DNA of 51,383 nucleotides from an uncultured Clostridia bacterium (GTDB lineage Bacteria > Bacillota > Clostridia > Christensenellales > Aristaeellaceae), in NCBI GenBank assembly GCA_946527725.1, contig CAMMYM010000002.1, positions 1 to 51,383 of the forward strand. The letters run 5' to 3'. The number at the start of each line of letters is the position of its first letter. The stretch's first letter is position 1. A program made the position numbers and the translations under genes. This document shows, piece after piece, positions 1-51,383 of the stretch. Below the pieces are notes generated by a model. That model was not told where the DNA came from, did not search any database, and saw only the letters and a list, made by a program, of their open reading frames with translations.

Positions 1-576
1 CCACTCGTGCTCAAAATAGGAAAACCGGCATTCCGTCCTGTGTTCCGGATCGAACGCTTCATCGCCCTCAGAGGCAAGCATATTCGTGCAGGGATGCTGC
101 TCATTTATCACAATAACCGCGCCGGGTTTCATGCATTTGGCAACAACGGCAAAGAAACGGTTCAGGTCATCAAACCAGCATAGCGCACCGATCATGATGA
201 TCACGATGTCAAATTGTTCCTTATACCGGTCATCAATATCATATATATTTACTGCTTCAAACATGCAGGAAAGGCCAAGCTCCTTTGCTTTTTCATTGGC
301 AAAAGCCACCTGGTTTTCAGCAATATCAAAACCGATCCCTTTCGCCGCCTTTCCGCTTTTTACCAGGGAGAGCAGTTCGCGTCCGTTATTGCAGCAAAAC
401 TGGCCGATCACCGTTCCCTCTGTGGGTATTTTCCGCATGGCAGCCACTGTTTCTTCGTTGAAAAAAGGGTAGTCTTCCTTCTGAATGCGGTCTGTTATAT
501 CGGTTCCCCAGGAATCATCTCTGTAATCAAAAGCTTCCTCCCATGCCGCTTTATTTCCTTCAATATACTTTTCCAT
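1..576 (-). CDS. Class I SAM-dependent methyltransferase (3' end cut by window)
   Basis: The frame is open from an ATG at 576 down to base 1 without a stop, giving 192 codons, so the C-terminus lies outside the window. The protein begins MEKYIEGNKAAWEEAF. It has a SAM-binding motif I-like segment (GTVIGQFCCNNGREL, about residues 54-68), then an acidic strand end (GIGFDIAENQ) and a motif IV-like IVIIMIGALCWF. This order is typical of Rossmann-fold small-molecule methyltransferases (Methyltransf_11/25 type). The substrate cannot be told. It is the last of the leftward genes at this edge and has its own upstream gap to the kinase at 633. Confidence 0.85.
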   Translation of the reverse strand, partial: MEKYIEGNKAAWEEAFDYRDDSWGTDITDRIQKEDYPFFNEETVAAMRKIPTEGTVIGQFCCNNGRELLSLVKSGKAAKGIGFDIAENQVAFANEKAKELGLSCMFEAVNIYDIDDRYKEQFDIVIIMIGALCWFDDLNRFFAVVAKCMKPGAVIVINEQHPCTNMLASEGDEAFDPEHRTECRFSYFEHEW

Positions 577-632
577 GAAATCTTCCCCTGTTCATTGCTT
601 TTGATATAAATCTATAAATTCAGGTTTCCGTT

Positions 633-1214
633 TTATCGTTCAAAACCGAATTCCTGCAGGAAACGGTGAAATGCCCGGTCTCTCTCTTTTGCCGTCTCAT
701 AATACGGCAAACCGTATTTCCTGCATTCTTCTTTTATCAGGATGCTCTGTTCAACAAGATATTCCGCGCCTTCCCGGAGTTCTTCATCCGATTTATAGAA
801 TGTATAGTCTTTTTCCGTATCATATTTTTTCTGGATCAGGAAACGCTCTTCCGGCGTAACATCCGATGTAATGAAGTAAGCGATCTCACAGTTCGCCCCG
901 CGTATATATTTGTCATAGTCCTCCGGCAAAAGCTGATACATATCCAAAACCATACCGGGTTCAGGCCCGTCATATCCACAGTTTTCCAGCATGGTGCGGA
1001 CAAACGGGGCCATTTTACCGCTGATGACGCGCAATGTCTCCAGGGATGACAGGCCCTGGTACGTATTCACCCCGGTTTCAGGGAAGCACTTCTCGAATCC
1101 TGCAATGATGGAATCCATACTGATGTACTGATAGCCATATTGCCTGGAAAGCAAATGGGAAATTGTGCTTTTCCCGGCTCTTGGAACGCCTGCAATGATC
1201 ATATTGTTCCTCAT
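633..1214 (-). CDS. P-loop nucleotide kinase-like protein
   Basis: A 193-residue protein with a Walker A motif at the very N-terminus (GVPRAGKST, about residues 9-17). A DSI/D-rich segment follows (SMDSII), and the rest is helical, as in small-molecule kinases of the AAA/adenylate-kinase-like group. Its start codon overlaps the stop codon of the acetyltransferase upstream (ATGA at 1211-1214), so the two are translationally coupled. The phosphate acceptor is unknown. An internal start at residue 5 is possible because the P-loop follows so closely. Confidence 0.75.
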   Translation of the reverse strand: MRNNMIIAGVPRAGKSTISHLLSRQYGYQYISMDSIIAGFEKCFPETGVNTYQGLSSLETLRVISGKMAPFVRTMLENCGYDGPEPGMVLDMYQLLPEDYDKYIRGANCEIAYFITSDVTPEERFLIQKKYDTEKDYTFYKSDEELREGAEYLVEQSILIKEECRKYGLPYYETAKERDRAFHRFLQEFGFER

Positions 1215-1744
1215 GCTGTAATGATCCCCTTACTGTTCCATCTGAGCACCGTCCGGTATCCAAGCTTTTCATACCAGTAACCCAAGTGCGTATAGTGTAT
1301 CCATGACATGTCAAATCCTTCATCTTTCAGCATATTTGTTGCCTGTCTGACCATTTCCAGGCCAATCCCTTTTTCACGGTACTCCGGGATCGTTCCGACA
1401 CATCCCGGCCCGCCGATGTGAAGGCCATCATGCCTGCCCCAATCACCCAGAATGCAGAAAGAAACTATCGTGTCCATGTCAAAAGCGCAGAATGTCCTGC
1501 TTCGCTCAAAATACGGCACCCAGTCTTCATTCACCCGACCTACTGTTTTCTTCAGTTTTTCGATATCACTGTGGTTCTCCCCGAATGTAATATTTTCAGG
1601 ATGCGGATAAGGGGGCTGGTTGGGCGTGTCCTGTCTCAGATCCATGATTAACTCAGTGAATACCCAGCTTTCAGGCATACTTTTTATATTCGCCTCATTG
1701 AAGAATCCGTTATGCATACTGTTAAACAGTTTCCTGTAATTCAT
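1211..1744 (-). CDS. GNAT-family N-acetyltransferase
   Basis: A 177-residue protein. The C-terminal half carries the GNAT acetyl-CoA motif A (GCVGTIPEYREKGIGLEM, with the R/Q-x-x-G-x-G/A-like REKGIG). A motif B-like tail follows (YWYEKLGYRTV), in which the Tyr usually acts as the general acid. The N-terminal 90 residues are poorly conserved and probably set the substrate. It is first in a two-gene unit with the P-loop kinase (4-base overlap). The likely promoter is the repeated element at 1846-1884, about 100 bases upstream. Confidence 0.8.
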   Translation of the reverse strand: MNYRKLFNSMHNGFFNEANIKSMPESWVFTELIMDLRQDTPNQPPYPHPENITFGENHSDIEKLKKTVGRVNEDWVPYFERSRTFCAFDMDTIVSFCILGDWGRHDGLHIGGPGCVGTIPEYREKGIGLEMVRQATNMLKDEGFDMSWIHYTHLGYWYEKLGYRTVLRWNSKGIITA

Positions 1745-1845
1745 ATACTGATATTTTCCTCCTTACCCTTACTCCGAATGTTTGCTGATCATTCAGGCAT
1801 GGAACGGAAGATACAAAGCTTTTTGATGATGACCGTCCCGGTCGC

Positions 1846-1884
1846 CGCCTTCAGATAATACCATATTCCGCCGTTTCCCAAAAG
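1846..1884 (-). promoter_or_regulatory. Extended -10 promoter element, copy 1 of a 39-bp repeat
   Basis: Read on the minus strand it contains CGGAATATGGTATTAT, an extended -10 (TATGG-TATTAT). It sits about 100 bases upstream of the acetyltransferase start at 1744. The 39 bases match 8325-8363 at 38 positions. The rest of 1745-2107 has no gene I can support; a short 75-codon frame spanning it looks fortuitous. Confidence 0.55.
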
Positions 1885-2107
1885 GCATTCCCGAAGACGT
1901 CCCGGGCCCGGTTCGGATTCACATGCTTCCCGATCCGGAGGATCCTGTGCTCCGGCATATAGGCGGAAAGCCCTGTAAACATCCCCGCCGGTTATCGTTT
2001 TCCTGCATGATTCCATCTTTATGCCGGAAGTGCAATACAGACAAGCGCCGAAACGGTGTACATCCCGTTCCGGCGCTTGTTCTTTATGCGTACTGTTATC
2101 CCCTGGC

Positions 2108-2920
2108 TTATGCGTACTTCCACATATCCCCTGCCGGGAAGAAGGTCATCGGCAGGCTGTCATCGTTAACGATCGGCCGGAGCCATTCCGCCGCCCAGCG
2201 CATACCTGCTTCCTCCTGGACGAAATGCCCGGGCACGATCATGCCCTTGGCTTTGCCCAGGTCCGCAGCATCCCGGATATACAGCGGCAACGTCCAGTCC
2301 ACCGTCTCGCCCGGAATGACCACGTCATAATCCCAGCTGGCCGCCACTTGTTTGTTGTTGCTCCAGTTACTGTCCGCTCCCGGCAGCAGGTGACCACAGA
2401 AACCGATAGTGGAAACAATGCTGTCGGGATTGCCGATATAACGGATGTGCTCCAGCCCCATACGCTCCTTGACGTGGGCAACCAGATCCCCCAGGCGGGT
2501 GGGCGGCAGGACAATCTCCCAGCGGCCCCGATCCGTTTTCTGGTATTCCAGCCATCCCATCTGTTTCATCAGGTAGTGGAAGATGCCGTCCGGGCGGTGG
2601 GCATGGATATGGTCGTGGTCCCGGTAAACAGTGATTCCATTGTCCACCAGCAGGGCAAGTTTTTCTTCATATACGTCATTTCCTGCCAGCCATTCGCATT
2701 CGTCATCATAGCCGCTGAAAAAGGTGGGTTCATGGACAAAAACAAAGTTTGCACCGATCTCGATCGCTTTGCGGATGACCGGGACGGTAGGTGCGATGGA
2801 AATCAGGATCCCTGTACATTCACGGTTTGGATCCGCACCCACAGCCACGTCACAGGTACGCCGGTCCCCGATGTCCGGATGGTAAGCCAGGATGCCGTCG
2901 ATGATGCTTTGGATGGTCAT
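2108..2920 (-). CDS. Nif3-like dinuclear metal centre protein
   Basis: A 270-residue protein resembling the NIF3/GTP cyclohydrolase I type 2-like family (YqfO/YbgI), which forms toroidal hexamers with a two-metal site. Metal-ligand-like motifs are visible: FVHEPTFF (about 80), DHDHIHAHRPDG (about 100-111) and a C-terminal GHFVQEE. The family's usual HH.P reads HEP here. A good ribosome site (AAAGGAG, 9 bases spacing) supports the ATG at 2920. Family function is unsettled, with a metal-dependent hydrolase or metal chaperone proposed. It stands alone, facing left. Confidence 0.8.
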   Translation of the reverse strand: MTIQSIIDGILAYHPDIGDRRTCDVAVGADPNRECTGILISIAPTVPVIRKAIEIGANFVFVHEPTFFSGYDDECEWLAGNDVYEEKLALLVDNGITVYRDHDHIHAHRPDGIFHYLMKQMGWLEYQKTDRGRWEIVLPPTRLGDLVAHVKERMGLEHIRYIGNPDSIVSTIGFCGHLLPGADSNWSNNKQVAASWDYDVVIPGETVDWTLPLYIRDAADLGKAKGMIVPGHFVQEEAGMRWAAEWLRPIVNDDSLPMTFFPAGDMWKYA

Positions 2921-3163
2921 ATCGTTCTGTCTCCTTTTCTGTCATGATTTGATACAACCACTATACTGTGCCGGCTGTGACCGGAACAGCAATAAAGTAT
3001 CCAGATCTTCCAATAATCTCTTTTTTGTCTTCATCCAACTGGTACCTGATAAGAAGGCCGCCTTGAGGATCAATCAGTTGCACCAGGACAGCAATACCCT
3101 CAAAAACGACCAAACAGAAGGATGCCGGCGTGTATCCTTTCAACCGTTCCAGCCTTGCGTCCA

Positions 3164-3537
3164 TCAGCTGTTTTCCGGTGCCTGCACCGTAAAGCGGAAA
3201 TCCTTTTTCTGCCGATACAATTCCTTTTCCAGTACATCCGCATACTGCTGAACGGCTGGCCCCAGGTTTTTCAGCCACTTTTTTATATCTTCCTTGTCCT
3301 TGTATGCGGCAGGATTCCGGCGGATCTCAAGCGCTTTTTTCAGTGGCGCTTCATCCCGGAAAATGTGCTCCGACAATGCCCAAAGCCCGGCCGGAAATCA
3401 TCAAGGACAACGCTTCCATACAGCCAGATGCTGTGGACATGATTGTCCAGGATGCTGACGATCCGATCTGTCAGACGTTCGATAGATTGTTCCATATCAG
3501 CTTTCATCGGCCTGATTAACAACCTCCCGGCCTCCAT
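3164..3537 (-). pseudogene. Decayed nucleotidyltransferase (aminoglycoside adenylyltransferase-like)
   Basis: Two minus-strand frames carry the two ends of one gene. Bases 3340-3537 give MEQSIERLTDRIVSIL...WLYGSVVLDDFRPGF, the GS-x-D-type start of a nucleotidyltransferase fold. That frame then runs out of homology. The next frame (3164-3376) gives the family's typical tail (ALEIRRNPAAYKDKEDI, then WLKNLGPAVQQYADVLEKEL). The catalytic middle, roughly a hundred codons, is missing at about 3375-3385, so the product cannot be active. Downstream, 2961-3163 is open in yet another frame (ends FIAVPVTAGTV); I could not identify it. Confidence 0.6.
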
Positions 3538-3778
3538 GTTTTCTGCCCTTTATCTCCGTAGGGGAGCCGGAAGGCTGGCAGGCTCCCTTCGTATCGGCCA
3601 TATCACAAATCCGGTTCAGTACGGTTTCACAGCGGTCAGTTTCACGGATTCCTTCTGAATAGGGACAGATCTGAAAACTGCGGATGGAATCACAAAACCG
3701 ACATCCCGGATACCTTCGTTCCCCGATTCCGGTTTCTTCTTTTGCGAAGATCCCGATTATCTGATTGACACTCTCCAT
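3497..3778 (-). CDS. Hypothetical small protein, doubtful
   Basis: An open frame of 93 codons with four cysteines near its middle (GCRFCDS...QICPYSE...DRCET). It overlaps the 3' end of the NUDIX gene by 22 bases and runs into the broken nucleotidyltransferase. No clear ribosome site precedes its ATG and I recognise no family. It may be a remnant or chance frame filling the gap between the two genes. Confidence 0.22.
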   Translation of the reverse strand: MESVNQIIGIFAKEETGIGERRYPGCRFCDSIRSFQICPYSEGIRETDRCETVLNRICDMADTKGACQPSGSPTEIKGRKHGGREVVNQADES

Positions 3779-4206
3779 TCGTCTTCTGAAACCGAATACT
3801 GAAATTCTGTCAGCTCCGGCGTGTTCATTACTTTCAGGAGATCGTCAAAATCGTCAACGGTTTTTACTGTTGAAAGGTCGCTGTACTTCATCCAGTCCAT
3901 TTGGCCCTCACCGGATGAGATAAGTTCTCCTGACCACCGCATGGCCTTAAACAGCAGGACAACATACCTTCCGTTTTCCAAGGGAAACTGTTTGATTCCG
4001 ACCAATCTCGGATCAAGGATCGTTAAGCCGGTTTCTTCTTTCATCTCGCGGATAACCGCGTCGACAAAGGATTCTCCGGGCTCAACATGGCCGCCCGGCA
4101 GTGTATACCCCCGCCAGTCTTTCTTTATCCTGTTTTGAAGCAAGATTCTATCGCCGTCTTCGATCAGGCATAATACTGTCAGTTCAACATTCTCTGTCCT
4201 GCTCAT
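3757..4206 (-). CDS. NUDIX hydrolase
   Basis: A 149-residue protein with a complete Nudix box at residues 39-61 (GHVEPGESFVDAVIREMKEETGL), including the catalytic REx2EE core. The N-terminal VELTVLCLIEDGDRILLQ strand is typical of MutT/8-oxo-dGTP diphosphatase-like members. The likely reaction is hydrolysis of a nucleoside diphosphate derivative; the exact substrate is unknown. Between its start and the next gene upstream is a hairpin-rich 47-base gap. Confidence 0.85.
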   Translation of the reverse strand: MSRTENVELTVLCLIEDGDRILLQNRIKKDWRGYTLPGGHVEPGESFVDAVIREMKEETGLTILDPRLVGIKQFPLENGRYVVLLFKAMRWSGELISSGEGQMDWMKYSDLSTVKTVDDFDDLLKVMNTPELTEFQYSVSEDEWRVSIR

Positions 4207-4253
4207 GTTTTTCCCTCACAACCGTATTTGCCGGTTTCCCGAAGTGCCGGTTG

Positions 4254-4751
4254 TCAGATCCGCTTTCCAAAAATCTCACAAATCAGTTCTTTTGTCCCGT
4301 CTTCCCTGACCAGCATGTTTTCCCAGTGAAACCGATCCGGTGTTATATCAGAAAAAACCCAGAATGCGTTTTCTTCATCAAGCACCCGGCCTGTTAGCCT
4401 GTTCCCTTCTTTTGTGAAGGTCAGCCTTTTCATACATGTTTCACAGGTATATACCACATCATAACAGCCGTTTTTCCTGCTAAACATGCGAAGAGAAGTC
4501 CCGTACTCACCATCAGGCTGCGGATTGGCCGCCTTTGTGCTCCCGGATGGGAAGATGAAAACATCCTGCACTCCTGTTCCTTCCAGGATCCTTCTGAAGA
4601 TCCATTCTCCGACTACGTGACGCTAAAGGCCCTTTTCCGGTTCATCATAGTAGTCACATTCCCAGTCCCCGATCAGCGGAGCAAACCAGTCATAACCATC
4701 CGGAATTCTGTCAGTTTTGCTGCTCAAAAGCGCTTCACAAAAATTGTCCAT
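4254..4751 (-). pseudogene. Lipocalin-like DUF1579-type protein interrupted by an in-frame amber stop
   Basis: An ATG at 4751 opens a 166-codon frame that is unbroken except for one TAG at codon 43 (plus-strand cta at 4623-4625). Before the stop is FAPLIGDWECDYYDEPEKG. Straight after, in the same frame, come RHVVGEWIFRRILEGTGVQDVF and a full family-like body ending at 4254. The two halves belong to one family of conserved calycin-like proteins (FxxLIGxWE ... GEWIFxxILEGTxVQDVF). Because only a single base is wrong, this is a very recent null allele, a sequencing error, or a suppressed stop. An internal restart would lack the first strand. Confidence 0.7.
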
Positions 4752-4862
4752 CCGCATGCCCCCTGAATGTATCAATCCAGTCTTCATATATTATTCAGAT
4801 CACTTCAATCTTCCGGCTGGCAGCCTTCCCTGCCGCCCTGCTGCATCCCGGCAATGCGCTGG

Positions 4863-5969
4863 TTATTCTTTCACGAACTGCTGCCAGTTATCAAAGGGTG
4901 CCGGGCGTTCGCACGAAGTTTCAGTCATGCGAACCGTTCCGCCGGCTCCGCTTTCAATCATCTTTTCAACAATATCCAGCACATGGCAGGCCATCTCTGC
5001 AGAAGCTGCTGGTTTTCCTCCCTCCCGAATGCACCTGGCCAAGTCCGCCGCACCGATTCCGCGGCAGTTGTCCGACAGCGGGGAAACAGGCTCCAGGGTT
5101 CTCCATTCCGGATGCATAAAGTCGTTGGGCAGGAAAGAAACTGTCCCGCCGAACTGGTTGGCGTCTCCCAGTCGCAGGATTCCCTTTGTGCCGTGGATTG
5201 TAAATTCCCCCTGATCCGCAGCGGCGCTGTCCCCGTTCAGGGAAAACGTTCCGGAGATGCCGCCCTTTGTTGTCAGTACTGCGTTGACCTGGCTCTCGTT
5301 GTCATAAATATAATCCTGGCCGAATTCCGGGCTTTGGGGAAACACATTTTTCCTGACCCGGCAGTGGTTGCCCACCTGGGCATAAACCTTTTCCATCGGC
5401 CCGAGCAAAGCACACAGCGCCGTCAGGTAATAAACGCCATAGTCATAGCAGATCCCACCGCCCGGCAGCCTCAGGAATTTAAAGATGCTGGCAAGCATCG
5501 TCAGGTCCCGGTTCGCGACAATATGAAATGACGTGATATCGCCGATCAGTCCCCCGTCCAGGGCCTTCCGGGCTGTCTGCACCGCGCTTCCCATAAAAGT
5601 TTCGGGTGCGGATGCCAGCAGCAGCTTCTTTTCCCGGGCCAGGCTGATCATTTCTTTTGCCCGGGAAAGCTCTGTCGCAAGCGGTTTTTCAAGATAGACG
5701 TGTTTGCCCGCCTGCAGCGCCCGCATGACCAGTTCATAATGAGTCGGTGCAGGCGTCAGGACAACGATCATCTCGATTTCCGGATCTGCCAGCATTTCAG
5801 CTGTATCGGCTGCCCGGATGCCATACTGCGCCGCTTTCTTTTCCGCGTTTTCCCGGTGTGCGGCGCTGCAGGCAAGGACTTCCTGCGCCCCGAACCGGTT
5901 GATCATGTTCTGAAGATAAATGTCACTGATCGCCCCGCATCCGATGACTCCGGTTTTAACTGGATTCAT
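4863..5969 (-). CDS. Gfo/Idh/MocA-family oxidoreductase
   Basis: A 368-residue NAD(P)-dependent dehydrogenase. The N-terminal Rossmann motif is GVIGCGAISDIYLQNM (residues 8-23). The family's signature EKP is present at about residue 95 (HVYLEKPLAT), its Lys being catalytic. The C-terminal alpha/beta domain includes GGGICYDYGVYYLTAL, the region that holds the usual GG-x-x-x-D/H substrate motif. Members oxidise or reduce sugars, inositols and related polyols in the cytoplasm; the substrate here is unknown. It has its own promoter (6042-6050) and a sizeable leader. Confidence 0.88.
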   Translation of the reverse strand: MNPVKTGVIGCGAISDIYLQNMINRFGAQEVLACSAAHRENAEKKAAQYGIRAADTAEMLADPEIEMIVVLTPAPTHYELVMRALQAGKHVYLEKPLATELSRAKEMISLAREKKLLLASAPETFMGSAVQTARKALDGGLIGDITSFHIVANRDLTMLASIFKFLRLPGGGICYDYGVYYLTALCALLGPMEKVYAQVGNHCRVRKNVFPQSPEFGQDYIYDNESQVNAVLTTKGGISGTFSLNGDSAAADQGEFTIHGTKGILRLGDANQFGGTVSFLPNDFMHPEWRTLEPVSPLSDNCRGIGAADLARCIREGGKPAASAEMACHVLDIVEKMIESGAGGTVRMTETSCERPAPFDNWQQFVKE

Positions 5970-6041
5970 ATGCTATCTTCCTCCCCATATTCACAGAATG
6001 CTGTACTGAATTTGGAAAACTCCCTTTTGAATTTGTTTTTT

Positions 6042-6050
6042 ATTATATCA
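6042..6050 (-). promoter_or_regulatory. Extended -10 promoter for the Gfo/Idh/MocA gene
   Basis: The minus strand reads TGATATAAT, a perfect extended -10 hexamer, about 75 bases before the ATG at 5969. No good -35 lies 16-18 bases upstream, which fits an extended -10 promoter. Confidence 0.5.
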
Positions 6051-6195
6051 TAAAACTGTCCGGCAAATATCCGGTGCGAAAACAAACATCTGTGCGGCCT
6101 TGTATTACATCAAAATTCCATGGTTGTGTCAGGTTTGTGACCGTTCCGACTGAAATATACCTATTCATCACTGCGTTCAGGTCTGAGTTTTCAGC

Positions 6196-6678
6196 TTACC
6201 GAATCTCCATCCAAATCCCGGAGTCGTGAATGGATGCCCCTTCGACACTTTTGTAAAAGCGTTGCGCTTCGTCGTTGCCTGCCATCAGCGCGATCAGCAT
6301 TCCTACACCCTGCGCTTTGCATTCGTTTCTCAGTGCGGCCAGCAATGCCTGCGCAACTTTTCTGTGCCTTTCGCTTTTCAGTACGCAGATCCAGTCAAGA
6401 TATGCGCTGCAGCACGATGCGTCGCTCCTGCTTGCGATGATGGAAGCATCGATTCGCCCGATTACCTGATCATCTTTAACGGCAATAAAGGACATGGCAG
6501 TATTGAACCGTGCATTATCAAAGCTTGCTTCCAGCTGCTGTCTGTAGCTTTCGTCCGGTTCCCAATAATATGTATCGGGTTCCTGTTTCCGGAGTTCCAG
6601 TTCAAATGCGATGACCTTACGAACATCCGCTTTCTCAAGCCGTTTTATGCTGAACATTTTCTTTTTGGCTGCTTTCAT
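6196..6678 (-). CDS. GNAT-family N-acetyltransferase
   Basis: A 160-residue protein. The central part has a GNAT-like fold: DQVIGRIDASII (strand 4), then LDWICVLKSERHRKVAQALLAAL, where motif A reads RHRKVA instead of the usual Q/R-x-x-G-x-G/A. The C-terminal AQRFYKSVEG matches motif B. The altered motif A is worth noting but the family varies there. It follows the alpha/beta hydrolase by 27 bases and is probably co-transcribed. The acceptor substrate is unknown. Confidence 0.75.
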   Translation of the reverse strand: MKAAKKKMFSIKRLEKADVRKVIAFELELRKQEPDTYYWEPDESYRQQLEASFDNARFNTAMSFIAVKDDQVIGRIDASIIASRSDASCCSAYLDWICVLKSERHRKVAQALLAALRNECKAQGVGMLIALMAGNDEAQRFYKSVEGASIHDSGIWMEIR

Positions 6679-6705
6679 GACCGTATACCCTGACGATTCA
6701 TCTTC

Positions 6706-7611
6706 TTAATATTTGTCCGGGAACAGTTCTGCCAGGAATGCTGAAACAGTTTCCCTGTATCGGACCGGATTTGTAAGGATAGATACTGCGTGTGCTGCTC
6801 CGGGAATCAGGCAAAGCTTTGCAAACCCTTTTGTTGCGTTCTTCATTCTCTCGCTGTGTTCCGGCAGGATGAAACTGTCGTCCGCTCCGTGAATAAACAG
6901 GATCGGAATCATGTTGCCTTTCAGGCTGTCGATGGGCCGCATCCGGCGGAAGGAATACCCGAAGCGGGCCTTGGCGCATACGGAAGTAATGTATACCAGG
7001 AATTCCGGTAGGTGCATCATTTTCAGTCCGGTCTTCAGCACCGGGACGATATCGCTGAAACCGCAATCCGCCACAACAAAATCAACCGGCGGTTTTTCCT
7101 CCAGCACCGCGATGGATGTCGCCGCGCCGAGGGACTCGCCATGGATCCCGAAGAGCACAGTATGCGGATAACGTTTTCTGCTGTCCTCAATCATGGCCAG
7201 CAGGTCTTTTCTTTCACGTACGGAATAGGTGCAGAAATCAGGCCTGTTCTGTCCGTGGCCGCGCAAGTCGTAGATAATAATGTTGAATCCCTGTTCCAGA
7301 TACATGTATGCATATTTTAAGGCACCGAAACGGTTGTCCGTATACCCGTGGGAAATGAGCATGCAGCGGTCTGCACCGCCCGGATTCTTCAGAAACTGTG
7401 CGTGCAGGACATATCCGTCAAAGCTGCTGACGGTATAATCCGCTTTTTCCAGCGGATCATACCAGGACAGATCGTAATGGCTTTCCTGCCAGGTCCGTGC
7501 CTCCTCCAGCGTCTGCCTTCTTCCCCCTGCCATGGAATAGCCCGCAAGGAGGAATCCGGCGGCTGCCAGCAGGGCTGTCAGGACAGCGATGATTATTGCA
7601 ACAGTAAGCAT
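6706..7611 (-). CDS. Membrane-anchored alpha/beta hydrolase
   Basis: The start at 7611 (MLTVAIIIAVLTALL) is chosen because GGAGGAG sits 6 bases before it; an upstream in-frame extension of 40 codons lacks this. Residues 3-27 form one membrane anchor. The hydrolase domain follows, with ISHGYTDNR as the oxyanion strand, nucleophile elbow GIHGESLGAA (Ser), acid in FIHGADDSF and His in GAAHAV, a complete triad. This resembles the YqkD/BAAT-like serine hydrolases of Firmicutes. It probably acts at the membrane face on an ester or amide. An operon with the following acetyltransferase is likely. Confidence 0.85.
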   Translation of the reverse strand: MLTVAIIIAVLTALLAAAGFLLAGYSMAGGRRQTLEEARTWQESHYDLSWYDPLEKADYTVSSFDGYVLHAQFLKNPGGADRCMLISHGYTDNRFGALKYAYMYLEQGFNIIIYDLRGHGQNRPDFCTYSVRERKDLLAMIEDSRKRYPHTVLFGIHGESLGAATSIAVLEEKPPVDFVVADCGFSDIVPVLKTGLKMMHLPEFLVYITSVCAKARFGYSFRRMRPIDSLKGNMIPILFIHGADDSFILPEHSERMKNATKGFAKLCLIPGAAHAVSILTNPVRYRETVSAFLAELFPDKY

Positions 7612-7727
7612 AGGTTTCTCCTCCGGGAGTATGGGCAGGATGAATGCCCGGCTGTTTCCTGCCGAAATTTCGGGATTTACCGTTTCCGGCTGTCCTTTCC
7701 TTAATTTGCCCGGCAAACCGGAATATA

Positions 7728-8249
7728 TCACTCTCCCAATATTTCCAGGGCTTCTTCAAATGTTACAGCGTCTGCGAGTCCTTCCCAGACATCGTCATTA
7801 TAATACCTGACAGCAGTTTCGCCGGACATATAGTCATTATCAAAGGTGGAATTAGTTCCTTCCGGAATAATCACGTCATATCCCCTTTCAAACGCGGATT
7901 TCACAGTGGCATCGATGCAGTAATTCGTCTGCAGGCCGATGATCATCAGCCGTTTGTCTGCCTGCTGCTTCAGGTATTGCTTAAAGTCTTTGTTTCCGAA
8001 GCAGCTGTTGATCGTCTTGACGAATACTTTTTCCCCCTCTTTCGGTACGATCCGGTCAATGATTTCAAAATCTTCATCCCCCGCTGACATGCCGCTGCCC
8101 GGACCCGCGTCATGCTGAACAAAGATGACTTCAACATTATTCTTTCTCGCGGCGTCCACCAGCCGGGTTGTCCTTTCTGAAAAAGTATCAAACGCATACA
8201 GGTCTTCGTCAACCAAACCTTTCTGCATGTCAATAACCAATAAAATCAT
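7728..8249 (-). CDS. Isochorismatase-family cysteine hydrolase
   Basis: A 173-residue protein with the family triad visible: Asp7 (LLVIDMQKGL), Lys78 (VFVKTINSCF) and Cys111 (GLQTNYCIDAT). The length matches single-domain members (nicotinamidase/isochorismatase superfamily). The real substrate is unknown; the metal-binding His residues expected of a nicotinamidase are not obvious, so another amide or ester is likelier. It is transcribed from the repeated promoter at 8325-8363 and lies upstream of the alpha/beta hydrolase. Confidence 0.85.
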   Translation of the reverse strand: MILLVIDMQKGLVDEDLYAFDTFSERTTRLVDAARKNNVEVIFVQHDAGPGSGMSAGDEDFEIIDRIVPKEGEKVFVKTINSCFGNKDFKQYLKQQADKRLMIIGLQTNYCIDATVKSAFERGYDVIIPEGTNSTFDNDYMSGETAVRYYNDDVWEGLADAVTFEEALEILGE

Positions 8250-8324
8250 TTTTTGTCTCCTTCTCAGATTCCGATCGGCAGATAATCAAATAATGAATGT
8301 TTTTAGCGGCATCCATCCCGGCCC

Positions 8325-8363
8325 CGCCTTCAGATAATACCATATACCGCCGTTTCCCAAAAG
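8325..8363 (-). promoter_or_regulatory. Extended -10 promoter element, copy 2 of a 39-bp repeat
   Basis: The minus strand reads CGGTATATGGTATTAT, about 85 bases before the hydrolase start at 8249. It matches 1846-1884 at 38 of 39 positions, including sequence both sides of the -10. The rest of 8364-8783 has no gene I can support. A coding-like stretch at about 8643-8750 (GTTQELKKIADSTGSDPG) has no start and may be a remnant. Confidence 0.55.
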
Positions 8364-8783
8364 CAAAAGAATCCGGCTGCAAAACCCGTCATTCCGGATC
8401 CTGCCGGGAATGCTTCCCTGTGCAGGCGCCGGACTGTTCCGTTTTCAGCGGCGCGGTTTCCGGTTTCTCCCGGTGCTCCGGCATCATGGTGCTGAGCACC
8501 TTCGGATCCGGCGGGCCGACCGGTGGATGAAACTTTCTCTTTTCCGCTTTCCGTTTTCATGATACACTGATGACAGCAAAAATCACGATGATACCGGGAA
8601 ACAACCGGGTCTGCAACTTTTCCCCGCCTGCCTGACGGGAAAGGCACGACGCAAGAACTGAAGAAGATTGCGGATTCCACCGGCAGCGATCCCGGCTTCT
8701 TTATCGATGCGGCGGATGCCGCGGTATCTTTTATCCGGACAGAAAAAGCAAATAAACCGACCGACAGAAAGGAGACTCCTGCC

Positions 8784-9791
8784 ATGAAAAAAGCATTCTC
8801 CCTGCTGCTCACCCTTTGCCTTCTGTGCGCCCGCTGCGCTTCCGGCGCGTCAGAAACAGCAACCCTGCGTTATGAACAGAACGGTTTTTCAGTCGACATC
8901 CCGGAAGGATGGATATACGGCTATACGGAAGGCGCTTCAACGTTCTATTACGCAAGGGTCGAAGGCAGCGAAGACCTCGCCATGCTGATGATCATGATGA
9001 CCAGGGACGATTCCCTGGCCGGCGTCCAGCTGACGGAGGAACAGCTGCAGGAAGCATACAACGGGTTCATCCAGGACGCCCTCGGCATGGCCATTGACGG
9101 CAACCTGTCCGGCGGCTACTCCGTCATCGCGGAAACGCCGTCCGTCATCTACTGGTTCCGCCAGACCATCGACGACACGGGTACGGAGTACTCCGTCGCC
9201 TACGACATGGCCATCATCGACGGATGGACCTTCGGCATGACCCTGCTGCATACCACGATCGAGCCGGAAGACCTGGCGAACGTCCTGAACAACATTGCCG
9301 TAGCAGTCGCGTACGACAGTGCGGCGGGAAACGCCCATGGAAAAGCCGTCACCCTGGCGGAGCTCCCGGCGAAGGATCACCCGTACGCCTTCAAGCCGAC
9401 CATCACCAACCGGCAGAACTACCTGGCGCCCCAGTGGATGGTCGATGAGAGCACCCGCGCCCTGTGCACCATGACACTGACAATGGACCTGGATATCAGC
9501 ATCACAAACTCCTTCAAGGCCTCCTATCCCATGAATGTATTCGCATCGTTCATCGGCTGTGAGGGAGATACCATCAGGACGATCGTCCCATCCCAGGATG
9601 AGACAATCGCCTACATCTTTGAGTATGACGCAGCGGAAGGAACCGCCCTGTACTACGCTGAGCCCTGGAGTGCGGAAACCCTCGCTGCCTTTGAAGCCTC
9701 CTGCACGGACCAGTATTACGCCAATACCGAGGAGGCGCTGATCTATGTCGCGCAGCTGATGATGGGTGCCTTTGAGGAAGCCGCCGAATAA
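8784..9791 (+). CDS. Secreted protein of unknown function
   Basis: A 335-residue protein with a classic signal peptide (MKKAFSLLLTLCLLCARCASG, cleavage near residue 22). The mature part begins with a segment like those in PsbP/DcrB-type domains (LRYEQNGFSVDIPEGWIYG). No enzymatic motif is visible. A strong ribosome site (GAAAGGAG) sets the start. It converges on the TIR gene, whose stop lies 11 bases beyond its own. A short GC-rich inverted repeat (CCCGGGCC/GGCCTGGG, 9794-9814) between them may terminate both. Location: outside the membrane, possibly cell-wall associated. Confidence 0.7.
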   Translation: MKKAFSLLLTLCLLCARCASGASETATLRYEQNGFSVDIPEGWIYGYTEGASTFYYARVEGSEDLAMLMIMMTRDDSLAGVQLTEEQLQEAYNGFIQDALGMAIDGNLSGGYSVIAETPSVIYWFRQTIDDTGTEYSVAYDMAIIDGWTFGMTLLHTTIEPEDLANVLNNIAVAVAYDSAAGNAHGKAVTLAELPAKDHPYAFKPTITNRQNYLAPQWMVDESTRALCTMTLTMDLDISITNSFKASYPMNVFASFIGCEGDTIRTIVPSQDETIAYIFEYDAAEGTALYYAEPWSAETLAAFEASCTDQYYANTEEALIYVAQLMMGAFEEAAE

Positions 9792-9801
9792 TTCCCGGGC
9801 C

Positions 9802-12492
9802 TCAATGGCCTGGGACGAAACGCCTTGCTGCCTCCAGCAGGGCGTTTTCATCCTGCCAGAGTTCACCGGTCACAGCGCCGTTTCCTTCGGTCAGGCCTAC
9901 TGCGTATTTTCCGTCTTCCGAAAAGCCGATCCTGCTGAATCCCGCGGCATTCTGCATGGTAAAGAGGCGTTCTCCCTTCTCCGTGTCGAACACGTCCACG
10001 GCCGTGCCGTTGTTACGCCCCGCCGCCAGGAAGCTCCCCTCAAACATGAATACCCTGAAGATACCTTCCGTGTCCAGGATATTCATGCTGCCGTTCTCCA
10101 GGTTCTGGAACATGATCCGGCCGTAGCTGTCCGCAGCGGCCATCCGGCCCCCGAAGATTCCGAAGGCTGTCGGTTCATTGTAGAACTGCGTATTCAGGAG
10201 GAACGCCTGCTGCCCTTCCCCTTTCCGGAAAACTTCAATCGCGCCGTCCGGATAGATCAGGGCTGCATATTCCCCGCCCGGCGCGTAATACAGCTTCGGA
10301 TCATAGTTCTCCATCTGATTGAGCGCTTTGAATGTCTCTGACACCCGGTGCCCGCCCAGCGGTTCTTCCTCCCAGGGTGCATCCGCTTCATTCCGCGGGT
10401 CGTATCCGCGAATCCCGCCTTCATAGTTTTCCCGCGACACCACGGAAGCAATGCCGGGCAGGCTGAGCAGGATGGCTTCCCCGCCGCCCTGGGTCGCAAA
10501 CACATAGTCGCTTCCGACAGGCAGGGCATTGTTGTAAAGCAGGTTATCCTCCGCATTCAGGAAAAGGAGGATTTCGCCGGTTTCCGCGTCCACGACATAC
10601 AGGTCCGGTGAGAAAAACGTCAGGTATTTTCCGTCCTCACTCCAGTTCAGGATCATGGGAGCCGGATCTTCCCATTCAATTTCCGTCCGGGCCAGTTCCT
10701 TGCCCTTCGCGGTGCCCAGGATATACAGCGAATGCTCGGAAAGAAAGGCCATTTTCTCCGAATCCGGGGAAAAGACCGGGCTGGACGCGCCGTTCGTCAC
10801 TCCGCGGTCCAGCTTTTTCATTTGCCGCAGCTTACCCGTTTCCGTATCCCAAACGCACACGTACCCGAACAGCCTGAACTGGCAGGCCGCCCAGCGTCCG
10901 TCCGGGGACAGGCCGTAGTAATCCGCAAACACGGCAGGTGCCCGCTCCAGCAAAGAGATCCTCTGCCCCCGGTCATCCAGGATAATTGTCCCGGACTGCC
11001 CGGCGATACCGGTCACCAGCACCCTGGTCCCGTCCTGTGATACGAGCAGCGGCACAAGTGAATACCGGTCCGCGTAGTCCGTGATAATTTCGTCCAGCGG
11101 TCTGTTGCCGCCCATAAAGGTATAAAGGGTATTCCCCTTATCATAACCGTCCTGCTGCTCCCCCACAGTATAAAAGGGCTCCGTCTCCCCTTCCGGCAGG
11201 GAAACAAGCAGCAGTTTGTCGTGGTCCTGCACCAGCAGTTTGTCCGATCCCTTCCAGAACAGTGCATTCGCCGTTTCGCCGGTTTCGCCGGTATAGGTAA
11301 AGACCTCCGATCCGTCTTCCGTGTTCCAGACCGCCGCGCAGCGGTAATCATCGCACAGTGCGACGAACCGGGATCCGTCCGGCGAGAAAGCAATATATGT
11401 GATGTCCCCGCTGCCCTTCGAGACTGCGTAAACCATTTCGCCGGCTTCCAGATCAAAAAGCGCCACCGCTTTGCTGTTTACAATACAGATTGCCTTCTTC
11501 CCGTCCGGTGAAATCCGGGCGTTGTTCAGGCGCCCGTTCTGCAGGTCCATCCGGGATACCACCGAGAATGGCTCGATATACATCGTCCGGCGCAGCCGGG
11601 CAATAATCTCTTCCCGGCGTATCCCGCCGTTCGCGTCGCTCAGCGCCAGGGCGTCCAGCAGGACGCCGGCAGACTGGCGCCTGTCTGAGCCTGCACGCAG
11701 GGAATCCGCTGCTTGCAGGGCTTCCCCGATGCTGTTGGACACAGCGTTCAGCCGCTCCTCCTCTGCCCGAAGGCGTTCCTCCTCCGCCCTGCGCTGTTCT
11801 TCCTCGGCACGCAGGCGCTCCTCTTCGGCGATGCGCTGCTGTTCCTCCGCGATCTTCCGGAGATTTGCGTTGTGAACCAGGACGCCGGTAAGCACCCCGG
11901 CCGCTACCAGTGCGACAGCGGACAAGGATGCGATCCGCTTCCTGCGGCGCTGCCGCTCGCGCATCCGCAGGTCATCGTACGGTACACCCAGCATCGGGGC
12001 CAGCAGCCGCAGCTTCTCCCCTTTCAGCTTTTTCAGCATTTCAGCCGTTGAGGCCGCGCGCACGTCCGCAGCCAGCGGTTCCACGGGCTGCATGCCGCCT
12101 GCCGCGTCCTCCCTGAACTGCAGTGCCTGCGGGAAGCTGTCCCGCGGTTCGCCTTCGGTCAGAATCGTCAGGACATGATCCTTCCCTTTTCTCTCTATGA
12201 AGTATTCCAGCTCCCGCATACACCAGCGGCTTTCCAGGTACCGCGGGGAACATACGGCAATGAACCAGTCGCTGTTGTCCAGCGCGTTCTCGATATCCTT
12301 CCCCAGGTCCGAGGAAAGCGGCAGCTCCTCCTCATCCCGGAAAACGAGGCCCATTTTGGTCCGGCCGGTTTTTTTGCGGATACCGGCAGGAATCCTGTAA
12401 GTCTCGATCGCGGTATGCAGTTTCCGGGCAACCGCCTGGTCCGGCAGCTGATGGCGGTAGCTGATAAAGGCGGTAAAGCCTCTTTCGTTCAT
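9802..12492 (-). CDS. TIR domain protein with transmembrane helix, coiled coil and WD40-like propeller
   Basis: The start at 12492 (MNERGFTAFISYRHQ) has a GAGGTG ribosome site; the frame is open further upstream without one. Domains of the 896-residue product: TIR at residues 5-110 (AFISYRH box 1; CSPRYLESRWCMREL with Glu94 at the place of the NADase catalytic Glu); a membrane helix at about 187-206 after a basic stop-transfer-like RQRRRKR; a heptad-rich Glu/Arg coiled coil at about 210-260 with EEERLRAEEEQRRAEEE repeats; then about 550 residues of WD40-like blades (ISPDGKKA, FSPDGSRF, LSPDGRWA, FSPDSEKM). TIR faces the cytoplasm and the propeller outside if the single helix inserts N-in. Bacterial TIR domains often cleave NAD+ in defence or signalling, but no partner gene is visible. 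Confidence 0.88.
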   Translation of the reverse strand: MNERGFTAFISYRHQLPDQAVARKLHTAIETYRIPAGIRKKTGRTKMGLVFRDEEELPLSSDLGKDIENALDNSDWFIAVCSPRYLESRWCMRELEYFIERKGKDHVLTILTEGEPRDSFPQALQFREDAAGGMQPVEPLAADVRAASTAEMLKKLKGEKLRLLAPMLGVPYDDLRMRERQRRRKRIASLSAVALVAAGVLTGVLVHNANLRKIAEEQQRIAEEERLRAEEEQRRAEEERLRAEEERLNAVSNSIGEALQAADSLRAGSDRRQSAGVLLDALALSDANGGIRREEIIARLRRTMYIEPFSVVSRMDLQNGRLNNARISPDGKKAICIVNSKAVALFDLEAGEMVYAVSKGSGDITYIAFSPDGSRFVALCDDYRCAAVWNTEDGSEVFTYTGETGETANALFWKGSDKLLVQDHDKLLLVSLPEGETEPFYTVGEQQDGYDKGNTLYTFMGGNRPLDEIITDYADRYSLVPLLVSQDGTRVLVTGIAGQSGTIILDDRGQRISLLERAPAVFADYYGLSPDGRWAACQFRLFGYVCVWDTETGKLRQMKKLDRGVTNGASSPVFSPDSEKMAFLSEHSLYILGTAKGKELARTEIEWEDPAPMILNWSEDGKYLTFFSPDLYVVDAETGEILLFLNAEDNLLYNNALPVGSDYVFATQGGGEAILLSLPGIASVVSRENYEGGIRGYDPRNEADAPWEEEPLGGHRVSETFKALNQMENYDPKLYYAPGGEYAALIYPDGAIEVFRKGEGQQAFLLNTQFYNEPTAFGIFGGRMAAADSYGRIMFQNLENGSMNILDTEGIFRVFMFEGSFLAAGRNNGTAVDVFDTEKGERLFTMQNAAGFSRIGFSEDGKYAVGLTEGNGAVTGELWQDENALLEAARRFVPGH

Positions 12493-12526
12493 GCTGGACA
12501 CCTCTTCTGTTTTTTCTGCTGCCTTT

Positions 12527-12555
12527 ATTGTACCGGAACATCCGGGCAGTGGCAA
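12527..12555 (-). promoter_or_regulatory. Promoter of the TIR-propeller gene
   Basis: The minus strand has TTGCCA, a 17-base spacer and TACAAT, ending 34 bases before the chosen ATG at 12492. This supports that start over the longer open frame, because the promoter lies inside the alternative N-terminal extension. Confidence 0.6.
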
Positions 12556-12692
12556 GCATGAAAAAAACGCCAAGGGGATCGCCGATCCGCAAAAAGCATA
12601 TTCGTCATGATCCATCCGGACAAAACGTTCCCGGGCCCGGCCTGGGATTCCTGCATGTATCGCTTCGTCGGCCGGCTTGCCTTTCCGGTTCG

Positions 12693-12721
12693 TTGATATC
12701 CGGGGCAATATGGTCTATAAT
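12693..12721 (+). promoter_or_regulatory. Promoter of the secreted tyrosine phosphatase gene
   Basis: TTGATA, 17-base spacer, TATAAT. The spacer ends in AATATGGTC, similar to the TATGG context of the other promoters here. The predicted transcript starts about 55 bases before the ATG. Confidence 0.7.
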
Positions 12722-12785
12722 ATGCCCACAAGATCGGAATCAGCCGAAAAAAAGACATATCTGAATACGAGCGGAGGAGATGATT

Positions 12786-14045
12786 ATGATGAAAAAGTTC
12801 TTTGCGTTCCTGGTTGCCCTGTGCCTGCTGCCGGGCATGTGCGCCGTTCACGCTGAGCCAGCCGAGGCGCCGGAAGAGTTCCCTTCCGTGACGCTGGACA
12901 TCCTGAACAGGGGCGAGGACGCGTTCTTCGGATGCGACGTGAACATTTCGATCAGGGATTTTATCGCACTGGGATTTGAGTTCGGAGACGCCTGCGATGT
13001 CGTACTGGAGAATGATCTGTTCCGCTATGAATTCAAATCTGTTCCCTTCTATAACGGCTATTACACGAAAACGGGTGATCCGCTGCTTTGCGGTTACGGC
13101 TATGCCGTCAGGGAGAAAAGAGGAGAGGATTACCAGTACACAAGAACCGATTACCCGTATCTGCGCTTCTGCTTCAACAACAGGGAAATGTGGAACCTGC
13201 TGCACCTTACTACGGATATGAAATGCACCATTACGCTGGTGGAAAAGGGCGGCTACGATTACGACCAGAAGCTCGTCGGCAGTCAAACGTACAGCAAAAA
13301 TTTTGAGGACTATGAAGCGAAGAACGGAATTACCCAGGAAGAAGTTTTTGCCAACTTCCGGGCTGTCCGGTCCAATGCCATCCGGGAAAACGTCCTGTTC
13401 CGGTCGGCTTCGCCCTTTGACAACGCCAACAACCGGGCTCCCTATGCAGACGAGCTGGCGAAGGCAAACGGTATCGATTACGTGCTGAACCTGGCTGATT
13501 CCCAGGCGAAGATCGACATGTATAAGGAATCGGAAATCTGGCCGGAGCTGGACTACTCCCGGAAGCTCCTGAACAACGGTCAGGTCTGCCTGATGTCCAT
13601 GTCCGCGGCTTATGAAGGAACGGCCTATCAGTCGGCGCTTGTCAATGGGCTGAACAGCGCGCTGGCCCACAGCGCGACAAGGATCCTGATCCACTGCACG
13701 GAGGGAAAAGACAGGACAGGTTTTGTTGCCTTGCTTCTGGAAAGCCTCTGCGGCGCGACCTACGAAGAAATGGTGCATGACTACATGATAACCTACGATA
13801 ACTATTACAGTCTCACGGAAGCGTCCGACAAAACGGCATATGACTATATCGTTGAACTGAAGTTCGACGATATGGTCAATTATCTCCTGACCTTTGATTC
13901 CACCCTGGAGGCAAAGGGCGACGGCACCTATGACCTGGCCGGCGTGACGCCGGAAAACTACGCGGCAGCGGCAAGGAACCTGCTCGCGAAAGCCGGCATG
14001 AGCGATGACAACCTGCAGGCGCTGACCGCCCTGCTGAAAAAATAA
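12786..14045 (+). CDS. Secreted tyrosine phosphatase-like protein
   Basis: The ATG at 12786 is 6 bases after GGAGGAG; the ATG at 12780 abuts that site and is unlikely, and one at 12789 is also possible. A signal peptide ends near AVHA (residue 23). The family is the LipA/Y_phosphatase3 type. RAVRSNAIRENVLFRSASPF and YVLNLADS are typical upstream motifs. The P-loop is HCTEGKDRTG with Cys304 nucleophile and Arg310, followed by an Asp-containing helix. Such enzymes act on phosphotyrosine or phosphoinositide; here it is exported. The central 100 residues before the phosphatase core are not recognised. It is divergent from the TIR gene. Confidence 0.85.
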   Translation: MMKKFFAFLVALCLLPGMCAVHAEPAEAPEEFPSVTLDILNRGEDAFFGCDVNISIRDFIALGFEFGDACDVVLENDLFRYEFKSVPFYNGYYTKTGDPLLCGYGYAVREKRGEDYQYTRTDYPYLRFCFNNREMWNLLHLTTDMKCTITLVEKGGYDYDQKLVGSQTYSKNFEDYEAKNGITQEEVFANFRAVRSNAIRENVLFRSASPFDNANNRAPYADELAKANGIDYVLNLADSQAKIDMYKESEIWPELDYSRKLLNNGQVCLMSMSAAYEGTAYQSALVNGLNSALAHSATRILIHCTEGKDRTGFVALLLESLCGATYEEMVHDYMITYDNYYSLTEASDKTAYDYIVELKFDDMVNYLLTFDSTLEAKGDGTYDLAGVTPENYAAAARNLLAKAGMSDDNLQALTALLKK

Positions 14046-14071
14046 GCGTTCCCGACCGTAAACAGGGCGCT

Positions 14072-14740
14072 TCATCTTCCCGGAAGCCATCCCTCCCGCA
14101 CGGCAACCAGCTGATCCGGCTCAACATGGCACGGCAGGAATGTGATCTTCACGCCTGCCTTTTCGGCTTCTTCCAGCGCATCGCAGAAAGCCGGATCCGT
14201 CTCCCGGTTTCCCCTCACTTCCGTGACTCCGTCCATCTGAATGACAAACAGCAGAATGGGCGTATATCCCGCTGCGTGCGCCAGCTCGCGCAGGTGCTTT
14301 ACGCCCCGCCCGGTCGGTGCGTCCGGGAAATATCCAATCCCATTCCGTTCCAGCGTGCATCCCTTGACTTCCATCAGGAACCGTTCGTTCCCCCGTTCCA
14401 TCATAAAATCCAGCCGGGACTGCCCATACACGAATTCGGGGCGGATTACGTCAAAGCACTGCGTTTCCAGCCATTCCCGGGCCACAGCGTTTGGCGCCTG
14501 GCTGTCAATATTGGTCAGCAGTCCGTTTGATTTCCTGACTGCGATCAGATCCCAGGCTGTCTTTCTGTCCGGATTCCCTGATCCGGCCAGATAGACTTCG
14601 GCGCCGGAAAGCAGCAGTTCCCTGCAGCGGCCGGTGTTTTTTACATGGACCGTTTCCCTGCGGCCGCCGATGTCCACATGGGCGATAAACCGGTTCGGCT
14701 GGTCGATAAAGGCAGCCCGGATCACATTTCTGTATCTCAT
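14072..14740 (-). CDS. sfsA: DNA/RNA nuclease SfsA
   Basis: A full-length SfsA: the N-terminal OB-like domain (RFIAHVDIGGRRETVHVKNTGRC) is followed by a PD-(D/E)XK-like nuclease core (SRLDFMMERGNERFLMEVKGCTL, with the Asp and the E-V-K of the catalytic site). The C-terminal motif reads GRGVKHLREL. The ATG at 14740 begins 1 base after the stop of the cation transporter; a TTG further upstream would overlap that gene. The original maltose-metabolism role in E. coli is indirect; the family binds and cuts nucleic acid. It is the last gene of a four-gene operon. Confidence 0.92.
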   Translation of the reverse strand: MRYRNVIRAAFIDQPNRFIAHVDIGGRRETVHVKNTGRCRELLLSGAEVYLAGSGNPDRKTAWDLIAVRKSNGLLTNIDSQAPNAVAREWLETQCFDVIRPEFVYGQSRLDFMMERGNERFLMEVKGCTLERNGIGYFPDAPTGRGVKHLRELAHAAGYTPILLFVIQMDGVTEVRGNRETDPAFCDALEEAEKAGVKITFLPCHVEPDQLVAVREGWLPGR

Positions 14741-14741
14741 C

Positions 14742-15893
14742 TCATTCTTCCGCAAAATCCGTATCCATGGTCACCTGCAGCTGATAATCCGGAAACTCCT
14801 TCTGTACGCGCTCTGTGACTTCCCGGCATACAGCCTTCCGGTCTTTCGCGTCGAAGCTGACCACCACGTCAAACCGCATGGTCTTCCGGTCCTCCAGCAG
14901 ATAGAAACCATGTATCTGCCTCACATGCTCATGGGCCAGGACGATCTCCTGCACCTTCCGCTGCGCCTGCATGACGTTTTCATCCTTCGTATTGACAGAG
15001 TACACTCCGATCGCCGTCAGGATGACATGATGCTCGGCCAGCACTTTCATCGTGATTTCCCGGATCAGCTGATCCAGCCGGTCTGCTGAGTACGTGTCCG
15101 GCACTTCGATATGAATGGAACCGTTCCAGGTGTCCGGGCCGTAATTATGCAGGACCAGGTCATAGGCACCCTGTATATCCGGGAAGCTCATAACGGTTTC
15201 ACGGATGCCCCTGGCAAGTTCCGTATCGTTCCGTTCCCCGAGAATCTGTGAGATCGTATCCCGGAGCATTTCGACACCGGATTTGATGATCACGAGCGAG
15301 ATGACTGCGCCGAGCCAGGCTTCCAGGGATACGCGGAAGATCAGGAAAATCCCCGCCGCCACCAGCGTGGACGCTGAAATAACCGAGTCCAGCATGGCGT
15401 CTTTCCCGGAGTTGATCAGCGAGTCGGAATTGACCTTCTCGCCGATGCCTTTTACATAACGTCCAAGAAGGATCTTGACCGCCACGGCTACCGCCACAAT
15501 GACCAGGGATACAGCATTGTAGTCCGGCGTTTCCGGATGGACGATTTGTTTGACAGACTCCGCAAAGGAGGTAATGCCTGCATACAGCACGATCACGGAG
15601 ATGATCATGGCGCTCAGGTATTCGATCCGCCCGTAGCCGAACGGATGTTTCTTGTCCGGTTCCCGTCCGGCCAGTTTAGTGCCGATAATCGTGATCAGGG
15701 AACTGCCCGCGTCAGAGATATTGTTGACCGCATCCAGCACGATGGCAATAGAGTTTGCCATCAGGCCTACCGCCGCTTTGAAAGCGGCAAGGAATACGTT
15801 CGCCACAATACCGATGATGCTGGTTTTGACGATCGTCTTTTCACGGGTAAGCTCAGTTGCTTCCGCAGCGTTGTAATTCATGGATTCATTCAT
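14742..15893 (-). CDS. Cation diffusion facilitator family transporter
   Basis: A 383-residue protein starting MNESMNYN after a GGAGGG site. There are six predicted membrane helices between residues 25 and 210. The Zn/Mn-type Asp motifs are in LDAVNNISDAGSS (helix 2) and DAMLDSVISAS (helix 5). The cytoplasmic C-terminal dimerisation domain is longer than usual (about 170 residues), with one ferredoxin-like module (HIEVPDTYSAD) and a further duplicated-looking stretch (RFDVVVSFDAKDR). It exports a divalent metal, perhaps Mn, Zn or Fe; which one is not decidable here. It is co-transcribed with YlxP and SfsA. Confidence 0.9.
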   Translation of the reverse strand: MNESMNYNAAEATELTREKTIVKTSIIGIVANVFLAAFKAAVGLMANSIAIVLDAVNNISDAGSSLITIIGTKLAGREPDKKHPFGYGRIEYLSAMIISVIVLYAGITSFAESVKQIVHPETPDYNAVSLVIVAVAVAVKILLGRYVKGIGEKVNSDSLINSGKDAMLDSVISASTLVAAGIFLIFRVSLEAWLGAVISLVIIKSGVEMLRDTISQILGERNDTELARGIRETVMSFPDIQGAYDLVLHNYGPDTWNGSIHIEVPDTYSADRLDQLIREITMKVLAEHHVILTAIGVYSVNTKDENVMQAQRKVQEIVLAHEHVRQIHGFYLLEDRKTMRFDVVVSFDAKDRKAVCREVTERVQKEFPDYQLQVTMDTDFAEE

Positions 15894-15916
15894 AGCCGTC
15901 CCTCCGTTTCCGGTCT

Positions 15917-16198
15917 TCATTTGATCTCCCGCGTTTCCTCCAGGATCTCCGCCTCGCAGTTTTCTTCCACAAACAGCGAGATCTCTTCCATCAGGCTGTC
16001 CGCCATCGCGTTGTGCGGGACAATGGCTGCAACTCCGATTACGAGAATCCGGTGTGTATCCTGCTCGCCAATCTCAGCAGCAGAAACATGGAACCTGTTC
16101 TGCAGCTGCGCTGTCAGGCTTTTGACAATCATTCGTTTTTCCTTCAGGCTGCGGACCCAGGATGCCCGCAGGCGGAAGGTCATCGCGGCGATGTTCAT
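15917..16198 (-). CDS. YlxP/DUF503 family protein
   Basis: A 93-residue protein matching the DUF503 pattern: LRASWVRSLKEKRMIVKSL, then RFHVSAAEIGEQD and a C-terminal amphipathic stretch. In Bacillus the member YlxP sits in the nusA-infB operon and is linked to ribosome biogenesis, but here it lies in a metal/redox operon. Its start overlaps the stop of the C-GCAxxG gene (ATGA). Confidence 0.88.
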   Translation of the reverse strand: MNIAAMTFRLRASWVRSLKEKRMIVKSLTAQLQNRFHVSAAEIGEQDTHRILVIGVAAIVPHNAMADSLMEEISLFVEENCEAEILEETREIK

Positions 16199-16614
16199 TT
16201 CAGCTTTCCCTTCGCCCGCAATACTTCTTCAACGTAACCGATGCATTCCCGGATCATCGCGTTGCAGTGGGGCATTTTCTCGCCGCCGTTTTCAGCGTTG
16301 ATCCGGAGCAGGTCCTTACAGTTGATCATCCCGTTATGGTGATCCCGGATCTTCCGGATCAGGTCATTGGCTGCCTCCGGATCGTCCGCGCCGGCCAGCC
16401 CCAACGCCAGGAGGCTGCCGGTGATCGCACCGCAGACTGATCCCATTTGCATTCCCCCGCGGAAATAGGTCGCGGCTTTCATGCTGGCTTCTTCATCATA
16501 TCCGGCGTCTTCCGCGAAAACGGACACGACTGCCTGGCAGCAGTTCCAGGCAGGCTTGCCTTCCGGTGTAAAACGGCTTCGGCGTTCCATTGCCAGGTCT
16601 GTGTATTTGCTCAT
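16195..16614 (-). CDS. C-GCAxxG-C-C family redox protein
   Basis: A 139-residue protein with the conserved cysteines of this putative redox family: NCCQAV near residue 25, a GS-V-CGAITGSL segment at about 60 in place of GCAxxG, NCKDLL at about 98, and CNAMIRECI near the C-terminus. Family members are thought to bind a cofactor or take part in thiol redox, and are common in anaerobes. It is the first gene of the operon leading to YlxP, the cation transporter and SfsA. Confidence 0.85.
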   Translation of the reverse strand: MSKYTDLAMERRSRFTPEGKPAWNCCQAVVSVFAEDAGYDEEASMKAATYFRGGMQMGSVCGAITGSLLALGLAGADDPEAANDLIRKIRDHHNGMINCKDLLRINAENGGEKMPHCNAMIRECIGYVEEVLRAKGKLK

Positions 16615-16737
16615 TTGGATTCCTCCTCTGCCTGTGTTATCATGCGTTCAGGGTTCTGCAAAAGGCATGCCATCTTCTGTCCGCCCTTTTTGCCATGCGG
16701 TTTTCACTGTCCTCCGGCCGTTACCGCCGTTTTTTCC

Positions 16738-16775
16738 ATTATAGGACATTATACTTTATTTTATGTTTTTCGTCA
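16738..16775 (-). promoter_or_regulatory. AT-rich promoter of the C-GCAxxG operon
   Basis: The minus strand carries two TATAAT hexamers 10 bases apart (16748-16753 and 16738-16743) in an AT-rich tract. A weak -35 (TGACGA, 16770-16775) is 16 bases before the first. Confidence 0.5.
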
Positions 16776-16949
16776 TTTTCGTTTTGGCAGTTTTGCGCTT
16801 TCGTTTTAATTCTCCGTTTCCCGGCGCGGCCTGCCCGTACTTGTCAATATCGGCGGACTTTCTTTTCGGAATCCGGCATGCTTTGCCATCTCGGGACGGT
16901 TGTTAACGGTTCGCAGGAAAGGCCCGGAGGCGGCAAAACCGCATGCGCA

Positions 16950-16978
16950 TTGACAGTTATCCGTGTGTTATGTATGAT
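16950..16978 (+). promoter_or_regulatory. Strong rightward promoter
   Basis: TTGACA, 17-base spacer, TATGAT, an almost consensus sigma-A promoter. The first recognisable gene starts at 17305, which leaves an untranslated leader of about 320 bases. I found no complete gene in 16979-17304. Short inverted sequences are present but no riboswitch class I can name. Confidence 0.6.
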
Positions 16979-17304
16979 CTTCCCACCGGCAATGATCAAT
17001 GTAAGGCTTTTTATGGTGCTTTCTGAAATATCCCTGGTCTGTCAGGCGCCTGCTGATCCCCATTGGCTTCGGATCATTCACCTGCTGGCTTGCCGAGGGC
17101 GGCGCGCATGTGATCTGCCGGGCTGCGATATCCGTATCCGGAAAGGTGTTCAGTACGCCCGGGACAATCATCTGTTTACGGCGTTCTGCCCGAAAATGCC
17201 GGCAGGCGCGGTTGGAATCCCGGAAGATATCATAAGGGAATAGCAGGGATGAACCGGCAGAAGGATTGCCTGTCAGGAAAATACTGCAAAAAGGATTGCT
17301 TGCT

Positions 17305-17721
17305 ATGAGGAATTGCCCGAAGTGCGGACGTTCTTTTGCAAACACGGACCGGAGCCATGAATGCGGAAAAACGCCGGGGACAGTTGAGGAATATATCATG
17401 GCCCAGGACAAAAGCGTCCGGGACCAGCTTCAGAGCATTCGGGCTGTGTTGAGAAAAGCCCTGCCGGACGCTTTGGAGAAAATCTCCTGGTCCATGCCGA
17501 CTTACTGGCAGGGACATAATATCATACACTTTGCAGCACAGAAAAAACATATCGGACTGTACCCCGGTACGGAAGCCGTCGTTCAGTTCGCTGAAAAGCT
17601 GGAACAGGCCGGCTGCAAATACAGCAAAGGATCTGTCCGGATTCCATACAGCGATCATCTGCCCCTTTCCCTTGTTGCTGAGATCGCGGCATGGTGCCGG
17701 GAAACAGGGAATCACGCATGA
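17305..17721 (+). CDS. DUF1801 (YdhG-like) protein with N-terminal zinc-ribbon-like motif
   Basis: A 138-residue protein. Residues 1-20 form a small Cys/His knuckle (MRNCPKCGRSF...SHECG), then comes the DUF1801/YdhG fold (VEEYIMAQDKSVRDQLQSIR, SWSMPTYWQ, HIGLYPG, KGSVRIPYSDHLP). Relatives of this fold include the Bacillus frataxin-like Fra/YdhG. An AAGGA site precedes the ATG. The stop overlaps the start of the next gene (ATGA), forming an operon of three small proteins. Confidence 0.82.
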   Translation: MRNCPKCGRSFANTDRSHECGKTPGTVEEYIMAQDKSVRDQLQSIRAVLRKALPDALEKISWSMPTYWQGHNIIHFAAQKKHIGLYPGTEAVVQFAEKLEQAGCKYSKGSVRIPYSDHLPLSLVAEIAAWCRETGNHA

Positions 17722-18026
17722 AACAGTATTGTTATGATGCAGTTCTTCACGAGTTGCCCGGAAACGGCGGCGCTTATGTGGTTTTCCCATGGGATATCCG
17801 AAGGGAATTTGGCAAAGGCCGCATGAAAGTGCATGCTGTATTTGACGATATTCCTTATGACGGCAGTATTGTCAATATGGGACTGAAGAATGAGGACGGC
17901 ACGGTTTGCTATATCATCGGGGTGTTGAAATCGATCCGGAAAAAAATGGGCAAATCGGATGGGGACACACTCCATGTGGTGATTGAACCAGCACTCTCAC
18001 AGGAGGCAAAAAATGCGGGATCCTGA
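17718..18026 (+). CDS. DUF1905 domain protein
   Basis: A 102-residue beta-rich protein: YDAVLHELPGNGGAYVVFPWDI, then FGKGRMKVHAVFDDIPYDGSIV and SIRKKMGKSDGDTLHVVIEP, the usual DUF1905 pattern. Function is unknown; the domain often accompanies YdeI/OmpD-like and DUF1801 proteins, as it does here. The start at 17718 overlaps the previous stop by 4 bases, and its end overlaps the next gene by 14. Confidence 0.85.
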   Translation: MKQYCYDAVLHELPGNGGAYVVFPWDIRREFGKGRMKVHAVFDDIPYDGSIVNMGLKNEDGTVCYIIGVLKSIRKKMGKSDGDTLHVVIEPALSQEAKNAGS

Positions 18027-18411
18027 TCCGGATACCCTGATGTTTTTTGGTGATCATCAGGATGCGCTGAAGCTTTATCAGGATTTTGAAGAGATGTTAT
18101 ACAGCGCTTTTCCAAATGTGAACAGGCGCGTGCAAAAGACCCAGATTACTTTTTCAAACCGGCATGTATTCGCCTGTGTTTCATTTGCAAAAGTGAAACG
18201 GAAGTCCGAACTTCCCAATGTGTATATGGTCGTTACGCTCGGGCTGCCGGCGCCGCTGGATTCGGATCGTATTGCCGTAAAAGCGGAGCCCTGTCCAAAC
18301 AGATGGACACACCATATTGTAGTCAGTAAGCCGGCAGAACTGGACAGGGAACTGCTGTCCTGGATCACTGACGCTTATGCTTTTGCCGAAGCAAAGAAGC
18401 GCAAACCATAA
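18013..18411 (+). CDS. DUF5655 domain protein
   Basis: A 132-residue protein starting MRDPDPDTLMFF after AGGAGG. The body (YQDFEEMLYSAFPNVNRRVQKTQITFSNRHVFACVSF) and the end (PNRWTHHIVVSKPAELDRELLSWITDAYAFA) match the DUF5655 pattern, in which a W-T-H-H stretch is conserved. No function is established. It is the third member of the overlapping trio 17305-18411. Confidence 0.82.
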   Translation: MRDPDPDTLMFFGDHQDALKLYQDFEEMLYSAFPNVNRRVQKTQITFSNRHVFACVSFAKVKRKSELPNVYMVVTLGLPAPLDSDRIAVKAEPCPNRWTHHIVVSKPAELDRELLSWITDAYAFAEAKKRKP

Positions 18412-18555
18412 TCGGAGGATCTTTCACAACTGCAGACCACTCATCCCCGTTCATGCCCGTTTCCCCGGCAAACCACGTCACCGCTCTTCCATGGCGACCT
18501 CGTCCAGGCTGCTGTTTCTGATTGTCAGAGGTTAATCACACAAAGCAAGATTTTT

Positions 18556-18584
18556 CTGCAAAAAGCAGGCTTATGTGTTATGAT
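18556..18584 (+). promoter_or_regulatory. Extended -10 promoter of the hybrid histidine kinase
   Basis: TGTTATGAT (extended -10, 18576-18584) with a weak CTGCAA 17 bases before the -10, about 90 bases upstream of the kinase start. Confidence 0.5.
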
Positions 18585-18675
18585 ACACGCAGGAAGCAAA
18601 TAAAGGAGCATCCGGTTTTCCCGGAATATATATGAATGCTGAATGAAAGCCGCGAAGAAATGAGGTGACCCCGGT

Positions 18676-20133
18676 TTGGCTGAGGCGATGGTCTATCTGG
18701 GTTCCGTCCTGATGGCATGGAATGTCTGTCGGTATATTCGTTTCTCACGGGATGTAAGCACCGCAGGAAACCTGAAACAGGAAACAAGGATCCTGAACCT
18801 TCCAATCCTTTTGCTGGTCCTGTTCCTGTGCGGTTACCTGGCCATCGGTTTCTTCGGGAAGCCGGATATGATAATGGCTGCCATCCTGTTCGGGGGAAGC
18901 ATATTCGTTTTTGTGATGCTGCTGCTGGTTCGGCGTATTACCGGCAGGATTCAGCAGAACGAACATATGCGGGCAGAAATGGAGGCGGCAAAGAAATCAA
19001 GTGAGGCAAAGACATGCTTCCTGTCCAACATGTCCCATGACCTGCGGACTCCGCTCAATGCGATTATCGGTTATACCACGCTGGCAAGCCGGGAAACAAG
19101 TTCCCTGGCTGAAACAAAAACATATCTGAAAAAAATCGAAACAGCCGGGCAGCAATTACTGGATACGATCAACGACGTGCTGGAAATGAGCCGCATTGAA
19201 AGCGGACGGATAGAGCTGGAACCGGAACGGGTTTGCCTGGAAAATATCCTTTCGAAAGCTGAAGATCTGGTCACCCCGCAAATGGACAATAAGCGCATCA
19301 GGTTCATCAGGCAGTGGGAGCCGCAGGAAACATGGGTGATGTGCGACAGCGGCCAGCTCAGCCGTGCGCTGATGAATATGCTCAGCAATGCCTGCAAGTT
19401 TACCCCGGAGGGCGGCAGCGTCACGCTGGCCATGCGGCAGGTGGAAAAACAGGGGGATACGGTAACCTGTGATTTCATGGTTCAGGACACAGGGATCGGC
19501 ATGAGTCCGGAGTTTGCGGACCGCCTGTTTATGCCTTTCGAACGCGAGAATACGAGCACAGTCAGCAAAGTCCAGGGCACCGGGCTGGGCATGGCCATCA
19601 CAAAGTGTTTTGTGGACAGGATGGGCGGAACCATCGGAGTGAAAACGCAGAAGGGCGAAGGGACAACACTGACCATGCGCCTTTGTTTTCCGGCGGCAGA
19701 GCGGGATAAGCTTCCCGATACTGAGCCGGTGAAAGAAACCCATCCTGATTTCTCCGGAATCCGCCTTCTGCTGGCCGAAGATAATCCTGTCAACCAGGAA
19801 ATTGAGATTATGCTTTTATCCCACGCAGGCTTTATCGTGGATTGTGTCGAGAACGGAAAAGCTGCCGTAGACGCAATCATGCAGGCCGTGCCGGGAACAT
19901 ACAGCGCTGTGCTCATGGACATTCAAATGCCGGTTATGAATGGTTACCAGGCCGCACGGGCCATTCGGGCCCTGGATGATCCGGCGCGTGCAGGCATCCC
20001 CATCCTGGCCATGACCGCGGACGCGTTCCAGGAAGACCAGAAGGCGGCACGGGATGCCGGAATGCAGGGGCATATCGCAAAACCGATTGACGTGAATCAG
20101 ATGCTGGCAACGCTGGAACAGGTATTGCGCTGA
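18676..20133 (+). CDS. Membrane hybrid sensor histidine kinase/response regulator
   Basis: A 485-residue protein with a TTG start 8 bases after GAGGTG. Two membrane helices (about 43-60 and 66-85) are joined by a very short loop, so there is no real extracellular sensor. The HisKA box is SNMSHDLRTPLNAI with His121. The HATPase part carries NMLSNACKFTPEGG (N box), DTGIGM (G1) and GTGLGM (G2). A receiver domain follows at about 360-485 (LLLAEDNPVNQ, phosphoacceptor Asp415 in MDIQMPVMNGY, Lys in IAKPID). There is no HPt or DNA-binding partner nearby, so the output is unknown. This type is frequent in rumen and gut Clostridia. Confidence 0.93.
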   Translation: MAEAMVYLGSVLMAWNVCRYIRFSRDVSTAGNLKQETRILNLPILLLVLFLCGYLAIGFFGKPDMIMAAILFGGSIFVFVMLLLVRRITGRIQQNEHMRAEMEAAKKSSEAKTCFLSNMSHDLRTPLNAIIGYTTLASRETSSLAETKTYLKKIETAGQQLLDTINDVLEMSRIESGRIELEPERVCLENILSKAEDLVTPQMDNKRIRFIRQWEPQETWVMCDSGQLSRALMNMLSNACKFTPEGGSVTLAMRQVEKQGDTVTCDFMVQDTGIGMSPEFADRLFMPFERENTSTVSKVQGTGLGMAITKCFVDRMGGTIGVKTQKGEGTTLTMRLCFPAAERDKLPDTEPVKETHPDFSGIRLLLAEDNPVNQEIEIMLLSHAGFIVDCVENGKAAVDAIMQAVPGTYSAVLMDIQMPVMNGYQAARAIRALDDPARAGIPILAMTADAFQEDQKAARDAGMQGHIAKPIDVNQMLATLEQVLR

Positions 20134-20263
20134 TGCTGGCGGGCGATTCCATGGCCGGAACCACTTTTCCCCGTGTGAAACCTGTTCACAGGCCGGGATT
20201 GCCTTTGGGTTTTGATGTAACATATAACGGCATCCGGTTTCACCGTGAATCAGGAATGGTATT

Positions 20264-20773
20264 TCAAAACAAATCTTTGAGAATAACGTCGGCACATTCT
20301 TCCGGGGAAAGAATGCCTGTATCTACCCGCAGGCTGTATTGAATACCTTTTGCCATCAGTCCTGCCTGTTCTTCCGACTGTGTTTCATACCTGTCTCCGC
20401 GGTCGATGTTGCGCTGCCTGCAAACATCCAGCGGGCAGAACACCTCCACGATATCCAGGGGATTCTCCCGCAGGATCTCTTTCATTCGCTCATAATGGGG
20501 TGCAATTCCGTCCCGTTCCACGAGAATACTGTCAATGATTACATTTTTACCCATATCAGAAAACAGTTTCGCAGTATGGTACATCATGATGATGACTTCG
20601 CCAAGGTATTTCCAGTAGTCTTCCTTCAGGTATTCTTCCCCGATCATTTCCTGAAACAGATCGTTGGCTACGACATAGAAGAAAATATCCCTGCGGGCCT
20701 GCAGTGCTTCAACGATGGATGTCTTGCCGGAGCTTGTTACTCCATTCAGATAGAGAATACGTCCCTTTTCCAT
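20264..20773 (-). CDS. Chloramphenicol phosphotransferase-like P-loop kinase
   Basis: From the ATG at 20773 (MEKGRILYLNGVTSSGKTS) it is 169 residues, the usual length of the CPT-like family. A longer start at 20854 overlaps the tagI stop (ATGA) but adds 27 residues absent from the family and has a cramped ribosome site; GAGGG precedes 20773. The Walker A is GVTSSGKTS. DSILVERDG and EVFCPLDVCRQRNIDRGDR correspond to the Asp catalytic region and the lid arginines. Known members phosphorylate chloramphenicol; most are uncharacterised, so resistance should not be assumed. Confidence 0.78.
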   Translation of the reverse strand: MEKGRILYLNGVTSSGKTSIVEALQARRDIFFYVVANDLFQEMIGEEYLKEDYWKYLGEVIIMMYHTAKLFSDMGKNVIIDSILVERDGIAPHYERMKEILRENPLDIVEVFCPLDVCRQRNIDRGDRYETQSEEQAGLMAKGIQYSLRVDTGILSPEECADVILKDLF

Positions 20774-20850
20774 TTTTCCCTCACAATCCGCTGCTTTCAG
20801 GTATTCCAATGCTTCTCCGTCTCCGATGCTGTCCGTCACTGCCTGTCCGG

Positions 20851-21453
20851 TCATTTCTCCAGGTACCGCCTTTTGCGGACAGTCGGGTTATGCTCATTAA
20901 TCTGCCGGTAGCACGGGCAATCCTTCCCATGGTCGTTAACGATCCCGCAGGCCTGAAGATGGGAATATACCGTTACTGTTCCCAGGTATTTGAAGCCATA
21001 TGATTTCAGTTCTTTCGCGATTTCATCCGACAGGCCGTTGCTGGCGGGAATGTGCCCGTTCTCATGCTCTGTATACAAAACCGTTTTCCCATCCGTATGA
21101 GCCCAGAGCCAGCTGCAGAAACTGCCGTGTTCTTTTCGGATTCTTTGGAAACACCGGGCATTATTGATCACCGCTTCGATCTTCCTGCGTGATCGGATCA
21201 TACCTACCGTATTTAAAATGCGGTCAACGTCCGCTTCGGTATATTCAGCAATCCGATCGTAGTCAAAACCATCAAAGCATTCCCGGAATATATTCCGTTT
21301 CTTCAGCATCAGGCTCCATGAAAGGCCGCACTGCATGACTTCCATCATCAGGTGCTCGAACATGGTCCGGTCATTATGAACCGGAACACCCCATTCTGTG
21401 TCGTGATATACCCTCATGGCTTCAAAGGTGAAACCCCAGTCGCAGGAACTCAT
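20851..21453 (-). CDS. tag: DNA-3-methyladenine glycosylase I
   Basis: A 200-residue TagI. The zinc ligands are where expected: Cys4, His17, His175 and Cys179. The catalytic-pocket segment MMEVMQCGLSWSLMLKKR includes Glu38 and Trp46. It removes 3-methyladenine from alkylated DNA. The downstream kinase starts at its stop codon, so they are probably co-transcribed. Another alkylation repair gene, ogt, lies at 41764. Confidence 0.93.
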   Translation of the reverse strand: MSSCDWGFTFEAMRVYHDTEWGVPVHNDRTMFEHLMMEVMQCGLSWSLMLKKRNIFRECFDGFDYDRIAEYTEADVDRILNTVGMIRSRRKIEAVINNARCFQRIRKEHGSFCSWLWAHTDGKTVLYTEHENGHIPASNGLSDEIAKELKSYGFKYLGTVTVYSHLQACGIVNDHGKDCPCYRQINEHNPTVRKRRYLEK

Positions 21454-21764
21454 TGTTGTTATTCACCGTCCTTTCTGCCGATGTCCCGATTGCTGGGCAA
21501 TGCCAGCAAAAGATCCTCCCTTTTCCGCACCCTTGTCATGCCCTTCACAGGATACGGCAGATGATCCCGGATTCCCGGTTTGCCTTTTCTGAGAAACAGA
21601 GGCCGTCACAAGATATGATTCCTGTGTTTTCCAGTGTATAATGAGCATGTCAAAAAAGCAACCGCTGTTTGGTAAATCCGCGCGTTTTCGCATATTGCGC
21701 ACTGGGGATGCTTATGAGATAAAGGGCAGGATCCGCGATTGGAAATCGCAAACCGAAAGAATTG

Positions 21765-22628
21765 ATGAAGATGGCATTCAGGCAAACAGGGTTTTGCAGG
21801 CTGATCGTTTTTATGCTGGCACTGAGTATGCTGGCATGCATGACCTCCGCAGGGATATGCGAGTCGGAAACGGCGGAGGAACAGCTGGAGCAGGCTTCAA
21901 ACAGGGCCTATGACGAAGCGAAGCTCGAAGGAGAGACACAGATCGCTTTTACCACTGTCGCGACCCTCGGCCAATATCTGTCGGATCTTATCGCCTACGC
22001 ATACGGAGAGCGCCCGGTTTCAGAAACAGACTCCGCCAACGCGACTGTGCAGCTGGTAGATGAAGTGATCCGCCGGGCTGACCTGTGCTTCTGTTCCGAA
22101 GAAGCCGGTATGGATGCAGAAAAGCTGGCTGTTTTCGCCCAGGTGAAAGATACCTGGAAAACTGCCGCTGCGCAGTTCGGCACGGAAGGCGGGAAATTCG
22201 AAGCCGGTCTGTCCCTGACGGATAACCGTGTATTTGACCCGGCTGCCGATGCAGTCGGAAAGTTTCCGGCTGAAGCGCAGCCCGCATATCTGGAGATGGC
22301 AGAATATGTTTACCGGGCGATCTGGCAGATACTGCGTCCTGCAGTAGCCGCGAAAGCCACTGAAGCACTCGAAATCCCGGCACTTGCGGAGCTCGCAGGT
22401 TCGGAGGAGATTTCGGAAATCGAAGATGCCGCCGTGGAAATCCTGGCTGACCTGAAGGATATCCTGTCCGCCCTGTCCGACGGATTTTCCGGGGAGAGAT
22501 CCGAAGAACGCGCAAAAATCGAGCAGATCGGATCCAGGTTGAACTCACTGGAGTCGGAGGTAAAACTGGTCATCAATGCCTTGGGCATCGATACGGTGAG
22601 CAGGCTGCCGGACGCTGAAGAAGAGTAA
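21765..22628 (+). CDS. Secreted helical protein of unknown function
   Basis: A 287-residue protein. The N-terminal signal peptide (TGFCRLIVFMLALSMLACMTSA) is followed by an acidic, Ala/Glu-rich helical mature region with no recognised motif. The C-terminal segment (ERAKIEQIGSRLNSLESEVKLVINAL) is coiled-coil-like. The start is uncertain among ATGs at 21765 and 21771, as neither has a strong ribosome site. A TATAAT at 21637-21642 could serve as its -10, with a leader of about 115 bases. Confidence 0.65.
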   Translation: MKMAFRQTGFCRLIVFMLALSMLACMTSAGICESETAEEQLEQASNRAYDEAKLEGETQIAFTTVATLGQYLSDLIAYAYGERPVSETDSANATVQLVDEVIRRADLCFCSEEAGMDAEKLAVFAQVKDTWKTAAAQFGTEGGKFEAGLSLTDNRVFDPAADAVGKFPAEAQPAYLEMAEYVYRAIWQILRPAVAAKATEALEIPALAELAGSEEISEIEDAAVEILADLKDILSALSDGFSGERSEERAKIEQIGSRLNSLESEVKLVINALGIDTVSRLPDAEEE

Positions 22629-22821
22629 ACGGATCATCGGGGTACAGTTACCCGTACCGATGCGGAATACAGCCGTATCAGATTTTCCGTCTCACGTATC
22701 CCATCGCCTTCACGCCTCCGGCAATCCGATCAGGCAGTAACAGGTCATGTCACAAACGGACTGGTGCCGCGTCAGGGAGACCTTTGTTTGTCGTGCTCCT
22801 GCTGTTTTGATACGCCGTTCC

Positions 22822-23256
22822 TCAGCATTCCAGGCACATTTCTTCCATGCCGTTTTCAAAGAGTCCTGTGTTCTCAAAGCCAACTGATCGATACAGGCTT
22901 TTTGCCGCATTGTTTTCGGGAATCACCCCTGTGTAGACCTTGCCTGCATGGAATCGCTCCTTCAGGAATGCAATGCCAAGTTCGAGTGCCGCCTTGCCAT
23001 AGCCGTTACCCTGGTATTGCTGGTCTATCAGCAGTTTCCACAGTGTATAGTACTTCTTCTCTTCATAATAACCCATCATGATAAAACCAACGATGGCCTG
23101 GTCATCATAAACCGCAAACGGAAATGCCGTTTCCGTGTAAACATAGGCTTGTGCCAGGGATTCAGCAGTTGTGGAAACAAAGCCGGCCTGGCTGTCATTC
23201 ACCTTCAGTGAAAGCACTTCATCGAGGTTTTCCTTTGTGACCTCTTTCAGCCGCAC
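22822..23256 (-). CDS. GNAT-family acetyltransferase (spermine/spermidine acetyltransferase-like)
   Basis: From the ATG at 23256 (MVRLKEVTKENLDEVLSLKV) it is 144 residues and aligns well with BltD/PaiA-like polyamine acetyltransferases. The features are KVNDSQAGFVSTTAESLAQA, FPFAVYDDQAIVGFIMMGYY, motif A LLIDQQYQGNGYGKAALEL and motif B AAKSLYRSVGFENTG. A longer start at 23316 with an AAAGGA site would add 20 basic residues. Polyamine acetylation is inferred from family resemblance only. Confidence 0.82.
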   Translation of the reverse strand: MRLKEVTKENLDEVLSLKVNDSQAGFVSTTAESLAQAYVYTETAFPFAVYDDQAIVGFIMMGYYEEKKYYTLWKLLIDQQYQGNGYGKAALELGIAFLKERFHAGKVYTGVIPENNAAKSLYRSVGFENTGLFENGMEEMCLEC

Positions 23257-23486
23257 CATCCTGCTGCGCCTCACTTTCTGACGGTCAACCGCTCCATACA
23301 TATCAAGTTTATGCATTCATTCCTTTACCGTCAACACTGTTTCATTTCACTTTGCGGGGCGATGGGAATGTAAATAAAGCAACGGTAAACTTTTCAGTGC
23401 GGTTGATGGCATTTGGAGTGATATTTTCGCCTGCTTGTTGTATAATCAGCGCAATGGGTGCCCGGGCAGCGGGATGCCCGGTATAT

Positions 23487-23538
23487 AATTGATACCTTTC
23501 ATCTGATACCCAATGATAAGATGAAAAGGCTATCAATT
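23487..23538. repeat. Long imperfect inverted repeat (stem-loop)
   Basis: The left arm AATTGATACCTTTCATCT pairs with the right arm AGATGAAAAGGCTATCAATT apart from two single-base bulges; the loop is 14 bases. It lies 45 bases after a TATAAT (23441-23446) and 250 bases before the HAD gene. Apart from this, 23317-23790 holds no gene I can support. Confidence 0.6.
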
Positions 23539-23790
23539 CGGTGTATGAATTCTGTCATTCACGGGCAGAAAAGCCGAATCCGTGAATCCAGCAGGTTTGC
23601 GGAAACGCTGAATAACTCCGGTAGTGCAAAGATACGGAGGGATTGTTTTATCATTGAGCCGGGACATTTCCGTTTGTCCGGAATGAATCCTGCGTTATGA
23701 AAGCAGCACCATGGTATTGCAGACATGCGTTTCGGCCATATACGGATTTTAATGCAGATACCGGAATTGCGATGATTGGAGCCGAATGGA

Positions 23791-24441
23791 ATGCGGGAAA
23801 ACGATATGAATCATATGATTGCTTACATCTGGGATCTGGACGGCACATTACTGGATTCATACGGGGTCATTGTGGAAGGAGCATCCAGATCAGCAGCGGC
23901 AGCCGGCCTGAATGATCCGCCTGATGAAGTGCTGAAAGCAGTGAAACAGGGATCGGTCACAGGCTACCTGAAGGATACCAGCAGGCGCAGCGGGGTATCT
24001 TTTGAGGACCTGCTGGCGCAATACCGACTGTTTACCCATGCGCTGGATGGCCGGATTACCCTGATTGACGGTGCGGAGGAAACGCTGGAAAATCTCCGGC
24101 TTGCAGGTGCAGTTCATTATGTCTATACCCATCGCGGCAGTTCCTCCGAACCGATCCTGGAACGGCTGGGGATCCTGCATTGTTTCCGGGAAGTAGTAAC
24201 CTCCGAATACGGATTCAGTCCAAAGCCTTCCGGTGAAGGCATACGTTATTTGCTTGGAAAATACAGACTGGATCCGGGTCAGACCTGGTATGTGGGCGAC
24301 CGGACACTGGATGTGTCCTGCGCAAAAGATGCAGGAGTAAAGGCGCTCTTGTATCTGCCTCCCGATTCCTGCGTTACTGCCACAGGCCGGGAAGACCGGA
24401 TTGTCCGGGATCTCCGGGAAATCACGTCTGAAACTGTGTGA
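23791..24441 (+). CDS. HAD-superfamily phosphatase (phosphoglycolate phosphatase-like)
   Basis: A 216-residue protein. The start at 23791 follows GGAG by 9 bases; ATGs at 23806 and 23815 are also possible. Motif I is YIWDLDGTLLDS (Asp nucleophile and Asp+2), with a helical C1 cap after it. Motif II is VYTHRGSSS, motif III PKPSGEG (Lys) and motif IV YVGDRTLDVSCAKDAG. This is a cytoplasmic small-molecule phosphatase of the Gph/PgmB type; the substrate is not readable. Confidence 0.88.
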   Translation: MRENDMNHMIAYIWDLDGTLLDSYGVIVEGASRSAAAAGLNDPPDEVLKAVKQGSVTGYLKDTSRRSGVSFEDLLAQYRLFTHALDGRITLIDGAEETLENLRLAGAVHYVYTHRGSSSEPILERLGILHCFREVVTSEYGFSPKPSGEGIRYLLGKYRLDPGQTWYVGDRTLDVSCAKDAGVKALLYLPPDSCVTATGREDRIVRDLREITSETV

Positions 24442-24483
24442 CGGAGTCAGGATAGCTTTTCCCGGTCTCCGGACTGGTTAATT

Positions 24484-24921
24484 TCAATCTGCTTCCCGCC
24501 TGGAGGCCATGATCATCTGGACAACCGGTTCATCCACGTGGATCGGTTCTTTCCCGGGAGTGGATTAAACAATTTTCCCGTCACTGTCATAGATAGTGAT
24601 AACATCCATCCCGGCTGTTTCCGCGTATTTGTTGATATAATCCCCCGATTCTCTGATGTCGTCCGTCTGGTCCAGGACATAGGCCAATGCTTCGAGTTTG
24701 TTCTCAGCCACTGCTTTTCCGATCTGTGTGCTGATATCATTTTCAACGATGGAAGGGATATGCCCGGCTACAATTTCCGCCCGGCAAAGCAAGTCATTCT
24801 TCGCCTGCTCATATATCTGCCCTTTCACAACACGGAAAACCAGGATATTGGTTGCAATCACAAAAGCCAGCCAAAGCGCGGCAATGGAGATTTTATGGAT
24901 GTTACTTGACCGGGTTTTCAT
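24484..24921 (-). pseudogene. Truncated membrane sensor remnant (extracellular sensing part only)
   Basis: The ATG at 24921 (MKTRSSNIHKISIAALWLAF) has AGGAG 8 bases before it. A signal-anchor helix (residues 9-31) precedes a dCache-like ligand-domain start (AKNDLLCRAEIVAGHIPSIVENDIS, then ITIYDSDGKIV). A TAA at 24565-24567 stops it at 118 codons. The same frame then continues with 26 further family-like codons (PGKEPIHVDEPVVQMIMASRREAD) before a TGA. No kinase, cyclase or methyl-accepting output domain follows. I read this as the decayed N-terminus of a diguanylate cyclase or histidine kinase. Confidence 0.6.
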
Positions 24922-25107
24922 CTCATCAGCTCCTGTTTTTGCATTCGTCGGAACGTTATACCTGTTCTTGTCCATGCTGCTTATGGATGGGGATATACAT
25001 ATCATTCTTGCTTGCGGTCCTGTGAAAACCTTTCAGGCGCCGTCCGGCGGAAGCGTTTCCCCCGCAGATACCTGATGCCCGTCCCGAAAAAAGGCGCTGC
25101 TTCTTTC

Positions 25108-25914
25108 TCAGTTCAGTTCATCAAGCAGGATATAATACCGGAGTTTCTCTTCATCTTTCGGAATGCCTGCTGCGCGGAACAGGTCATCCGGGTCAATATT
25201 CGGGTAGACTTTCCCATAATGCCCGTCACTGTTGTGCTTCAGGCTCCGCCAGCCCAGGGCCAGGTCCATCCAGCGGTCTGCGGTTCCGACATTGCCGACA
25301 TCAATAAATCCTGTAAACCGTTTTCCGTCTGTGAAGAGATTCGGCAGGCAGAAATCCCCGTGTGTTACCGCACAGTCCAGGGGCGGCAGGTTGCTTTTCA
25401 GCCACTTTAAGAGGGCTTCCGGGTTTATAAATCCGCCCGGTCCGAAAGTTTCCGGCTCACAGTCGGAATGATCAAAGTTCCCGGAAGTGATCGCCGCTTC
25501 TGCATGGGAAAGATTATCCGCCACCGTTCTCCCAAACGGGCATTCGGCTGCCGGAATCGACCATAATATATGCAGTGCCTCTGCCATACAGTCCAGCAGG
25601 AGGGCAGGGTTGTTCATCACACTGGGTTTGCACAGCTCCTGCCCCCGGATACGCGTCATCAGCAGCCAGTCCCGGCCGTCCGATACTTCATGGGCGGCGA
25701 TCCGAGGAACCGGTGCTTTCCCGGCAAGCCATTGCAGGATCTTCACATCTTCTGTATCCCAACCGCCCGCAGGCCGTATTTTCAGTACGTAATCATCATA
25801 AAGCAATACCTGTGCTCCGGATTTCCCGAGCCCGTCTGTTTTTCCGGTGCGGCTGCCAAGGACAGAAGCGATTGAAACCGGTACTTCTTTGATATTGCCG
25901 GTTATATCACTCAT
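25108..25914 (-). CDS. APH(3')-like aminoglycoside phosphotransferase family protein
   Basis: A 268-residue protein; the ATG at 25914 has GGAG 8 bases upstream. The Lys45 region (YVLKIRP) fits the ATP lysine. The catalytic loop is VTHGDFCLPNLF, with Asp187 and Asn192. The metal Asp205 is in GFIDVGNVGTADRWMDLAL, the APH(3') type of motif. The fold and length match APH(3') kinases that confer kanamycin/neomycin resistance, but chromosomal relatives are diverse and the drug spectrum cannot be read from sequence. It has its own promoter just upstream. Confidence 0.85.
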   Translation of the reverse strand: MSDITGNIKEVPVSIASVLGSRTGKTDGLGKSGAQVLLYDDYVLKIRPAGGWDTEDVKILQWLAGKAPVPRIAAHEVSDGRDWLLMTRIRGQELCKPSVMNNPALLLDCMAEALHILWSIPAAECPFGRTVADNLSHAEAAITSGNFDHSDCEPETFGPGGFINPEALLKWLKSNLPPLDCAVTHGDFCLPNLFTDGKRFTGFIDVGNVGTADRWMDLALGWRSLKHNSDGHYGKVYPNIDPDDLFRAAGIPKDEEKLRYYILLDELN

Positions 25915-26021
25915 TTTATCATCTCCGCCAGCTGATGTCATCGGTTCGGGCCATTTCATCCCGCAGGAAACCGATGAAGGATTCCTCTTGAAAACCAATC
26001 CCTTTCATTCCGTTTTTCGAA

Positions 26022-26049
26022 AGTATGCTATATTTGCGAACGCTTTCAA
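26022..26049 (-). promoter_or_regulatory. Probable promoter of the APH-like gene
   Basis: The minus strand has TTGAAA, a 16-base spacer and CATACT, about 110 bases before the ATG at 25914. It lies after the terminator of the upstream fusion gene, so the APH-like gene is a separate unit. Confidence 0.45.
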
Positions 26050-26119
26050 GTTGGAGTTTATCATGCTCAGCACGGTGAATCAAGAATAAAGTCTGATTGG
26101 CTTTGTGATCGTGCCATGG

Positions 26120-26155
26120 AAAAGGCCACCTGTCCGTCACAAACAGATGGCCTTT
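26120..26155 (-). terminator. Rho-independent terminator of the kinase-acetyltransferase fusion gene
   Basis: On the minus strand, AAAGGCCATCTGT pairs with ACAGGTGGCCTTT (one G-T pair) across a 10-base loop, followed by a short T run. It starts 20 bases after the stop at 26175. Confidence 0.7.
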
Positions 26156-26174
26156 ATGGTATCCGGCGGTAATG

Positions 26175-27275
26175 CTACCGGATATTCTTCACAAACAGAT
26201 GATCATCCACGCCGCCGTAGTTTGTGATATCCCTGATATAGGAATACCCGTAACGTTCATAAAGCCCGGCATGGCCGGAGGGAATATAGCTCTTGCTGAA
26301 CCCGTTCTCCCTGAGGTAATCGTTGGCGCAGGCAATCAGCTTCCCGCTGATCCTGAGCCCGCGGTATTCTTCTGATACAAACACGGCGGAAACCCAGGGA
26401 TAAACGTCCGGCAAGGGATAATAATCCTCTTTCAGAACGGAAACCATGCCAATGATCTGATCGTCTGCCATGGCAACAAACATCGTTTCCCAGTCGGTGA
26501 ATTCCCAATCCCTGATCTTATCGGCCAAATGGTCCTTCACTTCCGTCCAGGAGCAATTCCTGACAAATGCATAGAGCTTTTCCGCCAGAGGCGTTTCGGG
26601 ATCAACCTTCCTGACCGTAAAATTATCCAGCAGCCGCCACCCAAAGTGTTTTTCCACCAGCGCGGCTGTTTCGTCAACGGTTCTGCTGTCATCACGTTCC
26701 AGCCAGAAGTATTCGCTGTTCCTGATATAGTTGTAACGCTCAATATTCAGCGAATACAAAGTTTCATTGCAGGTTGCCTTCGCTTTTTCATAATCTGATG
26801 CACTGTGGATAAAATCCCGGAACGCCTGGTGATCCGGGCGGCTGATATAAGCATCCACAAGATCCTCAGGCTTTTTGACCAGGAAAGCGATTCTTGAAGG
26901 GTCCGTAATCTTTGCAGCCTGCTCAGCAATCAGATGAATGTCACATAAAACAACCCGGTCCTGAGAAAGCCTGATCAGGTCCAGCAGTACAAAGTCAAGC
27001 TGTTCCCTGGAATTGCCGAGGAGCCAGCTCTTATACTCCTCGACACTTCTGCTGAAAAATTCGTCTGCATCTTTGAAGCTCTTATTCATGTTCGGCTGAT
27101 GCGCTTCGTCGGACATCAGCTGATGAATTGCAAATTGGTCATCAATGACATATACAGGAATACCGAACTTCCTCCCCAGGGCACGGGTGATCGTTGTTTT
27201 TCCCGCACAGGGCGTGCCTGATATGAAATAGACGTTCCTCAGGTTCTCTTTGATTACATTGTCCTGGAATATCAT
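26175..27275 (-). CDS. P-loop kinase fused to GNAT acetyltransferase
   Basis: A 366-residue two-domain protein. Residues 1-215 are a P-loop kinase-like domain: FISGTPCAGKTTITRAL (Walker A about 20-27), VYVIDDQF and LCDIHLIAEQ, with lid-type arginines later. Residues 225-366 are a GNAT domain: MADDQIIGMVSVL, AVFVSEEYRGLRISGKLI (motif A, EYRGLRISG) and GLYERYGYSYI (motif B). The joint is continuous and in frame, with no sign of a lost stop. Bifunctional phosphotransferase-acetyltransferase enzymes are known among aminoglycoside modifiers, but these domains are not the APH/AAC pair. The substrate is unknown. Confidence 0.85.
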   Translation of the reverse strand: MIFQDNVIKENLRNVYFISGTPCAGKTTITRALGRKFGIPVYVIDDQFAIHQLMSDEAHQPNMNKSFKDADEFFSRSVEEYKSWLLGNSREQLDFVLLDLIRLSQDRVVLCDIHLIAEQAAKITDPSRIAFLVKKPEDLVDAYISRPDHQAFRDFIHSASDYEKAKATCNETLYSLNIERYNYIRNSEYFWLERDDSRTVDETAALVEKHFGWRLLDNFTVRKVDPETPLAEKLYAFVRNCSWTEVKDHLADKIRDWEFTDWETMFVAMADDQIIGMVSVLKEDYYPLPDVYPWVSAVFVSEEYRGLRISGKLIACANDYLRENGFSKSYIPSGHAGLYERYGYSYIRDITNYGGVDDHLFVKNIR

Positions 27276-27324
27276 TCTGGTTTTCTCCTTATCAAATAGT
27301 TTTCATTTTTCGAGCGGAATCGAA

Positions 27325-27386
27325 GCATGAAACTATCAGTAAGTTTCATGCCGTCAGGTATTCCTCAGTTTCCGGAACATTAACAT
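27325..27386 (-). promoter_or_regulatory. Possible leader peptide and stem-loop in the 5' region of the fusion gene
   Basis: On the minus strand GGAGG (27396-27400) precedes, by 9 bases, a ten-codon frame (27386-27354) reading MLMFRKLRNT. Right after its stop is a perfect 10-bp inverted repeat with a 7-base loop (GCATGAAACT and AGTTTCATGC, 27325-27351), about 50 bases before the ATG at 27275. The layout resembles translational attenuators, but the stem does not cover the ribosome site. A simple operator is the alternative. Confidence 0.3.
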
Positions 27387-27550
27387 TTTCGCATTCCTCC
27401 GTTTCGGATTTGATTGCAACGGTCACCCTGCTCATCACCCGAAATCATATCACATTTCATCTATGTAAAGAAGCCTGCAGTGCTTTGCAGATCTTTCTTG
27501 CCCGGAAAAGCCCTGTACTATGATTCTGATGGAAACCGGCTTAAAACCGG

Positions 27551-28855
27551 TCAGCGGACGCAAAGGCAGTCATACCAGTGGACACACCGCTGTCCGTTCA
27601 CAATGATCTGTTCGTTCTCAGGCAGCAGCTCAGACCATTTCTTTCCGTAGCGGTCGATTGCCCAGTCGTCCCGGTTGAAACGCCGCCAGAGTACGGTCCT
27701 GCCTTCGCAGTTCAGGTACTGTTCGCTGATCGTTCCTTCATCATACAGTTCAAAATCCATAACACAGACCGTATCATAGGTAACGCCGCCCAGCGTCAGG
27801 TCGCATCTGCCGGCTATGTCAATAAACGGTTTCTTTTCATTCGTGGTAATCTCCGCGCCGTTACGCCGGATCTTTCCCCGGGGCTCCAGGTGAACGGGTG
27901 ATCCGCAGTTGTCATCGCCGAATCCCCAGTTATCCATAAACGCGTCGCCGTCCAGGAAGGTGGTAAGGACCCGTTTTTCTCCTTCAATGTGCTCAGCGGA
28001 AAGGAAACGCGTATAGCCGTCTTTCTCCTGGGCAATAAACCTCCATTCTTCATAACCGCCGGTGGAAGCATCGACCGCATCACTCATCAAATCATTTTCA
28101 GAGACCGCAGGCTGTGGCTGGATGACCCTGGCTGTAATGGACACGCCGTCCAGGCCATGAACACTTGCCGGGCCTGTTACAGCCATATCATAGGAAATAT
28201 CCAGCTTGCGGGAAGGCAGGTCATACATGCCCCACAGCAGTTTTTCCCCGGGTTTCGGAACGATAAACCATCCCATCATTTCCTCGCAGGTGACGGGAAA
28301 CGCAGGTTCCTCTTTCCACGCGACAGAATAATCAGGCAGGGTTTTGGGTAAAATCAAATGATTCTGTTTCAACGTAATCTCTCCTTTGGGCGGATAGGGA
28401 TAGGCGGTGCGGAAACGGCCGCGTGCTGCACTCATACGGCTCTTAACTGTACCCTCAGGGATTTGAAGCCTCTCAGAAATCTGTTTCTGCGAAAGCATTT
28501 CCTGGTAGAACAGGCGAAGCATCAGCCGATCCCGTTCCGGCAGATTGTCCAGCGTTTCCTCAACGGCATTGTCCTCCGGTGTTTCTCCCGCCGTTTCCGG
28601 CAGGTCGTCCAGAAGGATCTCCTTTCGGCGGATTTGTCCCCTGTACCAATCCGCATATTTTCTTCTGGCAATGCTGAGGATCCAGGGAAGAAATGCAGCC
28701 TGGTTCCGAAGCAAAGGAAATCCCCGAAAAGCCGCCATATATGTCTCCTGCAGGATATCATCGGCATCTGCAGGATTGCTCAGACGGGATCTGACCCATC
28801 GTTCCACCGCAGTCCTGCAGGAAGCAAGCAAAGCTTCGAATTGATCCATCCGCAT
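27551..28855 (-). CDS. ECF-type sigma factor with large C-terminal extension
   Basis: The start at 28855 (MRMDQFEALLASC) follows AGGAGGG; product 434 residues. Sigma-70 region 2 is at about 5-75 (NPADADDILQETYMAAFRGF, then AAFLPWILSIARRKYADWYR). Region 4 is at about 100-150 (LPERDRLMLRLFYQEMLSQKQISERLQIPEGTVKSRMSAARGRF). About 280 further residues form a beta-rich domain with no membrane helix (GMYDLPSRKLDISYDMAV, FGDDNCGSPVHLEP, TLGGVTYDTVCVMDFELYDEGTISEQYLN). No anti-sigma gene is adjacent, so the extension may itself control the factor. Confidence 0.88.
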   Translation of the reverse strand: MRMDQFEALLASCRTAVERWVRSRLSNPADADDILQETYMAAFRGFPLLRNQAAFLPWILSIARRKYADWYRGQIRRKEILLDDLPETAGETPEDNAVEETLDNLPERDRLMLRLFYQEMLSQKQISERLQIPEGTVKSRMSAARGRFRTAYPYPPKGEITLKQNHLILPKTLPDYSVAWKEEPAFPVTCEEMMGWFIVPKPGEKLLWGMYDLPSRKLDISYDMAVTGPASVHGLDGVSITARVIQPQPAVSENDLMSDAVDASTGGYEEWRFIAQEKDGYTRFLSAEHIEGEKRVLTTFLDGDAFMDNWGFGDDNCGSPVHLEPRGKIRRNGAEITTNEKKPFIDIAGRCDLTLGGVTYDTVCVMDFELYDEGTISEQYLNCEGRTVLWRRFNRDDWAIDRYGKKWSELLPENEQIIVNGQRCVHWYDCLCVR

Positions 28856-29107
28856 CGCTTCCCTCCTGATATACTGGAAACGCGTTTTCACTAAAACAGT
28901 CGTTCCGGAGCAGGCGAAGGTTCGATTTCAGAAAAATTTTATCAGAATCGGAAACGGGATCCTTTTGCCGCTGTCCGCTCTTCACGGGTGATCATACAGG
29001 TATATTGGCCGGCCTTTGAAATCCCTGAACGAACTGTTCTGCAAACGCGTCGGCAAACGTCGGTTTTCTGCATCCGCGCGCGCCGGAAGCAAAGAAAACC
29101 CCGGATA

Positions 29108-29650
29108 TTACTTATCGCCCTTTCCTGCCAGCACCTTTGACAAAAAGAGAACCAGGTCATCATCCACTGTGCAGGCCGTCTCGTACTGGACGCATTGCTT
29201 ATCCCGGTACCAGACACCCGAACCATCCGGAATATACCCGCGCTTGGCATACATTCGCTGGGCTTCGCCGTATTCTTTGCACAATCCGACGCCCAGGCAT
29301 ACGGTATCCGAACAGGCCGACGCAATTTGTTCTGCTGTATCCATCAGTTTACTGCCAATTCCTTTTCGCTGGTATTTCTCCAGCACGCTGAAGTCAACGA
29401 TCATCGGCCAGCCCTTGCCCTTGAACGGCCCTTCCCGTACAGTCAGGTACAAATATACAGATCCGGCGGGATTCCCCAGGTATACTGCCGTCAGTGCAAT
29501 GCATTTTCCTTCAGCCTGGTCCTTCAGCCTCATTTGATATCCGGCAGGATCCGGATGCCATCCCTGGGCGGTGTACTCCTTCACAAAAACCGGGCCGTCC
29601 GCTTCTTCCATGGTACGGATCACCAGTTTTTCATCCTGATAATAAATCAT
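29108..29650 (-). CDS. GNAT-family N-acetyltransferase
   Basis: A 180-residue protein. LVIRTMEEADGPVF is the N-terminal strand and helix. Motif A is MIVDFSVLEKYQRKGIGSKLMDTAEQIA (QRKGIG), and motif B is EAQRMYAKRGYIPDGSGVWYRD, where the Tyr is the usual acid. The family resembles GNATs that often sit beside NUDIX genes, as this one does (25 bases after the NUDIX stop). The substrate is unknown. Confidence 0.85.
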   Translation of the reverse strand: MIYYQDEKLVIRTMEEADGPVFVKEYTAQGWHPDPAGYQMRLKDQAEGKCIALTAVYLGNPAGSVYLYLTVREGPFKGKGWPMIVDFSVLEKYQRKGIGSKLMDTAEQIASACSDTVCLGVGLCKEYGEAQRMYAKRGYIPDGSGVWYRDKQCVQYETACTVDDDLVLFLSKVLAGKGDK

Positions 29651-29675
29651 TTGCCTTCCCCTTTGGCTTATTTAA

Positions 29676-30185
29676 TCAGAGAACTTGATCGCTCATATAT
29701 TCCACCGACTGATCCGCCTTTTTGAAAGTGCCGAAATGCTGTTTGCCATCATGCCGGTGGGCATCCGCAAAGGCCTTCCGGAAGTGCGGCTGTGTGATCA
29801 TTTTCATTGCCTCATCAGGCGTAAACCAGCCGGCTTCCAGGCTTTCGTCTGATGCAGTGGGTTTCCCGCCAATATACTTGCATCTGAATACAAAAATGGC
29901 TGTCGTAGGCAGGATCATCCCCTCAAACGGTCCGTATCCATCCCTTTTTACAAGATTTTGGCAGAGTCCCGTCATGCATTCCGGCTCAGCAATGATTCCG
30001 CTTTCTTCCAGGATTTCCCGTTTCAGCGCGTCCAGGATTGCTTCGCCCTGTTCAACAATACCTCCGGGATACTCCCAGCCTCTCCTGGCTGTGCGGATCA
30101 GCAACACTTTATCGCCTTTATATACGACTCCGGCCGCTGATACAAAATGTACCTGCAGCTGTTTCGTTTCCAGCCAGTGATCCAT
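29676..30185 (-). CDS. NUDIX hydrolase
   Basis: A 169-residue protein with an intact Nudix box at about residues 42-64 (GIVEQGEAILDALKREILEESGI). The N-terminal strand HFVSAAGVVYKGDKVLLI is typical, and the C-terminal helix EAGWFTPDEAMKMI is seen in ADP-sugar or MutT-type members. It is transcribed with the acetyltransferase that follows it. The exact nucleotide substrate is unknown. Confidence 0.87.
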   Translation of the reverse strand: MDHWLETKQLQVHFVSAAGVVYKGDKVLLIRTARRGWEYPGGIVEQGEAILDALKREILEESGIIAEPECMTGLCQNLVKRDGYGPFEGMILPTTAIFVFRCKYIGGKPTASDESLEAGWFTPDEAMKMITQPHFRKAFADAHRHDGKQHFGTFKKADQSVEYMSDQVL

Positions 30186-30254
30186 GTTTCCTCCCTGATT
30201 TCAGCGGATTGTTTTAGATCCCCGAAACATTTCACGATGAAAACAGCTGTGCGG

Positions 30255-31406
30255 TCATTCTCCAAACAATTCCGCTGTCCTTGTCATTCTGTCCGCCACC
30301 TTGACACTGAACGGGCAGCGGCTTTCGCAGCCGCGGCAGCCGATGCACTCTTTGGCATGGTGTTCCAGGGAAAGATAATGCTGTTTGACAGATGCCGGTA
30401 CTTCCGGCTGCATGACGGCAAGATCATAAAGCTTATTCACCATGGCAATGTCAATGTCCGCGGGGCAGGGTTTGCAATGACCGCAGTAAGTGCATTCTCC
30501 GCCGGAAAAAGTATGCTGCGGTGCACCGGCCAGTACTGTGGCATAATCTTTTTCATTGTCTGCAGCTGTTTCGTAAGCCACCGCAGCGTCGATTTGTTCG
30601 GTTGTGTCATAGCCGCAGAGAACTGAAACCACCCCCGGCTTTGTCAGTGCGTAATGGATACACTGAACCGGCGTCAGCGCCACGCCGAAAGGAGAACGCT
30701 TTGCGTCAAACAGGCGGCCGCCGGCGAAAGGTTTCATACAGGTGATACCGACATTTTGCTGCTCACAGATTTTATACATGCGAATCCGGACAGGATCCAC
30801 ACCGTTCAGGCCGTCCGCATAGGTGTCCGCAAAATAGTTCTCGATATTGTCTGTCGGCGGCATCAGATCAAAGGCAGGATTGACGCTGAAAAGGATCATC
30901 TCCGCCAGTCCGCTTTCCGCTGCTTTGATGGCTATGGCCGGATTATGGGTGGATAATCCGATATGCCGGATCTTTCCCTGTTTCTTCAGTTCCATAACAT
31001 AATCCAGGTAAGGCCCTGATTGTGAAACAGTATCCCAGTCGCTTTCAAGGTCTACATAATGGATCATGCCCAGGTCAATATAATTCGTCTTCAGCCGCGC
31101 CAGCAGATCCTCAAAAGCAATCCTGCACTGTTCAACATCCCTCGTCCGGGTATACTGCCCGTTCTGGTATGTGGAGCCAATATGCCCCTGGACGTACCAC
31201 CCGGCACGATCCTCTGCAATGGCCCGGCCGATGATATCCCTGGATTTCGGATCAGGCATCCAGCAGTCAATGATGTTGATTCCCATGGTATGGGCATATT
31301 TCATCAATGCAACGGATTCACTTTCCGGGTGCCGCTCCAGCCATTCACCGCCGAAGCCGATTTCACTGACCTGCAATCCGGTTTTCCCAAGGCATCTGTA
31401 TTTCAT
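30255..31406 (-). CDS. Aldo/keto reductase with C-terminal 4Fe-4S ferredoxin domain
   Basis: A 383-residue protein; the ATG at 31406 is 6 bases after GGAGG (the TTG two codons earlier abuts it). The AKR barrel covers residues 1-280 (YRCLGKTGLQVSEIGFGG, IIDCWMPDPKSRDIIG, IDLGMIHYVD, IRHIGLSTHNP). The C-terminal part has two cysteine clusters (CTYCGHCKPCPADIDI and CIGCRGCESRCPF), as in the YeaE/CPS-type ferredoxin-AKR family of anaerobes. The canonical Asp/Tyr catalytic positions of AKRs look altered (NIIDCWMPD), which is common in this subgroup. It is probably a cytoplasmic redox enzyme; the substrate is unknown. Confidence 0.88.
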   Translation of the reverse strand: MKYRCLGKTGLQVSEIGFGGEWLERHPESESVALMKYAHTMGINIIDCWMPDPKSRDIIGRAIAEDRAGWYVQGHIGSTYQNGQYTRTRDVEQCRIAFEDLLARLKTNYIDLGMIHYVDLESDWDTVSQSGPYLDYVMELKKQGKIRHIGLSTHNPAIAIKAAESGLAEMILFSVNPAFDLMPPTDNIENYFADTYADGLNGVDPVRIRMYKICEQQNVGITCMKPFAGGRLFDAKRSPFGVALTPVQCIHYALTKPGVVSVLCGYDTTEQIDAAVAYETAADNEKDYATVLAGAPQHTFSGGECTYCGHCKPCPADIDIAMVNKLYDLAVMQPEVPASVKQHYLSLEHHAKECIGCRGCESRCPFSVKVADRMTRTAELFGE

Positions 31407-31476
31407 ATTCAACCTCCGTATTTTTCATTGATCGATTATGTATGGAAATAACGTGTTTCCCGCACTTCCGGCATGA

Positions 31477-32175
31477 CTACATTCTCCGTTTCAGGAAATC
31501 GAGGAGAAGGTTTCCCATGATTTCACTGCCGACAATATAACTGCCGTGGTCGGCGCCTTTCACAACCGTCATTTCGGCATCCGGGATCGCCGCGGCGATC
31601 TTCGCGGTTTCAGTGCGGAGGACCAGGTCATGTTCGCCCGCCGTAACAAGGACGGGAATCCGGATCCCTTTCAGGTCTTCCGGATCAATCCGCGGTTCCT
31701 CCAGCATCAGGGTTGTCAGCGGATCCGGATGCTTTTCATTCACGGCTGCGCACTCAGCAAGGAAGGACGGGGACAGTCCCTGCGGCGACAGATTGGCTCC
31801 GCTTGCCGCCAGGGCTCCCACGGTGCCCGGATGCCGGATTTCCAGCAGCAGGGCTGTGATTCCGCCGTCACTGTGGCCGAAGATAACAGGCCTTGTAAGG
31901 TCCAGGGTTCGGATGAACCCATAGATGTCCTCCGCCATATCAGCATAGTGATATTCCGGCAGGGGCGCATTGGCCCCATGGCCCCTGGTGTCCGGAGCAA
32001 AGACCTTGTATCCGGCAGCAACAAGCTGCTCCGTTTCCACGCTGAAGATGGTATGGTCTTCACCGTTTCCATGAAGAAGGATAACAGGCGCGCCTTCTCC
32101 TGCAACGGCATAATGCAGTATGATTCCGTTCACGGTCACAGTCTCGGTTGCAGGATACTGTTTCACACTGTTCAC
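31477..32175 (-). CDS. Alpha/beta hydrolase
   Basis: A 232-residue soluble hydrolase. The oxyanion strand is VILLHGNGEDHTIF, the cap-proximal motif is FAPDTRGHGAN and the nucleophile elbow is VIFGHSDGGITAL (Ser). The acid is in LVTAGEHDLV and the catalytic His in VVKGADHGSYI. The start is a GTG at 32175 (a second GTG three codons on is possible). No membrane anchor or signal is present. The relatives are general esterases and lactonases, so the substrate is unknown. Confidence 0.87.
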   Translation of the reverse strand: MNSVKQYPATETVTVNGIILHYAVAGEGAPVILLHGNGEDHTIFSVETEQLVAAGYKVFAPDTRGHGANAPLPEYHYADMAEDIYGFIRTLDLTRPVIFGHSDGGITALLLEIRHPGTVGALAASGANLSPQGLSPSFLAECAAVNEKHPDPLTTLMLEEPRIDPEDLKGIRIPVLVTAGEHDLVLRTETAKIAAAIPDAEMTVVKGADHGSYIVGSEIMGNLLLDFLKRRM

Positions 32176-32257
32176 CTTCCTTCCCGCTTCTCTTCCGCCA
32201 GATCACCGGTCCGGTCCGAATGCCCGGACTGTGCCGGCATGCGCGGCCGCCCCGGAT

Positions 32258-32734
32258 TTATGATTCGCTGACCAGTTTTCCGGTCATATGATCGATGGTC
32301 AGTTCCAGGCATTGTACCCTGGGAAGGGCGTTCTCAATCTCGCGCCGGATATATGCCTCGTCGTCGGTGAACTTCCGGCAGAGGCTGGTACAGACCAGCT
32401 TTGATTTTTCCGCATCGGTGACCGGGCTGATCCTCCCGAAAACAACGACACTTTTTACATGCCATGCCCATTCGCCTTCTTCCCGGTACCCGGCGTCCCA
32501 GATGCAATAACTGACCCGGTTGTCCTTTCGGACCGCGTCCAGCTTGTGGCCTTCCTTCGCGCCGTGGAAATACAGCTTTCCGTCTTCGGGGTTAAACCAA
32601 TGGTTCATGGGAATTCCGTAAGGATATCCGTCCTCCCCGGACACGGAAAGCACGCCGCGTTTTTCCTCCTGCAGGATCCGGATGCATTCCTCCTCACTGA
32701 TCTGCTGCCGGAAACGCCTCATAGGCCTGAACAT
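32258..32734 (-). CDS. Pyridoxamine 5'-phosphate oxidase-family flavin protein
   Basis: From the ATG at 32734 (MFRPMRRFRQQISEEECIRIL), after GGGGGAAG, it is 158 residues. The split-barrel FMN-binding pattern is clear: GVLSVSGEDGYPYGIPMNHWF, GKLYFHGAKEGHKLDAVRKDNRVSYCI, SVVVFGRISPVTD. Members of this NimA/PPOX-like group reduce nitro-compounds such as 5-nitroimidazoles or have unknown roles. It has a promoter with a palindrome overlapping the -10 region. Confidence 0.85.
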   Translation of the reverse strand: MFRPMRRFRQQISEEECIRILQEEKRGVLSVSGEDGYPYGIPMNHWFNPEDGKLYFHGAKEGHKLDAVRKDNRVSYCIWDAGYREEGEWAWHVKSVVVFGRISPVTDAEKSKLVCTSLCRKFTDDEAYIRREIENALPRVQCLELTIDHMTGKLVSES

Positions 32735-32813
32735 AAATCTTCCCCCTGTTCTTCGTAGCTGCCGGTTAACAGGGCGGCTGCAGCCGCATCCCGGACATCC
32801 CGATTCTATATTT

Positions 32814-32851
32814 GATACATTTTTTGTATCGTTTATATTTCGTTTTGTCAA
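32814..32851 (-). promoter_or_regulatory. Promoter with palindromic operator for the PPOX-family gene
   Basis: The minus strand has TTGACA (32846-32851) and, 17 bases on, TACAAA as a weak -10. The 17-bp palindrome GATACA-N5-TGTATC (32814-32830) overlaps that -10, a typical repressor position. The rest of 32735-33093 shows only this promoter and the rightward one at 33025. Confidence 0.5.
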
Positions 32852-33024
32852 TCCCTTTTCCGGCATACTTTTCAGCGGGATAGCTTCCCCTTCAGCATAC
32901 CGGCTTGTCAAAATCCGGCTGCCTTCATGGCAGCCTGTACCCGGATTCCCGCGGCCGGGAAGATTGTTTTCCCTGCCATAGGTTCCGGATCTGCGCCGGT
33001 TTTCCGGCTCCTGCTTAAAAACTT

Positions 33025-33054
33025 TTGAAAGACACAGATCCGTGCTACTATAAT
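33025..33054 (+). promoter_or_regulatory. Promoter of the EamA transporter gene
   Basis: TTGAAA, 18-base spacer, TATAAT; the transcript would start about 33 bases before the ATG at 33094. GGAGG stands 8 bases before that ATG. Confidence 0.7.
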
Positions 33055-33093
33055 ATGATGAAACGGTGAAAACGGTCCCGGAGGAGGTACAGG

Positions 33094-33999
33094 ATGGAAA
33101 AAAGCAGGTATGGCACCGGCCCGGTGCTGATTGTTCTCGCAGGATGCTTCTGGGGCAGTATGGGCATTTTTGTCAGGAAACTTACAGCCATTGGTTTCAG
33201 TTCCGCCCAGATTGTTTCAATCCGTGTTTCCCTGGCCGCGCTGTTTTTCAGTATCCTTTTGCTCGTGAAGAACCGTTCCGGTTTCAGGATTGCGCTGCGG
33301 GACCTGCCTTTGTTCTTTGGCCTTGGATTCGGAAGTATCCTGTTTTTCACAGTCTGTTATTTTACGGCGATTACAATGATGCCGCTGTCTGCTGCAGCGA
33401 TCCTGCTGTATACTTCACCGATCTGGATTATGCTGATGTCAGTATTGTTTTTCCATGAAAAGCTGAACGGGAAAAAACTGCTTGCGCTGGGACTTGCCTT
33501 TGCCGGCTGTATCCTGGTCTCCGGAATCTCCGGAGAAGGGATTACGGCAGCCGGCCTGCTAACAGGCCTCGGTTCCGGAATCGGGTACGGTTTGTACAGC
33601 ATCCTTGGAACTGTCGCACTGCGCAGGTATTCTCCCTATACCGTCACAACATATACCTTTTTGTTTGCGGCTGCCGGTTCATGGCTGATCTGCTCCCCCG
33701 CGGACATGGTCTCAAGGTTTTCATCCGCACAGGATCCGATACTGCTTCTGGGCTTCTGCTTCCTGACTGCTTTGGTTACAGCGGTGATTCCGTTCCTGGC
33801 TTATACGCTCGGCCTGCGCACCGTGGAAGCAAGCCGGGCGGGCATCATTGCCACGATTGAACCGCTGGTGGCAACACTGGTTGGGATTCTTTTCTTCTCT
33901 GAACAGCTTACTTTGATATCCGGCTGCGGTATCCTGCTGATTCTTTCCGCTGTCATTCTCCTGAATTGGAAAAAGGCAGCAAAGCATAACTGCCCATGA
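33094..33999 (+). CDS. EamA/DMT-family transporter
   Basis: A 301-residue membrane protein with ten hydrophobic segments arranged as two EamA repeats of five. The first begins VLIVLAGCFWGSMGIFVRKL and ends in FFHEKLNGKKLLALGLAFAGCIL. The second begins GLGSGIGYGLYSILG and ends ILFFSEQLTLISGCGILLILSAVIL. Both repeats keep the family's helix-4 E-x-L-boundary pattern. It exports or imports a small metabolite, amino acid or drug; the sequence does not decide which. Confidence 0.9.
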   Translation: MEKSRYGTGPVLIVLAGCFWGSMGIFVRKLTAIGFSSAQIVSIRVSLAALFFSILLLVKNRSGFRIALRDLPLFFGLGFGSILFFTVCYFTAITMMPLSAAAILLYTSPIWIMLMSVLFFHEKLNGKKLLALGLAFAGCILVSGISGEGITAAGLLTGLGSGIGYGLYSILGTVALRRYSPYTVTTYTFLFAAAGSWLICSPADMVSRFSSAQDPILLLGFCFLTALVTAVIPFLAYTLGLRTVEASRAGIIATIEPLVATLVGILFFSEQLTLISGCGILLILSAVILLNWKKAAKHNCP

Positions 34000-34141
34000 T
34001 TCCTTGTTTCGCCTTTGCGCCGACGCAGGAAACGCGGCCGCGCGCGAAATGCAAATGGTGCGATCCCGGCAGGTCGGTATCCGGCGGCTGTCCGGCCCGA
34101 TACAATCCTGGCATCTTCCGCCCGGCAGGAATACTCCTGCT

Positions 34142-35335
34142 TCAGCTCCGGATATCTTTCCTGAAACGCTGTTTGTTCAGCAGCAGCAGGGCAACGACCA
34201 GCGCCATAGGAAATATACTGCCGACAAGCATTCCCGCCTGCAGGTTGTCCCCTGTTTGCTGGGTAACTGTACCCACAAGGCTCGGCCCAAAAGCCCCGCC
34301 CAGGTCTCCGGCCATTGCCAGCAACGCAAACAGTGCCGTACCGCCCTGCGGCAGGCGCGGAGAAACAATGCTGATGGTTCCGGGCCACATGATACCGACA
34401 GAAAACCCGCAGAAAATACAACCGATCAGCCCGGGAACCGGGTTTGCGGAAAGGGAAGCGAGCAGGTAACAGCACAGGCACAGGATGCCGGAACCAATCA
34501 TATAATTCCGGAGATTCATCTTTGCACCGTGTTTTCCGTAAATCACCCGGGATATCCCCATTGTGACGGCAAACAGGCACGGACCGGACAGGTCGCCGAC
34601 AGTCTTGGAAAAGCCAAGGGCTGCTTCAGTATATGCAGACGCCCATTGGGCCATAGACAGCTCAGATGCCCCGGCACAAATCATCAGCACGATCGCCAGC
34701 CAGAACAGCGGCGTTTTGAAAAGGGCACCGATCGTCATTCCTTTCCCTTCCTCTGTCAGCCGTTCAATCGGGCAGGTGGCGAAATTCCAGATATTGAACA
34801 ACGGAATGAGTGCCCATGCGCAGGCAAGGATCCTCCAGGATTCGATACCGAATACCGCAAAGAAAACCGTTGACACCAGGATAACACCCACAGAACCCCA
34901 GCAATAAAATGAATGAAGCAGGCTCATGACCGCATCCTTATGTTCAAATGGACATGCTTCCACAATCGGGCTGACCACCACCTCGATCAGCCCGCTGCCG
35001 ATCGCATAGATAACCACGCAGATGAGAATCCCGGTAAACGGACTGGAAAAAAGGTCCGGAATCACTGCCAGCCCCGCAAGCCCCAGGCCGCTGGCAATCT
35101 CAGAGATCACTACGCTGCGCCGGTATCCGATGGCATCCACAAACCTGGCACAGAAAACATCAACCAGCAGCTGCGTCAGGAAAAAAGCTGTCGGGATCAA
35201 TGCGATCTGTCCCATTGGAATATGGTAATCCATATGAAACTTCAAAAACAGAAGCGGCGCGAAATTGGCGGTAATGGCCTGGGTGATAAATCCAAGATAA
35301 CATGCATTCAGTGTTTTCCGGTAATTCTTCTGCAT
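34142..35335 (-). CDS. Major facilitator superfamily transporter
   Basis: A 397-residue protein; the ATG at 35335 lies after GGAGGAAGCAATC (an ATG at 35350 overlaps that site). About twelve membrane helices are visible. The loop 2-3 motif reads DAIGYRRSVVISE (MFS motif A-like), and the second half repeats it less well (YGKHGAKMNLRNYMIG). The relatives are fucose-permease or YfkF-like sugar/drug MFS. No neighbouring catabolic gene reveals the substrate. Confidence 0.9.
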   Translation of the reverse strand: MQKNYRKTLNACYLGFITQAITANFAPLLFLKFHMDYHIPMGQIALIPTAFFLTQLLVDVFCARFVDAIGYRRSVVISEIASGLGLAGLAVIPDLFSSPFTGILICVVIYAIGSGLIEVVVSPIVEACPFEHKDAVMSLLHSFYCWGSVGVILVSTVFFAVFGIESWRILACAWALIPLFNIWNFATCPIERLTEEGKGMTIGALFKTPLFWLAIVLMICAGASELSMAQWASAYTEAALGFSKTVGDLSGPCLFAVTMGISRVIYGKHGAKMNLRNYMIGSGILCLCCYLLASLSANPVPGLIGCIFCGFSVGIMWPGTISIVSPRLPQGGTALFALLAMAGDLGGAFGPSLVGTVTQQTGDNLQAGMLVGSIFPMALVVALLLLNKQRFRKDIRS

Positions 35336-35418
35336 GATTGCTTCCTCCATACTGGCGTCACTGTTTTCCGGCCCCTGAAAGCCCGCGGCTGTCCGCGGCC
35401 GGCAGCCTTCCCGTCATT

Positions 35419-35658
35419 CTAGTCTCCGTCTGCCGCGCAGCTGTTTCGTTCCGGGCCCTGCATCCCCGAGATATACCGGGCATTGAACGCCGCATTAACC
35501 TCCCGGAGTTCTTTCCGGCCGTCAATATAGTCCTGGTACATCTCAATGATTCCCGGGCTGCATCCGTCGCAGAGGCCCGATAGGTTTCCAATCGATTCTG
35601 CGACAATCTGTTCCCGTTCTTCCCGGGTAGTATCTGCAATACGTATCCTGGCAGCCAT
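35419..35658 (-). CDS. Small conserved protein, function unknown
   Basis: A 79-residue protein with GGAG 8 bases before the ATG at 35658. It reads MAARIRIADTTREEREQIV, then GLCDGCSPGIIEMYQDYIDG, with a C-terminal GMQGPERNSC. The pair of cysteines (CDGC) and the final Cys may bind a metal or form a thiol switch. I recognise the pattern as a conserved Clostridial hypothetical but know no function. It lies 16 bases after DUF523 and is the last gene of a three-gene operon with flavodoxin. Confidence 0.7.
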   Translation of the reverse strand: MAARIRIADTTREEREQIVAESIGNLSGLCDGCSPGIIEMYQDYIDGRKELREVNAAFNARYISGMQGPERNSCAADGD

Positions 35659-35674
35659 CGCGCACACTCCGTTC

Positions 35675-36178
35675 TCATCCTTTTCTGTCCTGTCCGGGGT
35701 TTGGCTGGCATGCCCGGAAGGGCAGTGATTTCTCCGGAGTATGCCCGTTGCTGATATGCCGGCAAACATCCTCCGCATCCATCACATGGAAGCCGGCTTG
35801 CCTGGCCTGTTCTGCAAATATGCCGCTGCCCCGGATCCGCTTCCCGGAAAAAGTTCCGTCATAAATCTGGTTTACGCCGCAGCTTGGACTGCGCGGCTGC
35901 AGGATTATCAGGTCCGGCTGCTCCTGTATCGCAAGCGCCGTTGCTTTCTCTGCGCCCCTTCGGAATGCGGAATCCACAGATACTCCGTCACGGTTCATAA
36001 CAATACCGTCCACAATCTCTGCGGGTACGCGCGGTGTAGGCAATCCGCCGAGCACTTCAGGGCAAACCGGAATGACGATGTGGTTCGCAAGCATGCGGAG
36101 GAGGTCCTGATTTCGGTTGTTGCCGCCGTTGTATTTGCAGTTTTCGCCCAGCAGGCAGGCGCTGACCATAATCTTCAT
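35675..36178 (-). CDS. DUF523 family protein
   Basis: A 167-residue protein with the family's N-terminal signature (MVSACLLGENCKYNGGNN), PVCPEVLGGLPTPRVPAEI and LQPRSPSCGVNQIYDGTFSG. Conserved cysteines at about residues 8, 14, 39 and 100 suggest a metal or Fe-S site. No enzyme activity is established for stand-alone members. The start overlaps the flavodoxin stop by 4 bases (ATGA). Confidence 0.88.
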   Translation of the reverse strand: MKIMVSACLLGENCKYNGGNNRNQDLLRMLANHIVIPVCPEVLGGLPTPRVPAEIVDGIVMNRDGVSVDSAFRRGAEKATALAIQEQPDLIILQPRSPSCGVNQIYDGTFSGKRIRGSGIFAEQARQAGFHVMDAEDVCRHISNGHTPEKSLPFRACQPNPGQDRKG

Positions 36179-36612
36179 AGCTTCCGGTAAAATGCAGCCG
36201 CCGCGTTGATTTCCTCTTCGTTCGGATGGCCCTTGGCAATGCCGCCGACCAGCCTGAACGGCCCGAATGTATCAAAACCGGTGCAGTGGTAGAAACCAAG
36301 CTCTTTGCAATGCTTCTGTTCTGCAATTCTGCGAATGGCTGCCGGAAGGAAGCCCTTGGGCGCCCCGTGGGTAAAAATATAGAATACATCTTTGTTCTCC
36401 GGCAGATGCTCCTGCGCAAAGGACAGCAGCTGTTTTGCAAAACTGTTGTAATAAATGCCGGATGCAAAACCGATACGGTCATAACCGGACAATTCAGCCG
36501 ATCGGTGTTCTGTAACATCAATCAGGGTTACTTCGTTTTTTGCTGCGATGGCATCCAGCAGCTTTTTTGTATTCCCATGGTGCTTTGAATAATAAACAAT
36601 AGCTGTTTTCAT
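36175..36612 (-). CDS. Flavodoxin-like protein
   Basis: A 145-residue protein; the ATG at 36612 follows GGGAGGAAAAT. The phosphate-binding loop of the FMN site is YYSKHHGNTKKLLDAI near the N-terminus. The flavodoxin order continues with YDRIGFASGIYYNSFAK, then DVFYIFTHGAPKG, then GFDTFGPF. It is shorter than protoporphyrinogen oxidase HemG relatives and lacks their insertion. It probably carries electrons for an anaerobic reductase, and is operonic with DUF523 and the 79-residue protein. Confidence 0.87.
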   Translation of the reverse strand: MKTAIVYYSKHHGNTKKLLDAIAAKNEVTLIDVTEHRSAELSGYDRIGFASGIYYNSFAKQLLSFAQEHLPENKDVFYIFTHGAPKGFLPAAIRRIAEQKHCKELGFYHCTGFDTFGPFRLVGGIAKGHPNEEEINAAAAFYRKL

Positions 36613-36793
36613 ATTTTCCTCCCTGAATCCCGTGTGCCCGGCCCGGATGCGGTCACCGCGTTCCCGCTCTTTTTTCGGTTCCTGCAGAGGGCAGGCCCTG
36701 TGCGCCAGGCGTAAAGGACATCCGTTTGCTGTTCCGCGAAGCCTGCCGGGCAGCCGGCAGAACATGCACAAAGCAATCGGGACGGTATGTTCA

Positions 36794-36823
36794 ATGATAC
36801 CATATTCCGATGGGTTTTGACAG
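36794..36823 (-). promoter_or_regulatory. Extended -10 promoter of the flavodoxin operon
   Basis: The minus strand has CTGTCA, an 18-base spacer and TATCAT preceded by TATGG (CGGAATATGGTATCAT). This core is shared with the promoters at 1846 and 8325. It lies about 180 bases before the ATG at 36612. I found no gene in the rest of 36613-36984. Confidence 0.5.
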
Positions 36824-36984
36824 TGCCCTTTTTTCCGGTCCCGTACCGGCCGGCCCGGTTAAGCCGCCGCCGTTCACCGGCGGATAAGCATGCTCCGGCA
36901 GATACGCGCATGAAAGATCGTGACAGGATTCTTCCCGCCGGACCGCGAATCATAAACCTGTAATTCTTCCGGAGGAGGTGCTTT

Positions 36985-37440
36985 ATGGAAACACAAGGGT
37001 ATCCGGCAGTTGCCGGATTGAGCCATGTGGCAATCCGCACGCGCAGCATGGAGGACAGCATTTTGTATTACACCCGCGTTCTTGGGCTGCGGGAGGCTTT
37101 CCGCATGTACCGGGAAGACGGTTCGCTGTCCACGGCGTACCTGTACCTTGCGCCCGGGCAGTATCTTGAGCTTTTTTCCGACGGTTCACGGAATGGGATG
37201 TCCGGACCTGACGTCATCGGATTCTGCCATCTTTGCCTGATGACAAAGGACATTCACCGCTCCTATGAGTCTGTCCGGAAAGCCGGAGGTCCATTGGATT
37301 CGGAAATCAAAAGGGGAAGATCCATGTGCTGGATGTTCTGGACCCATGATCCGGACGGAACCCAAATTGAGGTCATGGAAATGCCTCCCGAATCACTTCA
37401 GGCACAGGCAGACCGCAGGCTTGGATGCCAGCCGGGCTGA
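36985..37440 (+). CDS. VOC-family (glyoxalase-like) protein
   Basis: A 151-residue single-module vicinal-oxygen-chelate protein. LSHVAIRTRSMEDSILYYTRVLGLRE holds the first metal His, GQYLELF the first metal Glu, and IGFCHLCLMTKD the second-half His. FWTHDPDGTQIEVMEM carries the second Glu. All four metal-ligand positions are therefore plausible, as in lactoylglutathione lyase-like or methylmalonyl-CoA epimerase-like members. GGAGGAGGT precedes the ATG. Confidence 0.87.
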   Translation: METQGYPAVAGLSHVAIRTRSMEDSILYYTRVLGLREAFRMYREDGSLSTAYLYLAPGQYLELFSDGSRNGMSGPDVIGFCHLCLMTKDIHRSYESVRKAGGPLDSEIKRGRSMCWMFWTHDPDGTQIEVMEMPPESLQAQADRRLGCQPG

Positions 37441-37519
37441 CCGGAGCCTGCCGGCATGGCCGGGCTGTCCATATCATGACACGCTTCTGCCGGCGCCGCC
37501 GGATGAAAGAGAGCCGCGT

Positions 37520-37828
37520 ATGACACCGAATCAGAAAGAATGGGCCAGGTCAAGGAATGAACTGGCGGCAGCAGTATCCTCCCTTGGGTATCCGGCTGAA
37601 TTTGCTGACCTGCTGGCAAAACAGCTGGGAAGTCCCAGGGCGATTGACCGGATGAGTGCTTATCTCTGCCATGCGCGTCCCGGGTCGGTGGAAATGATCG
37701 TTGATGAAATGCTCGCAATCTGTGCGGAAATCGATGCATGGCGCGAAAAGAAAACGGCACGTGAAGCACAATACGGATATAATTCATGGCTCAGCAGCGA
37801 AATCCGGCGGCAGAATGAAGAAGAATGA
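37520..37828 (+). CDS. Small conserved protein, function unknown
   Basis: A 102-residue, mostly helical protein starting MTPNQKEWARSRNELAAAVSSLGYPAEFADLLAKQLGSP; an AAAGAGAG site precedes it. MSAYLCHARPGSVEMIVDEMLAI and a charged tail (RREIRRQNEEE-like) follow. The pattern is familiar from Clostridial hypotheticals, but I know no function. It is 79 bases after the VOC gene and probably transcribed with it. Confidence 0.65.
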   Translation: MTPNQKEWARSRNELAAAVSSLGYPAEFADLLAKQLGSPRAIDRMSAYLCHARPGSVEMIVDEMLAICAEIDAWREKKTAREAQYGYNSWLSSEIRRQNEEE

Positions 37829-38064
37829 TACCCTTGCAGGGCTGCCGGCCTTCATTATTTCCATCCTGCCGGTTTCCTTCCGCAGGCCGTACATGCATGG
37901 CGCAATCCGCCGGGTATGCGCAGGGGAAGGTTTTCGTACTCCTTATGCATAAAACCGGGCATTACAGCAAAACATAGGTGTTCAACAACAAAAAACTGGC
38001 AGAATCAAAGGCCTGCGGATTGTAGAATAATATCATAATTTGGGGGATACAGGAGGAACTGATT

Positions 38065-38826
38065 ATGTACGATGTACGCGGAAGATGGGCGCTGGTCACC
38101 GGTGCAGCAAGAGGTATCGGCAGCCTGGCCGCCAGGTTTCTTGCAGGGCAGGGATGCAACCTGATCCTTCACAGCAGGTCACTTTCCCACACTGCAAAAA
38201 TGCTGTCGGAAATACGTGCCATGGGCGTTTCCGCCTGTGACGTGGAAGCTGACCTGAACGATCCGGATGCTGTCGTCCGGATGCTGGATCAAATCGACCG
38301 CCTTGGGATAGATGTCGATATCGTCCTGAATAATGCAGGCCTTCAGGTTGCTTATCGGACCGATTATTTTTCAACCCCGGTCTCCGATTTTGAGACCAGT
38401 TTCCGGGTTAATACCATCGCCCCGGCGATGATCTGCTATCACTTTCTTCCAAAAATGATAAAAAAGGGAACAGGCCGTATCCTGAACACCACCAGCGGTA
38501 TTGCGCTGGATGTCTGCCAGGCAGGCTATTCCGCCAGCAAAGCCGCGCTTGATAAAATCACAATTGACCTGGGCTCAAAAGTGAATGGGACAGATGTCCT
38601 CATCAACCTGACAGATCCGGGCTGGTGCAGGACAGACCTCGGCGGGCCGCACGCACCAAATGCCCCGGAAACCGCAATCCCCGGCATCGTCGTAGGTGTA
38701 TTTGTTGACGACAGGAAATCCGGCCGTTACCTGGGAGCGCAGGAATTTGCCGGTATGGCGCTGGAAGATGCTGTGAAAAAAGCCGAAGCGTCATTTGACA
38801 GCCCGTATCCCGTCATTCCCTCTTGA
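38065..38826 (+). CDS. Short-chain dehydrogenase/reductase
   Basis: A 253-residue SDR of the classical type. The NAD(P) motif is TGAARGIGSLAA near residue 12, followed by NNAG at about 91. In the catalytic region the Ser is in ILNTTSGIALD and the Y-x-x-x-K in GYSASKAAL. The C-terminus has DPGWCRTDLGG. AGGAGG precedes the ATG. The oxidised substrate is unknown. The rubrerythrin promoter overlaps its stop codon. Confidence 0.9.
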   Translation: MYDVRGRWALVTGAARGIGSLAARFLAGQGCNLILHSRSLSHTAKMLSEIRAMGVSACDVEADLNDPDAVVRMLDQIDRLGIDVDIVLNNAGLQVAYRTDYFSTPVSDFETSFRVNTIAPAMICYHFLPKMIKKGTGRILNTTSGIALDVCQAGYSASKAALDKITIDLGSKVNGTDVLINLTDPGWCRTDLGGPHAPNAPETAIPGIVVGVFVDDRKSGRYLGAQEFAGMALEDAVKKAEASFDSPYPVIPS

Positions 38827-38850
38827 CATCCAGCCCTGATTGTTTATGAT
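38823..38850 (+). promoter_or_regulatory. Promoter of rubrerythrin
   Basis: TTGACA (its TGA is also the SDR stop), 16-base spacer, TATGAT, about 38 bases before AAGGAGG and the ATG at 38894. Confidence 0.7.
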
Positions 38851-38893
38851 TCAGGCATGCACAAAATTTGCATATTAAGGAGGTATCATCAAA

Positions 38894-39445
38894 ATGGATA
38901 AGCAAAAAAAGAATCCCTATGCCGGCACGCAGACAGAAAAGAATCTTGAAGCTGCCTTTGCCGGTGAATCCCAGGCCAGGAATAAGTACACCTATTTCGC
39001 GTCCAGGGCAAAGAAGGATGGTTTTGAACAGATTGCGGCCCTGTTCCTGAAAACAGCCGACAATGAAAAGGAACACGCAAAGATGTGGTTCAAAGAACTG
39101 AACGGCATCGGAGATACTGCGGAAAACCTTGCCGCAGCCGCGGAAGGCGAAAACTTTGAGTGGACGGATATGTACGAAGGTTTTGCCGCCACTGCCGAAC
39201 AGGAAGGCTTCGCTGATCTGGCCGCGAAATTCCGTATGGTAGCAGCGATTGAAAAGCATCATGAAGAGCGCTATCGCGCGCTGCTGAAGAACGTCGAAAT
39301 GCAGGAAGTATTTGCGAAGAGCGAAGTAAAGGTTTGGGAATGCCGTAACTGCGGCCATATTGTCGTAGGTACCAGCGCACCGGAAATCTGCCCCGTTTGC
39401 GCCCATCCGCAAAGCTATTTCGAGGTCAACGCGGAAAACTACTGA
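38894..39445 (+). CDS. rbr: Rubrerythrin
   Basis: A 183-residue rubrerythrin. The N-terminal ferritin-like diiron domain includes [19 protein letters not shown], then [13 protein letters not shown] and IEKHHEERY, with the carboxylate and His ligands present. The C-terminal rubredoxin-like FeS4 site has Cys150, Cys153, Cys166 and Cys169 (WECRNCGH, then EICPVCAHP). It reduces hydrogen peroxide with electrons from rubredoxin or NADH systems in the cytoplasm of anaerobes. Its own promoter, and position beside a nitroreductase and an XRE-desulfoferrodoxin regulator, point to an oxygen-stress neighbourhood. Confidence 0.96.
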
Positions 39446-39501
39446 GCATGATACCCGATATTGCCCATTCCTTTTGATATACAGAACAGGAGTGTGATTC
39501 A

Positions 39502-40029
39502 ATGGATTTTCAGGAATTGATCACTGCACGCAGAAGCGTCCGGAAATATGATTCACCCATCGGGCATGAAGCCCTTGAAGCGATCCTGCGCCAGGCACAG
39601 CAGGCTCCTTCCTGGAAAAACCAGCAAACGTCCCGCTGCTATGTTGTTGAATCAGCAGAAAGCCTGGACGAACTCCGCGTTTCCGCCCTGCCGGAATTCA
39701 ACCGGAACAGTTCCGCGCACGCTGCGCTCATCGTGACCACTTTTGTACGGAATATCGTCGGTTTTGCCAATGGCTCCCCTGTCAATGAGATCGGAAACGG
39801 ATGGGGCGCGTATGACCTTGGCCTTCATGACGCTTACCTGATCCTTGCTGCAAAAAACGCAGGTTACGATACGCTGATCATGGGAATCAGGGATGCGGGT
39901 GTCCTCCGCGCAAAACTGGGTATACCTGAAAATGAAGAGATCATGTCAGTCATCGCAGTCGGAAAAGGAAATGAAGCACCCTCTGTGAAGCCCCGAAAGG
40001 GCCTGGATGAAACAGTCCGGTTCCTCTGA
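39502..40029 (+). CDS. Nitroreductase-family flavoprotein
   Basis: A 175-residue protein with the family's start (MDFQELITARRSVRKYDSPI), PSWKNQQTSRCYVV and ENEEIMSVIAVGKGNE for FMN and NAD(P)H binding. A shortened nitroreductase fold of this kind is common in Clostridia. It probably reduces nitro groups or quinones, or acts as a flavin reductase. It follows rubrerythrin by 56 bases with its own ribosome site and ends at a strong terminator. Confidence 0.9.
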   Translation: MDFQELITARRSVRKYDSPIGHEALEAILRQAQQAPSWKNQQTSRCYVVESAESLDELRVSALPEFNRNSSAHAALIVTTFVRNIVGFANGSPVNEIGNGWGAYDLGLHDAYLILAAKNAGYDTLIMGIRDAGVLRAKLGIPENEEIMSVIAVGKGNEAPSVKPRKGLDETVRFL

Positions 40030-40068
40030 CCTTTCCCCTCCGCCGGCAAAGAAGCATTCCGTGGATTC

Positions 40069-40103
40069 TACCGGGCCCGGCATACCGGCCCGGTATTTTA
40101 TTT
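40069..40103 (+). terminator. Rho-independent terminator after nitroreductase
   Basis: Perfect stem TACCGGGCC/GGCCCGGTA with a 9-base loop, followed by TTTTATTT. It ends the rubrerythrin-nitroreductase unit. Confidence 0.8.
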
Positions 40104-40195
40104 CCTTGATTCCTTAACATAGAGTGGGCTTTAGGGTCTAAAATATGTATCACAGTTATGGAAACAAAGACAAATATTCAAAGAGGCAGCTCAAA

Positions 40196-40523
40196 ATGCC
40201 GCAAACAGTATTGATCACCGGTACCGGCAGACCTTATGCCCTGGGTTTTAATCTGGTCAGGCGCTATTTACCTCGATTACGGCACAGAAAAAGCAGCCCT
40301 GAATATGCTGACCATGACGATGCATAATTATTTCAAAAATGACCCGGACATCAACATCATCTGTCTGCACCCGGGCTGGATGAGAACAAACCCCGGCAAC
40401 CATGAAGCCCCTCTTGATCCGTATGAACACGCGGAAACGCTGCGCTGCCTGTTCGAAACAAAAAGGCATGACAAAGACGGCCCCGTGTTCATCACCCATA
40501 CCGGGGAAGCATATCCCTGGTAA
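40196..40523 (+). pseudogene. Short-chain dehydrogenase with internal deletion and frameshift
   Basis: The ATG at 40196 gives the N-terminal SDR strand and glycine loop (MPQTVLITGTGRPYALGFNLVRRYL). That frame then goes off. From about 40266 a second frame carries the C-terminal half of an SDR (LDYGTEKAALNMLTM with the Lys of the active site, NIICLHPGWMRTNPG, TGEAYPW). The central NNAG and catalytic Ser region is missing, so at least 100 codons are lost. It is a dead gene between the terminator and the XRE regulator. Confidence 0.8.
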
Positions 40524-40575
40524 GGATTGGCACAGCGCGGCAATCAGCATAAAGCAACAAAAGCATGTGAAACAA

Positions 40576-41190
40576 TCAACGGTTCGGTTGGTTCAGCATT
40601 TCCCGCTCGATCCTCTGCCTGAACAGGCCATGCTGATTGCAGTAAACATACAGCCAGCCGTTTCCCCGCCAGAAAAAGCGTGCCCCCGTGCTTCCCTCCG
40701 GGTACAGTGCCGCAGTTTCACAGCGGTCTGCGGTCACGTAAGAAACAAAGGATAAATAGTGTTCCTTGCTCATAGGGTGATCGGCAATAACATAAATCTC
40801 ATCCTCCGCCTCCTGTATAACCGCCCTGTGCTGCCGGTCCGGTTCCTCCGCGTCCAGGGCGGGAAGGCGGATCCCGCAGCATGAAATCATCGCGTCCCCC
40901 CTCGCGAAAACAACGTTTCCGCATACCGGGCATGCGTAAAACCTGCTTTTGAGCATATTTGCAGCACGGTTCGTGTTTACAACGGTCTCACCGCAGAGGA
41001 GTTCAGGGACGGAAACATGCAGTGCGGCACCGAGGGGTTCGATCAGGGAAATATCCGGGAATCCGCGGCCGTTCTCCCACTTCGATACAGCCTTATCACT
41101 CACACACAGTTTCGCTGCCAGTTCAGCCTGTGTCATCTGCTGCGTTTCACGCAATACTTTGATGGTTGCCCCGGTAACGTAGCGGTCCAT
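40576..41190 (-). CDS. XRE-type regulator fused to a desulfoferrodoxin (superoxide reductase)-like module
   Basis: A 204-residue protein. Residues 5-65 form an XRE helix-turn-helix (VLRETQQMTQAELAAKLCVSDKAVSKWENGRG). Residues 84-110 are a desulforedoxin-like Cys4 site (Cys87, Cys90, Cys104, Cys105: CPVCG...SCCG). Residues 118-190 carry all five likely superoxide-reductase site ligands: His121 (DRQH), His138 and His144 (DHPMSKEHY), Cys184 and His187 (CNQHG). The Glu-Lys pair before the first His in true superoxide reductases is Arg-Gln here. The ATG at 41190 has GGGAG 9 bases before it. An iron/redox-sensing regulator is my inference. Confidence 0.82.
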   Translation of the reverse strand: MDRYVTGATIKVLRETQQMTQAELAAKLCVSDKAVSKWENGRGFPDISLIEPLGAALHVSVPELLCGETVVNTNRAANMLKSRFYACPVCGNVVFARGDAMISCCGIRLPALDAEEPDRQHRAVIQEAEDEIYVIADHPMSKEHYLSFVSYVTADRCETAALYPEGSTGARFFWRGNGWLYVYCNQHGLFRQRIEREMLNQPNR

Positions 41191-41243
41191 CCGTATCAGC
41201 TCCCTTCCGTCATAACATAACAGGCATCCCGGCAGTACGCAAC

Positions 41244-41256
41244 CTACGTTTCGTAG
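41244..41256. promoter_or_regulatory. Palindrome in the divergent intergenic region
   Basis: CTACG-TTT-CGTAG, a perfect 13-bp inverted repeat. It lies 54 bases upstream of the XRE gene start and 94 upstream of the thioesterase start. It is a candidate operator for the regulator. Confidence 0.35.
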
Positions 41257-41349
41257 AATGGCGGCATTTGTTCCTTGCAATCGCGCAGCTGATCATGGAT
41301 AATAACGGGGAAACGCGGTTACCGGCAGCGATGAAAGAAGGCTTGCAGC

Positions 41350-41748
41350 ATGAAGCACAAGGTTCAGTATTACGAAACAGACATGATGGGCGTTACACAC
41401 CACGCAAACTATATCCGATGGATGGAAGAAGCCCGGATAGATTTTATGGATCAGATCGGCTTTCCCTATAAACGGATGGAAGCGGAAGGTATCCTGTCGC
41501 CGGTAAAAAGCCTGCAGGCGAATTACCTGAAGCCTTGCACGTTCGGTGATGAGGTGGAGATTACTGTCCGGATCACAGATTTCAACGGTGTAGTCATCTC
41601 CCTGGCATATGATATGCGTCTGGGCAGTGAACAGGTCTTTACCGGTACATCACAGCATGTTTTCCTTAACCGCGGCGGCAGATTCGTCCGGATGAAACAG
41701 GTTATGCCGGATTTCTGCGAAACAGTCAGCCGTCTCGCCGAAAAATAA
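41350..41748 (+). CDS. Acyl-CoA thioesterase of the hot-dog fold (YbgC/FadM-like)
   Basis: A 132-residue single hot-dog domain. QYYETDMMGVTHHANYIRWMEEARIDFMDQIG is the YbgC-type signature with the catalytic Asp and H-x-N. LKPCTFGDEVEITVRI and FLNRGGRFVRM follow. It hydrolyses acyl-CoA thioesters in the cytoplasm; chain length is unknown. It is divergent from the XRE-desulfoferrodoxin gene and convergent with ogt (stops 15 bases apart). Confidence 0.88.
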   Translation: MKHKVQYYETDMMGVTHHANYIRWMEEARIDFMDQIGFPYKRMEAEGILSPVKSLQANYLKPCTFGDEVEITVRITDFNGVVISLAYDMRLGSEQVFTGTSQHVFLNRGGRFVRMKQVMPDFCETVSRLAEK

Positions 41749-41763
41749 AATGGTATCTTTCCC

Positions 41764-42297
41764 CTATCTCCCTTTGCTGAATCCGCTGTTTCCATCAGCC
41801 CGGAAATGGACCTGTTCCATCTCCAGGAGGCGGATTTTTCTTTCGATTCCCCCTGCATATCCTGTCAGGTTCCCGTCAGACCCGATGACCCTGTGGCATG
41901 GAATAATCAGCAGGATCGCATTATGCCCTACAGCACCGCCGACAGCCCTGGCAGCCATACGGCCGGTGCCTGTGCTGCCTGTAACCTTTTTTGCGATTTC
42001 CCCGTATGTCGCTGTCCGGCCGTAAGGGATCGTCAGCAGGATTTCCCACACAGCCCTGCGAAATGCCGTGGCCCGCATGTCCAGCGGCGGTGTAAAGTCC
42101 GGCTCCCTGCCGCTGAAATAGGTATCCAGCCAGCGTTTTGTTTCATCAAATACAGGAAGCTGCCGTTCCTTATGATCTGCGTGAAGTGTTTCAGCGAAGT
42201 ACTTCTGTCCGCTGAACCACAATCCCGATAAAGCGCTGCCGCTGCTGGCCATCATCATATCTCCGGCGGGAGACTGATAAAAACTGACATAATCCAT
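41764..42297 (-). CDS. ogt: Methylated-DNA--protein-cysteine S-methyltransferase
   Basis: A 177-residue Ogt/MGMT. The catalytic Cys134 is in the invariant IPCHRV. The DNA-binding helix is RTATYGEIAKKVTGSTGTGRMAARAVGGAVGHN, with the arginine finger region. The tail LTGYAGGIERKIRLLEMEQ is typical. It repairs O6-methylguanine in a suicide reaction. It is separated from the NapH-TlpA gene upstream by 66 bases. Confidence 0.93.
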   Translation of the reverse strand: MDYVSFYQSPAGDMMMASSGSALSGLWFSGQKYFAETLHADHKERQLPVFDETKRWLDTYFSGREPDFTPPLDMRATAFRRAVWEILLTIPYGRTATYGEIAKKVTGSTGTGRMAARAVGGAVGHNAILLIIPCHRVIGSDGNLTGYAGGIERKIRLLEMEQVHFRADGNSGFSKGR

Positions 42298-42363
42298 TGA
42301 TTCATCCTGCGGCTGCGTTGCCGGCGCAGGGACGGCGTCTTTTTCCGGATCTCCGCGGCGGCA

Positions 42364-43878
42364 TTATTGTTCCGCTGCCTTGAGGTAAAGCGCTTCGAGC
42401 ACTTCCGGTGTAACTGACTGAACACTGTTGTAAACCACTTCCCCGCGCCGGTTCAGTACAACAGTCTGGGGCAAGGTGGCTGTTCCGCCGATCATCTCTT
42501 TCACAGGATCGCCTTCCAGGTCTGTTGCGCATGGAACATCAAGGCCAAGCCCTGCCACGAACGCCTCCGGATCCTCCACAACCAGGGACGGGTGGATCAC
42601 AATCATTGCGATATCGCCCGCATGGGCCCGGTACAGGTCGTTGAAGTACGGGAGTTCCCTGATGCACGGCGCGCACCAGGTTGCCCAGCGGTTGATGACG
42701 GTTACCTTTCCTCGGGTATCTGACAGGCGGAAGGTGGAGCCGTCATAGCATTCCAGCGAAAAATCGCCAGGTACCATGCCTTCCTCATAGCCGGCGGCGG
42801 CATCGCTTTGCCAGTTCTCTTCAGCCTGCATCTGCCCTTCGGAAAGTCCTTCGTTCCGGATCGAAGGATCAAGGAAGTTGAACCAGACCAGGGCAAAACC
42901 CATCACCGCCAGCGCAGCAGCCCACAGGATCCGTTTCCGCTGCCGGTATCTTTTCCTTGTGTTCTCCCCCATAGTGCGAATATCTGCGTCGGGTGCCTTC
43001 AGGGTGATTTTCCCGGCTTTCAGGGAGATTGCACCCTGCGGGCAGTATTTCATGCACTCCCCGCAATGGATGCACTCATGGTCACCCACGTGCCTGACAT
43101 CCATACCGCAGCGGTGTACGCAGGCGCCGCAGCCGTTGCAGCGTGCTGTGTCCACCCTGACCCCGATCATGCTGAAACGGTTGAATAAACTGTAAAGGGC
43201 GCCGAGCGGGCAGATAAACCGGCAAAAACCCCGGTAGCAAAAAACGCATAACAGGCCTGTTGCCGCCAGGATCACCCATTTCCGGGTAAAGAGAAGTCCG
43301 AGCATTCCATACATTGAAGCATTGCCCGGATGCGCAAGATGTCCTGCGGCCCCTTCCAGGGTTCCCGCAGGGCAGATAAACTTGCAGAATCCCGGATACG
43401 GTAAATCCCTGGCCAGTGCATAATACAGGGGAATGGCAATCACGAAAACTGCGAGGATGATATATTTGGCCCATGACAGGGCCCGGGTCATCCTGCCCTT
43501 CCGGATCTTCAGTGTCGGAATACGGTGCAGCAGTTCCTGGATCAGGCCGAACGGGCAAAGCCACCCGCAGACCGTTCTCCCCAGGATAATACCGTATAGC
43601 AGAATGATCCCGAGTATATACCACCCGGCCCTGTGGCCTGCAGACGAAAGTGCGTTCTGGAGCGCGCCAAGCGGGCAGGAGCCGACCGCTCCGGGGCAGG
43701 AATAACAGTTCAGCCCGGGGCTGCAGAAGTACTTTGCGTTACCCTCATAGATCTTTCCGTCAATAAACCCTCTCAGGTATGCATTATGCAGCAGGGCTGC
43801 ATAAAGCTGGACCATGCGCCGTGTCGCCGGACGGCGGTCCTTCCCGGGAATAATCCTCACCGTATCTTTTCTATCCAA
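42364..43878 (-). CDS. NapH-like polyferredoxin membrane protein fused to TlpA-type thioredoxin
   Basis: A 504-residue fusion. The membrane part (about residues 85-225) has three C-x3-CP motifs (Cys104/108, Cys165/169, Cys219/223), typical of NapH/CcoG/RnfB-related proteins. Two 4Fe-4S sites follow (Cys247/250/253/257 and Cys269/272/275/279). A further helix at about 318-334 precedes a thioredoxin domain with WCAPC at 401-405 (FSLECYDGSTFRLSDTRGK, ATLPQTVVLNRRG). Electrons could thus pass from the inside through the Fe-S relay to an outside thiol-disulfide centre. The TTG start lacks a ribosome site and overlaps the preceding gene by 8 bases, suggesting coupled translation. Confidence 0.88.
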   Translation of the reverse strand: MDRKDTVRIIPGKDRRPATRRMVQLYAALLHNAYLRGFIDGKIYEGNAKYFCSPGLNCYSCPGAVGSCPLGALQNALSSAGHRAGWYILGIILLYGIILGRTVCGWLCPFGLIQELLHRIPTLKIRKGRMTRALSWAKYIILAVFVIAIPLYYALARDLPYPGFCKFICPAGTLEGAAGHLAHPGNASMYGMLGLLFTRKWVILAATGLLCVFCYRGFCRFICPLGALYSLFNRFSMIGVRVDTARCNGCGACVHRCGMDVRHVGDHECIHCGECMKYCPQGAISLKAGKITLKAPDADIRTMGENTRKRYRQRKRILWAAALAVMGFALVWFNFLDPSIRNEGLSEGQMQAEENWQSDAAAGYEEGMVPGDFSLECYDGSTFRLSDTRGKVTVINRWATWCAPCIRELPYFNDLYRAHAGDIAMIVIHPSLVVEDPEAFVAGLGLDVPCATDLEGDPVKEMIGGTATLPQTVVLNRRGEVVYNSVQSVTPEVLEALYLKAAEQ

Positions 43879-44311
43879 GGCCGATACACTCCGTACAGAT
43901 ATGAATGGCTTTAATCAGGACATCACGGGCGCTTCCGTTCAGGATCCCCGCAATGATCAGTGCGGCAGCTGCGGCGACGAGAACTGCCTGTATCAGTCCT
44001 GTGTGTTTCAGCCTGTGGCCCTGCTTGATCCGGAAAAGCTTTCCGGCCGGTTTTTCATACGTTTCGTCCCTTACGCGAAAAACCGCACACAGCACCGCGA
44101 GAAGGGCAGACACAAGAAAAAGGGGGAGGAGCATGCCAAGTTTCTCCGCGACCGCATCCGGTGTATAGACGCCTGCCAGCGGATTCAGGATTTTGCGTGC
44201 CGATCCGTCTGTCCAGATTTCCACTGCGCCGGCGGCAAGAAGCACCGCCAGGAGGATGCAGCAGGCGGTTTGCAGGATAAGAAAGATTCTTTTGCGGCCC
44301 GTCTGGCTCAC
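43871..44311 (-). CDS. Membrane protein ending in a CD1871A-type CxxC motif
   Basis: A 146-residue protein with about three hydrophobic segments (residues 9-28, 56-80 and 105-124). The last 38 residues (AVLVAAAAALIIAGILNGSARDVLIKAIHICTECIGLG) match the small CD1871A family, which ends in I-C-x-x-C-I-G-L-G. Here it is preceded by about 100 extra residues. The GTG start overlaps the YdcF-like stop. It probably works with the following NapH-TlpA fusion, since CD1871A-type peptides are seen next to such ferredoxin proteins. Confidence 0.75.
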   Translation of the reverse strand: MSQTGRKRIFLILQTACCILLAVLLAAGAVEIWTDGSARKILNPLAGVYTPDAVAEKLGMLLPLFLVSALLAVLCAVFRVRDETYEKPAGKLFRIKQGHRLKHTGLIQAVLVAAAAALIIAGILNGSARDVLIKAIHICTECIGLG

Positions 44312-45111
44312 CTCCCTGCAGGATCCGGAATTCCGGTATCACGCGCTGCTGTTTCACGCGGAAGCCTCATCAGCGCATGTGCCAGGGCCATCCTGGAAAA
44401 GCTGCCTTTCGGCGCGTCATAGGCAGCATTGCCGCCGACAATGATGTCAAGATTCCTGAGGATTGCTTCAGCTCCGAACAGGATGCAGCCGGTTTCTATA
44501 TGATAATCGCTGGTAACAATAACGATCGTGTTTATATTCGGATAGGACTCCCCCAGCAAATCAAGGGTGAACACTGCATTCTGTACGGTTGTCATGGAAC
44601 GGTCCTCTACGATCAGCCTGTCCGGTTCAACATGCTGCGCCATCAGCCATTCCGCCATCTTCCCCGCTTCCGTCGCAGCCGGATCACCGGCAGCGGTTCC
44701 TCCGCCGGTACATGCAATCATTGCATGCGGGTATTGTTTCGAAGCCGTGAGCGCGACTTCCAGCCGGCCGATGAGTTCTTCCCGCATTGTTCCGTCAGGA
44801 TTCAGCTGATAACCGAGTACGACAATGCACAGGCTGTCATCTTCAGGGAGTCCTTCCGGGAGCATGCTGCTGATTGTAAAGGGCGTTTCCCAGAGTTCCA
44901 TAATTCTCTCCCATTGATCTCCTGCTGCAGGATAATAAACAGACAGCTGGGCAAGCCCCTGCACATCCTTCTCCCCCGATGAGGCATACGATGTCACAAT
45001 CTGTTCGATGAGTGCGCTTTCAGGCACCGCAGGCTGTTCACACCCGGCTTTAAAGCTGATCGCAAGCGCAAGGCAGATAACAACCGCAAATAAGGCTTTT
45101 CCGGACTTCAT
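44308..45111 (-). CDS. Exported YdcF/DUF218-family protein
   Basis: A 267-residue protein; the ATG at 45111 lies after GGAGGG. A signal sequence (residues 1-23, ALFAVVICLALAISF) ends in KAGCEQ, which could be a weak lipobox. The DUF218 fold follows: CIVVLGYQLNPDGTMREELIGRLEVAL, CTGGGTAAGDPAATEAG, LIVEDRSMTTVQNAVF, VTSDYHIETGCILF. YdcF-type proteins are linked to cell-envelope integrity and nucleotide-like ligand binding; the biochemical role is unknown. It is first in the redox operon of 44311-42364. Confidence 0.85.
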   Translation of the reverse strand: MKSGKALFAVVICLALAISFKAGCEQPAVPESALIEQIVTSYASSGEKDVQGLAQLSVYYPAAGDQWERIMELWETPFTISSMLPEGLPEDDSLCIVVLGYQLNPDGTMREELIGRLEVALTASKQYPHAMIACTGGGTAAGDPAATEAGKMAEWLMAQHVEPDRLIVEDRSMTTVQNAVFTLDLLGESYPNINTIVIVTSDYHIETGCILFGAEAILRNLDIIVGGNAAYDAPKGSFSRMALAHALMRLPRETAARDTGIPDPAGR

Positions 45112-45221
45112 ACGTTGAGCGCCCTCCGTTTCTCCTGTCTGAAAGCCATGCCGGAAGCTTCCGCCGGAACACCGCGATACCGGAATCGGAAACTGCCGGC
45201 TTCTCCGGCCGTTCCGGCGGT

Positions 45222-45800
45222 TCATAAAACTCCGGTCACAAAGATTTCCAATCCGATCAGGACCAGGATGATGCCTCCGACCACCGTCGCCTTTCCGGAA
45301 AGCTTTTCCCCGACCTTTCCGCCCAGCCTGATGCCCGCGGCGCATAATCCGAATGTAACTCCGCCAATGATCAGTGACTCCGTCAGGGCGAAAACAAATG
45401 TGTATTCAGCAATGGTGAAGCCGACTGAAAGTGCATCAATGGAAGTTGCGACTCCCTGGAGAAACAGTGCGCTTCCACGGAGGCTTTCTTTTTCCTCTCC
45501 CCTGTTTCGGATTCCTTCCAGGATCATCTTTCCGCCGATATATAAAAGCAGGGCCAGCGCAACCCACGGAATATACCGTTGGCATGCCCTGAACGTTTCT
45601 GCGATGGTATGGACACAAAACCAGCCCAGCAGCGGCATGGCTGTCTGAAACAGCCCGAATGTTCCGGCAATCGTTACCAGCCTCGGTGTTGGCATATCCG
45701 GATCGTTCAGTCCGTTCGCCACCGAAACAGAAAACGCGTCCATTGCCAGGCCAATTCCAAAAAGAATGCTGTTCAGTATAAAAAGAAAACTGAAGGTCAT
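45222..45800 (-). CDS. mntP: Manganese efflux pump MntP
   Basis: A 192-residue protein with six membrane helices. Metal-coordinating motifs are GIGLAMDAFSVSVANGL in helix 1 and GVATSIDALSVGFTI in helix 4, the internal repeat with the Asp residues needed for transport. The start at 45800 follows GAGGAGGACAAA; an upstream ATG overlaps the DUF4298 end. It exports excess Mn2+. It is co-transcribed with the Rrf2 regulator and DUF4298. Confidence 0.93.
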   Translation of the reverse strand: MTFSFLFILNSILFGIGLAMDAFSVSVANGLNDPDMPTPRLVTIAGTFGLFQTAMPLLGWFCVHTIAETFRACQRYIPWVALALLLYIGGKMILEGIRNRGEEKESLRGSALFLQGVATSIDALSVGFTIAEYTFVFALTESLIIGGVTFGLCAAGIRLGGKVGEKLSGKATVVGGIILVLIGLEIFVTGVL

Positions 45801-45817
45801 TTTGTCCTCCTCAGCCG

Positions 45818-46111
45818 TCAAACCCTGTTTTTCAGGATATCCGCCGCCAGCTCGAGCATATGGAACGCTGCATCCCGAACCGCAGTGATTTCATCATAAA
45901 CAAGGTCTTCCGAAAGGACTCCGGCCGGAATATTCCCGGGAATTTCTCCCTCCCTGTCCTCATACCAGGCTTCACTGCCGTAATAGGAAAAAAGCTTTGT
46001 CATCTTTTCCGCCAGCGCGTCTGTCCGCTGCAGCTGGGCCGTCAGGTCACGCGTTGCCGCGGAACACTCATTCAGGTACCCCTCCATTTCCCTGATACGG
46101 TCAATGTTCAT
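45818..46111 (-). CDS. DUF4298 protein
   Basis: A 97-residue helical protein: RIREMEGYLNECSAATRDLTAQL, then LFSYYGSEAWYEDREG and GVLSEDLVYDEITAVRDAAFHMLELAADIL, the DUF4298 pattern with its conserved Y-Y and GVLSED. Function is unknown. It overlaps the Rrf2 gene end by 11 bases and is 17 bases before mntP, which suggests a metal- or redox-related role. Confidence 0.85.
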   Translation of the reverse strand: MNIDRIREMEGYLNECSAATRDLTAQLQRTDALAEKMTKLFSYYGSEAWYEDREGEIPGNIPAGVLSEDLVYDEITAVRDAAFHMLELAADILKNRV

Positions 46112-46547
46112 GCAGCATCCTCCCCGTCCGGATTCCCTGTTCCCCTTCAGGGCCGATTAACTCTGACAGCTTCCTGCTGAAGAGGAAATCGTGCACCAGC
46201 CTGTCCAGTTCTGACCACAGTCCGATTGTTGCGCAGGCATCATGCCGGGGGCAAGGTTCCGACCCTTCCTGAAGGCAGGCCACCGGAGCCAGTGTTCCTT
46301 CCATCAGCTCGACGATCTCCCCGACAGAATACTCCTCCGGACTGCGCAGCAGCACATAGCCGCCACCTTTGCCGCTGGAGCCCTTTACAAGCTTCCCCTC
46401 TACAAGTGCTTTCATAATGATTTCAAGATACTTCTTTGAGATCCCCTGCCTGTCGGCGATCTCCTTCAGAGGGATGGGACTGCCCGCCTGTTGCTTTGCC
46501 AGGTCAATCATTACCCGCAGTGCATAGCGTCCTTTTGTTGAAATCAT
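46101..46547 (-). CDS. Rrf2-family transcriptional regulator with iron-sulfur cysteines
   Basis: A 148-residue Rrf2 protein. The winged helix is STKGRYALRVMIDLAKQQAG, then ISKKYLEIIMKALVEGKLVKGSSGKGGGYVL, and a long dimerisation helix follows. The three cysteines Cys91, Cys99 and Cys105 (spacing x7, x5) match the [2Fe-2S] or [4Fe-4S] ligands of IscR-like regulators. It leads the operon with DUF4298 and mntP. A palindrome (TTTACC-N4-GGTAAA) overlaps its promoter, suggesting autoregulation. Confidence 0.9.
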   Translation of the reverse strand: MISTKGRYALRVMIDLAKQQAGSPIPLKEIADRQGISKKYLEIIMKALVEGKLVKGSSGKGGGYVLLRSPEEYSVGEIVELMEGTLAPVACLQEGSEPCPRHDACATIGLWSELDRLVHDFLFSRKLSELIGPEGEQGIRTGRMLHEH

Positions 46548-46572
46548 AGCCCTTCCTCCCGTTTTTTTGCAT

Positions 46573-46602
46573 ATTTTACCGCAGGGTAAATGGGGCAGTC
46601 AA
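46573..46602 (-). promoter_or_regulatory. Promoter and operator of the Rrf2-DUF4298-mntP operon
   Basis: The minus strand has TTGACT, an 18-base spacer and TAAAAT. The inverted repeat TTTACC-CTGC-GGTAAA (46575-46590) covers the -10 and the spacer end, so a bound Rrf2 would block the polymerase. Confidence 0.6.
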
Positions 46603-46625
46603 GCCGGCACCGTTTTCACCGCCAG

Positions 46626-46690
46626 AATGTAACAGAGCTCGGACAGAATTGTTACATTTTCTTGACAAAATCTGTGTGTCGGCGTATAAA
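46626..46690 (+). promoter_or_regulatory. Promoter with a long inverted repeat upstream of the secreted duplicated protein
   Basis: TTGACA (46662-46667), 17-base spacer, TATAAA (46685-46690). Just upstream, AATGTAACA (46626-46634) and TGTTACATT (46650-46658) form a perfect 9-bp inverted repeat separated by 15 bases. This is the position of an activator or response-regulator site. Confidence 0.65.
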
Positions 46691-46772
46691 GAAAGAAGGT
46701 GTATGATCTGCAGGATCCGGATTCGGTTCCGCAGTGTCATCATCCGGAAGAACCGGAAAGGAGAATCCTGAC

Positions 46773-47549
46773 ATGAAGAAAATGATAGCCGCGCTGACCG
46801 CGCTGATGATGGTCCTGGTCCTCGTTCCCGCCGCAGCCGAAGACATCGGGCCTGATACCGAAACAGCCAAGGTTTTCGCCAGCCGCTGGGCAAGCGGAAA
46901 TATCCGGATTGATATTTCAAGCAGTGACGGCATCTGGGAAGTTGTCGTTGATCTTGGTTACGGCGCTACGGTCTGGAATTACACCTGTGTCCACGACAGC
47001 GACCTCAATGCCCTCGTATCGGTGGATTCTGAAACAAACACGAAGAGCGTCATAACGCTGGATGATAACCGCTCTGAAAACGGAAGCGAAATCGTGGACG
47101 CCGAAGCAAAAGCCGTTTTTACAGTAGATGAAAAAGGGCACCTGGTGTGGAAAGACCAAAAAGAAGATGCCGGAGCCGGTATGGCCTTTGAAAAAATCGG
47201 CTGGTATGAAGACGATTTCTATTGTGATGATTACACCCTGAGCTGCACCTGGGATGTGGAGGAATCGACAGACGGCGAGATCTACTCCGGCTACAAAGTC
47301 CTTCTTGTCCTGGAGAACGATAAGGGCATCACAGAATGGTATTATCCCTGCTCTTATAATGCGGAAACGGACTCCCTGGTTTCCCTGTTCGGGCACAAGG
47401 AATTCAAACCCGCGAATTCCGAAGAGTTTGAAATCATTTATGAGGACGGTTCTGCCACGTTCACCATGGACCGGGAAGGCAACGTCCTTTGGAATGATGA
47501 AAAGGAAAACGCCGGCAACGGGCTCTCTTTCCAGCGGGGAAACGGCTGA
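46773..47549 (+). CDS. Secreted protein with two tandem homologous domains
   Basis: A 258-residue protein. The signal peptide (MKKMIAALTALMMVLVLVPAAA) is followed by an acidic mature part. Two halves share the same landmarks. In the first, VWNYTCVHDSDLNALVSV leads to AVFTVDEKGHLVWKDQKEDAGAGMAF. In the second, WYYPCSYNAETDSLVSLF leads to ATFTMDREGNVLWNDEKENAGNGLSF. Each has one Cys at a matching place. I know no function. The aspartate-rich surface would suit calcium binding or an envelope role. A strong terminator follows. Confidence 0.75.
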   Translation: MKKMIAALTALMMVLVLVPAAAEDIGPDTETAKVFASRWASGNIRIDISSSDGIWEVVVDLGYGATVWNYTCVHDSDLNALVSVDSETNTKSVITLDDNRSENGSEIVDAEAKAVFTVDEKGHLVWKDQKEDAGAGMAFEKIGWYEDDFYCDDYTLSCTWDVEESTDGEIYSGYKVLLVLENDKGITEWYYPCSYNAETDSLVSLFGHKEFKPANSEEFEIIYEDGSATFTMDREGNVLWNDEKENAGNGLSFQRGNG

Positions 47550-47567
47550 GCGGAAAAGTTTGTCCGG

Positions 47568-47598
47568 GAGCTGCAGTTCATTCCTGCAGCTCTTTTTT
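47568..47598 (+). terminator. Rho-independent terminator
   Basis: Perfect stem GAGCTGCAG/CTGCAGCTC with a 7-base loop, then TTTTTT, 18 bases after the stop at 47549. Confidence 0.85.
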
Positions 47599-47611
47599 GA
47601 TGTGTCCTCCC

Positions 47612-47640
47612 TTGACTTTTTGCCCGGGGTCTTCTACAAT
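47612..47640 (+). promoter_or_regulatory. Promoter of the esterase gene
   Basis: TTGACT, 17-base spacer, TACAAT, about 53 bases before the ATG at 47694, which follows AGGAGG. Confidence 0.65.
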
Positions 47641-47693
47641 CATTTGTACGGACAAAAGTTGGGAATAACTGAGAAAGCAGGAGGTTACCTGTC

Positions 47694-48770
47694 ATGAAAA
47701 ATCAATGGCCGCTTGATGTTTCTGTATCCTTTGATCCCTATGCCGGTGAGCCGGGCCGGGATGGAGAACAGTTCGCTGAAATTCTTCCGGACGGGCAGGT
47801 GCATTTCAGGATCATCGCCAAAGGCGCAAAAGAAGTCACCATCGATCGTTTTGGTACGCTCTATCCCCTCGCGCCTGCCGGGGAAGGCGCCTGGGAAGGC
47901 ACCTTCAGCATGGGAACCGGTTTCCTCTATTTCTTCCTGAAGATTGATGGCGCGGATGTTCTCTGTCCCTATCTTCCCATCGGTTATGGCTGCTGCCGTC
48001 CGATGAATTTCGTGGATGTTCCCGTTAAAGACATGGCTGGCTGGGACGATCTGGAAGGCGTTCCCCACGGCGCAGTTACCCGGCACTATTTTCTTTCTTC
48101 CGTCACCGGCAAGCATGAAATCTGCCTCATCTACACACCGCCGGCGTGGGATCCGGCAAAAGCCTATCCCGTCCTTTACCTGCAGCATGGCTACGGTGAA
48201 AATGAAACCGGATGGATCTACCAGGGACACGCCGGCCGCATCGCCGACCGTCTTCTGGCAGAAGGCAAAATGAAGGAAATGATCATCGTTATGGGAAACG
48301 GCATGACACGGAAAACCGGTGATCCGTCAGACAGGATGCTTTTCCCGCGAATCGTCGTCGAAGACCTGATTCCTTTTGTTGAGTCTCGCTACCATGTGCT
48401 GGCGGATAAATGGAACCGGGCGATGGCCGGCCTCTCAATGGGCAGTTTCCAGACCAGCATTACCACGCTGACCCATCCGGATCTGTTCGGTTATGCAGGC
48501 CTTTTCAGCGGATTCATGCGTGCCCCCTGGCCCTCCGATGATGCGCAGGCACACATGGCCCTTGCAGAAAAACCAGAGGAATTCAACAAAGCCTTCCGGG
48601 TTTTCTACCGTGCAATGGGTACGGAAGATACATATTTCAATGCTTTCGCAGCCGATGACGCATGGCTTGACGGCCGCGGCCTGAATATCATCCGGGAAAC
48701 ATTCCCCGGCGGCCATGACTGGACGGTATGGCGCCGCTGTATCCGTTCGTTCCTTCCCCGGCTCTTCTGA
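47694..48770 (+). CDS. Cytoplasmic esterase of the feruloyl esterase/esterase D type
   Basis: A 358-residue protein without signal peptide. Residues 1-115 form an immunoglobulin-like E-set/CBM48-like domain (FRIIAKGAKEVTIDRFG). The alpha/beta hydrolase domain has YLQHGYGENETGW, nucleophile elbow AGLSMGSFQT (Ser) and FPGGHDWTVWRR (His). This two-domain layout is found in xylan/ferulic acid esterases of polysaccharide utilisation systems, usually exported; being cytoplasmic, it would act on imported oligosaccharides. No transporter for such substrates is next to it. Confidence 0.87.
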   Translation: MKNQWPLDVSVSFDPYAGEPGRDGEQFAEILPDGQVHFRIIAKGAKEVTIDRFGTLYPLAPAGEGAWEGTFSMGTGFLYFFLKIDGADVLCPYLPIGYGCCRPMNFVDVPVKDMAGWDDLEGVPHGAVTRHYFLSSVTGKHEICLIYTPPAWDPAKAYPVLYLQHGYGENETGWIYQGHAGRIADRLLAEGKMKEMIIVMGNGMTRKTGDPSDRMLFPRIVVEDLIPFVESRYHVLADKWNRAMAGLSMGSFQTSITTLTHPDLFGYAGLFSGFMRAPWPSDDAQAHMALAEKPEEFNKAFRVFYRAMGTEDTYFNAFAADDAWLDGRGLNIIRETFPGGHDWTVWRRCIRSFLPRLF

Positions 48771-48772
48771 TG

Positions 48773-48796
48773 AAAACCGCCTTCGGGCGGTTTTTT
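48773..48796. terminator. Bidirectional terminator with TTCG tetraloop
   Basis: AAAACCGCC-TTCG-GGCGGTTTT followed by TT; the outer A and T runs allow use in both directions. It lies just after the esterase and abuts the stop of the convergent acetyltransferase gene. Confidence 0.85.
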
Positions 48797-49692
48797 CAGG
48801 CTTCTTCCGTTTTCCCTGTCCTTACTGTATACATTTTTAGGTTTTCCCTGAGTTTTTCGTAACGAACCCGTTTTTCTTCCTTTCGGAAGTGTTCATTCCG
48901 CAATTGTTCCGGATGATTACTGTACTCCAGGTTTTTCCCGGGGAACTGCTCACTTGTCAGGTCAAAGACACAGTCCCCCACTGCGTTGTAGCAGTGGAAC
49001 CCTCCGTCCTCCAGCGGGATCCCGTATACCTTCCCGCCGAAGATGTCCTGGGCCAGGAAAGCCGTTACAGAGCACTGCCCCAGCGTCCGGTTCTCCGCGT
49101 TCCAGTCTGTTCTCATCCGCGGCGCACATGTTTCCGCACTCCACACATGCCAGAGTGCGTTATAAAGGTCCTTCGGTGTCACAATTCCGGGATATTCACC
49201 TGAACACGCCCTGACATCCGCCCTTTCCCATCCGGCAAAGCCATATGTGTCCATCCGGAAAACACTGCTTGGTTCGCCCTGCAAATCAAGCATTTTTGCA
49301 ACAGGCTTCGCGCCGTATTTTTCATACAGGCCTTCTTCCCGCGTGCAGATATATACCCCTTCAAGCCCGCTCTCACGCGCCGTTTCCCTGATCCTGCTGA
49401 ACAGTTTTCCCATCATCCGCTGCCCGCGGTACCGGGGAAATGTATAAACAAAACCGATCCATGGCGCCAGGCCTGTGTCAGGAATGCCATCCTTTTCCCC
49501 GTACGTGCAGAAGGAAACCAGGCTGTTTCCGTCAACCAGCAGGAGCAGATCCGCATTCTCCCCGGCAAATTCATGGAATCGGTTTTCCATGAGCAGCCGA
49601 TGCAGGAACTGTGCTGCAGGCCAGTCCGATTCCCTGATTTTCTCCCGCCACCATTCAGGTTTTCCAGAATCGAAATATGACAGAATTTCCAT
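48796..49692 (-). CDS. GNAT acetyltransferase fused to a YunG-like domain
   Basis: A 298-residue protein; the ATG at 49692 follows GGAG by 8 bases. Residues 40-140 are GNAT-like (NADLLLLVDGNSLVSFCTYG, then GFVYTFPRYRGQRMMGKLF with motif A YRGQRMMG, and GLYEKYGAKPVAKM). Residues 175-270 match the YunG family (NALWHVWSAETCAPRM, LGQCSVTAFLAQDIFGGKVYGIPLEDGGFHCYNAVGDCVFDLTSEQF). The YunG part contains possible catalytic Cys and His residues (GQC...FHC), as in papain-like folds. A single intact frame joins both. The partner substrate is unknown. Confidence 0.82.
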   Translation of the reverse strand: MEILSYFDSGKPEWWREKIRESDWPAAQFLHRLLMENRFHEFAGENADLLLLVDGNSLVSFCTYGEKDGIPDTGLAPWIGFVYTFPRYRGQRMMGKLFSRIRETARESGLEGVYICTREEGLYEKYGAKPVAKMLDLQGEPSSVFRMDTYGFAGWERADVRACSGEYPGIVTPKDLYNALWHVWSAETCAPRMRTDWNAENRTLGQCSVTAFLAQDIFGGKVYGIPLEDGGFHCYNAVGDCVFDLTSEQFPGKNLEYSNHPEQLRNEHFRKEEKRVRYEKLRENLKMYTVRTGKTEEA

Positions 49693-49846
49693 GGTCTTCT
49701 CCTCGCTCAATCCGATATTCCCTTCATTCCGCCTGCACGGTTTTCATCAGGCACAGTCCGGTTTATCCGCCGGCAATTTCCGCTTTCCGCAATCGGGCAG
49801 GCCTGATGTTAATGTAGCAAAACAATATGAAATCGTCAATTTGATC

Positions 49847-49892
49847 TTGACATTATTACGGTACCGAAATATAATTATTTTGTTCGGTACCG
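49847..49892 (+). promoter_or_regulatory. MarR-gene promoter with paired GGTACC operators
   Basis: TTGACA, 17-base spacer, TATAAT, a near-perfect promoter. CGGTACCGAA (49859-49868) lies in the spacer and TTCGGTACCG (49883-49892) just after the -10. Together they form a perfect 10-bp inverted repeat with a 14-base centre, and each half contains the palindrome CGGTACCG. Binding by a repressor would cover the -10. Confidence 0.8.
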
Positions 49893-49930
49893 AATTGATT
49901 GGCCGACTGTTAATGAAAGGAGTCCTGATC

Positions 49931-50563
49931 ATGAACAACGATAACAATGTTATTCTCGCAGCATTGAAGCTCGCGCGGGCGATGCGCCGCTGTCCGCCGG
50001 ATCCGGCTGAGCACCCGTTTCCGCCCGCGGTCGGCCGCCTCCTTGCCTGCATCGCCGAAAACCGCCGCGTTTCATCACGCGACCTGTGCGAACTCCTCGA
50101 TGTCCGCCCTTCCTCGCTGAGTGAAATGCTTGCCCGTGCTGAAGAGAAAGGCTGGATCACCCGGACTGTCGATGAGGAAGACCGCCGCATCCAGCGTGTG
50201 GATCTTTCAGCGAAGGGAGAATCCCTGATTTTGCAGATGGAGGAAGCCCGGAAGAGGGATCTTGACCGGAAAACCTCCTGTTTTACGGAAGAGGAAAAAG
50301 CGCAGTTCTGCGCCCTGAGCAACAAACTGAGCGATCACCTGGAATCCATGGCGGTCGGGCTTCCGCCGCGGCCCCCGCGGCCTCCGCGCGGTCCGCATGG
50401 TCCGTTCAGCCGCCCCGGATTTCCCGGCGGTTCCGGCTTTCCGGCTGAGCCGGACCTCCCGGAACCGGTTGATCCTGATGGGTCTGAACCTCCCGAAGCT
50501 TCCGGTTCCCGGGACGATTCACGGCTGCTGGAAATCATGAAGCAGGGCCGGCTTCGCTGCTGA
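49931..50563 (+). CDS. MarR-family transcriptional regulator with proline/glycine-rich tail
   Basis: The ATG at 49931 (MNNDNNVILAALKLARAMRR) follows AAAGGAG; the frame is open much further upstream but without a start signal, and across the promoter. Winged-helix motifs: VSSRDLCELLDVRPSSLSEMLARAEEKGWITRTVDEEDRRIQRVDLSAKG, about residues 45-95. A dimerisation helix follows. From about residue 150 there is an unusual Pro/Arg/Gly-rich tail (LPPRPPRPPRGPHGPFSRPGFPGG). It is probably autoregulated through the paired operators; no divergent or co-transcribed target is visible. Confidence 0.9.
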   Translation: MNNDNNVILAALKLARAMRRCPPDPAEHPFPPAVGRLLACIAENRRVSSRDLCELLDVRPSSLSEMLARAEEKGWITRTVDEEDRRIQRVDLSAKGESLILQMEEARKRDLDRKTSCFTEEEKAQFCALSNKLSDHLESMAVGLPPRPPRPPRGPHGPFSRPGFPGGSGFPAEPDLPEPVDPDGSEPPEASGSRDDSRLLEIMKQGRLRC

Positions 50564-50564
50564 G

Positions 50565-50608
50565 GGTTCAAAAAGGCGGGCTGTTTTTTCAGCCCGCCTT
50601 TTTGAACC
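50565..50608. terminator. Bidirectional terminator
   Basis: A perfect 19-bp stem (GGTTCAAAAAGGCGGGCTG and its complement) around a TTTTTT loop. It separates the MarR gene from the convergent CNNM/CorC-type gene. The A and T runs work in both directions. Confidence 0.9.
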
Positions 50609-50616
50609 GCCCGTTA

Positions 50617-51383
50617 TCATTTTTCGGAAGGCTCTTCAACCTGCTCCGACGGTTCAGCACTGTCTTCCGGGAGAGTGGTAACCTGGATCCGGGTCACCCG
50701 GAACCCGTCCATCTCCGTCACCGTGAACTGGTACCTGCCAAGGCTGAACACGTCGCCGATTTCAGGCACCTTCTCCAGCATCTCTCCTGCCCAGCCGCCT
50801 ACCGTATCGGCATCGAATTCATTTTCAATGCCATATTTATCCAGGAGCTCCTGCAGCTGCATATTCCCGTCCACAATCAGCGTTCCGTCTTCCTGCTCGA
50901 CAACTTCCTCGTTTACCTCGTCGTGCTCATCGTAGATTTCACCCACGAGCTCTTCAAGCACATCCTCCATGGTCACGATTCCTTCCGTACCGCCAAATTC
51001 ATCCAGCAGGATTACAAGGTGTGTCTTGGCGCTGCGGAACATTTTCAGCAGATTGCTGATGGAGAGGCTTGCCGGCGCAAACACCGGTTCTTTCATGATA
51101 TCTGTAATCCGGTTATACCCGTCATGCGTCATCTTGTAAAAATCCTTTTCATTCAGGATCCCTACAATATGGTCCAGGTCTTCGTGGTATACCGGAATGC
51201 GGCTGTACCAGGTTTTGCGGAACAGGTCGGCAGCCTCTTCCGGCATCGCTGTATCCTCGATAGCAGTCACGTCCACCCGAGGCGTCATAATATCCTCCGC
51301 GTTCTGATCGTTGAATTCGATCGCGGAACGGATCAGCTCACCCTCATCCTCCTCGATGTCGCCCTCCGTCTGGGCTTCATCGA
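50617..51383 (-). CDS. CNNM/CorC (HlyC)-family transporter accessory protein, 5' part outside window
   Basis: The frame is open past 51383, so the N-terminal membrane domain is missing from the window. What is visible is EGELIRSAIEFNDQNAEDIMTPR (the conserved linker), two CBS domains (YSRIPVYHEDLDHIVGILNEKDFY, then VILLDEFGGTEGIVTMEDVLEELVGEI) and a C-terminal CorC/HlyC domain (YGIENEFDADTVGGWAGEMLEKVPEIGD). Members take part in Mg2+/Co2+ efflux. A Glu/Pro tail ends at the terminator. Confidence 0.9.
   Translation of the reverse strand, partial: DEAQTEGDIEEDEGELIRSAIEFNDQNAEDIMTPRVDVTAIEDTAMPEEAADLFRKTWYSRIPVYHEDLDHIVGILNEKDFYKMTHDGYNRITDIMKEPVFAPASLSISNLLKMFRSAKTHLVILLDEFGGTEGIVTMEDVLEELVGEIYDEHDEVNEEVVEQEDGTLIVDGNMQLQELLDKYGIENEFDADTVGGWAGEMLEKVPEIGDVFSLGRYQFTVTEMDGFRVTRIQVTTLPEDSAEPSEQVEEPSEK

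Follow-up and report, generated by a model that had tools for sequence, protein, structure and literature searches.

The window (the whole stretch of DNA that was analysed, 51,383 nucleotides) carries on its reverse strand a gene for a 204-residue protein in which a helix-turn-helix (HTH) precedes an iron module of the superoxide reductase (SOR) type. The flanking genes, the domains of the protein and the candidate regulatory elements before it are listed in Table 1. The similarity of the short frame between the nitroreductase and fusion genes to SDR oxidoreductases is confined to their C-terminal third (PRK08177, residues 149–228); the frame represents a fragment or a decayed gene.

Table 1. 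Genes, protein domains and putative promoter elements around the fusion gene, in window coordinates
Feature	Position	Strand	Remark
Rubrerythrin gene	38894–39445		Opposite strand to fusion gene, convergent
Nitroreductase gene	39502–40029		Opposite strand to fusion gene, convergent
SDR fragment	40236–40523		95-aa frame, between nitroreductase and fusion gene
HTH-Dx-SOR fusion gene	40576–41190	−	204 aa; ATG at 41190, stop ends at 40576
Dx-SOR module, residues 83–194	40609–40944	−	Contains His121, His138, His144, Cys184 and His187; profile and fold match
Desulforedoxin-type Cys4 site CxxC-x13-CC, residues 87–105	40876–40932	−	Residue alignment and conservation
XRE/HTH_3 DNA-binding domain, residues 7–68	40987–41172	−	
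Putative −10 element TATGTT	41214–41219	−	17 nt past the −35 element
Putative −35 element TTGCGT	41237–41242	−	One base after the palindrome; inferred from conserved spacing
Operator-like palindrome CTACGAAACGTAG	41244–41256	−	Conserved motif spans 41240–41257
Promoter-like TTGCAA-17-GATAAT of the thioesterase gene	41275–41303	+	1 found, shuffle mean 0.5
4HBT-type thioesterase gene	41350–41748	+	Divergent

The first-pass annotation had listed the rubrerythrin and nitroreductase as neighbours of the protein; both do lie near the fusion gene in the window, but the arrangement is not conserved, a rubrerythrin being found near the fusion in 1 and a nitroreductase in 0 of the 105 other anchored loci. 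The neighbourhood was rejected as a functional clue: the commonest family occurred in 12 of 106 anchored loci, some of which overlap or come from one genome, and no partner was conserved. Ten representatives of the recurrent neighbour families, judged by eye, resembled GNAT, PfkB, NUDIX, HAD and kinase types. Homologues of the divergent thioesterase were found near the fusion in three other anchored loci (L046, L049 and L086). Beyond the window, a rubrerythrin of the cluster found there occurs at just one anchored locus, L103, a 5.2-kb Syntrophaceticus contig on which the fusion, a standalone desulfoferrodoxin and the rubrerythrin occur together.

The N-terminal part of the fusion protein matched HTH_3 with 40.4 bits (cut-off 23) over residues 10–64. 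The C-terminal part was recognisable with PF01880 and PF06397, at scores under the thresholds (18.7 vs. 22.2 and 16.1 vs. 23 bits, respectively), and TIGR00320 (dfx_rbo) covered residues 83–191 with 44 bits against a cut-off of 146.9 (E = 2.3e-11). In residue-by-residue alignments with the solved superoxide reductases 2ji2 (E = 9.6e-9) and 1dfx (E = 5.7e-6), nine Cys and His residues of the protein (C87, C90, C104, C105, H121, H138, H144, C184 and H187) coincided with conserved Cys and His residues of these structures, the ligands of those proteins. The predicted fold agreed in a fold search with an SOR plus a P22 c2-type HTH, and the convergence of the five SOR-centre ligands was judged from the residue alignment together with this fold match. 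The initial description of one 204-residue protein joining an HTH, a Cys4 site and all five SOR-centre ligands held, with all nine residues present, and so did its reading of Arg-Gln in place of Glu-Lys, R119-Q120 being aligned with E47-K48 of superoxide reductases. The spacing of the iron module, RQ-H-x16-H-x5-H-x39-C-x2-H, lies outside the motif of catalytic 2Fe-superoxide reductases, given in the excerpted text of PMC11980386 as (E)(K)H-x19-27-H-x5-H-x40-63-C-x2-H.

With its HTH N-terminal to the Dx-SOR module, the window protein is assigned to an architecture that already has a name. It had been surmised that similar fusions might exist as unnamed database entries; in fact, the class HTH-Dx-SOR, with 19 proteins carrying an HTH before the Dx-SOR module, was named in 2011 in SORGOdb (PMC3116461). 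The likeness lies in the N-terminal HTH placed ahead of a Dx-SOR module; the Cys4 motif quoted there is CxxC-x15-CC, whereas the fusions here have CxxC-x13-CC, with all four Cys present in the window protein. The passages of PMC3116461 on this class are silent on its function, operator and regulon, and no further paper on the function, operator or regulation of the class was found in the open-access literature. What is new here is the operator-like site, with the geometry of its promoter, described below. Three regulators were rejected as candidate SOR fusions: OseR of C. difficile, a Spx-family protein according to the part of PMC11481553 that describes it, and TrtA (104 aa) and Xtr (about 47 kDa), which are not SOR fusions by their descriptions in the text excerpts consulted.

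The HTH-Dx-SOR fusion is common in Clostridia. A query with the C-terminal domain matched in 31 of 61 related genomes, frames of ~200 aa being fusions and those of ~130 aa standalone proteins. Among 391 class genomes, 75 had a match of >100 bits (counted by eye; G126, with a 137-aa frame, excluded), and 72 had fusion-sized frames (at least 195 aa), as judged by frame length; the matches in G197, G222 and G276 lie in frames of <195 aa. A contig scan yielded 80 named loci, the best 80 of 569 confirmed stretches, whose titles indicated Clostridia or other Bacillota; its patterns required either the LYPE..R segment or the first two of the cysteines. Those positions were thereby partly selected; none of the histidines formed part of the patterns. 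From the 108 frames of the fetched loci, minus one standalone protein and identical copies and plus the window protein, we obtained a set of 105 distinct members, all with the domain and, on uncut contigs, also with the HTH; the fusion is therefore not a chance event.

The expected conservation of the ligands in homologues was borne out, all nine being intact in 92 of the 105 members, which are ~40–74% identical; fusion and ligand conservation are thus apparent from the sequences themselves. H138, H144 and C184 were kept in every member, H121 in 102 (the other three are not His, one being a gap) and H187 in 97 (Asp in seven and Gln in one), and C105, the fourth Cys of the Cys4 site, was kept in 97 and replaced by His in the remaining eight. 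Ligands were changed in 13 members. Five of these (L055, L056, L141, L142 and L145) are altered at both iron sites and form one clade (support 100/98): His replaces the last Cys of the Cys4 site, and Asp replaces H187, the last His of the SOR site. A coupled retuning of two metal sites would deserve spectroscopic attention. The spacings were nearly constant and differed from those of standalone desulfoferrodoxins: CxxC-x13-CC in 105/105 members vs. x15 in 9/9 standalone proteins, and H-x16-H in 104/105 vs. x19-20, followed by H-x39/40-C. The fusions also share a LYPE...R segment, whose Y and P were invariant in all 105 members. In a tree of 114 domains, one branch (100/100) parted the fusions from the standalone proteins; the tree rests on few alignment columns, has long branches and was rooted at its midpoint.

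The altered Glu-Lys pair was only in part a family trait. The Lys48 position was occupied by Lys in 3 of 105 members and by something else in 102 (one gap), with an acidic residue (E or D) in 37, but Glu was kept at the Glu47 position in 46; both residues were invariant in the nine standalone desulfoferrodoxins. A title in the reference list of PMC3116461 refers to a superoxide reductase that naturally lacks the Glu, and that a natural SOR can do without the Lys is implied by the PDB title 'I. hospitalis T24K'. Because such natural enzymes exist, the loss of Glu-Lys alone is no proof of a sensor.

A site with the consensus TCTACGNNNCGTAGGTTG is conserved upstream of the fusion genes, its core being the 13-bp palindrome CTACGnnnCGTAG, followed by GTTG. 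Of the rows, 93 had a Met start and sufficient sequence before it; in the 150 nt upstream of these, the strict 17-mer occurred in 32 and a looser form in 58 regions (shuffle means, 0.0 and 0.26, respectively). A PWM refined on these same regions reached at least 14.6 bits in 91 of the 93. As for the two exceptions, the site of L103 lies just beyond 150 nt upstream, and that of L141 lies before a flavoprotein gene, with the fusion gene directly downstream of it. In a held-out test, a PWM built from 15 close relatives scored above every one of the 1560 Markov controls in 71 of the 78 members that are more distant, but in only 2 of 1383 other genes. A site of at least 14 was present at 96 of 100 fusion genes vs. 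1 of 1381 other genes of the same loci, on which this PWM had been trained; the single other gene is the L141 flavoprotein.

The position of the site relative to the promoter was equally constant. TANNNT started 19–21 nt after the motif in 91/91 upstream regions, at 20 nt in 85 of them, and the same range was found at 113/113 unique fusion sites, a few of which came from searches whose pattern already contained the −10. This fixed spacing implies that the TTG is the first half of a −35 element, with a spacer of 17 nt in most cases, and would place the operator centre near −43 of the putative start. The conservation and specificity of the site and its fixed promoter geometry can be read directly from the upstream sequences. 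As upstream gaps of <50 nt were found in only 4 of 97 fusion loci with an upstream neighbour, the fusion gene usually seems to own its promoter, and the presence of the conserved site at this promoter makes it most likely that the fusion protein autoregulates through it. The link between the protein and the operator is one of association, the site having been found upstream of its gene. On the other side of the intergenic region, the promoter-like sequence of the thioesterase gene could share the operator with the fusion gene.

Sites away from the fusion genes were few. In 45 genus genomes, 23 of 27 exact operator sites were at fusions (counted by eye). Across the 391 class genomes, the operator plus promoter pattern gave 12 sites and its reversed form 2. 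Of the 12, ten lay at fusions (L250 being cut by a contig end), one at a flavoprotein-fusion pair and one at another XRE. Bare sites with 0 mismatches occurred in 10 of the 391 genomes, seven at fusion genes and one at the flavoprotein-fusion pair; once the promoter part is dropped, the pattern no longer outperforms its reversed control across the class (10 hits, counted by eye), and lone bare sites away from a fusion gene are therefore not trusted. Among 23 non-fusion sites (those of L104, L088, L096 and L242 were counted as fusion sites), nine had a −10 at 19–21 nt and 14 did not. The genes behind the nine encode a CAT-family acetyltransferase (L170), flavoproteins (L171, L141/L180 and L278), a 114-aa protein without a Pfam match (L213), an AAT/CBAH-type hydrolase (L214) and XREs in which no SOR domain is detectable (L231, L239 and L248, one of them methyltransferase-like by eye); the pattern that retrieved L248 already included the −10, and L141 is part of the fusion pair. 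The three XREs hint at a wider XRE subgroup that may swap sensor domains; the operator may mark this subgroup, and it is then uninformative on the sensor. Genes behind sites without a −10, e.g., the L154 lipid kinase, L158 and the L230 GNAT, are weak candidate targets.

The flavoprotein matches FMN_red and Flavodoxin_2 and has a compact Cys motif, mostly CX2CX2CX6-7C, of a kind found in iron-sulfur flavoproteins. Five of its 29 loci (in 28 genomes) showed a link to the fusion, three through the operator and three through adjacency, one of them through both, and the other 24 had neither; these searches covered the two groups in which the link first appeared. The separate SOR genes of G001, G002, G023 and G035 had no operator site with up to one mismatch, a search that weaker sites could escape, and no rubrerythrin was among the genes read behind operator sites, which together argue against a master regulator of oxidative stress. 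These results support a tiny regulon with few other targets.

We therefore favour, at a probability of roughly 0.6, a one-component HTH-Dx-SOR regulator with an operator at its own promoter, an iron-state or iron-occupancy input and very few targets. The DNA-binding head would read the palindrome directly upstream of the −35 element of its own promoter, and the sensor would be the superoxide-reductase module, with its iron ligands kept and its catalytic lysine lost. A change in how the iron is oxidised or ligated (through superoxide, O2, peroxide, NO or cellular redox), or in how far the module is loaded with iron, would most likely alter DNA binding, and the regulator would thereby tune its own level and a very small target set, sometimes including an FMN reductase of the iron-sulfur-flavoprotein type. 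What we infer from these patterns is that the protein binds the operator and iron, together with the nature of its signal and whether it activates or represses. As for the sign, a rigid phase between operator and promoter is expected of an activator that touches RNA polymerase. Because the phase is rigid here and repeated at some unrelated genes, we lean slightly towards auto-activation, a repressor covering the −35 element being nearly as likely; as to the first-pass term 'repressor', an operator fixed beside the −35 element suits an activator at least as well. More tentatively, and less likely than not, the protein may be a direct sensor of superoxide (or O2 or NO) that evolved from a superoxide-reducing enzyme by losing the lysine that steers superoxide and gaining an HTH and an auto-activating circuit, its operator placed as in lambda PRM at ~−43. 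If true, this would be a widespread clostridial class of ROS-sensing regulators distinct from SoxR, OxyR, PerR and Spx, in one branch of which linked exchanges of ligands at the two iron sites would have shifted the tuning.

That the module reports the availability of iron (or zinc) and not oxidants seems rather unlikely, though this reading and that of a bifunctional enzyme, discussed below, are both live alternatives. Both sites are metal sites by sequence, their ligands are conserved independently of the catalytic Lys, and even the doubly altered clade keeps metal-type ligands after its Cys-to-His and His-to-Asp changes; the targets likewise have no oxidative-stress theme. However, no iron-uptake or storage gene was among the genes read behind the operator sites, and the only non-regulator extra target seen more than once is the flavin reductase with its iron-sulfur-flavoprotein-like Cys motif.

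The SOR and SOD content of related genomes bears on whether the fusion acts as an enzyme. Twelve genus genomes were chosen, ten of which carry the fusion. Seven of these ten (G001, G002, G023, G035, G451, G453 and G012) also have a separate SOR (PF01880, 72–77 bits, 114–128-aa frame), so that in most of them the fusion is not needed as the sole SOR; the PF01880 profile finds short SORs that the fusion-based C-terminal query missed in the same genomes. No separate SOR was found by PF01880 in G455, G008 has, besides its fusions, a single 27-bit match in a 152-aa frame, and the window's own assembly (G000), which is only 57% complete, has no other PF01880 match. Fe/Mn-SOD was found in 0 of the 12 genomes, with 12 of 14 control genomes positive. 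The separate SORs and this result favour a regulator over an enzyme. A bifunctional protein, in which a working superoxide reductase has an HTH merely to control its own expression, is quite unlikely: the Lys position is non-Lys in 102 and acidic in 37 of the 105 members, the spacings of 13/16/39 depart from the 15/19-27/40-63 published in the excerpted text of PMC11980386, and ordinary SORs are encoded separately in 7 of 10 carriers, against which stand the Fe(His)4Cys ligand set, intact in most members, the 0/12 count for Fe/Mn-SOD, the three carriers without a clear separate SOR and the two titles (the Glu-less enzyme and I. hospitalis T24K), which indicate that a missing Glu or a missing Lys, taken singly, does not necessarily mean an inactive enzyme. 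The earlier proposal of a sensor and not an enzyme is supported in part: a regulator fits the non-Lys residue in 102/105 members, the shifted loop spacings and the operator-like site at the gene's own promoter, but the Glu-Lys argument is weaker than was stated.

It is very improbable that the iron module is a structural relic in a constitutive or partner-controlled XRE autoregulator: the site shared with XREs that have no detectable SOR domain, the very small regulon and the ligand changes in 13 members would fit, but nine ligands kept in 92/105 members at ~40–74% identity and ligand spacings nearly constant in 105 members would not.

Compared with the 2Fe-superoxide reductases or desulfoferrodoxins of D. 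baarsii (2JI1) and D. desulfuricans (1DFX), the fusion adds an HTH, replaces Glu47-Lys48, and has shorter loops and the LYPE...R segment. XRE/Cro-CI repressors such as P22 c2, 434 and SinR carry an oligomerisation or peptidase domain where the fusion has a metal-site domain. PerR, SoxR and OseR, which have other folds, would do a comparable job if the sensor reading is right; that reading is plausible and is strengthened by the operator-like site. Site and promoter geometry together make the function of the fusion protein directly testable, turning an annotated curiosity into a testable circuit, and raise the question of whether a detoxification enzyme has been turned into a redox switch in anaerobes.

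Three further observations concern the window and its genome. A NapH-like 4Fe-4S part and a ResA-like thiol-disulfide oxidoreductase share one frame (42364–43878). An Rrf2-family regulator related to IscR/CymR (46101–46547; 117.6 bits to TIGR00738) lies ~5 kb from the fusion gene. Elsewhere in the genome, a 215-aa XRE frame (L002; G000 C90:1556-1792) is 37% identical to the fusion over its residues 12–90.
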